Assembly: GCA_902806085.1 (NCBI GenBank)
Contig: CADCVH010000047.1
Span: 1-36,525, forward strand
Length of the DNA: 36,525 bases
Source: an uncultured Rubrobacteraceae bacterium
GTDB taxonomy: Bacteria; Actinomycetota; Rubrobacteria; Rubrobacterales; Rubrobacteraceae
Direction: 5' to 3'
Shown one piece after another: positions 1 to 36,525 of the stretch. The stretch's first letter is position 1; every line of letters starts with the position of its first letter. The translations under genes were made by a program, and so were the position numbers. The notes below the pieces were generated by a model. The model did not search any database. It had not been told where the DNA came from and was given only the letters and a program-made list of their open reading frames with translations.

Positions 1-621
1 GCACGTCCAAGACCAGGGCCTTCCGGGAGGCGGCGAGGAGGACCGGCCGCGAGCCGTTCTTCCCGGATCTCGCCGTCGCCTTCGCCCCCGCCGAGGGCGA
101 GGAGCCGGTGCCGGGCGAGCCGATCCGTGACGGGGCGGGGCACCCGCTCACGCTGTCGGGCTTCAAGGCCGTTGGGGCCGGCCCCCGCGTCCGGCGCGAG
201 ACCACACCGATCGGGGGGTCATTCCCCCAAGACCTGCCCGGCGTGGTCACCGACCGCGCACATCAGGCTCCGCGACGAGGCTTGCTCCGCCGCCCACACC
301 CTAAGCATGGAGACCATCGCCGGGGGTGTGGAGGGTGGGTACCAGGCGGACTTGCTACTTGCTAAGGGAGATGGGCTGCGACGTGGCCCACGTCCACCAC
401 TTCGCAAAACCGCTCCGCCAACGCCAGCGACCGGTCGGGGTTCGGGTTGGCGGTGGCAAAAGAGGCCGTCGGCCCCCGGGTTAGGGGATCGCGCCCTCGA
501 CGATCGAGGCGTGCGTTCCCTCCTCTCGTAGCCCCCGGCCCATCCCGCGCACGAGGCCCATGGCGGCCCGCGAAGTCCGTCCCTGAGCCGACCGTGACGC
601 GTCCCGCGGCTAAGGGAGACC
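1..621. other. Left edge, no confident gene
   Basis: No gene can be supported here. One plus frame from base 3 reads as protein-like sequence for about 75 codons (TSKTRAFREAARRTGREPFF and onward) and then turns arginine- and proline-rich before a stop near 365. It may be the tail of a gene cut by the window edge or an old remnant. A minus-strand reading ending near 362 has a plausible tail but no recognisable family. The stretch lies downstream of the LysR stop codon. Confidence 0.3.
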
Positions 622-1557
622 TCAAGGCCCCGACGAGCGCGCATCGGAGCCATCGGGGAGCGTCGGCCGGCCCTCGCCGGTCGCGACCTCCCCGATCACG
701 TCCAGGAACGCCCGCACCACGGGCGGGGCTTCGCCCCGGCGTCGGACGACGGCCGTCTCCACTTCCGCCGCCGGAGACCGTAGCCTCCGGTAAACCACCC
801 CGTCCCACCGCATCTTTGCCACCGAGGCGGGCGCCATGCCGACCCCGACCCCCGCCGCCACCAGGGCCGCGAGGATGTGCACGTGGTACGACTCCTGGAC
901 GACCCGGGGCGTGAAGCCGGCCTGCTGGCAGAGGCTTATGTAGCGGTCGAAGGAGTGCGGCTCTTTGTGGCGCGGGACGAAAATGAACGGGTCGTCGGCG
1001 AGCATCTCCACGGGCACCTCGTCCAGGGCCGCCAGGGCGTGACCCTCCGGGAGCACGACCACCACGGGCTCCCGGAAAGTGTGCTCGACCGCCAGCGCGT
1101 CCAGATCGACCGGCGAGCGCACGAAACCGACCTGGAGGTACCCTTCGCGCAGCCGCTCCGTCTGTTGCGCCGAGGTCCACTCGTGGAGGACCAGCTCGAC
1201 GTCCGCAAAGCGCCTGCGGTAGATCCCGAGAACCTCGGGGACTATGCTGTAGGTTGTGGGCCCGATGAAGCCGACCACGAGCCTCCCGACCTGCCCGCGC
1301 GAGGCCCGTCTGGCCGCCTCCACCCCTTTTTCGGCCTGCCAGAGGGTGCGCCTCGCCTCGTCCAAGAACACCCGACCGGGCTCGGTGAGCGAGACCCGGC
1401 GCTTGTTCCTCGTGAGCAACTCCACGCCCAACTCCTGCTCCAGCCGCTTTACCTGCTGGCTGACCGCCGACTGCGCCACGTACAACCGCTCGGCGGCCCG
1501 GCCGAAGTGCATCTCCTCGGCCACCGCCACAAAGCACCTCATGTGTCTCAGCTCCAC
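622..1557 (-). CDS. LysR-family transcriptional regulator
   Basis: A 311-residue protein with the LysR layout. An N-terminal winged helix-turn-helix (residues about 1-60, with AAERLYVAQSAVSQQVKRLE and then LGVELLTRNKRRVSLTEPG) is followed by a periplasmic-binding-like effector domain of about 220 residues (VGRLVVGFIGPTTYSIVPEV opens it). The GTG at 1557 gives the usual start MELRHMRCFVAVAEE; an ATG five codons later is the alternative. It is divergent from the long plus-strand catabolic run, the standard arrangement for a LysR activator of aromatic degradation. An inverted repeat nine bases upstream of its start could serve both autoregulation and activation. The family is certain; the effector is unknown. 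Confidence 0.93.
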   Translation of the reverse strand: MELRHMRCFVAVAEEMHFGRAAERLYVAQSAVSQQVKRLEQELGVELLTRNKRRVSLTEPGRVFLDEARRTLWQAEKGVEAARRASRGQVGRLVVGFIGPTTYSIVPEVLGIYRRRFADVELVLHEWTSAQQTERLREGYLQVGFVRSPVDLDALAVEHTFREPVVVVLPEGHALAALDEVPVEMLADDPFIFVPRHKEPHSFDRYISLCQQAGFTPRVVQESYHVHILAALVAAGVGVGMAPASVAKMRWDGVVYRRLRSPAAEVETAVVRRRGEAPPVVRAFLDVIGEVATGEGRPTLPDGSDARSSGP

Positions 1558-1565
1558 ACGTCCTA

Positions 1566-1598
1566 TTATAAGCTACAGTGATCACCGTGTGCTTAAAA
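1566..1598. promoter_or_regulatory. Concentric inverted repeat, candidate LysR operator
   Basis: TTATAAGC at 1566-1573 and GCTTAAAA at 1591-1598 form imperfect arms. They sit around a second, almost concentric palindrome whose core is GTGATCAC at 1578-1585. This AT-rich island lies between the LysR start and the plus-strand promoter. LysR proteins bind such interrupted dyads between divergent genes; assigning this one is inference. Confidence 0.5.
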
Positions 1599-1603
1599 AC
1601 ATG

Positions 1604-1633
1604 TTGGACTTCTTAACCCCTCGGACTTAGCAT
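1604..1633 (+). promoter_or_regulatory. Possible sigma-70 promoter of the catabolic run
   Basis: TTGGAC at 1604-1609 and TAGCAT at 1628-1633 are 18 bases apart, just upstream of the first plus-strand reading frame at 1666 and just right of the dyad at 1566-1598. That places the dyad at about the position expected for an activator site. The hexamers are only moderately close to consensus. Confidence 0.35.
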
Positions 1634-1665
1634 CTTCTGAAAGGAAGCTCCAGGAAGGGGAGGAC

Positions 1666-1803
1666 ATGATAGAGCAACGAGCGGGTACGCCGGAGCCGTG
1701 GGCGTGCGGGGCCGTACGGGACGCCTTTGCGGGTTCTCTCATCGATAGTTTGGATACCCACCCGCCGGCGCTTGTGTCGACCCTGGCTTCGGCCCGGGCC
1801 TGA
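1666..1803 (+). CDS. Small 45-residue leader ORF
   Basis: An ATG at 1666 follows a strong ribosome site (GGAAGGGGAGG, about three bases before the start). The frame runs 45 codons (MIEQRAGTPEPWACGAVRDA and onward) to TGA at 1801-1803, 12 bases before the GTG of the VOC dioxygenase gene. No family is recognised and no signal peptide is seen. It could be a translated leader that couples the first enzyme gene to initiation, a small protein, or chance. The strong ribosome site and the exact fit between promoter and first gene are the reasons to list it. Confidence 0.4.
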   Translation: MIEQRAGTPEPWACGAVRDAFAGSLIDSLDTHPPALVSTLASARA

Positions 1804-1815
1804 AGGGAGATCCGG

Positions 1816-2730
1816 GTGAGCGAACGTCCCACGACCCAGGCACGCCTGTCGCACGTCGGACTCCGGGCGCCGGAGGCGGAGACTCTGCAACGTTTCTACC
1901 GGGACGTGGTGGGAATGTCTCTGAACGAGGAAGTCGAAGAGACGCTGCGCCTCGGATGGGGCCTCGGGCATCACGCGCTCGAGATCTCGCCCGGCGAGGC
2001 GGGGCTGGACCATTTCGCGCTGGAGGTGCCCGACCCCGAACACCTCGACGGACTAGTGAACCGGCTGGCACGTCGGGGCGTGGGAGTCGTCGAGGGGCGG
2101 CCCGGCGGCGACCACCCGGACACGTTCGAGGTTGAGGACCCCGACGGGAACAGGATAGAGCTACACGGGAGGGTGGACCGCTCCGGCGAACACGCCGCCG
2201 ACCCCGGGCGGCGCCCCGTGCGCATCGACCACGTCACCCTCGCCAGCCGGGCGATGGAGGAGATGGTCGCCTTCTACGTCGAGGTCCTGGGGTTCCGGAT
2301 CTCGGATCGCATGGAAGACGTGTTTACCTGGTTGCGCTGCAACAGGGAGCATCACACCGTCGCCATCGTGGACTCCGACGACCCCGGGAGGCTGGACCAC
2401 TACGCCTTCGAGCTCGGCGGCTGGGGGGACTTCAAGACGTGGTGCGACGAACTCGCCGCGAGAAACGTCCCGGTGCGCTGGGGACCCGGCCGGCACGGGC
2501 CCGGCAACAACCTGTTCCTCTTCTTCGACGACAGCGCCGGTTTTCACGTCGAACTGTCCAGCGAGATGGAGCGGTACTACGACGAGCGGGCAGCCTACAC
2601 GCCGCGCGTGTGGGAGGTGGGCCCCCAAACGACGGACCTCTGGGGAGGCCCGAGCGCCGACTGGCGCGAGGCCGCCGGTGGCCGGGGCGGGCAGGCCGGG
2701 GTCGCGGGGCCCGCGGGAGGTTCGCGGTGA
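1816..2730 (+). CDS. Two-domain VOC extradiol ring-cleavage dioxygenase
   Basis: A 304-residue protein with two vicinal-oxygen-chelate domains, about residues 9-125 and 134-260. This is the layout of 2,3-dihydroxybiphenyl 1,2-dioxygenase and catechol 2,3-dioxygenase. In the second domain the expected iron ligands are visible as His139 (IDHVTL), His195 (LDHYAFEL) and Glu246 (FHVELS), at spacings close to those of BphC-type enzymes. The likely role is meta cleavage of a catechol-type intermediate in the cytoplasm. The GTG start at 1816 follows GAAGGGAG. The stop overlaps the FAA-hydrolase start by four bases, so ring cleavage and product processing are translationally coupled. The exact catechol is not predictable. 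Confidence 0.85.
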   Translation: MSERPTTQARLSHVGLRAPEAETLQRFYRDVVGMSLNEEVEETLRLGWGLGHHALEISPGEAGLDHFALEVPDPEHLDGLVNRLARRGVGVVEGRPGGDHPDTFEVEDPDGNRIELHGRVDRSGEHAADPGRRPVRIDHVTLASRAMEEMVAFYVEVLGFRISDRMEDVFTWLRCNREHHTVAIVDSDDPGRLDHYAFELGGWGDFKTWCDELAARNVPVRWGPGRHGPGNNLFLFFDDSAGFHVELSSEMERYYDERAAYTPRVWEVGPQTTDLWGGPSADWREAAGGRGGQAGVAGPAGGSR

Positions 2731-3551
2731 GGTTCGCGAGCTGCCGGGTGGGGGAGAGGCGATTCGCCGCCGTCGTCGAAGGCGGCGAGGTCAGGCCGCT
2801 GGCCGGTATCGCCGAACTGGGCGCGGACACGGACGCCGACCTGCTCGCCGACCCGCCGGTTGAGGACGGGACGGCGCACGCGCTCGAGGACGTGGAGATG
2901 CTGCCGGCCGTGCCCAGGCCGGGGAAGATAATCTGCCTCGGCCTCAACTACCACGCCCACGTGGAAGAGACCAGGCGGGACCTGCCCACCTACCCGGTCC
3001 TGTTCACCAAGTTCGCGGAGAGCCTCGTGGGGCCGTACGCGCCCATCGTCAAGCCGCCCGAGTCGAGCGAGGTGGACTACGAGGCGGAGCTGGCCGTCGT
3101 CATCGGCCGGGCGGCCCGCCGCGTCGCCCCGGAGCACGCCCTCGAGTTCGTGGCCGGCTACGCCGTCGCAAACGACGTGACGGTGCGCGACTACCAGTAC
3201 AAGACCCACCAGTGGCTGCAGGGCAAGTCGTGGTCGGACTCGACCCCGCTCGGGCCTTTCCTGGTGACACCGGACGAGGTGGGGGATCCCGGAAAGCTAG
3301 ACATCACGCTCGATCTCAACGGAGAGCGCATGCAGTCGTCGAGCACGGGGCTCTTGATCTTCGACGTGCCGACCATCGTCTCCACGCTGTCTGAGTTCGT
3401 TACCCTGGAACCCGGCGACGTGATACTGACCGGGACGCCCGGCGGGGTCGGCTACCGCCGGGACCCCCAGGTGTTCTTGCAGCCCGGCGACCGCGTCCGG
3501 GTCGAGATCTCGGGCGTGGGAGCGATCGAAAACGAGGTGGTCGCCGAATGA
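2727..3551 (+). CDS. Fumarylacetoacetate hydrolase (FAA) family protein
   Basis: GTG at 2727 lies within the GTGA overlap with the preceding gene, giving 274 residues. The N-terminal 60 residues are the usual small lid domain. The catalytic FAH domain follows, with CLGLNYHAHVEE, VDYEAELAVVIGR (the metal-binding Glu-x-Glu) and GYAVANDVTVRDYQ, ending with GDVILTGTPGGVG. Members act as acylpyruvases, 2-hydroxyhepta-2,4-diene-dioate isomerases or oxo-acid decarboxylases. Directly after an extradiol dioxygenase, processing of the meta-cleavage product is the natural inference. It overlaps the next gene by four bases. A truncated paralogue is at 16980. Confidence 0.88.
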   Translation: MRFASCRVGERRFAAVVEGGEVRPLAGIAELGADTDADLLADPPVEDGTAHALEDVEMLPAVPRPGKIICLGLNYHAHVEETRRDLPTYPVLFTKFAESLVGPYAPIVKPPESSEVDYEAELAVVIGRAARRVAPEHALEFVAGYAVANDVTVRDYQYKTHQWLQGKSWSDSTPLGPFLVTPDEVGDPGKLDITLDLNGERMQSSSTGLLIFDVPTIVSTLSEFVTLEPGDVILTGTPGGVGYRRDPQVFLQPGDRVRVEISGVGAIENEVVAE

Positions 3552-5209
3552 GCTCCTTCGACACGGCTGCCGGAGCGATCCGGGGAGGGGAACCCATGGG
3601 CTCCGACCCCGAAGTGTTGATCGTCGGTGGCGGTCCGACCGGGCTCCTCGCGGCCAACCTGCTCGGGCAGTCGGGCATAAAGGTGCTGGTCGTCGAAAGA
3701 CGCCCCGGCGCCGTCGAAGAGCCGCGGGCCGTGAGCCTCGACGACGAGGCGATGCGCTCCCTGCAGGGCGCGGGGTTGCTCGAGCTGGCCTCCCGGGGCG
3801 TCGTCTTGCCCGGAACCGGCACGAAATACTTCGGCGCCAGGGGCCAGCTGCTCGCCTACGCGCGCGGTCCCGCCACGCCCCCCTTCGGCCACCCGGTCAA
3901 GAACCCCATCGACCAGCCGGAGTTCGAGAGGATGCTGCTCGAAGGACTCCAGCGATACCCCGGGGTGCGCGTCGAGTTCTCCGCCGCGATCCTGGACTTC
4001 GAGCAGGACGCAGAAGGCGTCTCCGCCCGCGTGCGTTCCTCCGACGGCTCGACCAGACAGGTCCGGGCGCGTTACCTGCTCGGGTGCGACGGGGGCCGCA
4101 GCACGGTGCGCCACGCCCAGGGCATCCGGATGACCGGCACAACCTTCGCCGAGCCCTGGATTGTGGTCGACTGCGTAGACGACCCTCACGACGAGCGCTT
4201 CGCCATGCACCACGGCGATCCCCGCCGCCCGAGCGTGGTCGTCCCGGGGCGCGGCGGGCGCTGCCGCTACGAGTTCATGCTCCTGCCGGGAGAGGACCCC
4301 GAGACCGCCTCCTCGCTCCCCTTCGTGCGCCGGCTGCTGGCCCCGCACCGGGGCGAGGTCGGCCCCGAGCAGATCGTGAGGAGCGCGGTCTACACGTTCC
4401 ACGCCCTGGTCGCCGAACGCTGGCGCGAGGGCCGGACCTTCCTGCTGGGGGACGCAGCGCACATGATGCCGCCCTTCGCCGGCCAGGGCCTGAACTCCGG
4501 GATGCGGGACGCCACGAACCTGACCTGGAAGCTCGACGCCGTCCTGCGCGGCGCCGCCGGCGACCGGCTGCTCGACACCTACGAGGCGGAGCGCCGCCCC
4601 CACGCCGAGGCGATAATCCGCCTCTCCACGCGCCTCGGCGGCGTCATGATGACCACGAGCCGCGCGAAGGCCGGGCTGCGGGATGCTTCGATCGCGGCGG
4701 GGTCGATGCTGCCCGCCGTCAGACGCTTCCTGACCGAGATGCGCTACAAGCCCGCGCCCCGCTACGAGCGCGGTCTGATCTTGAGGGAACCCTCGGGTGG
4801 TGGCGTCGCGGGCAGGATGCTGCCACAGCCGCGGGTCCTGCTCGCAGACGGCGGCCAGGTGCCGCTGGATGACGTGCTAGGCCCCTCGTTCTCGCTCCTT
4901 GCGGTGGACCCGCCCCGGGACGTGTTCGGCGGGCTGCGCTCGGGGCTCTGGGACGAGTTGGGGGCCTCGCGGGTGGAGCTCAAGCTGGGCGACCGCCTCC
5001 CCGCTTCCAGCCCATCGGCGGTCGGGGCGGCCGACGCCGACGGCCTGCTAGATCCGGTGCTGGGCGACCAGCGCGGCCGGCTGGTACTGCTCAGGCCGGA
5101 CCGCTTCGTCCTGGGCGTCTTCGATCCGGCGGACGAGGAGCGATTCGCCGCCGCGGTGCGGGACGCCTTGGGCGGGGCGCGCGACCGCGTCCCGGCGGGG
5201 GCCGCGTAG
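3548..5209 (+). CDS. FAD-dependent aromatic hydroxylase
   Basis: A 553-residue class A flavoprotein monooxygenase of the phenol-hydroxylase/MhpA/TfdB group. The Rossmann motif GGGPTG is at residues 27-32, the DG motif around Asp181 (YLLGCDGGRSTVR) and the FAD ribityl-binding GD motif around Asp302 (FLLGDAAHMMPPFAGQGLN). A thioredoxin-like C-terminal region follows, as in phenol hydroxylases. It would hydroxylate a phenolic ring ahead of ring cleavage using NAD(P)H and oxygen. Two starts are credible: ATG at 3548 within an ATGA overlap and preceded by GAGGTGG, or ATG at 3596 preceded by GGGGAGGGG. The second gives the more typical N-terminus. Confidence 0.9.
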   Translation: MSSFDTAAGAIRGGEPMGSDPEVLIVGGGPTGLLAANLLGQSGIKVLVVERRPGAVEEPRAVSLDDEAMRSLQGAGLLELASRGVVLPGTGTKYFGARGQLLAYARGPATPPFGHPVKNPIDQPEFERMLLEGLQRYPGVRVEFSAAILDFEQDAEGVSARVRSSDGSTRQVRARYLLGCDGGRSTVRHAQGIRMTGTTFAEPWIVVDCVDDPHDERFAMHHGDPRRPSVVVPGRGGRCRYEFMLLPGEDPETASSLPFVRRLLAPHRGEVGPEQIVRSAVYTFHALVAERWREGRTFLLGDAAHMMPPFAGQGLNSGMRDATNLTWKLDAVLRGAAGDRLLDTYEAERRPHAEAIIRLSTRLGGVMMTTSRAKAGLRDASIAAGSMLPAVRRFLTEMRYKPAPRYERGLILREPSGGGVAGRMLPQPRVLLADGGQVPLDDVLGPSFSLLAVDPPRDVFGGLRSGLWDELGASRVELKLGDRLPASSPSAVGAADADGLLDPVLGDQRGRLVLLRPDRFVLGVFDPADEERFAAAVRDALGGARDRVPAGAA

Positions 5210-5211
5210 CC

Positions 5212-6204
5212 GTGGGCGACGTTCGGCTAACGCTCGCCGTCGGGGATTTCGATCACGTCCGCGACCTCACCGGCGGCGTCGTGGTGCCGGATGGCATAGA
5301 CCTCACCTGCCTGCGCTTCGAGCGCCCCGAGGAGATCTTCTTCCGGTTCCTGAACTTCGGGGAGTGGGAGGTCTCGGAGGTCTCGCTCGGGGCTTACGCG
5401 GCCCTGATTTCGCAGGACGCCCGGGACCTGACGGCCATCCCCGTGTTCCCCGGGCGCAGCTTCCGCCAGTCCGCCGTGTACGTGAGGCGCGACGGGCCGG
5501 TCGGCGCGCCGTCGGACCTGGCCGGCAGGCGCGTGGGCGTCCCGGCCTGGTCGCAGACCGCCGGGATCTACGCGCGCGGTTGGCTTATGCACCAGCACGG
5601 CCTGCGCCTGGAGGACGTCGCGTGGTTCCAGGCCGGGCTCGACCAGCCGGGCAGGGCCGAACCGGTCGAGGTCGACCCGCCCGAGGGGGTCGGGATCACC
5701 GCCGTGCCCTCCCGCACGCTCGACGAGATGCTGCTGGCCGGAGATCTCGACGCCATCATCAGCGCCCGTCCGCCCATGAGCTTCGAGCGCGGGCATCCCG
5801 GCGTCCGCCGCCTCGTCGAGAACTTCGTCGAGGTCGAGGAGGCGTACTACAGGGAAACCGGGATCTTCCCCATCATGCACGTGATCGCCCTGCGGCGCGA
5901 CGTGCTCGACGCCAACCCCTGGGTCGCGACGAACCTGCTCAGGGCATTCGAGGAGGCCAAGCGGCGGAGCCTCGCCCGCGCCCTAGAGGCGACCGTCCCC
6001 GGCTTCCCGATCCCCTGGGCGTCCGCGTACGCCGCGCGCGCCCGGGAGCTGTTCGGCGAGGACTTCTGGCCCTACGGCCTGGAGGCCAACCGCCCCACGC
6101 TAGAGGCGTTCCTGGCCTTCGCCGCCGAACAGGGGGTCTGCCGGCGCCCCGTCGCGCCGGAGGAGCTCTTCCCGCCGCAGGTACTGACCGAGTTCAAGGT
6201 ATGA
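5212..6204 (+). CDS. 4,5-dihydroxyphthalate decarboxylase-like protein
   Basis: GTG at 5212, two bases after the previous stop, gives 330 residues. It has the periplasmic-binding-protein type II fold of the Pht5/4,5-dihydroxyphthalate decarboxylase group: an opening strand RLTLAVGDFDHVRDLTGG, DLAGRRVGVPAWSQTAGIYA in the middle and LDANPWVATNLLRAFEEAKR near residue 230. There is no signal peptide or lipobox, which argues for a cytoplasmic enzyme-like role rather than transport. No permease gene is nearby. If active, it would remove a carboxylate from a dihydroxy-aromatic acid to feed the ring-cleavage step. Many homologues carry this name without biochemical proof, so the substrate is open. 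Confidence 0.75.
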   Translation: MGDVRLTLAVGDFDHVRDLTGGVVVPDGIDLTCLRFERPEEIFFRFLNFGEWEVSEVSLGAYAALISQDARDLTAIPVFPGRSFRQSAVYVRRDGPVGAPSDLAGRRVGVPAWSQTAGIYARGWLMHQHGLRLEDVAWFQAGLDQPGRAEPVEVDPPEGVGITAVPSRTLDEMLLAGDLDAIISARPPMSFERGHPGVRRLVENFVEVEEAYYRETGIFPIMHVIALRRDVLDANPWVATNLLRAFEEAKRRSLARALEATVPGFPIPWASAYAARARELFGEDFWPYGLEANRPTLEAFLAFAAEQGVCRRPVAPEELFPPQVLTEFKV

Positions 6205-6226
6205 CCAAGAGAAAGGAGACGAACAC

Positions 6227-7060
6227 ATGTGCCATCCCGAGCTAAACACGGGGCAATCGACCCCGGAGGTTTCGCGCGAGGAGGTTTCGGTACCCACCGC
6301 TTCGGGCGAGGCGATGCCCGCCCTGCTCGCGCGGCCAGGTTCCCTGGCGGAGCGAGCGCCGGCGGTCCTCGTAGTACCCGACATGTTCGGTCGCTCGCCG
6401 TTCTACGAGGACCTGGCCGCCCGCCTGGCGGCCGCCGGTTTCGAGGCGCTGGTGCCCGAGTACTTCTTTCGCCAGGGGCCACTCCCCGAGCGCAGCTACG
6501 AGGCGGCGGGTGCCCGCCGCAAGAACCTGGACGAAAAACGCAGCCTCGACGATTTGAGCGCGGCCCTGGAGTGGTTGCGCGGTAGGCAGGGATATGCCGG
6601 ACGGATCGGGACCGTCGGCTTCTGCATGGGCGGTACCTTTACGCTCGACCTCGCCGCCTCCGAGGACGACCTCGTCACCGTGGCCTACTACGGGTTCCCG
6701 GTCCCGCAGGCCTCCCTCGCCTCTCCCCCGCCGGCGCCGCTCGACCTCGCGGACGAGGTGCGGGGACCGATCCTGGCGTTCTGGGGCGAGGAGGACGAGG
6801 CCGTGGGGCTCGACAACGCGGAGCGGTTCGTGCGGAGCATGGAGGAGCACGGCAAGGACTTCTCGCACCGGATCTACCCCGGCGTGGGCCACGGCTTCCT
6901 CGCGTCCGGGCTTGGGGATGGTTCGTCGGCCGAAGGGCCGGCACAAGAGTCCTGGCGCCTGGCCCTCGGACACCTCCGCGGTCACCTCGGCGTGGCGGCT
7001 CCGGACGGGGAGGCGTCCGCCGCTTCCGAAACACGCTCGCACGAGGAGGGATCGCGATGA
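6227..7060 (+). CDS. Dienelactone hydrolase family protein
   Basis: A 277-residue alpha/beta hydrolase. The nucleophile elbow GFCMGG places Cys133 as nucleophile, with Asp190 (WGEEDEAVG) and His222 (GVGHGF) completing the Cys-Asp-His triad typical of dienelactone hydrolases. The family opens lactone rings such as 4-carboxymethylenebut-2-en-4-olide, giving maleylacetate in chlorocatechol and hydroxyquinol routes. ATG at 6227 is preceded by AAAGGAG. It overlaps the next gene (ATGA). Its presence beside extradiol-type genes means either a lactone intermediate arises here or the enzyme has another ester substrate. Confidence 0.87.
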   Translation: MCHPELNTGQSTPEVSREEVSVPTASGEAMPALLARPGSLAERAPAVLVVPDMFGRSPFYEDLAARLAAAGFEALVPEYFFRQGPLPERSYEAAGARRKNLDEKRSLDDLSAALEWLRGRQGYAGRIGTVGFCMGGTFTLDLAASEDDLVTVAYYGFPVPQASLASPPPAPLDLADEVRGPILAFWGEEDEAVGLDNAERFVRSMEEHGKDFSHRIYPGVGHGFLASGLGDGSSAEGPAQESWRLALGHLRGHLGVAAPDGEASAASETRSHEEGSR

Positions 7061-8157
7061 ACGGCAACATGCTGGCGGCACGGGCCTATCCCGAAGAGAA
7101 AGCCTTTCGCATGGAGGAGATCGACCACCCGGAGATCGGGCACGGGGAGGTGCTGGTCAAGGTCGGGGCGGCCGGCGTGAGCCCCGGCGTGTTGAACCAC
7201 TGGCAGTGGGGGATGATGAAGCTGCTGCCGGCCACCCTCAGCCCGGAGATAGCCGGGACGGTCGAGGAGGTCGGAGCAGGCGTCATCGACTACCAGACCG
7301 GGGATCGCGTCAGGGTGCACGCGAACCTCACGTGCCGCCGGTGCGAGTTCTGCCTGAGCGACCGCGAGCTGCTTTGCAGGCAATGCTCCCTCATAGGCTT
7401 TATGGTCTTCGGCCCGGACGCCATGCCCCTTTACGAGCGCTACCACGACGGCGGCCTTGCGGAGTACGTGCGGGTCCCGGCATGGTTGCTCGACCCCCTG
7501 CCGGAGGAGATCCCTTTCGACGTGGGGTCGAAGATCCACCACCTGGCCGTCGCCAGCCGGTCCCTCAAGCTCGCCGATCTCGCGCCGGGATCTACCGTCG
7601 TCGTGACCGCCGCGACGGGTGCTATGGGCGCGGCCACCGCGAAACTCGCCGGGCTGTTCGGCGTCGCGCGCGTGATTGCGGTGGGCCGCTCCCGCGAACG
7701 GTTGGCGGGCGTCGAGGCGCTGGCCCCCGACCTCGTCGAGACGCTGACGACGGAAGACCTGCCGGAGAACTGGGCCGAAGATGGGCTGCTGACGAAGGCG
7801 ATCCGCGACCTCGTCCCCGAGGGGCCCGACGCGGTGATCGACTACCTGCCAGCCGGTCCCGGCACGTGGCAGGCGGTGTCCTCGATGCGCCCGGGTGGCA
7901 GCGCCGTCATCGTCGGGGGCAATCAGGCACCCCCCACGCTACCGGCCCTCGCGATCATGGTCAACAGCTGGAGCGTGGTAGGCAACCGCAGTTGCACCCG
8001 GAGCGACGCCCTCGAGCTGATCAACCTTCTGCGGGCCAGGCGCCTGAAAGTCGACGACCTGATCACGCACCGCTTCCCGCTGCACGCCGCGAACACCGCC
8101 ATGGAGGTGGTGCGCGACCGCACGGAGCCGACCTGGATGGTGGTCGCGAAACCGTAG
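7057..8157 (+). CDS. Zinc-binding MDR alcohol dehydrogenase
   Basis: A 366-residue medium-chain dehydrogenase/reductase. The structural zinc lobe is intact, with Cys93, Cys96, Cys99 and Cys107 in the C-x2-C-x2-C-x7-C spacing, within TCRRCEFCLSDRELLC. The nucleotide-binding motif is ATGAMGAA in place of the usual GxGxxG, followed by AVGRSRERLAGV. It probably oxidises an alcohol or reduces an aldehyde or enone arising in the pathway. The start overlaps the dienelactone hydrolase stop. The specific substrate is not predictable. Confidence 0.85.
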   Translation: MNGNMLAARAYPEEKAFRMEEIDHPEIGHGEVLVKVGAAGVSPGVLNHWQWGMMKLLPATLSPEIAGTVEEVGAGVIDYQTGDRVRVHANLTCRRCEFCLSDRELLCRQCSLIGFMVFGPDAMPLYERYHDGGLAEYVRVPAWLLDPLPEEIPFDVGSKIHHLAVASRSLKLADLAPGSTVVVTAATGAMGAATAKLAGLFGVARVIAVGRSRERLAGVEALAPDLVETLTTEDLPENWAEDGLLTKAIRDLVPEGPDAVIDYLPAGPGTWQAVSSMRPGGSAVIVGGNQAPPTLPALAIMVNSWSVVGNRSCTRSDALELINLLRARRLKVDDLITHRFPLHAANTAMEVVRDRTEPTWMVVAKP

Positions 8158-8211
8158 AAACTCCGACCAGAGTAGCAACAGGAAAACCAAGATAAGAGAA
8201 GGGAAACGCCG

Positions 8212-9243
8212 ATGACTAACCTGTACCTGGGACTAGAGCAAGGGCTTGCAAAGGTCGACCTGGGCGGTGGGGGAACCGCGCGTTGGGTGCTTGAGGTCGG
8301 TCCGCTCTCGCAGGTGGCGGTCGATCCGCTGCGGCCCGATCGCGTGTATGCGGCGACGCTGGGCCGCGGCCTGTGGCGCAGCGAGGACGCCGGTGCCACC
8401 TGGGAGCAGGCGGGGGCGGGTATAGCCAGCCAGGTGACCCGGTCGGTGGCGGTCAGCCGGTCCGAGCGCGTGGGCGGACTGGGCGTCGTCTACGTCGGTA
8501 CGGAGCTATCGGCCCTGTACCGCTCCGAGGACGGCGGGGAGAGCTTCCAGGAGTTGACGGCCTTGCAGGAGGCCCCCTCCCTCCCGGAGTGGAGTTTCCC
8601 GCCGGAGCCGGACACCCACCACGTCCACCAGATCCTGCTCGACCCGAACGAGCCGGGGACGATCCTGGTGGGCATCGAGCAGGGCGGCATCGTGCGCAGC
8701 GTCGACGGCGGCCGGTCCTGGGAAGACCACGTGGATCCCGCCGACTACGACCCGCACACCCTCCTCGCGCACCCCGACGCCCCCGGACGGATCTACGAGG
8801 GCGGGGGCGCGAGCTACTGCGAGAGCCGCGACGGCGGGGCCTCCTGGCGCCGGGACCTCGCCGGGATTCCCGAGGACGTGCGCTACTTCTACAGCCTGGC
8901 GGTCGACCCCGGCGACCCGGAGACCGTCGTGATCTCCGCCGCGCGCGACCCGTTCAGCGGGCACGGCGTGTTCTCCGACGCGCCGGTCTGGTCGACGCTG
9001 TACCGTCGCGCCGACGGGGGGAACTGGCAGGAGGTCACCGACGGCCTACCGGACCGCGACGGGACGGTGATGGGGACGCTCGCCACCAACGAGGCCGAGC
9101 CGGGCGCCTTCTACTACGTCACCGTCCCGGGCGAGGTGTATCGCTCGCAGGACGCGGGCCGGAGTTGGAACCAGGTCAAACTCGAGTGGACGTCGAGCCT
9201 GTCGCAGCGCGCCGTGAGCGCCGCGGTGGCAGCCGAGGGCTGA
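8212..9243 (+). CDS. Asp-box (BNR) repeat beta-propeller protein
   Basis: A 343-residue protein built of repeats carrying the Asp-box signature S-x-D-x-G-x-x-W/F. Six copies are visible: LWRSEDAGATW, LYRSEDGGESF, IVRSVDGGRSW, CESRDGGASW, YRRADGGNW and VYRSQDAGRSW. They are spaced about 45-60 residues apart, so one six-bladed propeller is expected. No signal peptide or membrane helix is seen, unlike secreted sialidases, and no sialidase arginine triad is evident. It sits inside the catabolic run between the MDR dehydrogenase and a small unknown gene. The fold is well supported; the function is unknown, possibly a lactonase-like or scaffold role. Confidence 0.8.
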   Translation: MTNLYLGLEQGLAKVDLGGGGTARWVLEVGPLSQVAVDPLRPDRVYAATLGRGLWRSEDAGATWEQAGAGIASQVTRSVAVSRSERVGGLGVVYVGTELSALYRSEDGGESFQELTALQEAPSLPEWSFPPEPDTHHVHQILLDPNEPGTILVGIEQGGIVRSVDGGRSWEDHVDPADYDPHTLLAHPDAPGRIYEGGGASYCESRDGGASWRRDLAGIPEDVRYFYSLAVDPGDPETVVISAARDPFSGHGVFSDAPVWSTLYRRADGGNWQEVTDGLPDRDGTVMGTLATNEAEPGAFYYVTVPGEVYRSQDAGRSWNQVKLEWTSSLSQRAVSAAVAAEG

Positions 9244-9276
9244 ACTCGGGCAACGAACGACGAAAGGACTGAGAAT

Positions 9277-9675
9277 ATGGAAGGTCAGGATCAGGGCGCA
9301 AAGATGAGGCTGCGGCTCGCGGTAATGAACCTGGGCGCCGCCCCGCTGGCCCAGCGCCGCTACGTGCAACTCGGCATGCTTCAGCACGCCGCCCAGACCG
9401 TCGAGCAGGAAGGCGGACGGGCGGAGGAGCTGCGGGATGCCGGCGTGCTGAACCCGTCGCAGGCGGAACTGATCGCCTCGCTACGCAGTGAGCTTGCCGA
9501 GCTTCGCGACGGCACCGACGACTACATGCACGAGCGTGAGGCGGGTCCGCGCGATTTCTTGTTCGTTCACGCGCTGGAGGACGAGGGTTGGCACAAGGTG
9601 CGCCATCTGGCGCGGACTTGCTTCACCTCCCTGCGCGAAGACCACGAGCCGTCGTCCACCTACAGGGGAACGTAG
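9277..9675 (+). CDS. Hypothetical 132-residue protein
   Basis: A hydrophilic, helix-rich protein with no recognised family. An opening strand (MRLRLAVMNLGAAPLAQRRY) is followed by a segment likely to be coiled (ELIASLRSELAELRDGTDDY) and the tail HALEDEGWHKVRHLARTCF. ATG at 9277 follows AAAGGACTGAG. The next gene begins six bases after the stop, so the two are probably co-expressed. It may be a partner of the TAXI-like protein that follows, which is inference from spacing only. Confidence 0.6.
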   Translation: MEGQDQGAKMRLRLAVMNLGAAPLAQRRYVQLGMLQHAAQTVEQEGGRAEELRDAGVLNPSQAELIASLRSELAELRDGTDDYMHEREAGPRDFLFVHALEDEGWHKVRHLARTCFTSLREDHEPSSTYRGT

Positions 9676-9680
9676 GCATC

Positions 9681-10649
9681 GTGGCGGCCACACGAATGCT
9701 GGACCGGCCGGTCTCGCTCCGCTTCATGGGCGACTGGGGCGCCATAAACCTGACGCGCATCTGCGGCTGGCTCGCCCAGGAGGTGTGGGACCACACCCCC
9801 GGCGACACGCGCAGCCTGATCTACACCGGGCGCGGCAACGTGGACAACCTGCGCGCCGTGGCCCAGGGCGAGGTCGACGTCGCCGTCGTTACCCCGTCGA
9901 CCTTCGCGGAGATGGCGCTGCGGGGCCGGGGCCTCTTCGAGGGCGAAGCCTACCCGTACCTGCGGGCGCTCGGCGAGGTGCCCCACGAGGACAGGCTGCT
10001 GTTCGCCGTGCGGCAAGACTTCGGCTTGACCTCGCTGGCGGAGATCCGGGATGGACGCGTGCCGCTTCGCCTGGCGATCTCCCCGAACGACGGCGTGAGC
10101 TTCCCCGGTTACGCCGCGCACCGCGTCCTCGCCGGCTCCGGTGTGGCGCCGGAGAAGCTGGAGGAATGGGGCGGGACGATACTGGAGCACGAGCGGCCGT
10201 TCGAGTGCCTCGACGACCTGGAAGAAGGAAGGGCCGACGCGGTGTTCCACGAGGCGGTCATGACGCCGAACTGGCAGCGCCTCACGGAGTCCCACGACCT
10301 CGCGTTCCTGTCGATCCAACCGGAGGTACTCGAGGAGGTCGAGCGGGAGTTCGGCTGGCGGCGCGCCCGGGTCGAAGCCGGGTATCTTCGTGGCCTCGAC
10401 CGGCCGGTGGAGACGCTGGACTTCTCCGGCTACCTGGTGGTGGTGCGCGAGGACATGCCGGACGACGTGGCCCACTTTCTGACCTGGGTCCTGGGCGAGA
10501 AATCGTCGGGATTCGAGGCGCAGTACCGGCACCTGCCCCCCGATCGTAGCCCGCTCTCGTATCCCATCAACCGGGAGAAACTGTCCCGGACTCCCATCCC
10601 GCTCCACCAGGCCGCGGCCGACTACTATCAGCAAGCCGGTTCGGGATGA
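9681..10649 (+). CDS. TAXI-family solute-binding-like protein without signal peptide
   Basis: About 322 residues from GTG 9681 (ATG 9696 is the alternative). The fold matches TAXI-type TRAP solute-binding proteins: VSLRFMGDWGAINLTRICGW opens domain 1, then GNVDNLRAVAQGEVDVAVVT, SPNDGVSFPGYAAHRVL and a late LEEGRADAVFHEAV. Genuine TRAP binding proteins are exported, but neither start gives a signal sequence or lipobox, and no TRAP permease gene is present. Together with the decarboxylase-like gene at 5212 this makes two binding-protein folds in the run that look cytoplasmic. A ligand sensor or an enzyme are the alternatives. Confidence 0.7.
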   Translation: MAATRMLDRPVSLRFMGDWGAINLTRICGWLAQEVWDHTPGDTRSLIYTGRGNVDNLRAVAQGEVDVAVVTPSTFAEMALRGRGLFEGEAYPYLRALGEVPHEDRLLFAVRQDFGLTSLAEIRDGRVPLRLAISPNDGVSFPGYAAHRVLAGSGVAPEKLEEWGGTILEHERPFECLDDLEEGRADAVFHEAVMTPNWQRLTESHDLAFLSIQPEVLEEVEREFGWRRARVEAGYLRGLDRPVETLDFSGYLVVVREDMPDDVAHFLTWVLGEKSSGFEAQYRHLPPDRSPLSYPINREKLSRTPIPLHQAAADYYQQAGSG

Positions 10650-10659
10650 GGGGGATCCC

Positions 10660-11379
10660 ATGTCCGGTCGATCGACCGTCGGATCCGCCAAGAAAGGATG
10701 CAAGCGGGTGTTGACCATCTCGAAAGACCGGGACGTTTTTACGGGGATAGTCCTCATCGAGGTGTCCCCGGACAAGCTACGGAGGGTGCTTGACGTGATC
10801 ATGCACCACACGGAGGAGACGATCAAGCACATGCCCGGTTTCGTCGGTTACGCCTTCCTCGAAAGCCTCGATGGCGAGCGGGTTACCGAGTATGTCCAGT
10901 GGGAGAGCGCGGACCACATTCAGGCGGCGTTCAAAGACCCCAGGTTCTCCGAACACCTCACCGACGTCAGAAAGATCGCCAACGAGGAATTTTTTCCTTG
11001 CGAGATCTATTACGTAAACGAGGTCGGCCACCAAGTAGGCGAAGGTACGGCGACCATCTCTAAAGAAGCCGACTCTCTCACAGCGATCACGGAGTTCGCG
11101 GTGAGGCCCGGGAAACAGCAGGCGCTTCTGGACCTTATCGTCGACGATCACGAATCCTCACTGCGGGACTTTCCGGGATTCTTGTCCGTAAGCGTTTTCA
11201 GGAGTCTCGACGGCGGCAAGGTGGTCGAACACCTGCAGCTTGAGAGTCGCGAGGTGTTCGAGGCCCTCGGACAGAGCCCCGAGTTGCGCTCCCACCAAGA
11301 GAAAGTCTCCGAGCTCGCCCGCCCGGAGGCACGCCTCTACGAAGTGGACTACGTCTCCGTCGCGGAGGCTGCGGGATGA
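10660..11379 (+). CDS. Tandem ABM-domain protein
   Basis: A 239-residue protein with two antibiotic-biosynthesis-monooxygenase (dimeric alpha/beta barrel) domains, about residues 22-115 and 140-232. Each has the same core: a first strand (FTGIVLIEVSP; SLTAITEFAVRP), a helix, then GFVGYAFLESLDGERVTEYVQW in the first and GFLSVSVFRSLDGGKVVEHLQL in the second. A fused pair could make the barrel within one chain. ABM proteins include cofactor-free quinone-forming monooxygenases, so oxygenation of a phenolic intermediate is plausible. ATG 10660 follows GAGGGGGA; GTG 10708 is a possible shorter start. A single-domain relative is at 12491. Confidence 0.83.
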   Translation: MSGRSTVGSAKKGCKRVLTISKDRDVFTGIVLIEVSPDKLRRVLDVIMHHTEETIKHMPGFVGYAFLESLDGERVTEYVQWESADHIQAAFKDPRFSEHLTDVRKIANEEFFPCEIYYVNEVGHQVGEGTATISKEADSLTAITEFAVRPGKQQALLDLIVDDHESSLRDFPGFLSVSVFRSLDGGKVVEHLQLESREVFEALGQSPELRSHQEKVSELARPEARLYEVDYVSVAEAAG

Positions 11380-11421
11380 AGGTTTGCTGTCGTTGGTCGG
11401 ATACGTAAAGGAGGGTCCATA

Positions 11422-12156
11422 GTGGGCGATTTGAGCGGAAAAGTGGCGGTGGTGACGGGGGCGTCACGCGGTATTGGGCGGGCGATAGCCGAACGTCTCG
11501 GGCGCGACGGCGCGTCGGTCGTGGTCAACTTCGCGGGCAGCGCCGGGAAGGCGCAAGAGGTAGTCGCCACCATCGAGGGAGATGGCAGCGAGGCCATCGC
11601 GGTACAGGCCGACATGGGCACGACCGCCGATATCCGGCGGCTGTTCGAGGAGGCCACCGAAAGGTTCGGCCGGCTCGACATCCTGGTCGTCAACGCCGGT
11701 ACCGCCATCTACAAGCCGCACGCCGAGGTGACGGAGGAGGAGTTTGACCGGGTATTTGCCCTGAACACCAAGGGTGCCTTCTTTGCCCTACAGGAAGCCG
11801 CGAAAAGAATCGAAGACGGCGGGCGGATAGTGAGCATCAGCACCGGGGGCACCGTACAGAGCAGTCCCACCGCCGGCCTCTACACCGGTAGCAAGGCGCC
11901 CATCGAGCAGTTCACCGAGGCGCTGGCCCAGGAGTTGGGAGGACGAGGCGTCACGGTCAATACCGTGTTGCCTGGCCTCGTCGAGACGGACGGGGTGGTG
12001 ATCAGCGAAGAGCAGAAAGAGCAGGTCATAGCGCAGACCCCATTGGGGCGGATAGGACAGTCGGAGGACGTGGCCGACGTGGTCGCATTCCTCGTGAGCG
12101 AGGAGGCCCGTTGGGTCACCGCCCAAAACGTGCGCGCCGGCGGTGGATTGATATGA
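11422..12156 (+). CDS. Short-chain dehydrogenase/reductase
   Basis: A 244-residue classical SDR close to the 3-oxoacyl-reductase group. The cofactor motif TGASRGIG is at residues 12-19, followed by LDILVVNAGT, a Ser in SISTGG, and the catalytic Tyr154/Lys158 in YTGSK. The tail GRIGQSEDVADVVAFLVSEE is typical. GTG 11422 follows AAAGGAGGG. The Arg after the glycine motif suggests NADP(H) use. It probably oxidises or reduces a hydroxyl/keto group in the pathway. The stop overlaps an ATG at 12153 whose reading frame is doubtful. Confidence 0.9.
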   Translation: MGDLSGKVAVVTGASRGIGRAIAERLGRDGASVVVNFAGSAGKAQEVVATIEGDGSEAIAVQADMGTTADIRRLFEEATERFGRLDILVVNAGTAIYKPHAEVTEEEFDRVFALNTKGAFFALQEAAKRIEDGGRIVSISTGGTVQSSPTAGLYTGSKAPIEQFTEALAQELGGRGVTVNTVLPGLVETDGVVISEEQKEQVIAQTPLGRIGQSEDVADVVAFLVSEEARWVTAQNVRAGGGLI

Positions 12157-12494
12157 ACCCGCAGGTTCGAGCGACGAAGAGTGAGTACGAGCAGTTTACG
12201 GCCCCCATGCTGTTGGCAAGAAACCCCCATTTAGGGTCGAAGGATCAGCCATTCGTGGAGAAACCCTCGAAGGATTGGCCTGCGTCCACCTGCCCACGGA
12301 AAGGTCCGGTGCATTGCCGGAGGTATCCCGGATCCCCGGCGGCGGGTAGGCGGTGGGTGGTTTCGGCGGTCTCGTCTGTCAGCACATCGCCAACCACGAG
12401 TCGGGCTTCTCCTCCACAGCGGCGGGCGAGGAGTGAAGCGGCCACTATGCGGGCCGACGAGGTGTGCAAACCGAAGTCAGGAGAAAACAAGTGA
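12153..12494 (+). other. Doubtful ORF or decayed stretch between SDR and ABM genes
   Basis: An ATGA overlap with the SDR stop opens a 113-codon frame, but after about 35 residues it becomes Ser/Arg/Pro-rich and resembles out-of-frame high-GC sequence. A second plus frame ends with FGGLVCQHIANHESGFSS before a stop at about 12435 and looks more protein-like, suggesting the remnant of a lost gene. No family was recognised. The 330 bases hold no other visible signal. Confidence 0.2.
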
Positions 12495-12835
12495 CAACCA
12501 TCTCGACCGAACAGGACGTGGTGACGCTGATCAACGTCTTCACCGTGAGGCCCGAGGACCAGCAGCGCCTCGTGGGCGTGCTCGCGCAGGCGGCGGCGAC
12601 CATGAAGACCATCCACGGCTACGTCTCCTCCAACCTCCACAAGAGCCTGGACGGCACCAAGGTCACCAACTACGTGCAGTGGGAGAGCGTGGGGGACTTC
12701 GAGGCGATGCTAGAGGACCCCGAGGCGGCCCCGCACATGCGGGAGGCCGCCGGGATCGCCGAGGGGTACGAGCCCGACCTCTACGAGGTCGCGTTCGTGG
12801 ACGAGGCCGCGGAGGAGGCGGACCGCTCGAGTTGA
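12491..12835 (+). CDS. Single ABM-domain protein
   Basis: A 114-residue protein from GTG 12491, chosen because AGGAG lies about eight bases upstream and the product then starts directly before the domain (MTTISTEQDVVTLINVFTVR). One antibiotic-biosynthesis-monooxygenase domain fills the chain: GYVSSNLHKSLDGTKVTNYV and DLYEVAFVDEA mark the core strands. It resembles each half of the tandem protein at 10660 in the SLDG-KV-QWES segment, so the two are paralogues. The protein should dimerise and could oxygenate a phenol or quinone. About 250 bases without a gene follow it before the P450. Confidence 0.83.
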   Translation: MTTISTEQDVVTLINVFTVRPEDQQRLVGVLAQAAATMKTIHGYVSSNLHKSLDGTKVTNYVQWESVGDFEAMLEDPEAAPHMREAAGIAEGYEPDLYEVAFVDEAAEEADRSS

Positions 12836-13089
12836 CCCTCTTCCCGACACCGACGGCGCACGGGGGTGTCGTCGGACGCCCGCAAGCGGGTTTGCGGCGG
12901 GCCCGGGCACGGGTCGCCCCTGTCCGCCACGGTGGGACGGGGTCGGCCGACGACCGCGTCGCCCGGGTAGGCTTGGACCGGTGACCGGGGTGCTCTTCTA
13001 CCTCCGAGAAAGAGGCTACCCGCGGGCCGCCGTGACGGAGCAGCAATGATCGGCCACGCGACAGTGACCAAACGACCAGGAGCGAGCCA

Positions 13090-14283
13090 ATGACCCAAGA
13101 ATCGACGCGCCCTTCGTCCGGGGTGGACCTGTTCTCCGACGAGGCGCTGATGGACCCGTATCCGCGCTACGAGCAATTGCGTGAGGCCGGTGGTGCGGTC
13201 CATCTGGACGCCGCCGGTGCCTTCGCCCTCCCGCGCTACGCGGAGGTCCGCTCCGCCCTCGCCGATTGGCAGACGTTCTCGTCCCGCGGCATCGGCTTGA
13301 CCGAAGAGAGAAACGAGGCGATGGTCGGGACGATACTGGCCTCGGATCCGCCGGAACACGATGCCCTAAGAAAGACGATAGATTACGGTCTTTCGCCCCG
13401 AATCCTCAGGCAAGAGGCCGAGGCGACAATAAAGCAGAGGTCAGAGGAGATCGTGGAGGATGCGGTCGCGCGGGGCAGCTTCGACGCCGTAAAGGACCTG
13501 GCCCAGGCGTTTCCCTTATCCGTGGTGTTGGACCTGATCGGGCTGCCACAGGAGGGACGGGACCGGGTGCTCGACTGGGCCGACGGCGCCTTCAACTCCT
13601 TCGGGCCTGAGAACGAGAGGATGCGCTCCGGGGCGACCTCCGTCGAGAACCTGTGGGGCTACCTGTACACGTCCGTCACGCCCGATCGTCTCGCACCCGG
13701 AAGCATGGGCAGGAAAGTATACGAGGCGTCCGAGCGTGGGGAGATCCCGCCGGAGACCTGGATCGTGCAGATGGCGGCCTTCATCACCGCCGGGCTCGAC
13801 ACCACGATCAACGCCATAGGCAGCGGCATCTGGCTCTTCGCCACGCACCCCGACCAGTGGGACCTGGTCCGGGAGGACCCGGAACGCATGATCCCCATGG
13901 CCTTCAACGAGATCTTGAGGATCGAGTCCCCGGTCCAGTTCTTCGGCCGACGGGTGACCCGCGACCACGAGGTGGACGGCGTCCCGTTGCCCGAAGGGTC
14001 CCGGGTGCTCCTGATGTACGGGTCCGCCAACCGCGACGGGCGCAAGTGGGAAGACCCGGAACGTTTCGACGTGCTGCGTAACCCCGTGGATCACCTGGCC
14101 TTCGGACACGGCGTCCACAAGTGCGCCGGACAGGGCCTCGCGCGTATGGAGTTCGCCGCCGTGTTCGACCGCCTCGCGCGCACGGTCCGCCGGTTCGAGA
14201 TAGACGGGGAGCCCGAACGCCACCTCAACAACGTGGTACGGGGCCTCTCGAGCCTACCCGTGAGCGTACAGCGGACCACTTGA
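13090..14283 (+). CDS. Cytochrome P450
   Basis: A 397-residue soluble bacterial P450. The I-helix oxygen-activation motif is AGLDTT (residues 234-239), the ExxR motif runs from Glu274 to Arg277 (NEILR), and the haem-binding loop FGHGVHKCAGQGLAR places the axial thiolate at Cys345. All three landmarks are intact and the length is normal. ATG 13090 follows CAGGAG. No ferredoxin or ferredoxin reductase gene is adjacent, so electrons must come from elsewhere in the genome. In this context an O-demethylation or hydroxylation of an aromatic ether or ring is plausible; the substrate is unknown. Confidence 0.95.
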   Translation: MTQESTRPSSGVDLFSDEALMDPYPRYEQLREAGGAVHLDAAGAFALPRYAEVRSALADWQTFSSRGIGLTEERNEAMVGTILASDPPEHDALRKTIDYGLSPRILRQEAEATIKQRSEEIVEDAVARGSFDAVKDLAQAFPLSVVLDLIGLPQEGRDRVLDWADGAFNSFGPENERMRSGATSVENLWGYLYTSVTPDRLAPGSMGRKVYEASERGEIPPETWIVQMAAFITAGLDTTINAIGSGIWLFATHPDQWDLVREDPERMIPMAFNEILRIESPVQFFGRRVTRDHEVDGVPLPEGSRVLLMYGSANRDGRKWEDPERFDVLRNPVDHLAFGHGVHKCAGQGLARMEFAAVFDRLARTVRRFEIDGEPERHLNNVVRGLSSLPVSVQRTT

Positions 14284-14341
14284 GACCGCTTGAGACGGTA
14301 CGGTTACGAAACAGGGGAAGATCCCGGAAGGAGGAGAACGC

Positions 14342-14929
14342 ATGTCGGAGCGAGACGGGGCGATGATCCGGCCCAAGCTGCACCACGTCAACCTGAAGAC
14401 GACGCGCCCGCAGGAGATGATCGACTGGTACGCGGACGTGGTCGGCTCGGAGGTGACTTTCCAGTTCCCGGGCGGAGCCTGGCTGACCAACGACGAGGCG
14501 AACCACAGGATCGCGCTTCTGCACTCGCCGCGCCTCTCGGACGACCCGGAGAAGCTCGCGCACGCCGGGATGCACCACTTCGCCTTCGAGTACGGATCCG
14601 TGGACGACCTCCTGGCGACCTACGGGCGGCTCAAGGCCGAAGGGATCGAGCCGCACATGGCGCTCGACCACGGGATGACGACCTCCATCTACTACGTCGA
14701 CCCCGACGGCAACTCCGTGGAGCTGCAGTCGGACAATTTCGGGGACTGGAAGAAGTCTATGGAGTTCATGAAGTTTTCTCCGGAGTTCGCCGACGACCCC
14801 ATCGGCAAGTTCTTCGACCCGCAGAAGATGCTCGACGCACGCGAAGCGGGCGCCTCCGAGGAGGAGCTCCACCGGCGCGCCTACGCGGGCGAGTGGCACG
14901 TCGAGTACGACCTACGCATCCCTCTATAG
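14342..14929 (+). CDS. Single-module VOC dioxygenase-like protein
   Basis: A 195-residue VOC protein. The metal ligands expected of an extradiol-type or glyoxalase-fold enzyme are His15 (LHHVNL), His79 (MHHFAFEY) and Glu127 (NSVELQSDNF). After the module, a 60-residue tail (KKSMEFMKFSPEFADDPIG and onward) is characteristic of a subgroup of catechol 2,3-dioxygenase-like proteins. ATG 14342 follows GGAAGGAGGAG. It is 21 bases upstream of a second FAD hydroxylase, repeating the hydroxylase/VOC pairing seen at 1816-5209. Confidence 0.83.
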   Translation: MSERDGAMIRPKLHHVNLKTTRPQEMIDWYADVVGSEVTFQFPGGAWLTNDEANHRIALLHSPRLSDDPEKLAHAGMHHFAFEYGSVDDLLATYGRLKAEGIEPHMALDHGMTTSIYYVDPDGNSVELQSDNFGDWKKSMEFMKFSPEFADDPIGKFFDPQKMLDAREAGASEEELHRRAYAGEWHVEYDLRIPL

Positions 14930-14950
14930 AGCAGAGGAGGCGCAACCATC

Positions 14951-16648
14951 ATGCGCAACAACGAGTTCGACGTGGCCGTCGTGGGCTACGGCCCCACGGG
15001 GCAGATGGCCTCGATCCTGCTGGGGGAGATGGGCCACCGCGTCGCCGCCTTCGAGAGGTGGCCGACGACCTACCCGCTGCCGCGCGCCGTGCATTACGAC
15101 GACGAGATCGCCCGGGTCTTCGGGCTGGCCGGGGTCTCCGACGAGGTTCGCGAGATCACGGACCCCGTCCCGGACTTCTACGAGTGGCGCAACAAAGACG
15201 ACGAGATCCTGCTGCGCCTCGACTGGTCGCAGCAAGGCCTCTCCGGCTGGCCGGCGGCGAACTTCTTCTCCCAGCCGGACCTCCAGAGGGTGCTGGACGA
15301 GAAGGCCAAGTCGCTGCCGACGGTAGAGGTAAACCAGGGCTGGGAGGCCCAAGATATCTCGCACCACGACGACCGCGTGGAGCTGACGGTCCGCAAGGGC
15401 CATCCCGGTCGGGGGGGCGAGTGGATGCCGGAGGGGGAGACGAGGACCGTCCGGGCGCGCTACCTCGTAGGCGCCGACGGCGCGAACAGCCTCGTGCGCC
15501 GGCACATGGGCGCGCCGGTCGCCGACCTCGGGTTCGACTTCGACTGGCTCATCCTGGACGTCGTCCCGCACGAGGAGCGGGTTTGGAGCCCGATGAACTG
15601 GCAGCTTTGCGATCCTGCGCGCCCGACCACGATAGTCTCCGGTGGTCCCGGCCGCAGGCGTTGGGAGTTCATGCGGCTGCCCGGGGAGAGCATCGAGGAA
15701 CTCAACACCGAAGAGACCGCCTGGCGGCTGCTGGAGCCTTGGGGCAGAACCCCGGAGAACACGACGCTCGAGAGGCACACGGTGTACAGGTTCGGGGCCC
15801 GCTGGGCGGAGTCCTGGCGGCAGGGGAGGCTGCTGCTCGCCGGCGACGCCGCCCACCTCATGCCGCCTTTTGCCGGGCAGGGGATGTGCTCGGGCCTCAG
15901 GGACGCCGTCAACCTCTCCTGGAAGCTCGACCTCGTCCTCCCCGGGAAGGCCTCCGACGCGATCCTGAACACCTACGAGTCCGAGCGCCTCGTCAACGTC
16001 CGCCATTTCATAGACTTCTCCGTCGAGCTTGGCAGCCTGCAGTGCGTCACCGACCCGCAAGAGGCCTCCGAGCGGGACGGGCGGATGATCGCCGCGCGGG
16101 AGGACCCGTCCACGGCGCCCCCGATACCCAACCCGCCGCACAGGCTCGGGCCGGGCCTCCTGCGCGAGGGGGATCCGCTGGTGGGCATGCTCTCGATCCA
16201 AGGGCAGGTGCGTTTCGGCGAGGGGACCGGCCTGTTCGACGACGTGGTCGGGAACGGATGGACGGTGCTCAGTCCCGTGGCCGACCCCCGGGACGTGCTC
16301 GACGGGGAGCAGCTGGCGTTCCTCGACGAACTCGGCGCGCACCTGGTAAGGGTGACGACGTCGGAAGGGGCGCCCGGCGACGGAACGGTCGTCGACCTGG
16401 AAGGCAGGTACGCCGGATGGTTCGAGGAGGCCGACGTCGAAGCGGTGGTGGTCCGCCCCGACTTCTACGTCTACGGCACCGCCAGCAAGATGGCCGAGCT
16501 CCCGCGTCTCGTCTCGTCTTTGCGGGCGGAGCTCGGACGGGTCGAGCCCCCGTCGTCCGCCGAAGCGAGATCCTCGAGCGCGCCACCGCCCTTGTCCGAC
16601 GCCGCGCCGGAGACCAACCGTCAGAGCGCGGATTCGGCAAGACGGTAG
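14951..16648 (+). CDS. MhpA-like FAD aromatic hydroxylase
   Basis: A 565-residue class A flavin monooxygenase most like 3-(3-hydroxyphenyl)propionate hydroxylase (MhpA). The Rossmann motif GYGPTG is at residues 12-17. RYLVGADGANSLVRRHMG carries the DG motif and LLLAGDAAHLMPPFAGQGMC has the GD motif with Asp299. The C-terminal 40 residues are Ser/Pro-rich and may be disordered. It would hydroxylate a phenolic acid to a catechol for the VOC enzyme encoded just upstream. ATG 14951 follows AGAGGAGG. It is a distant paralogue of the gene at 3548. Confidence 0.9.
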   Translation: MRNNEFDVAVVGYGPTGQMASILLGEMGHRVAAFERWPTTYPLPRAVHYDDEIARVFGLAGVSDEVREITDPVPDFYEWRNKDDEILLRLDWSQQGLSGWPAANFFSQPDLQRVLDEKAKSLPTVEVNQGWEAQDISHHDDRVELTVRKGHPGRGGEWMPEGETRTVRARYLVGADGANSLVRRHMGAPVADLGFDFDWLILDVVPHEERVWSPMNWQLCDPARPTTIVSGGPGRRRWEFMRLPGESIEELNTEETAWRLLEPWGRTPENTTLERHTVYRFGARWAESWRQGRLLLAGDAAHLMPPFAGQGMCSGLRDAVNLSWKLDLVLPGKASDAILNTYESERLVNVRHFIDFSVELGSLQCVTDPQEASERDGRMIAAREDPSTAPPIPNPPHRLGPGLLREGDPLVGMLSIQGQVRFGEGTGLFDDVVGNGWTVLSPVADPRDVLDGEQLAFLDELGAHLVRVTTSEGAPGDGTVVDLEGRYAGWFEEADVEAVVVRPDFYVYGTASKMAELPRLVSSLRAELGRVEPPSSAEARSSSAPPPLSDAAPETNRQSADSARR

Positions 16649-16651
16649 GAA

Positions 16652-16927
16652 ATGCTTTTCCACTCGATCACAAAAGCTCTGGGCCACGCGGCCCTCGCGG
16701 CGATGACGGTCGCGGGAGGGATGCTGGCGCTCGGGATCGCGCACCGGGCGGCCGCCGAAATCCTGGCCGGGACCCCTGTGCCGACCACGCTCGTCGGCCA
16801 CCCGGTCCGAAAGGAGGAAGGAGAGAAAGGAGGATGGAGAAGCCCACCCCGCGCAGGATATCCGGTTCGCGACGAACCCGGCGATGCTGGGAGCGGGCTT
16901 CTGCTCGCGTCGGCCGACGAGGAGTAG
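16652..16927 (+). CDS. Small protein with one hydrophobic segment, doubtful
   Basis: An ATG three bases after the hydroxylase stop opens a 91-codon frame. Residues about 9-30 (GHAALAAMTVAGGMLALGIA) would form one membrane helix; the rest is charged and then low-complexity. No family is recognised. The later half may be out-of-frame sequence, since it contains purine-rich ribosome-site-like repeats (AAAGGAGG twice near 16811-16833). An alternative ATG at 16834 in another frame runs to the FAA-hydrolase start and looks no better. This 330-base stretch may hold one short membrane peptide or none. Confidence 0.3.
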   Translation: MLFHSITKALGHAALAAMTVAGGMLALGIAHRAAAEILAGTPVPTTLVGHPVRKEEGEKGGWRSPPRAGYPVRDEPGDAGSGLLLASADEE

Positions 16928-16979
16928 GAGACACTGAAAGCGCCGCGGCGTTCGCCGTCTACACGGAGAGGCGGTGCTT

Positions 16980-17394
16980 ATGAGATGGATGCGGTTCGAG
17001 CACGAGGGAAGCGCAGAGCTCGGCAGGATCGAGAACGGGCGGATACAGCCCGCCGCGGCCCGGAGCCTTCAGGAGGTTATCAGGGGGGAGGGAACGGACC
17101 CCGCGGGAGGCCCCGTGGCGGTCGAGGAAGTTCGCCCACTGGCCCCTTTGCGCCCGGGCAAGATAGTCGCCGTGGGCCAGAACTACATGGACCACATCCG
17201 CGAGCAGGGCAACGAGCCCCCCGGCGTCCCGGTCCTCTTCCCCAAGTTCCCCTCGAACGTCATAGGCCCGGAAGAAGAGATCCGCTGGCCCGAGGGCCTC
17301 ACGAGGCAGGTGGACTACGAGGCCGAGCTCGCCGTGATAATCGGTAAGGGGGGGCGCTGCCTGGAAGAGGAAGACGCCCTCGACGCGGTCTTCT
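16980..17394 (+). pseudogene. Truncated FAA-hydrolase-family gene (5' half)
   Basis: From ATG 16980 about 138 codons match the N-terminal half of an FAA-hydrolase: MRWMRFEHEGSAELGRIENG, then KIVAVGQNYMDHIREQG and VDYEAELAVIIGKGG, with the metal-binding Glu-x-Glu. Homology stops abruptly after EEEDALDAVF, where the intact copy at 2727 continues into GYAVANDVTVRD. The remaining catalytic core is gone, and the frame runs on as arginine-rich nonsense through the SDR sequence to about 18317. A deletion has joined it to the headless SDR that follows. A functional product is unlikely. Confidence 0.8.
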
Positions 17395-17997
17395 CCGACG
17401 CGCGTCTTGTCCGAGGCCCTCGCGCGGCTAGGCGGCACCCTCGACGTGCTGGTCAACAACGTCGGCGGAGGGGACTCGGGCCCGCCCGGAGCCGGCTTCC
17501 TCGACGTGGACGAAGCCCTGTGGCAGGGCACCTTCGAGCTCAACCTCTTCGCGGCGGTGCGGATGACCCGGGCCGCCCTGCCGGCGCTGCTCCAGGCACG
17601 CGGGGTGATCGTCAACGTCTCGTCCGACGCCGCCCGTCGCCCGGCCACCGCGCCGTTGCCGTACGCCGCCGCGAAAGCCGCGCTGAACGCCTTCGGCAAG
17701 GGGATCTCGGAGGAGTTCGGACCGCAGGGGGTGCGGGTCAACACCGTCACCCCCTCCGCCACGCGCACCGCCCTCTGGGAGGGGGAACAGAGCTTCGGTG
17801 CCGACCTGGCCGCCGCCCTGGGCGTGAGCCAGGGGCAGATGGTCGAGGCGATGCCGGCGCAGATGGGCATGCTGACCGGGCGTCTCATCCAGCCGGAAGA
17901 GATAGCAAACGCCATCGTCTACCTGGCGTCACCGCTCGCGTCGAGCGTGCACGGCGCAAACTGGGTTATCGACGCGGGGGTATCCAAAACCGTCTGA
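17395..17997 (+). pseudogene. SDR lacking its cofactor-binding N-terminus
   Basis: SDR homology begins abruptly at about 17400 with SEALARLGGTLDVLVNNVGG (a TTG at 17407 is the first possible start). It runs intact through NVSSDAARRPATAPLPYAAA, which carries the catalytic Tyr and Lys (YAAAK), to GANWVIDAGVSKTV at 17997. The first 70-80 residues, including the TGxxxGxG nucleotide motif, are missing. The frame differs from that of the FAA-hydrolase half upstream, so this is not a natural fusion. The product, if made, could not bind NAD(P) normally. Confidence 0.78.
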
Positions 17998-18001
17998 CCA
18001 C

Positions 18002-18037
18002 CGATCGGGGCGAACCTCGCGAGGTTCGCCCCGATCG
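18002..18037. terminator. 36-base perfect palindrome between convergent genes
   Basis: CGATCGGGGCGAACCTCG is followed directly by its reverse complement with no spacer, giving 18-base arms. It begins five bases after the SDR stop and faces the end of a minus-strand gene at 18049. It would form a strong hairpin in RNA from either strand but has no T-run. A bidirectional terminator is the simplest reading. Confidence 0.6.
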
Positions 18038-18040
18038 CCA

Positions 18041-18059
18041 CGCATGGCTTACCCATGCG
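18041..18059. terminator. Second short hairpin in the convergent spacer
   Basis: CGCATGG (18041-18047) and CCATGCG (18053-18059) flank a five-base loop. The hairpin overlaps the stop codon of the minus-strand frame at 18049 and directly follows the 36-base palindrome. It is probably part of the same termination region. Confidence 0.35.
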
Positions 18060-18418
18060 CATATTGGACAGCGAAGGTGTTGGCGGCCGGCTCGGAAGCC
18101 TGCCCGAGCAGTTCCTCTACGTCGCGCTCCTGTGCGGGGTCCACGGTGGCCGTGCCGAGGTAGGCGACTGACCGCCGGCCCGGGCCCCCGGGCGCGTCGG
18201 GCATCCCCGGCAGGTGCAGCACGGAGACGGCCGAGGACAGCGCGGGTCCCCAGTGCCTCGTCCCAGGCTGAGAAAACCTCCTCTGCGTGCCACAGCACAA
18301 AACCCGCCGTCAGGTGATCGACGGGGAACAGGTCCAACTCCATGGCCGTAGCGGTGCCCACGCCGCCCGGCCTGCCAGACGCAACAATCGCGGTTTTTCG
18401 CTCATAATCTTCCCCCAT
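18049..18418 (-). pseudogene. Frameshifted gene of unknown family
   Basis: On the minus strand, two frames each carry part of what looks like one protein. The first reads ERKTAIVASGRPGGVGTATA and onward to HAEEVFSAWDEALG. The second continues with GPALSSAVSVLHLPGMPDAP and SVAYLGTATVDPAQERDVEE to TAA at 18049. The switch lies near 18240-18275. A well-placed ATG at 18405 (after GGGGGAAG) would fit the first part only if the five-A run at 18394-18398 had one more A. Two indels therefore seem to have broken it. I do not recognise the family. Confidence 0.5.
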
Positions 18419-18440
18419 CCACGTCCACGGTGATTGTGAT

Positions 18441-18572
18441 TTACGAAGCACTCCCGAGGACCAGAACCGCGCCGGCGCTGGCCATCTCCTCGGGTTCGGC
18501 GATGCGGCCCAGGGACGTCTTCGGCCGCATAGTCTTGCCGTCTCCGTTGTAGAGAGTGGCACTCGTCCCGAT
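18441..18572 (-). pseudogene. SDR C-terminal fragment
   Basis: A minus-strand frame reads TLYNGDGKTMRPKTSLGRIA and EPEEMASAGAVLVLGSAS before TAA at 18441-18443. GRIAEPEEMASA is the signature of the C-terminal region of classical SDRs. The usual final strand and VDGG segment are missing and no start is present. It lies just downstream of the intact NTF2-like gene. An SDR N-terminal fragment lies on the other side of that gene on the same strand. Confidence 0.6.
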
Positions 18573-18576
18573 CCGC

Positions 18577-18600
18577 GGGCGGACCGCAGTCGGTCCGCCC
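18577..18600 (-). terminator. Hairpin terminator downstream of NTF2-like gene
   Basis: GGGCGGACCG (18577-18586) and CGGTCCGCCC (18591-18600) are perfect 10-base arms around the loop CAGT, 12 bases beyond the stop of the minus-strand gene at 18613. There is no T-run, which is common for actinobacterial terminators. Confidence 0.6.
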
Positions 18601-18612
18601 ACGAACCTTCTA

Positions 18613-19089
18613 TCACCGGCTATCGGGAAGGGGCGGGAAAACGTCGCCAGAAAACGCGGAGAAGTCGAGCCACAAGTATTGATAGGTACGGTGCGTAAAC
18701 ACCCAACCGTCGTCCGAACGCCGGAGGCGGTCGTGCCAGATGCCGTTATTTCTGTAGTATCTCTCCGGCCCGCGCGCGGCCTCGTGGCACATACAGCGGA
18801 CCGTCGCCTCGTCGCCGTTGATCTCGATGGCGCCTGGCACTGCGAACTGGACGAAGTACTCGGTCCCGTCCCAAAGACTGCGCAACATCGACACGATGTC
18901 GTCCACTCCCTCGGCGCGCCTCTCGTAGGGCTGGCTTTCGGTGCCTCCTAGCACCCAGTCGGCGTCGTCGGCCCACAACGTGCGAAAACCGTCGTAGTCG
19001 GCGCGGGTTGCGGTATCAGCGAAGCGGGCGACCGCGTCGCGGATGGCCGCCTCGTCTAGCAGGCGATTGAGTGCTGCGTTGTCTGGCAT
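18613..19089 (-). CDS. NTF2/SnoaL-like protein
   Basis: A 158-residue protein of the nuclear-transport-factor-2-like fold, in the group with aromatic-dioxygenase small subunits and SnoaL-type enzymes. The long N-terminal helix (LLDEAAIRDAVARFADTATR), the DYDGFRTLWADDADWVL segment and the closing strands with WHDRLRRSDDGWVFTHRTYQ are clear. The pocket usually binds a small hydrophobic ligand; a polyketide- or aromatic-modifying role or a binding role are both possible. ATG 19089 is the start. It is the only intact gene among SDR and VOC fragments on its strand. Confidence 0.82.
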   Translation of the reverse strand: MPDNAALNRLLDEAAIRDAVARFADTATRADYDGFRTLWADDADWVLGGTESQPYERRAEGVDDIVSMLRSLWDGTEYFVQFAVPGAIEINGDEATVRCMCHEAARGPERYYRNNGIWHDRLRRSDDGWVFTHRTYQYLWLDFSAFSGDVFPPLPDSR

Positions 19090-19147
19090 GTTCGTATCCC
19101 TTCGGAGCCCGGTGCTCGGGCCCGTGTCATTTGCCGCAAGGTAGCGG

Positions 19148-19315
19148 CTAGAGGGGCTCTCGGATCTCCCGCGCCACCCCTTCGGCCCGTTCGCGGTCGC
19201 GCCCGTGGCCTACTACGAGGGCGCCCTTCTCCGCGGGCGTCTTCGTTATCGACGCGCCGGTGCCCGAGCTCGCGCCCGTCGCCGGCGCCCGATCGCCCTC
19301 CGGTTGCGGGTTCAT
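19148..19315 (-). pseudogene. SDR N-terminal fragment
   Basis: ATG 19315, preceded by GGAGAAGGGG, opens 55 codons containing ATGASSGTGASITKTPAEKG and LVVGHGRDRERAEGVAREI. This is the TGASSGxG nucleotide motif and second strand of an SDR. A TAG at 19148-19150 ends it after REPL and the rest of the enzyme is absent. It directly follows the broken VOC gene on the same strand. Confidence 0.65.
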
Positions 19316-19336
19316 AGCCCCGGTTCCCCTTCTCCT

Positions 19337-19696
19337 CTATCCTTCGCCCTTGAGTTCGGCCACGACCGCTTCGAGGTCCTCGACGGCGAGGGCGACGTGC
19401 TTGAGGCCCTGGACGCTCAGGTCGGTCGTGGTTTCCCGCATCGAGTCCGGCATCGGCGACGAATCGCGGAGCTCGAAGATCTCCACGCGGAAGCCGTCCC
19501 TTTCCAGGAAGGCGACCCTGGCCCCCATGCCCTCGATCTCGTACCGGTAAAGGGGCTCGAAGCCCAGCTTCTCGCGATACCATTAAACGGTCTCCTCCAG
19601 ATCCGCCACGGAGATGCCGAAGTGGTGGAGCCGGGCGCTCGCGAAAGCAGCGTGCATGCTCATCTGGTCCTTTTCTGGTTCGTCTTGCACAGTCAT
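19337..19696 (-). pseudogene. VOC-family gene with internal stop codon
   Basis: ATG 19696 follows a near-perfect ribosome site (AAGGAGG, six bases upstream). The frame reads ARLHHFGISVADLEETV, then TAA (19583-19585), then WYREKLGFEPLYRYEIEGMG, VAFLERDGFRVEIFELRDS and GLKHVALAVEDLEAVVAEL before a stop at 19337. This is a glyoxalase/VOC protein interrupted at codon 38, and its last strands are also missing. It is probably a recent loss of function, because the ribosome site and the rest of the frame are still good. Confidence 0.7.
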
Positions 19697-19792
19697 CTAC
19701 GTCCTCCTTCTGCGGAACGCGGGGTCCGCGCGCCGCGTCTTTCTCCGCTCTAGTATCGATACGTCGCTCACGGTTGGCCGGAGACCAGCCCG

Positions 19793-19868
19793 CGGCTCGG
19801 CGACCATGACCGCGGCGCCGGCCTAGGCCAGGCGTCGGGCGATGGCCTCACCCATGCCCGGTGCCTGG
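19793..19868 (-). pseudogene. SDR glycine-motif fragment
   Basis: A minus-strand frame reads GMGEAIARRLA, then TAG (19823-19825), then AGAAVMVAEPR. This is the alpha-helix after the glycine loop and the second beta-strand of an SDR, with an acidic codon apparently changed to TAG. It lies immediately after the stop of the NmrA-like gene. Only about 25 codons are recognisable. Confidence 0.45.
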
Positions 19869-19871
19869 CTA

Positions 19872-20780
19872 TCACCCGGACCGCGAGACCGTCGCCTTCG
19901 AGGCCGCCGCCTCCAGGACGTCCCGCAGGGGCGTTGGCGGGCGGCCGATCAGGCGGCCGAGCGTCGGGTCGACCCGCGCGAACGCGCCCCGCCGGGCCGC
20001 GACGAACAGGGTCAGGAACATGGCGGCCTGCGGCTCGCGGAGGCCGCGGGCGACCAGGCCGGCGCGGTACTCGTCGTCCGGCACAACGACCCGGCGGATC
20101 GGGCGGCCCGTAAGCCCGGAGGCGATCTCAGCGATGCCCGCCATGTCAATCGCCTCGGCGCCCGTGAGGTTGAGGATCGGCTCGACGAGGTCCCCGTCGG
20201 TGAGCGCAACAGCCGTCGCATCGGCGAGGTCGGCTTGCGTCGTCCAATCCACGGGCCCGTCCTCGGGCACGGCCAGCTCTCCGGTCTCGAGGGCGCCGGT
20301 CAGCTGCATCGCCGCGGTGGCCGCGTAGAAGCCGTTGCGCAGCGACGTGTGGGCCACGCCCGAGTCCCGCAGCGCCGCCTCGGTCGCGGCGTGGTCGCGC
20401 CCGGGGGGGAAGGCCGAGGCCGGGTCCGCGCCGACGTGGCTGGTGTAGAAGATGCGCCCGGCGCCGGCCGCCTTGGCCGCGTCGATCGCCGCCCGGTGCA
20501 GCCGGACCGCGTCCTCGCCGAGGCGGTCGACGGACACGACGAGGACCCTCGATGCCCCCTCGAAGGCGTGGGCTAGGCTCTCGGGGTCCCCGAAATCGCC
20601 CCGGCGGACGCGGACGCCCCGCTCGGCGAGGTCCCGCGCCCTCCCCGGGTCGCGCACGCTCGCGCCGATCCGCTCGGCGGGAACGCGTTCGAGCAGCCGC
20701 TCCACCACCGCCCGGCCGAGCGTGCCGCTGGCCCCGGTGACGACGATCATCCCCCCCGCCGTTCCGTTCTGCTCGCTCAT
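19872..20780 (-). CDS. NmrA-like NAD(P)-binding oxidoreductase
   Basis: A 302-residue atypical SDR of the NmrA/HSCARG/QOR2 group. The N-terminal motif [18 protein letters not shown] is followed by the Arg-containing [12 protein letters not shown], and [20 protein letters not shown] and [13 protein letters not shown] are typical of the family. Such proteins reduce quinones or sense the NADP redox state. ATG 20780 gives [16 protein letters not shown]; the start has a modest ribosome site (GAGAGGAGAGAAGG). It is divergent from a TetR regulator 105 bases away, which is probably its controller. Confidence 0.87.
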
Positions 20781-20820
20781 CCTTCTCTCCTCTCTGCCAA
20801 CCCACTACGGTCGACTTGGC

Positions 20821-20837
20821 TAACGCTGGTAACGTTA
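20821..20837. promoter_or_regulatory. Candidate TetR operator in divergent spacer
   Basis: TAACG and CGTTA arms around a seven-base spacer (TAACGCTGGTAACGTTA) lie in the AT-rich gap between the NmrA-like and TetR genes. A further AT-rich dyad-like stretch, ATTGATTCATCGATAAT, follows at 20840-20856. TetR proteins commonly bind such divergent spacers. The assignment is inference. Confidence 0.4.
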
Positions 20838-20885
20838 TCATTGATTCATCGATAATGCGACCGCCGGTAGCGAAATCGTGATACC

Positions 20886-21647
20886 ATGGCTATCATGAGC
20901 GAGACGGCGGTTACCCGGGCGGGCGGCTCGGCGGACAGGAGAGCGGGCACGAGGGAGCGGATCGTGCGCGCCGCCGCCGGGTTGTTGGCCGAGGGCGGCC
21001 GTGAGGCGGCCTCCACGCGGGCGGTGGCCGCGGCCGCCGGGGTGCAGCCGCCGACGATCTACCGCCTCTTCGGCGACATGCGTGGGCTGCTCGATGAGGT
21101 TGCCGCCTTCGGGTTTTCGGAGTACCTGCGCGACAAGGTAGCGCGGGAGCCGGAGGAGGACCCGGTAGAGGACGTGCGCCGGGGGTGGGACCTGCACGTG
21201 GGGTTCGGCCTCGCCAACCCGGCCCTGTACACGCTCATGTACGGGGATTTCAGGCCCGGGGCCGGGCCGACCGCGGCGCTAGAGTCTTTCGAGAACCTGC
21301 ACGGCCTGGCCCAGCGGATAGCAGAGGCCGGCCGGCTGCGCGTAAACGTGGAGCGGGCGGCGGCCATGATCCACGCTGCCGCGATGGGCGTCGTACTCTC
21401 CCTCAACGCCGCTGAGCCGCAGGAGCGCGATCCCGGGCTCTCAGAGGCGACCCGCGAGGCGATACTCGCCGCTATGACCACGGACGGACCCGGCGAGACA
21501 GCGACGGAAGGGGACGGCCGGGACCGGGCCGCGAACCGCGCCGTGGCCTTGAAGGCCGTCTTGCCCGAGGCGGGGGAAGGGCTCACGCCCGGCGAGCGGA
21601 TGGTGCTGTCGGAGTGGCTCGACCGGCTCACCCACGACGCCCGCTGA
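20886..21647 (+). CDS. TetR-family regulator
   Basis: A 253-residue protein. The N-terminal helix-turn-helix covers residues about 18-65 (TRERIVRAAAGLLAEGGREA, then TRAVAAAAGVQPPTIYRLFG), followed by a helical ligand domain. ATG 20886 or ATG 20895 (MSETAV) could be the start. It is transcribed away from the NmrA-like reductase gene, and the shared spacer contains an inverted repeat, so repression of both genes is the likely arrangement. The length is a little above the TetR average because of a long C-terminal tail. Confidence 0.9.
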   Translation: MAIMSETAVTRAGGSADRRAGTRERIVRAAAGLLAEGGREAASTRAVAAAAGVQPPTIYRLFGDMRGLLDEVAAFGFSEYLRDKVAREPEEDPVEDVRRGWDLHVGFGLANPALYTLMYGDFRPGAGPTAALESFENLHGLAQRIAEAGRLRVNVERAAAMIHAAAMGVVLSLNAAEPQERDPGLSEATREAILAAMTTDGPGETATEGDGRDRAANRAVALKAVLPEAGEGLTPGERMVLSEWLDRLTHDAR

Positions 21648-21694
21648 CTTTGGTAACCGCCAGCGGCGCTTAGGAACCGAAACGGAGCCGTTCG

Positions 21695-22048
21695 CTACCG
21701 CTCCAGGAGCGATACCTGTTGGAACCGGAGACCGGCCAGGATCTGCTCCACCCGCGCGTCGGACAGCGACCCGATCCGCTCCCCGAGATGGGCCTTCTCG
21801 ACCGAAGAGACCTGCGACACGACCACGACGCTCCTTTTGGTGAGGTTCCCCTCGCCCGCCTCGATCAGGACGTTGCCCGGCTCGCTCGTCCGGCGCGGGT
21901 TCGACGTCAGCGCGCACACGCTCACGGTGGCGACGCGCGAGTGGTTGAAGACGTCGTCCTCCACCGCGCGGGGATGGGAGTAGCCCGGGGCGGGTCCTCG
22001 CGATTCATCCGGCCCTACCCAGAACACGTCGCCGCGGTCGATACTCCT
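21695..22048 (-). pseudogene. PemK/MazF-like toxin gene without a clear start
   Basis: A minus-strand frame reads SIDRGDVFWVGPDESRGPAP, then EDDVFNHSRVATVSVCALTS, then LTKRSVVVVSQVSSVEKAHL and ends GLRFQQVSLLER. This is a PemK/MazF endoribonuclease fold over its full length. The only usual start in frame is a GTG at 22027, inside the conserved RGDV-W motif, which would remove the first strand. Upstream there is AGGAG but ATC where a start would be expected. No antitoxin gene precedes it; instead an SDR tail lies there. It is either inactive or started from an unusual codon. Confidence 0.55.
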
Positions 22049-22139
22049 CGCGCGTGAGCCCGCTGGTCCTCCTGCGTTCGTCTTCGCACCCGCCGACCTC
22101 TAGTGTAGCGGCAACCGAAGGCCGCCTTCTCCTGGCGTG

Positions 22140-22265
22140 CGGCGGCGAGCAGATCGAGCGAGACGTCCCACAGCCGCCGAGCGGCTGTGGGATCGAGGGC
22201 GTGGTCGCGCACCCCGTAGATGCTGCGGATCTCGTCCACGACCTCCGCTCCCAGACCCTACCGAA
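22140..22265 (-). pseudogene. SDR C-terminal fragment related to the gene at 31543
   Basis: A minus-strand frame reads GAEVVDEIRSIYGVRDHALD and PTAARRLWDVSLDLLAA. It matches the last 35 residues of the intact SDR at 31543-32493, which reads IIDGVHGVRDYALDPAAADR and then LWDESLRLLG. A TAG lies just upstream, so only the tail survives. It sits directly before the toxin-like gene and probably replaced whatever lay there. Confidence 0.6.
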
Positions 22266-22380
22266 ACCGGCAAACGATCAAGTCGATTTGCCGCCAATCT
22301 TGTGACGGCTCTCCGTTGCGGACTTCACGGGTCGGTCCGGACGGGGCAGCTGTCATAGGGGACAACCTGGCTTTGCCCAT
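22258..22380 (-). CDS. Possible 40-residue protein
   Basis: ATG 22380 has a strong ribosome site (CGGAGGA, seven bases upstream) and opens 40 codons ending in DWRQIDLIVCRFR. No family is recognised. The strong start signal could belong to a gene whose body has been lost, since an SDR tail follows downstream on this strand. The bases 22381-22580 show no other feature. Confidence 0.25.
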   Translation of the reverse strand: MGKARLSPMTAAPSGPTREVRNGEPSQDWRQIDLIVCRFR

Positions 22381-22580
22381 GCCGACTCCTCCGTCTGCTC
22401 GGTCGCGAATGGGACCGGTTGCCGTAGAGACGGGTCTGGGTGTCCGCGTCGTCGGCGACACGAGCGCTCGCCAGCTGCGTCCGGCAAACTCATGTCCCTT
22501 TTGCCCCACGATTCTCCTGCGCCTGCATCGTGGTGCTCGTAGGCGCAATCGTTCGGCCGTCGCTCGCCGAGGTGAGGGGC

Positions 22581-23966
22581 TCAGTCCTGGTCCCAGTAGG
22601 TAACGCGGCCGTCTTTCTGGCGGACGAAGCGCACGCCCCCGTCTTGGGAGATCACCACCGCCAGCGAGCCCGGCAACGCCCCGCACAAACGGTAGGCCGA
22701 GCGGTGGCGGGTGCCCACCTCTTCGGCGCTCTCCTCCACCGTGCGCTCCCCTTCGAGGTCGAGCGCCCTCGACACCGTCCATACCGCCGGGAGCCTGCCG
22801 GAGATCTCCGCCCCGAAGCCCAGAAGCTCGTTGCGCATGCCCATGACCACCGCCCCGTCCGTGGCGGCGAGGTCGGAGATCAGGTGCGCCTGCTCGAAGA
22901 GAGCCTCGTCGAGGACCCCTATCTCCCCGTCGTCGGTCGTCTCGAACTCCGCCCAGCCCGCCGGCTCCGGATCGCTCCCGTCGGACGTGGCATGCAGTCG
23001 GGAGAGGCGCTCCAGCATGCCGACGATGAGGTCGCGGTAGCGCCAGCGAGACTCCCCCTCGGCGAAAGGGTACTTGATGTCCAGGTAGGGGTTCTCGCCG
23101 GAGAACTCCGACGCGAGCTCGGAGGGCACGAAGAGGACGGTCCCGCCGTGGTGGGCGTCGCGCACCACGGAGATCACCCGCTTCATCATGCGCCGGCCCA
23201 CGCGGAGACTCGTGTCCCGATCGAGAGGCGCCCACCGCTCGCCGGGGTTCTCCCCGGCACGGGCGCGGGCCCGCCCGTGAAGCTTCGCGACCTCCTCCGA
23301 AGGCCCGCGGAACCATTCCGGCAGCCACCTCGAATCGAACACGTCCATCCGGGCGCTCGACAGGTCGCCGCCCTCCAGCCGGCCGACGAATTGCTGCCCC
23401 TTGTAGACCTCCACTCGTCCCGGTCCCGCCACCTTGACGACCGGGACGGGCGGCAGCGGCGCGCCCGCACCCCTCCCGCCCTGGACGTCCCGGAGCCAGC
23501 GCGGGCCGGAGTGGATCAGGCCCCAAGTCCGCAGGCCGTTGCCCGTGGCGTCTCCTTTCGCGCCGATCAGCGAGCGGTGGAACGAGGCGGCCATCGACAG
23601 GCGCCTGAGCTCCCCGGGGGCGAACGAACGGGGCTCGGGGAACTCCAGCCGCTGCAGGCCCTCGGGCGGGCCCCCGCGGGGGCTGAAGAGGTCGGGTTCG
23701 GCCAGGACGGCGCGGAAGGTTACGGGACGCTCTTCCTCGCGCAGCATGCTCGCCTGGTAGCAGACCGCGAGCATCTCCTCCAGCGCCGCAACGTCGGGCG
23801 GCGCGGCGGCAGGGTCCCCGGTCCCGCTACCGGCCCGACCCCGGGCGGCGGGAGAAGCCGGGGCCGCCGACGTATCTTCCCAGCGTTCCATCACGAACCG
23901 GGCCAGATCCCCCGGATACGCCCATCGTGAGGCCCCACGCCCCGGAACCTCGAACCCGGGTGCCAT
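22581..23966 (-). CDS. DACNV-type protein with C-terminal DisA_N/diadenylate-cyclase-like domain
   Basis: A 461-residue protein from ATG 23966, chosen because GGGAGG lies four bases upstream (a TTG at 24014 is less likely). The last 130 residues resemble the DisA_N/DAC fold: AATDGAVVMGMRNELLGFGA near residue 368 carries the DGA motif, and EEVGTRHRSAYRLCG near residue 419 carries RHR, followed by LAVVISQDGGVRFV. These are the two sequence hallmarks of diadenylate cyclases. The N-terminal two thirds resemble the DACNV sensor region described for conflict- and signalling-associated cyclases, by memory of that family. Production of a cyclic dinucleotide from ATP is therefore plausible but unproven. 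Confidence 0.7.
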   Translation of the reverse strand: MAPGFEVPGRGASRWAYPGDLARFVMERWEDTSAAPASPAARGRAGSGTGDPAAAPPDVAALEEMLAVCYQASMLREEERPVTFRAVLAEPDLFSPRGGPPEGLQRLEFPEPRSFAPGELRRLSMAASFHRSLIGAKGDATGNGLRTWGLIHSGPRWLRDVQGGRGAGAPLPPVPVVKVAGPGRVEVYKGQQFVGRLEGGDLSSARMDVFDSRWLPEWFRGPSEEVAKLHGRARARAGENPGERWAPLDRDTSLRVGRRMMKRVISVVRDAHHGGTVLFVPSELASEFSGENPYLDIKYPFAEGESRWRYRDLIVGMLERLSRLHATSDGSDPEPAGWAEFETTDDGEIGVLDEALFEQAHLISDLAATDGAVVMGMRNELLGFGAEISGRLPAVWTVSRALDLEGERTVEESAEEVGTRHRSAYRLCGALPGSLAVVISQDGGVRFVRQKDGRVTYWDQD

Positions 23967-24281
23967 CCTGCCTCCCTCTTCCCTAACCTCCGGTGCGCTG
24001 CTCTGTTCTGGCAAAGGTGCCTCCCCCCGTGGCTAGCTACTTGCCCGGTCTCGCTCCCGCGTGGCCATGCTTCGACGGTCGTGTTCGCCTGGAAAATAGC
24101 ATCCCCCGACGCAGCGAACCGGATCCAACGGCCCTTTCCGAGCTCCCTACGCCGGGCGGGAAGCCTTTCGGTGTCGCGTGGCGCCGGCACGTCGAAGGGG
24201 GGGCGCTCGTGTTTAGGGCTCCAGCGCGACGGGTCGGCGTCGGCAGAAGAAGCGGCGCCTCCAACTCGACCCCGCGCGCTT
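23967..24281. other. No gene seen
   Basis: This stretch upstream of the cyclase-like gene contains only short, low-quality frames on both strands. A minus-strand promoter for the cyclase gene should lie here, but no convincing hexamer pair stands out. Confidence 0.3.
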
Positions 24282-24376
24282 CTAACGCGAAGGACCGAAG
24301 AACGCTCCGATGTCCTCGGCCAAGAGCTCCGGCTGCTCCATCGCCGCGAAGTGGCCGCCACGAGGATCGCTTGAGC
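24282..24376 (-). pseudogene. Alpha/beta hydrolase (epoxide-hydrolase type) C-terminal fragment
   Basis: A minus-strand frame reads SDPRGGHFAAMEQPELLAED and IGAFFGPSR before TAG at 24282-24284. GGHFAAMEQPELLAEDI is the signature around the catalytic His in epoxide-hydrolase-like proteins. Nothing recognisable precedes it, so it is a tail only. It lies just beyond the end of the TetR gene. Confidence 0.55.
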
Positions 24377-24449
24377 GGTGCCGACGTAGAAGGGCCGCGC
24401 TCATGCCTCGACCCCCCGGCGCGCCGCCGTCCGGGTTAGGTTCAAGACC

Positions 24450-25067
24450 TTATCTTGTCTTCGCGCCGACGGCGTCGCCCAGTTCGGCCTCATGGACGGG
24501 AGGCACGAGCGAGCGCGAAACCGTCTCCGCGATGAGGGAACGACGGCGGGCGTGCTCGGACTCTTCGTCCTCGAGGCTGGCCGCGTACGTGACGTTCACG
24601 GGCGACCACGTCATCGCGATGGCCGTGATAAGGCAGAACACCTCGTACGGCGCGAGCGCGGGATCGATAAGCCCCTCTCCCTGCGCGTCGGCGATGGCCC
24701 GGAGCTTGTTCTCGTCGCGGCCCTCGAAGCCGGCGAACAGGTCGCCGGTCGGTACCCGCTCCAGCCGGTTCCAGGTTGCCAGGCGCAGCAGCTCCGGGCG
24801 CTCGACGTAGGAGTCGTAGAGTCTTACGGCGTAGCCGGGGAGGTCGTCGGCGGTGAGCGGCACGGCGTTGAGGTTCGCCCTCAGGTTGTCGCGCAGGACG
24901 GCGTCGAATAGGCCGTCCTTGCTTCCGAAGTAGGAGTACATCTGCGACTTGTTGACGCCCGAAGCCTCCGCGATCCGGTCCACGCGCGCCCCGGCGATCC
25001 CGTGGGCGGCGAACTCGACCGTGGCCGCGTCCAGTAGTCTGCGTCTGCTGCGTTGACCATCACGCAT
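24450..25067 (-). CDS. TetR-family regulator, possibly leaderless
   Basis: About 205 residues from ATG 25067: MRDGQRSRRRLLDAATVEFA and then ARVDRIAEASGVNKSQMYSY, a clear TetR helix-turn-helix, and a helical ligand domain. A longer frame to 25142 exists, but its extra 25 residues look untranslated. No ribosome site precedes ATG 25067, and TACACT lies six bases upstream on the coding strand. A leaderless transcript beginning at the ATG would fit. A sequence shared with two other promoters of this region overlaps the expected -35 position, suggesting autoregulation. Confidence 0.88.
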   Translation of the reverse strand: MRDGQRSRRRLLDAATVEFAAHGIAGARVDRIAEASGVNKSQMYSYFGSKDGLFDAVLRDNLRANLNAVPLTADDLPGYAVRLYDSYVERPELLRLATWNRLERVPTGDLFAGFEGRDENKLRAIADAQGEGLIDPALAPYEVFCLITAIAMTWSPVNVTYAASLEDEESEHARRRSLIAETVSRSLVPPVHEAELGDAVGAKTR

Positions 25068-25094
25068 GGGAACAGTGTACCATTGACCTACTAC

Positions 25095-25116
25095 AAACAG
25101 ACCAGTTAGTTGTGTT
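25095..25116. promoter_or_regulatory. Candidate TetR operator, copy A
   Basis: On the minus strand the bases read ACAACTAACTGG and then TCTGTTTGT, an imperfect dyad with ACAA/TTGT ends. The site covers the position of a -35 element for the TetR gene that ends at 24450. The nine-base core ACAACTAAC recurs in copies B and C. Confidence 0.5.
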
Positions 25117-25149
25117 AGGAGCCGTTCCCTTGTACATTGCAAGTAATAT

Positions 25150-25164
25150 CCGGTTAGTTGTTCG
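25150..25164. promoter_or_regulatory. Candidate TetR operator, copy B
   Basis: The plus strand reads CCGGTTAGTTGTTCG; its complement contains GAACAACTAACCGG, matching copy C over GAACAACTAAC. It directly follows TAATAT (25144-25149), a possible -10 for the nitroreductase-like gene, so a bound repressor would block transcription. Confidence 0.5.
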
Positions 25165-25323
25165 AGCGTCCGATGCAGGGAGACGAGATAACGGTCGAGG
25201 ACCGGTTGGCTAGAACGGCCCGCAGACGGTCAACGTGTGCACGGAGACCCGGCCCTTACCGCGAGGTCGTGACGCCGACAGCCGTGTCTATGTCGCCAAG
25301 GCCGGTCGGCCAAACGTTGAGCG

Positions 25324-25377
25324 TTGCAGAGACCGGCATCAAGCGGACCTACCGATGTCGGGCGGCGATCTCTGCAA
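25324..25377 (+). promoter_or_regulatory. Structured 5' leader element
   Basis: TTGCAGAGA (25324-25332) pairs perfectly with TCTCTGCAA (25369-25377). Directly inside, CCGGCATC pairs with GATGTCGG with one G-U, leaving a 13-base apical loop and a seven-base bulge on the 3' side. The element ends about 20 bases before the ribosome site of the nitroreductase-like gene. It could act on translation or RNA stability. The rest of 25165-25411 shows no gene. Confidence 0.45.
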
Positions 25378-25411
25378 ACGGCGCTCTCTTAACAGTTTCG
25401 GAGGGGGACAA

Positions 25412-25852
25412 ATGCCAGAACGATCAGATATGGAAAACGCGGTGCGACGGGCGCTCGCCATCGACCGGTCGTCGCCCGCCATCGACCGAACGGTCGACAT
25501 CACCACGGTCGGCCGCCGATCCGGTAGGCCGCGCAGGATCGAGATCTGGTTCCACCGGGTCGGCGGCAAGCTCTACCTGAGCAGCCCTCCGGCGAGACGC
25601 GGCTGGTACGCCAATCTGCGGGCCAACCCGGCCTTCACCTTCCACCTCAAGAACTCGGTCGTCGCGGACCTTCCGGCGACGGCCAAGCCCGTCGCCGACG
25701 AGCGGGAGCGGCGCCGGATCCTCACGGAGATCGTCGATGACCTCAACCAGCCGAGCAACCCGGGCAGGATCGTGCAGCCGACCCACGTCGACGACTGGAT
25801 GGCCGGCAGCCCGCTTCTCGAGGTCTCCCTCGACGGATGGGACGATGGTTAA
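25412..25852 (+). CDS. DDN-type (F420-dependent) nitroreductase family protein
   Basis: A 146-residue protein of the deazaflavin-dependent nitroreductase group with split-barrel fold. The family block is visible as DITTVGRRSGRPRRIEIWFH, then GGKLYLSSPPARRGWYANLR, then ANPAFTFHLK. These proteins bind F420 (some bind FAD or haem) and reduce quinones or nitro compounds. ATG 25412 follows GGAGGGGG. A long leader with a stem-loop and a putative operator precede it. The exporter gene starts 12 bases after its stop, so the two form an operon that may handle a toxic quinone or drug. Confidence 0.85.
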   Translation: MPERSDMENAVRRALAIDRSSPAIDRTVDITTVGRRSGRPRRIEIWFHRVGGKLYLSSPPARRGWYANLRANPAFTFHLKNSVVADLPATAKPVADERERRRILTEIVDDLNQPSNPGRIVQPTHVDDWMAGSPLLEVSLDGWDDG

Positions 25853-25860
25853 GAAACCAT
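25845..25860 (+). promoter_or_regulatory. Small hairpin across the nitroreductase stop codon
   Basis: ATGGTT and AACCAT flank the loop AAGA and enclose the TAA stop of the nitroreductase gene. The next start (25865) lacks a good ribosome site. Translation of the first gene could therefore open the hairpin and promote re-initiation on the exporter gene. Confidence 0.3.
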
Positions 25861-25864
25861 ACTC

Positions 25865-27319
25865 ATGACCGCTCGCGCCGCGCCCGTCCGCGTCCCGACC
25901 ATCCTGGTCACACTGGTGACCGCGGCCCTCGCCTTCGCGCTGGCCCAGACCATGATCATTCCGGCGCTACCGGCGATCGGCGAGCAGTACGGCGCCACGC
26001 CGGAGACGACCACCTGGCTGCTGACCGCGTTCCTGCTGTCTGCCAGCGTCTGCACGCCGCTGGCAGGGCGCCTGGGGGACATCTTCGGCAAAGGCCGGAT
26101 GCTGCTCGCCGTGCTCGGGCTCTTCGGCATCGGGTTGGCCGTCTCGGCGGTCAGCGGGTCGGTCGCGGTGCTCATCGCCGGGCGCATCGTACAGGGCGCC
26201 GGGGGCGCCATCTTACCGCTGGCTTTCGGTATCGTCCGCGACGAGTTCCCGCGCGAGCGCGTCGCGACATCGGTCGGACTCATCAGCGCGACGTTCGGCG
26301 TGGGGGGTGGCCTCGGCCTGGTGCTCGCCGGCGCGTACGTGGACTATCTGTCGGTCGCCTGGATCTTCTGGTCCGCGACGGTCCTGACCGCCGCGGCGGG
26401 CTGGGCGACGTGGCGTTACGTGCCCGACTCGCCGGTACGCGCCCGGGCCAGGGTGGACGTGGCCGGCGCGGTGCTGATGTCGATCGGCCTGACCGCGCTG
26501 CTGCTCGCCGTGAGCCAGGGCAACGGCTGGGGATGGACGTCCGGGCGTATCCTCGGACTGCTCGCGGCGGCCTCGGTGACGCTCGTGGTGTTCGCCCGGT
26601 ACGAGCTCGGTCGGCGTGAGCCGCTCATCGACGTGAGGCTGCTGGCCGAGCGAGCGATGTGGACCACCAACCTCGCCACCTTCGCGGTCGGCTTCTCGAT
26701 GTTCGGCTCGTTCATTCTGATCCCGCAGCTCATCCAACTGCCGGCCTCGACGGGCTTCGGGTTCGGGCGCACGGCAACGGTCGCGGGGCTGATCATGCTG
26801 CCGAGCTCGATCGCGATGCTCTTGACGGGGCTGCTCAGCGGCCGGTTGGATGCGCGTTACGGCTCCAGGCTGCCGCTCGCGCTGGGCGCCGGATTCTCCC
26901 TGGTCGCCTCCGGGTTGCTGGTCGCACGCCACGCCACCCTCGGGGAAGTCTCGTTCGGCGCCTTCGCGATGGGCATCGGTATCGGGCTGGCCCTGGCCGC
27001 GATGGCCAACCTCGTCGTGGAGACCGTCCGGCCAGATCAGACCGGCGTGGCAACGGGGATCAACGCGGTCATGCGGACGGTCGGCGGGGCCATCGGCGCC
27101 CAGGCTGCGGCGTCGCTGCTGGCAGCCGACACCGTTGCCGGTGGACGCTTCCCGGCCGAGGCCGGCTTCACCGGGGCCTTCGCGATGAGCGGCGCGGCCG
27201 GACTCGTCGCGCTCGGGGCGGTCGCCCTGATCCCGGCCCGCCGGTCCGGGCAGGCCGAAACGGACGTACCGGCCGCACCCCGTCTCCCACCGCCCCCCCG
27301 CAAGCGAACCGGGGTATGA
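25865..27319 (+). CDS. MFS drug exporter, DHA2-like
   Basis: A 484-residue membrane protein with about 14 predicted helices, the number of the DHA2 (EmrB/QacA) group. The MFS loop motif A appears as LAGRLGDIFGKGRML (residues about 68-82), and the motif C region as SATFGVGGGLGLVLAGAYVD near residue 145. Helix 1 starts at about residue 12 with TILVTLVTAALAFALAQ. Proton-driven export of a hydrophobic compound is expected. ATG 25865 has a poor ribosome site and likely relies on coupling to the gene upstream. The C-terminal tail is Pro/Arg-rich. Confidence 0.92.
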   Translation: MTARAAPVRVPTILVTLVTAALAFALAQTMIIPALPAIGEQYGATPETTTWLLTAFLLSASVCTPLAGRLGDIFGKGRMLLAVLGLFGIGLAVSAVSGSVAVLIAGRIVQGAGGAILPLAFGIVRDEFPRERVATSVGLISATFGVGGGLGLVLAGAYVDYLSVAWIFWSATVLTAAAGWATWRYVPDSPVRARARVDVAGAVLMSIGLTALLLAVSQGNGWGWTSGRILGLLAAASVTLVVFARYELGRREPLIDVRLLAERAMWTTNLATFAVGFSMFGSFILIPQLIQLPASTGFGFGRTATVAGLIMLPSSIAMLLTGLLSGRLDARYGSRLPLALGAGFSLVASGLLVARHATLGEVSFGAFAMGIGIGLALAAMANLVVETVRPDQTGVATGINAVMRTVGGAIGAQAAASLLAADTVAGGRFPAEAGFTGAFAMSGAAGLVALGAVALIPARRSGQAETDVPAAPRLPPPPRKRTGV

Positions 27320-27728
27320 GACCGCATGGGGCTGCCAAACCACTGCGCCGAGACGGGTTGGCCAGAAGGGGAGCGGTACGGAGTCGCGGATACGTACGGT
27401 CGCGATGTGGCGGTTCCGATCGCCTCCCGCACCACCTGGCCGCCCGGAGCACGAAAACCTCTCCAGCCTACGGCTCGCCCGAGATCGTGTCGTGACCTAC
27501 CACGTCTCGGTGGCAGACCGGGATGGACAGCCCTTCACCGCGACGGAGGCGGAGTCTGAGGACCCCGGCATCCGGAACAAGAACGTGCCAAAGCGTGCGG
27601 CGAATAGCCCGTATTTCGACGCCCGCCGCGCCGTGATCGGGGTGATCCGTCCGCAAGGTCCGCTGCACGGTTTGACACATTTTTGACGCACTGTAACTTC
27701 TACACCTTTCTATGTAGCAAGGGAACGC
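27320..27728. other. Spacer without a supported gene
   Basis: Several short frames exist on both strands, none with family features. The best is a plus frame to 27686 containing VVTYHVSVADRDGQPFTATE, which has no good start. The last 110 bases become AT-rich and contain TTGACA (27672) and TTGACG (27683), so the promoter region of the molybdenum hydroxylase operon begins here. Confidence 0.3.
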
Positions 27729-27761
27729 TATACTGCACAAGAACAACTAACGGTTTGGTTC
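27729..27761 (+). promoter_or_regulatory. Promoter -10 plus operator copy C
   Basis: TATACT at 27729-27734 is a near-perfect -10 hexamer. GAACAACTAACGGTTTGG starts at 27741 and, with GTTC ending at 27761, forms a 21-base imperfect dyad with GAAC/GTTC ends. It covers the expected transcription start. It shares GAACAACTAAC with copy B and ACAACTAAC with copy A. No good -35 sits 17 bases upstream, so an activator or alternative spacing may be involved. Confidence 0.5.
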
Positions 27762-27799
27762 TATAACGGTAACGGTCGCGAGTGGGAAGAGGGGAGAGG

Positions 27800-28357
27800 A
27801 TGTTGCAGGACGACACGCGGAGCGAGGTTTCGCTGCGGATTAACGGCGTGGATCGCACCGTAGGCGTGGACAACCGCGCCACGCTGCTCGACACGTTGCG
27901 TGAGGGGCTCGGGCTCACGGGGGCCAAGAAGGGGTGCGACCACGGCCAGTGCGGCGCCTGCACGGTCCTTTTGGACGGCCGGCGGGTGAACAGCTGCCTC
28001 CAGCTCGCCGTCGCCGCGGACGGCGGCGAGGTCGTCACGATCGAGGGGGTGGCCGGGCTGGAAGGTGGGGGTGACCTTCACGCGCTCCAGCGCGCGTTTT
28101 TGGAGCACGACGCGCTGCAGTGCGGCTACTGCACGCCGGGCCAGATCTGCTCGGCGCTCGGGGCGATGGCCGAGGCCGAGCGCGGCTGGCCGAGCCACGT
28201 CACCGGCGACACCTCGGCCGGGGTCGCCGGCGCCGCCTCGCTCGACGCCTACGAGGTGCGCGAGAGGATGAGCGGCAACATCTGCCGGTGCGGGGCCTAC
28301 GGCGGCATCGTGGCCGCGGTCCTCGAAGTCGCAGAGGCCGACGGAGGGCGGTCGTGA
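27800..28357 (+). CDS. Molybdenum hydroxylase small (2Fe-2S) subunit
   Basis: A 185-residue iron-sulphur subunit of the xanthine-oxidase family. The plant-type cluster ligands are Cys46, Cys51 and Cys54 (GCDHGQCGACTV) and Cys66 (NSCLQL). The second cluster uses Cys108 and Cys111 (QCGYCTPGQI) and Cys162 and Cys164 (NICRCGAY). All eight are present. ATG 27800 follows GGGGAGAGG. It passes electrons from the molybdenum site to FAD in the next subunit, whose GTG start overlaps its stop by four bases. No export signal is seen, so a cytoplasmic complex is likely. Confidence 0.93.
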   Translation: MLQDDTRSEVSLRINGVDRTVGVDNRATLLDTLREGLGLTGAKKGCDHGQCGACTVLLDGRRVNSCLQLAVAADGGEVVTIEGVAGLEGGGDLHALQRAFLEHDALQCGYCTPGQICSALGAMAEAERGWPSHVTGDTSAGVAGAASLDAYEVRERMSGNICRCGAYGGIVAAVLEVAEADGGRS

Positions 28358-29355
28358 GGCCCTTCGCCTACGAGCGGGCGGAGGACCCGGCCGAGGCCGC
28401 GGCGCTCGTCGCGGAGCGGCCCGACGCCGCGTTCCTCGCCGGCGGCACCAACCTCGTCGACCTGATGAAACTGGGGGTCGCGGGCCCCGGCACGCTCGTA
28501 GACGTGAGGCGTCTGGGCTACGACCGCGTCGAGCACCGCGACGACGGCGGCGTCCTGATCGGCGCCACGGTGAAGAACTCGGAGTTGGCCGGCGACCCCG
28601 GCATCCGGCGACGCTTCCCCGCGCTCTCCCGGGCGATCCTCGCGGGCGCCTCGGGGCAGTTGCGTTCGGCGGCGACGACGGCCGGCAATCTCTTGCAGCG
28701 CACGCGGTGCGTGTACTTCCAGGACGTAACCAAGCCCTGCAACAAGCGCGAGCCCGGCTCCGGTTGCCCCGCCATCGGCGGCTCCCACCGCGACCTCGCA
28801 GTCCTGGGAACGTCCGACCACTGCGTCGCGACCTACCCCGGCGACATGGCCGTGGCGCTCGCCGCGCTCGACGCCCTCGTGCACGTGCGAGGCCTCGATG
28901 GCGAGGCCCGCGCGCTGCCGCTGGAAGACCTCTACGTCCTGCCCGGGGACACCCCGCACCGGGAGACCGTCCTGGAGCGCGGGGATCTCATCACCGGCGT
29001 CGAGCTGCCCGCCGCGCCGGCGGGCGCCGCTATGCACTACCGTAAGGTCAGGGACCGATGGTCATACGCGTTCGCGCTGGTCAGCGTCGCCGCCGTCTTG
29101 CGCACCGCCGGCGACGGGACCATCGACGAGGTCCGCCTCGCCCTCGGCGGCGTGGCGCCGCGCCCGTGGCGGGCGCGGACGGCGGAGTCCGAATTGATCG
29201 GGAAGCTACCCACCCCGGAGAACGTCCAAGCCGCCATGGGCGCCGAGTTGGCCGGGGCCAGGCCGCTGCCGGACAACGCGTTCAAGCTCGACCTGGCCAC
29301 CGACCTCGTCGGCGCCGTGCTGAGGGACCTGACCGAGCCTGAGGAGGACCGATGA
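28354..29355 (+). CDS. Molybdenum hydroxylase FAD subunit with extra Fe-S motif
   Basis: A 333-residue CoxM/YagS-like FAD subunit. FLAGGTNLVDLMKLGV and GATVKNSELAGDPGIRRRFP are the FAD-binding elements. Cys119, Cys129, Cys138 and Cys157 (within RCVYFQDVTKPCNKREPG, SGCPA and SDHCVAT) form a four-cysteine insertion like the one that binds an additional [4Fe-4S] cluster in PaoB/YagS and in 4-hydroxybenzoyl-CoA reductase. This makes the complex a member of that subgroup rather than a CO dehydrogenase. GTG 28354 overlaps the previous stop and the next start overlaps its own stop. Confidence 0.9.
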   Translation: MRPFAYERAEDPAEAAALVAERPDAAFLAGGTNLVDLMKLGVAGPGTLVDVRRLGYDRVEHRDDGGVLIGATVKNSELAGDPGIRRRFPALSRAILAGASGQLRSAATTAGNLLQRTRCVYFQDVTKPCNKREPGSGCPAIGGSHRDLAVLGTSDHCVATYPGDMAVALAALDALVHVRGLDGEARALPLEDLYVLPGDTPHRETVLERGDLITGVELPAAPAGAAMHYRKVRDRWSYAFALVSVAAVLRTAGDGTIDEVRLALGGVAPRPWRARTAESELIGKLPTPENVQAAMGAELAGARPLPDNAFKLDLATDLVGAVLRDLTEPEEDR

Positions 29356-31493
29356 GCACCACGACGCAACGCGCGACGGGCGCCCCGATCGTCCGTGTCG
29401 ACGGGCGCGCGAAGGTCACGGGCGCGGCCCAGTACGCCTACGAGTACCCGCTGGAGAACATGGCCTACGCCTGGCCCGTGCAGTCCACCATCGCTAAGGG
29501 ACGGGTCGAGTCGATCGACGACTCGGCGGCGCTCGCCCGGCCCGGCGTAATAGCCGTGCTCACCCCGGACAACGTCGCCAGGCTGCAGGTAGACGTGGAA
29601 CTGCCGCTGCCGTTCCTGGCGGCGGCGGTTCCCGACCTGTCCCTACTGCAGTCCCGCGAGGTGGCGTTCCGCGGCCAGATCGTCGCGGCCGTGATCGCCA
29701 CCTCGCTCGAGGCCGCGCGCGAGGGGGCCGGGGCCGTCGAGGTCGGCTACGAGGAGCAGGCGCACGACGCCGTCCTGCGCTTCGACGACGACCGGGCCTA
29801 CGTGCCAGGCGTCGTCAACGACTTCAGCCCGGGCAACGTCGAGCGCGGAGAGGCGGACCGGGCCTTCGCCGAGGCCCCGGTCCGGATCGACGCGACGTAC
29901 AGCACCCCGGCCGAGCACGCGGTCCCCATGGAGCCGCACTCGGCGACCGCGGCGTGGGACGGGGACCGGCTGACGATCTACAACTCCGATCAGGGGCCGT
30001 TCTACTCCTCCCTGCCCATCTCGGCCCTTTTCGGGCTAGATCCCGGGCAGGTCGAGATCGTCGCCGAGTACGTCGGCGGGGGCTTCGGCTCCAAGGCGGC
30101 CCCCCGTCCGCCGACCATGCTCGCCGCGCTCGCCGCGAGGCTGGTCGACCGCCCGGTCAAGGTCGCCCTCAACCGCCCGCAGTCGTTCTCTCTGACCACC
30201 TACCGCACCCCGACCATCCAGCGCCTCCGTCTCGGCGCCGAGCGAGACGGCCGCCTCGCCGCCATCGTCCACGAGAGCGTGCAGCAGAGCTCCACGCTCG
30301 TCGAGTACACGGAGCAGTCGGTCTCCTCCACGCGCTTGCTGTACGCCGCACCCGACGTGCGCACGACCGCCAGGGTGCGGCGGCTGGACGTCCCGACCCC
30401 CGGCTGGCTCCGGGCGCCGGGTGACGCGCCGGGCGTGTACGCGCTGGAGTCCGCGGTCGACGAGCTCGCGGTCGAGCTCGGCATGGATCCGATCGAGCTG
30501 CGCGTCCGTAACGAGCCCGACGCCGACCCGGAGACCGGCCAGCCGTTCAGCAGCCGTAACCTCGTCGGGGCCCTGCGAGAGGGCGCGGCCCGCTTCGGCT
30601 GGGAAGGGCGCGACCCCGCGCCGGCGTCCCGCCGTGAGGGCAACTGGCTGGTGGGCACCGGCGTGGCCGCCGCCCACTACCCCGCCCTCGTCTTCCCGTC
30701 GACCGCGCAGGCGCGCGCCGAGGCGGACGGCGGTTTCGTCGTCCGCGTCGGGGCCGCCGACATCGGCACGGGGGCCCGCACGGTGCTCACCCAGGTCGCC
30801 GCCGACGCCCTGGACGTCCCGCTGGAGCGGGTGCGCGTGGATATCGGGCGCGCCTCGATCGGCGTGGCCCCGTTCGCCGGGGGCTCCATAGGCACGGCCT
30901 CGTGGAGCTGGGCGGTGGAGAAGGCCTGCGGCGCGCTGCTCGATGCGGTGCAAGAGCACGGTGGCGTGCCCCCCGAGGGGCTCGAGGTCCAGGCGGACAC
31001 GACAGAGGACGTCGGTGCCTTGGCCGAGATGTCGCGCGGCGGCTACGGGGCGCAGTTCGCCGAGGTACGGGTGGACGTCGACACCGGCCAGATCCGGGTC
31101 GATAGAATGCTGGGCGTCTTCGCCACGGGGCGGGTCCTGAACCCCCGGACCGCCCGCTCCCAGATCGTCGGGGCGATGACGATGGGCCTGTCCATGGCGC
31201 TGATGGAGATAGCCGAGCCGGACCCGGAGTTCGGCGATTTCGCCAACCACGACCTCGCCAGCTACCACGTCGCCTCAAACGCCGACGTGCGCGACGTCGA
31301 CTGCGTGTTCCTGCACGAGGACGACAAGAACCTGAACTCCATCGGCGGCAAGGGTATCGGCGAGATCGGCATCGTCGGCGCCGCGGCGGCTATCGCCAAC
31401 GCCGTGCACCACGCCATCGGCCTGCGCGTCCGGGACCTCCCGATCCGCATCGAGGACGTCCGGCCCGCGCTGCAGGACCTGCGCGTCCGATGA
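29352..31493 (+). CDS. Molybdenum hydroxylase large (molybdopterin) subunit
   Basis: A 713-residue YagR/PaoC-like catalytic subunit. EYVGGGFGSKAAPRPPTMLA near residue 240 is the molybdopterin-contacting loop, and KGIGEIGIVGAAAAIANAVH places the catalytic base at Glu671. The length equals that of the periplasmic aldehyde oxidoreductase and HBCR-type subunits rather than xanthine dehydrogenase B. An aldehyde or N-heteroaromatic hydroxylation is expected. No twin-arginine signal is present on any subunit. No cofactor-maturation gene (XdhC/PaoD type) is adjacent; it may lie elsewhere. Confidence 0.93.
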   Translation: MSTTTQRATGAPIVRVDGRAKVTGAAQYAYEYPLENMAYAWPVQSTIAKGRVESIDDSAALARPGVIAVLTPDNVARLQVDVELPLPFLAAAVPDLSLLQSREVAFRGQIVAAVIATSLEAAREGAGAVEVGYEEQAHDAVLRFDDDRAYVPGVVNDFSPGNVERGEADRAFAEAPVRIDATYSTPAEHAVPMEPHSATAAWDGDRLTIYNSDQGPFYSSLPISALFGLDPGQVEIVAEYVGGGFGSKAAPRPPTMLAALAARLVDRPVKVALNRPQSFSLTTYRTPTIQRLRLGAERDGRLAAIVHESVQQSSTLVEYTEQSVSSTRLLYAAPDVRTTARVRRLDVPTPGWLRAPGDAPGVYALESAVDELAVELGMDPIELRVRNEPDADPETGQPFSSRNLVGALREGAARFGWEGRDPAPASRREGNWLVGTGVAAAHYPALVFPSTAQARAEADGGFVVRVGAADIGTGARTVLTQVAADALDVPLERVRVDIGRASIGVAPFAGGSIGTASWSWAVEKACGALLDAVQEHGGVPPEGLEVQADTTEDVGALAEMSRGGYGAQFAEVRVDVDTGQIRVDRMLGVFATGRVLNPRTARSQIVGAMTMGLSMALMEIAEPDPEFGDFANHDLASYHVASNADVRDVDCVFLHEDDKNLNSIGGKGIGEIGIVGAAAAIANAVHHAIGLRVRDLPIRIEDVRPALQDLRVR

Positions 31494-31542
31494 TCCGAAA
31501 CGACCGAGAACGGCGACCCCGCACCCCGGGTAGGGGAAAACC

Positions 31543-32493
31543 ATGACCGCCGGTGCGAACCGCGTCACGACGCCCTTCGGCGCTGGGTCCACCGCCGCGG
31601 AGGTGCTCGAGGGCATCGACCTCTCGGGCAGGCGGATGATCGTCACCGGCGCCTCCTCCGGGGTCGGCGTCGAGATCGCCCGGGCGCTTGCCGGGGCCGG
31701 GGCCGAGGTGACGCTGGCCGTGCGCGACACCGACGCGGGCGAAAGCACCGCCTCCGACATCGCCCAGACGAACGGCAACCCGCGCCCGCGTGTGGCAGCG
31801 CTCGACCTCGCGGACCAATCCTCCGTCGCGTCCTTCGTCGCGGGCTGGGAGGGTCCGCTCGATGCCCTCGTCAACAACGCCGGGATCATGATGCTGCCAG
31901 AACTCACCCGCACACCGGAAGGGTGGGAGATGCAGTTCGCCACCAACCACATGGGCCACTTCGCCCTCGCGGTGGGCCTGCACGGCGCGCTGGCCGCGGC
32001 CGAAGGCGGTGCCCGCGTCGTGTCGGTGAGCTCCAGCGGGCACGGGGCTTCCCCTGTCGTCTTCGGCGACATAAACTTCGAGCGGCGTGCCTACGACCCC
32101 TCGCTCGCCTACGGGCAGTCAAAGACGGCGAACGCGCTCTTCGCCGTGGCGGCGACGCGCCGCTGGGCCCCCGACGGCATCCTCTCAAACTCGCTGATGC
32201 CGGGCGGGATCTGGACGAACCTCCAGCGTCACTGGGACCCGAAGACGCTCGCGCGCATCAAGAATTCGGATCTTGGCCGCGCGGCCAAGACGCCCGAGCA
32301 GGGCGCTGCGACCTCCGTGCTGTTGGCGGCCTCCCCGCTGATCGAGGGCGTCGGCGGGCGCTACTTCGAGGACTGCCAAGAGGCCGAGGTCGTCCCGGCC
32401 ATTATCGACGGCGTCCATGGGGTCCGTGACTACGCCCTCGACCCTGCCGCGGCCGACCGGCTCTGGGACGAGTCCCTGCGCCTCCTGGGGTAA
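31543..32493 (+). CDS. SDR, retinol-dehydrogenase-like
   Basis: A 316-residue SDR. IVTGASSGVGVEIARALAGA is the cofactor motif, followed by LDALVNNAGIMM, VSVSSSGHG with the catalytic Ser, and AYGQSKTANALFA with Tyr and Lys. The N-terminal extension (TPFGAGSTAAEVLEGIDLSG) and long C-terminal tail (FEDCQEAEVV and LDPAAADRLWDESLRLLG) are typical of the retinol-dehydrogenase/WW-domain-oxidoreductase-like group. ATG 31543 follows GTAGGGGAAA. It lies 49 bases after the molybdenum hydroxylase and may supply or remove its aldehyde. A tail-only copy is at 22140. Confidence 0.9.
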   Translation: MTAGANRVTTPFGAGSTAAEVLEGIDLSGRRMIVTGASSGVGVEIARALAGAGAEVTLAVRDTDAGESTASDIAQTNGNPRPRVAALDLADQSSVASFVAGWEGPLDALVNNAGIMMLPELTRTPEGWEMQFATNHMGHFALAVGLHGALAAAEGGARVVSVSSSGHGASPVVFGDINFERRAYDPSLAYGQSKTANALFAVAATRRWAPDGILSNSLMPGGIWTNLQRHWDPKTLARIKNSDLGRAAKTPEQGAATSVLLAASPLIEGVGGRYFEDCQEAEVVPAIIDGVHGVRDYALDPAAADRLWDESLRLLG

Positions 32494-32711
32494 CCGGCAG
32501 GGAAATGGACGGCCCACGGTTAAGCGCCATCCGGGCCTGGCCGGGGCTCGGCGGTCAATCGCCCGACCGCCGACAACAAAAGGGCGACGACAAAGGAGCC
32601 GACACGGTGAAGGGCAGGCGGGGTGTTGGGCGGAGCCCCGGACGTCCCAACCGACGGCGGGTAGAGCGGCGACGATCCTCGAGGGTCCGTTCCGAGGCAA
32701 AGGAGACGAAC

Positions 32712-33122
32712 GTGGGGGAACAGGACACGGTACGGGAGCGGAACCTGGCGCTCGTGCGCAGGTTCTGCGAGGCCAGGGCCAACAAGGACCAGGAGGCGAT
32801 CATGGGGTGCCTGACCGAGGACGTCGTCTGGCGTTACCCGGGGCGCAACCCCCTCTCCCGGGAGTACCGGGGCAAGGAGGACGTGGCGGGCTTCTTCCGG
32901 GGCTTGCGGGAGGTCACCGGGGGCAACTTCTCGTCGGAGACCGAGCGGATCATGGCCGACGAGACCGCGGCCTTCGTGCACGAGCTTCCGCGCGGCACCA
33001 GGAAGGGGAAGAGCCTGGAGTGGCGCACGGTGCTCATGTTCCGGCTGCGCGACGGCAAGATCGCGGAGGTCGACGTCTTCCAGAACGTCCAGCACGAGCT
33101 AGACGAGTGGTGGAACTCGTAA
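32712..33122 (+). CDS. SnoaL/NTF2-like protein
   Basis: A 136-residue protein from GTG 32712, chosen because AAAGGAG lies six bases upstream and the product then begins MGEQDTVRERNLALVRRFCE, right before the fold. A GTG at 32607 with AAAGGAG would add 35 arginine-rich residues and is less likely. The NTF2-like features are the first helix, the strand around DVVWRYPGRNPLSREYRGKE, and the closing WRTVLMFRLRDGKIAEVDVF. It may act as a small isomerase or hydrolase on an intermediate or as a ligand-binding protein. The 218 bases upstream show no other gene. Confidence 0.82.
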   Translation: MGEQDTVRERNLALVRRFCEARANKDQEAIMGCLTEDVVWRYPGRNPLSREYRGKEDVAGFFRGLREVTGGNFSSETERIMADETAAFVHELPRGTRKGKSLEWRTVLMFRLRDGKIAEVDVFQNVQHELDEWWNS

Positions 33123-33144
33123 CGACCGAGTGACCCCTGAAACG

Positions 33145-33309
33145 TCCGCCGTTGCTCCTAGAGACGAGCATGCCGGGGTCTTCGCGACGGGGGACGTCGT
33201 GAGGCACCGCTCCATCAAGCGGGTCGCCTCCGCCGTGGGAGAAGGCTCCATCGCCATACAGTTTCCGCCCGGAGAGCGACCGTTGACAGCAGAACGGTCC
33301 GTGCATTAA
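33145..33309 (+). pseudogene. Thioredoxin-reductase C-terminal fragment
   Basis: A plus frame reads LLLETSMPG and, after loss of one G in a G-run near 33173-33177, continues VFATGDVVRHRSIKRVASAV and GEGSIAIQF before TAA at 33307-33309. GVFATGDV...IKRVASAVGEGSIA is the FAD-binding tail of thioredoxin-disulfide reductase-like proteins. The rest of the enzyme is missing. It lies directly upstream of the MBL hydrolase gene. Confidence 0.65.
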
Positions 33310-33353
33310 CGTCGTAACGAGGAAAGTCGGGCTCCGGATTAAGGAGGCAATCG

Positions 33354-34481
33354 TTGGCAACGAAGCCGCTGTGGGCGACGGTCGAGACGCCGGACGGGAT
33401 CGTGATACCGGGACCCCACGGGGTCTCGGCGGAATCGGAGTTGTACCCCGGTATCTCCTCGATGGTGGCGTTCATCATCAGCGGGGGCGAGGCCATCATG
33501 ACCGACCCGGGTATGCGGACCCGGTCCGAGTACCCGTCGGGTGTCCTGGACGAGGTCTGCGGGATCCTGGACCGCCGCAACCTGCGGCTGAAGTATATAG
33601 TGCAGACGCACTGGCACTTCGACCACACGGGCAACACCCGATACGTGAAGGAGCGCTACGGGGCCGAGGTGCTTTGCCACCCGAAGGAGCGGGCGATCAT
33701 AGAGGACCCGATGCTGGCCACCCGCCCCGAGTACGTCGAGTCCTTCGGGGGGAGCGTGGAGGAGATCGCCGAGGACCTGAACCTCGAAGACCCGTCGGCC
33801 GTCCTCGTACCGGAAGATACCATGCGCGGGCACTGGAACCACCCCGTGGGGGTCGACCGCACCGTCGAGGACGGGGAGGTGCTCGAGGTCGGGGACCTGG
33901 AGATCCGGGTCATGCACACCCCGGGCCACACCCCCGGGCACCTCTCGCTCTACAACCCCAGCTCCGAGAGCCTGTACCTGGTCGACGTGATGTACTGGCC
34001 CACCCCGATACACCCCCACCCGTTGGGCAAGGCCGACGAGCAGATCGAGAGCGTAAGGAAGTGCCTGGCCCTGGAGGCCGAGTACCTGTTCCCCGGCCAC
34101 GAACTGCCCCGCTCGGGCAGGCAGGACACCAAGGACTACCTGGAGGACGTGCTGGTCAAGCAGCTCCAACTCGAGCGCCGTTTGCTGGTGCTCCTCGACC
34201 GGCACGGCACGCTGACGATACCGGAGCTCCACGCCGAGACCTTCGTAATAAAGGAGCGCTACGACTACGGCCCGTACAGCCTCAACTGCGTCCACTCGCA
34301 CGTCCGGAGGCTGCTGCAGCAACGGAAGGTCGCCCGGGTGAAGCGCGACGACGGTCAAGTCGCGTGGGCGGTGACGGAGGAGGGAAGGCCGCCCCAAGGC
34401 GCGTCGGGGGTCGTGGGGGGCCACGAGAGGGCCATGGAGGAGGTGCCTTTGCTGAAGGGTCTCGTGACGGGAAGGGAATGA
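33354..34481 (+). CDS. MBL-fold metallo-hydrolase with winged-helix tail
   Basis: A 375-residue protein from TTG 33354, supported by AAGGAGG six bases upstream. The metallo-beta-lactamase motif HWHFDH gives His86, His88, Asp90 and His91. HTPGHTPGHLSLY, the Asp in YLVDVMYW and the His in LFPGHELP complete a two-metal site. After residue about 245 a C-terminal helical region (LQLERRLLVLLDRHGTLTIP and onward to LLQQRKVARVKRDDG) resembles the winged-helix extension found in some MBL proteins. Hydrolysis of a thioester, lactone or similar bond is likely. It stands alone, with a hairpin after it. Confidence 0.88.
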   Translation: MATKPLWATVETPDGIVIPGPHGVSAESELYPGISSMVAFIISGGEAIMTDPGMRTRSEYPSGVLDEVCGILDRRNLRLKYIVQTHWHFDHTGNTRYVKERYGAEVLCHPKERAIIEDPMLATRPEYVESFGGSVEEIAEDLNLEDPSAVLVPEDTMRGHWNHPVGVDRTVEDGEVLEVGDLEIRVMHTPGHTPGHLSLYNPSSESLYLVDVMYWPTPIHPHPLGKADEQIESVRKCLALEAEYLFPGHELPRSGRQDTKDYLEDVLVKQLQLERRLLVLLDRHGTLTIPELHAETFVIKERYDYGPYSLNCVHSHVRRLLQQRKVARVKRDDGQVAWAVTEEGRPPQGASGVVGGHERAMEEVPLLKGLVTGRE

Positions 34482-34519
34482 AGCGGGGCACGCCCCCGCC
34501 ACCCTCCCGGCACCTCCCC

Positions 34520-34544
34520 CGGCACGCGGGAGAACCCCGTGCCG
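34520..34544 (+). terminator. Hairpin after the MBL gene
   Basis: CGGCACG (34520-34526) and CGTGCCG (34538-34544) pair perfectly. Inside, GGG and CCC extend the stem past a bulged C to the loop AGAA. It begins 39 bases after the MBL stop. There is no T-run. Confidence 0.45.
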
Positions 34545-34639
34545 ATGCTCTTGGCGGTACCATTCCGGGCAGCGTGTCGAGAAACGCCCGGTTGGGCCGC
34601 ACCACGCCGATGCACCAAGCGTAGGCACCTCCCTCCGGG

Positions 34640-34906
34640 CGGCATCAGCGCCGCGGCCCGCGCCGCCCTCCTCGGCCTCCGAGGCCCGAACGTTGGCGGC
34701 CGTTTCACGTTCCGCCCGGCGGCGGTGACGAGGACCTCTGTGTTCACCCTTTCGAGCCTCTCCGTGCCGTGCCACTGATTGGCCTCGGCGAACACCAGGG
34801 CCCGATCCACACCTTCCCCTTGCGCATCGCCTTCTTGTAGGCCGCAAGCCCGTAGTAGCCCTTGACCTTCTCGAAGTACGCCTCGTCGAAGTTGCGGTTC
34901 GATATC
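34640..34906 (-). pseudogene. IS1182-like transposase C-terminal remnant
   Basis: One minus frame reads RNFDEAYFEKVKGYYGLAAY and KKAMRKGKVW. Near 34800 the match moves to another frame: VDRALVFAEANQWHGTERLE, RVNTEVLVTAAGRNVKRP. A KKAMRKRKVWVEPLFAEAK...WHG...RVN.EAL..AAGQN.KR pattern is the C-terminal DDE region of IS1182-type transposases. The frameshift and loss of the rest mean it is inactive. No intact inverted repeats were found. The remainder of 34545-35003 shows nothing else. Confidence 0.6.
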
Positions 34907-35003
34907 CTCGGTGGTCAGGTGCAAGTGGTTTCTAAGTTCCATGCGGCACGGCTGGAGGACTGCTCGAATACTTCGGGTGCGCTTATCAGCCCCAAGTGGG
35001 TGC

Positions 35004-35567
35004 TTACCGCCAAGCACCGCGGAAACGGCCGCGGAGGGCCTCATCCAGATCGCGAAGCAGCTCCCCAACGCGGCCTCCGCCAGGCGGTGCCGCGGGGTAG
35101 CGTTCGAGCACCACTGCGACGGCTGGTGTCGCGCGCCGGCGCGCGTGCTCGATGTGCTCGGTGCCAACACCTCGATCACCTCCGGCGATGAGTTCGGCCG
35201 CCCTCGCCGCGTGGGCCGCTGCTCCGAGAATGTGCTTCACCTGGTGGGCGTCGGCCAGCGGGTGCAGGTACGCGGCGGATGCCGCGCACATCGCCGCCCG
35301 CGCCGCATCGCCCGCAGCCGCGGTGTCCGCGTCTCGGGCCGCCTTGTGCGCCGACCACGCAGTGTCGCGCAGTCTCTTGCAGCGTTTGCCGCCCCGGGCG
35401 AACGTCCACGCGGCGTCGATCGCGTCGCGTGGGCGGGGGTCTGCCGGGTGTGCTCCCTCGAAGATCTCCAGCACTTCCTGCGCGCTCTCGGCGGCGTAAC
35501 CGGCGACCTGACGAAGGTCCCGCATGCTCAGGACGATCTCGCCGGTTCCGTTCGCCACGGTTACCAT
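35004..35567 (-). CDS. Imm5-like putative immunity protein
   Basis: A 187-residue, alanine-rich helical protein. LRQVAGYAAESAQEVLEIFE, DPRPRDAIDAAWTFARGGKR and CKRLRDTAWSAHKAARDAD resemble the proteins annotated as putative immunity protein (Imm5 group), by memory of that family. Such proteins usually neutralise a polymorphic toxin, but no toxin gene is seen in this window. ATG 35567 follows GACGAGG closely; a GTG two codons later is possible. The fold assignment is moderate and the function is inferred only from the family name. Confidence 0.55.
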   Translation of the reverse strand: MVTVANGTGEIVLSMRDLRQVAGYAAESAQEVLEIFEGAHPADPRPRDAIDAAWTFARGGKRCKRLRDTAWSAHKAARDADTAAAGDAARAAMCAASAAYLHPLADAHQVKHILGAAAHAARAAELIAGGDRGVGTEHIEHARRRATPAVAVVLERYPAAPPGGGRVGELLRDLDEALRGRFRGAWR

Positions 35568-35651
35568 CCTCGTCTCCCACGCTGGACACCGCCACTCGGC
35601 TACTCAGCGCTCGGGAGCGCTACCCTGGATCAGCCGACCGTCATGAACGTG

Positions 35652-35825
35652 TCAGCCGAGCACATCTAGCACCCGGGCGGCGAAGTCGCTGGTGGTGGAA
35701 CTGTTCGCGCCGGCGGACGCTTTGGCCTTAACCATCACCAGGTCGTCCGCCTCGAGCTCGGAGAGGATTGCCCTGGCGTCGTCGAGCTCTATCCTGGTGG
35801 CCCCCTCCTCTCCACTTCCAATATA
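35652..35825 (-). other. Possible small gene or gene tail
   Basis: A minus frame ends with ATRIELDDARAILSELEADD and then LVMVKAKASAGANSSTTSDF, with a protein-like composition, at a TGA at 35652. No standard start is in frame near a purine-rich stretch (GAGAGGAGGGGG at about 35806-35817). It could be a small protein with an unusual start or the tail of a lost gene. No family is recognised. Confidence 0.25.
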
Positions 35826-35831
35826 TAGCGC

Positions 35832-35858
35832 ACCGGGGGCTTGCTTCAAGCCCCCGGT
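35832..35858. promoter_or_regulatory. Perfect inverted repeat resembling a rifamycin-associated element
   Basis: ACCGGGGGCTTG and its reverse complement flank the three bases CTT. The inner 19 bases are GGGGCTTGCTTCAAGCCCC. As I recall it, the rifamycin-associated element of actinobacteria is a 19-base inverted repeat of this form, found upstream of rifamycin resistance genes including rph. TTGCTT within it and CATAAT at 35865-35870 could be promoter hexamers 18 bases apart. The site lies 342 bases upstream of the Rph-like start, separated by a monooxygenase remnant. Confidence 0.55.
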
Positions 35859-35907
35859 CGTGCCGCATAATGCCGGCCGAAGCCAGAACCTACGGAAATG
35901 GGAATAG

Positions 35908-36129
35908 CGAAATGCGTGTGTTGTCGTCGACGTCGAGCTTTCCGACGGCCAGTCGCCTCGGGCGCAATATCTCGTCGGCCGCAACGGAGGGCGCGGTCTG
36001 ATCCGTAAAGCAGCCGGCATCGACTTCCCGGGGTGGGATCCGACGACCACCCACTTGATCGCCGAGGTCGAGATGGCCGAGGAGCCGGGATGGGGCCTAC
36101 GCCACGACGCGCCCGGGATCAATTCTTGA
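35908..36129 (+). pseudogene. Internal fragment of an FAD monooxygenase
   Basis: A plus frame reads VVVDVELSDGQSPRAQYLVG, then RNGGRGLIRKAAGIDFPGWD, then HLIAEVEMAEEPGWGLRHDA before TGA at 36127-36129. RYLVGCDGGRSLVRK is the DG-motif region of class A flavin monooxygenases; here it has become QYLVGRNGGRGLIRK, with the conserved Cys-Asp replaced by Arg-Asn. Both the FAD-binding start and the catalytic end are missing. Rifamycin monooxygenases (Rox) belong to this superfamily, so a Rox remnant is possible. Confidence 0.65.
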
Positions 36130-36166
36130 GCAGGATGGGGGATGGGGGTCCGGTGGGACGCCGCGA

Positions 36167-36182
36167 CGTTCTTTAGAGAACG
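36167..36182 (+). promoter_or_regulatory. Hairpin before the Rph-like ribosome site
   Basis: CGTTCT and AGAACG flank the loop TTAG, ending six bases before AGGGAGGG, the ribosome site for ATG 36200. It may influence translation of the downstream gene or be a terminator of the monooxygenase remnant. Confidence 0.3.
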
Positions 36183-36199
36183 CACAAGGGAGGGAGCGT

Positions 36200-36525
36200 A
36201 TGGACAACAGCTACGTGTTGGGTTTCCAGGAGATTGACCGGACGCAGGTCGCCATCGTTGGCGGCAAGGGCGCGCACCTGGGGGAGCTTTCGCGGATCGG
36301 AGGCCTCCGCGTGCCGGCCGGCTTTTGCATGACGACGGACGCCTTCGGGCGGATCATGGCGGAAGCGCCGTCGGTCGACGATCGGCTCGATCGGCTGTCG
36401 CGCCTGAAGCCGGACGACCGGGATGCGATCCGCGCGCTCAGCGCGGAGATCCGCCGGACCCTCGAAGGGACCGCCATCCCCGACGATCTGGCGGCGGCGA
36501 TCACCCGCCCGCTCGCCCGGCTCGG
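36200..36525 (+). CDS. rph: Rifamycin phosphotransferase/PEP-synthase-like protein, 5' part
   Basis: The first 108 residues are present before the window ends. ATG 36200 follows AAGGGAGGG. MDNSYVLGFQEIDRTQVAIV, GGKGAHLGELSRIGGLRVPA and GFCMTTDAFGRIM match the start of the ATP-grasp (PEP/pyruvate-binding) domain. The YVLGFQEI opening and DDRLDRLSRLKPDDRDAIRA are, as I recall, characteristic of rifamycin-inactivating phosphotransferases rather than of housekeeping PEP synthase. Rph moves the beta-phosphate of ATP to rifamycins. The His-domain that would separate the two possibilities lies outside the window. The upstream inverted repeat supports Rph. Confidence 0.7.
   Translation, partial: MDNSYVLGFQEIDRTQVAIVGGKGAHLGELSRIGGLRVPAGFCMTTDAFGRIMAEAPSVDDRLDRLSRLKPDDRDAIRALSAEIRRTLEGTAIPDDLAAAITRPLARL

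Follow-up and report, generated by a model that had tools for sequence, protein, structure and literature searches.

In the window, by which we mean the whole stretch of 36,525 nucleotides analysed here, a single TetR-family switch very probably governs its own gene, the genes for an F420-type reductase and an exporter, and a molybdenum hydroxylase operon that includes a short-chain dehydrogenase (SDR), with repression that would be released by a ligand. The genes concerned and the three predicted operators, A, B and C, are as follows.

24450-25067, reverse strand: TetR-family regulator of 205 aa (Pfam TetR_N and TetR_C_21; recognition helix NKSQMY)
25096-25111, forward strand: predicted operator A, left half AACAGACC, right half AGTTAGTT, centred between 25103 and 25104
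25144-25159, forward strand: predicted operator B, left half TAATATCC, right half GGTTAGTT, centred between 25151 and 25152
25412-25852, forward strand: protein of 146 aa of the F420H2-dependent quinone reductase / deazaflavin-dependent nitroreductase family (PF04075, E 1.2e-9)
25865-27319, forward strand: MFS exporter of 484 aa, DHA2/EmrB-like (PF07690; TIGR00711 at 179.5 bits, below cut-off)
27745-27760, forward strand: predicted operator C, left half AACTAACG, right half GTTTGGTT, centred between 27752 and 27753
27782-28357, forward strand: molybdenum hydroxylase small (2Fe-2S) subunit, PaoA-like (Fer2/Fer2_2; best NCBIfam model PaoA, below cut-off)
28354-29355, forward strand: molybdenum hydroxylase FAD subunit (FAD_binding_5, CO_deh_flav_C)
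29352-31493, forward strand: molybdenum hydroxylase large subunit, PaoC-like (MoCoBD_1/2, Ald_Xan_dh_C; best NCBIfam model PaoC)
31543-32493, forward strand: SDR, PRK06196-like, a conserved partner of the regulator elsewhere
32505-33122, forward strand: SnoaL-like protein (PF12680), 11 bp after the SDR

The first-pass annotation had proposed a common site at three promoters, and we found ACAACTAAC at each of them: exact copies lie at 25105-25113 and 25153-25161 on the reverse strand and at 27743-27751 on the forward strand, and a search that allowed one mismatch found no other copy in the window. Nor is the motif scattered over the 4.41-Mb genome, whose exact copies number three and are the window's own, in two promoter spacers. 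The genome contains two copies of GAACAACTAAC, both in the same two spacers. A reversed control pattern of ACAACTAAC also has three genome copies, so that about three are expected from composition, and dinucleotide shuffles of both spacers contained some tripled 9-mer in 95 of 3000 cases (~3%). Because shuffles yield such triples, the repeat of a 9-mer by itself is weak, or mildly surprising, evidence. This shuffle frequency speaks for a chance coincidence with no regulatory meaning, an explanation that we nevertheless consider scarcely credible given the genome-wide exclusivity of the motif and the independent operator models, described below, that put A, B and C first. For the predicted operators, it is this exclusivity of ACAACTAAC together with its match to the operators of relatives, rather than the repeat itself, that we regard as decisive.

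The 9-mer is one half-site of a 16-bp dyad with the approximate consensus AACNRACYRGTTNGTT, since A shares its register with the dyads in the spacers of three relatives (L003, L004 and L005). In L003, the closest relative (TetR 76% identical), the spacer contains AACTAACC paired with AGTTGGTC and AACCAACT paired with AGTTTGTT, 48 bp apart, and the same 48 bp separate A from B; the actinomycetes L004 and L005 (TetR 56-57%) contain AACGAACT paired with GGTTCGTT and AACGAACC paired with AGTTCGTT, 54 bp apart. A palindrome in the regulator's own promoter region is conserved among relatives, and the dyad is kept upstream of the orthologous regulators. The two best dyads are spaced 42-58 bp apart in 33 of the 46 relatives, in a Deinococcus spacer the distance between two dyads is 53 bp, and a spacing of exactly 48 bp is found in the window, L003, L095, L151 and L157. 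The earlier description of A and C as imperfect dyads stands and can be refined, as B is also a dyad with a degenerate left half, perhaps through double duty as the presumed -10 element. In several relatives the half-sites overlap in 4-bp steps, which suggests that two dimers may bind one operator.

Operator matrices were built from relatives only, with the window left out, and used to score 36,510 window positions, among which A ranked first, C second and B third. A matrix built solely from the two L003 sites likewise placed A, C and B at ranks 1, 2 and 3, and one from L004, which amounts to two copies of one distant palindrome, placed A first, C second and B only ninth. To avoid hand-picking, 40 further loci were taken from actinomycete genomes, and palindrome-constrained EM was run on the 200 bp upstream of each of the TetR gene's 46 relatives (47-76% identity), again excluding the window. 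This analysis returned [AG]ACN[AG]A[CT][CT]-type dyads and, for the SDR-neighbour subset, AAC[CT]AAC[CT][AG]GTT[AG]GTT; the EM took in a large number of weak sites, with 305 expected in the 46 sequences. Under every 16-bp EM model A, B and C were the top three window positions, with B and C at ranks 2-3, although the three are not mutually independent, having been picked for a common half-site. A 20-bp EM motif with a 4-bp shift was set aside because the 16-bp dyad was easier to interpret. Besides the window, the full-model scan covered ~0.4 Mb of the genome, and in this own-genome background (399,700 positions, ~400 kb) no position scored as high as A or C, while at most one tied B, in one model. 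Among the listed genome-wide sites with at most two mismatches from the consensus, A came first and C second by the relatives' matrix. One operator-like sequence elsewhere in the genome, TACTGACCAGTTAGCT at 1346-1361 of contig C13 (G000, L065), overlaps a TATACT box ahead of a gene that looks like a polysaccharide chain-length determinant and is a possible further regulon site.

The predicted operators are placed relative to presumed promoter elements in a way that would be compatible with repression. At tetR, A overlaps the presumed -35, and the -10, TACACT, lies at 25074-25079 on the reverse strand; the left half of B is the presumed -10, TAATAT (25144-25149), of the F420-reductase/exporter promoter; and C sits ~10 bp downstream of TATACT (27729-27734). 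No sigma-70 promoter consensus scoring at least 9/12 was found in the region, so the transcription starts were placed from TAATAT and TATACT only. The tetR start is predicted to be leaderless, at 25065-25067, and a TATAAT-like box ~6-8 bp before the tetR ATG in the window, in L003 and in G005 suggests leaderless transcripts.

The F420-reductase gene begins ~250 nt past B, and the spacer between regulator and gene measures 344 bp, longer than the 200 bp that the rule for divergent TetR targets allows (PMC3511530), though the operator itself is close. By eye, the 250-nt leader before this gene contains a long imperfect inverted repeat (TTGCAGAGA...TCTCTGCAA, 25305-25380). We rejected two readings of the stretch between B and the gene: a riboswitch or structured leader, as the window has no Rfam match and folding was no better than that of shuffles (z -0.85), and a remnant of a neighbouring gene of the relatives, of which blastn gave no sign; the leader has no second copy elsewhere in the genome. 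Before the hydroxylase operon, one frame stays open for more than 100 codons within 27320-27690, part of it reading VTYHVSVADRDGQPFTATEAESED, and is perhaps a gene remnant. Downstream, no terminator-like site was found in the 31494-31542 gap, and the SDR has no dyad of its own, so that it is presumably read from the promoter at C. The SnoaL-like gene is possibly the last gene of this operon.

The regulator itself exceeds the Pfam gathering scores for both of its domains (TetR HTH, 51.6 vs 24 bits; TetR_C_21, 100.1 vs 26.2 bits). Its recognition-helix core, [NS][KR][AS]Q[LMIV]Y, is present in 47 of 47 proteins (the 46 relatives and the window's), with an invariant Q. Paralogues with NKRSIY or NQRSIY, one of them on contig C63 of this genome, mostly have AAGTAAC half-sites. 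Because recognition helix and half-site co-vary, the adjacent regulator is supported as the binder, and A, B and C are probably operators of this TetR-family repressor. The paralogous TetR gene on C63 (G000, L044: 8328-8927, 8969-10030, 10138-11097; ~40% identity) adjoins an aldo/keto reductase and an SDR that is 80% identical to the SDR of the window. We asked whether another regulator of the same family, such as this paralogue or the product of a second TetR gene at 20886-21647, might bind A-C instead. In favour, the paralogue has a similar dyad nearby and, facing it, an aldo/keto reductase together with a related SDR; against this, it differs in its recognition helix and has AAGTAAC half-sites, the A-C dyad tracks relatives of the adjacent TetR gene, and the TetR gene at 20886 lacks such a dyad in its upstream spacer. 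We therefore consider binding by another regulator very improbable. The C63 and window loci would be two related circuits in one genome, possibly insulated by one base of the half-site.

Gene context in other genomes bears on which genes the regulator controls. In 43 of the 46 relatives the regulator is divergent from, and within ~175 bp of, a gene for an oxidoreductase of alcohols or carbonyls: a zinc alcohol dehydrogenase in 33 relatives, an SDR in 7, an aldehyde dehydrogenase in 2 and an aldo/keto reductase in 1. The seven divergent SDRs (L043, L094, L138, L139, L141, L142 and L145) are homologues of 31543-32493 (61-78% identity), and the L003 operon also holds one, making eight loci in all; relatives of the regulator at ~45% identity on Deinococcus and Novosphingobium plasmids are likewise beside an SDR gene. 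These comparisons point to the SDR as the conserved target in the nearest relatives. Homologues of the F420-reductase (62-79%) adjoin the regulator in three relatives, L003, L004 and L005. The idea of a small TetR regulon, as first proposed, is thus upheld by dyad conservation and by the F420-reductase and SDR context, but not by the exporter or the molybdenum hydroxylase, neither of which is a conserved neighbour of the regulator among the 46 relatives.

This last result would also be expected if the regulator acted on its own gene and the F420-reductase/exporter operon through A and B only, with C a chance or decayed site and the hydroxylase regulated otherwise. In the same direction, the molybdenum hydroxylase operons of relatives (large subunit 49-54%) have no matching dyad except for one weak 11/14 match upstream of the L098 operon, which is probably due to chance. 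Yet C outscored B in most models, was second-best of the listed genome-wide sites, carries one of only three ACAACTAAC half-sites in the genome and lies where transcription presumably starts; its operon ends with the SDR found opposite the regulator elsewhere. We thus judge control through A and B only to be unlikely, and we retain C as a predicted operator of the switch. As the other hydroxylase operons are, but for that weak match, without such a site, it is site C and the SDR that place the hydroxylase in the regulon, which it probably entered via the SDR operon, in this lineage.

The target proteins were assigned at the level that their model scores allow. The F420H2_quin_red domain of 25412-25852 scores above its gathering threshold (38.8 vs 22 bits) and TIGR00026 falls just below cut-off; F420 is plausible as cofactor because the genome encodes CofD of F420 synthesis (score over cut-off). 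For the small and large subunits of the hydroxylase, the best NCBIfam models are those of the aldehyde oxidoreductase PaoABC, but the scores are far below the equivalog cut-offs (240 vs 322 bits for PaoA; 648 vs 1180 bits for PaoC), so the substrate may differ, and we classify the predicted enzyme only as a xanthine-oxidase-family molybdenum hydroxylase. Other genes in the window include a PemK/MazF-like toxin gene (21695-22027, reverse strand), a gene whose product has a DACNV sensor domain and weakly matches a DisA-type DAC domain (22581-24014), and cytochrome P450 and FAD-binding monooxygenase genes (13090-16648), a further oxidative set upstream of the operator region.

The best solved sequence relative of the TetR protein is PDB 2pz9 (E 7e-35, residues 6-180 aligned), listed as a 'putative regulatory protein', which we take to be SCO4942 of Streptomyces coelicolor; to our knowledge, this is a structural-genomics entry without a described regulon. 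The second-best, 2d6y (E 5e-26), is presumably SCO4008. The window regulator may be an orthologue of the Rv0067c type of mycobacteria. A literature search found no characterised close member of the regulator clade and nothing relevant on the operator string or the domain. SCO4008, according to a title cited in PMC4258057, is a repressor of sco4007 by multidrug recognition; like the window regulator it is a TetR protein, it controls its target gene by recognising drugs, and it is more distant than 2pz9. A survey in mycobacteria gives a predicted palindrome for the divergent TetR gene Rv0067c (MEME E 1.1e-29; PMC4482099). The likeness lies in a divergent TetR gene with a conserved palindrome, and in several of the relatives studied here the divergent gene is an SDR with homology to that of the window.

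Sites, exclusivity, conservation in relatives and oxidoreductase context were computed, and the model that follows adds what we infer on binding, repression rather than activation, operon structure and ligand class. Each predicted operator, a 16-bp dyad of AACNRAC-type half-sites, would be bound by a TetR dimer. A dimer at A would cover the presumed -35 of the tetR promoter, giving autoregulation; one at B would cover the presumed -10 and the start of the F420-reductase/exporter operon; and one at C would lie shortly after the point where transcription of the molybdenum hydroxylase-SDR operon presumably starts. Without ligand, the repressor would block all three promoters. An inducer, perhaps a small carbonyl-, aldehyde- or quinone-type compound, would bind the C-terminal domain and release the repressor, so that the oxidoreductases and the exporter would be made together. 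A reactive carbonyl or quinone-like inducer is suggested because the targets comprise carbonyl/alcohol oxidoreductases, a PaoABC-like hydroxylase, a quinone-reductase-like F420 protein and an exporter.

More tentatively, and at somewhat less than even odds in our estimation, the regulator may be one of a widespread clade of TetR repressors that respond to carbonyls or alcohols and are marked by the helix K-[AS]-Q-[LM]-Y, half-sites of the form AACNRAC and operators in pairs ~50 bp apart. In this lineage the regulon would then have grown beyond a single SDR to take in a full detoxification set, with the F420 reductase, the exporter and the molybdenum hydroxylase, possibly with two dimers per operator. 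As a type, such a regulon is ordinary and well known. With exact candidate operators given, it is testable, and the half-site differences between the paralogues suggest a simple hypothesis on how the recognition helix sets specificity. The link of an F420-dependent reductase and a molybdenum hydroxylase to a common signal could help to find their substrate.
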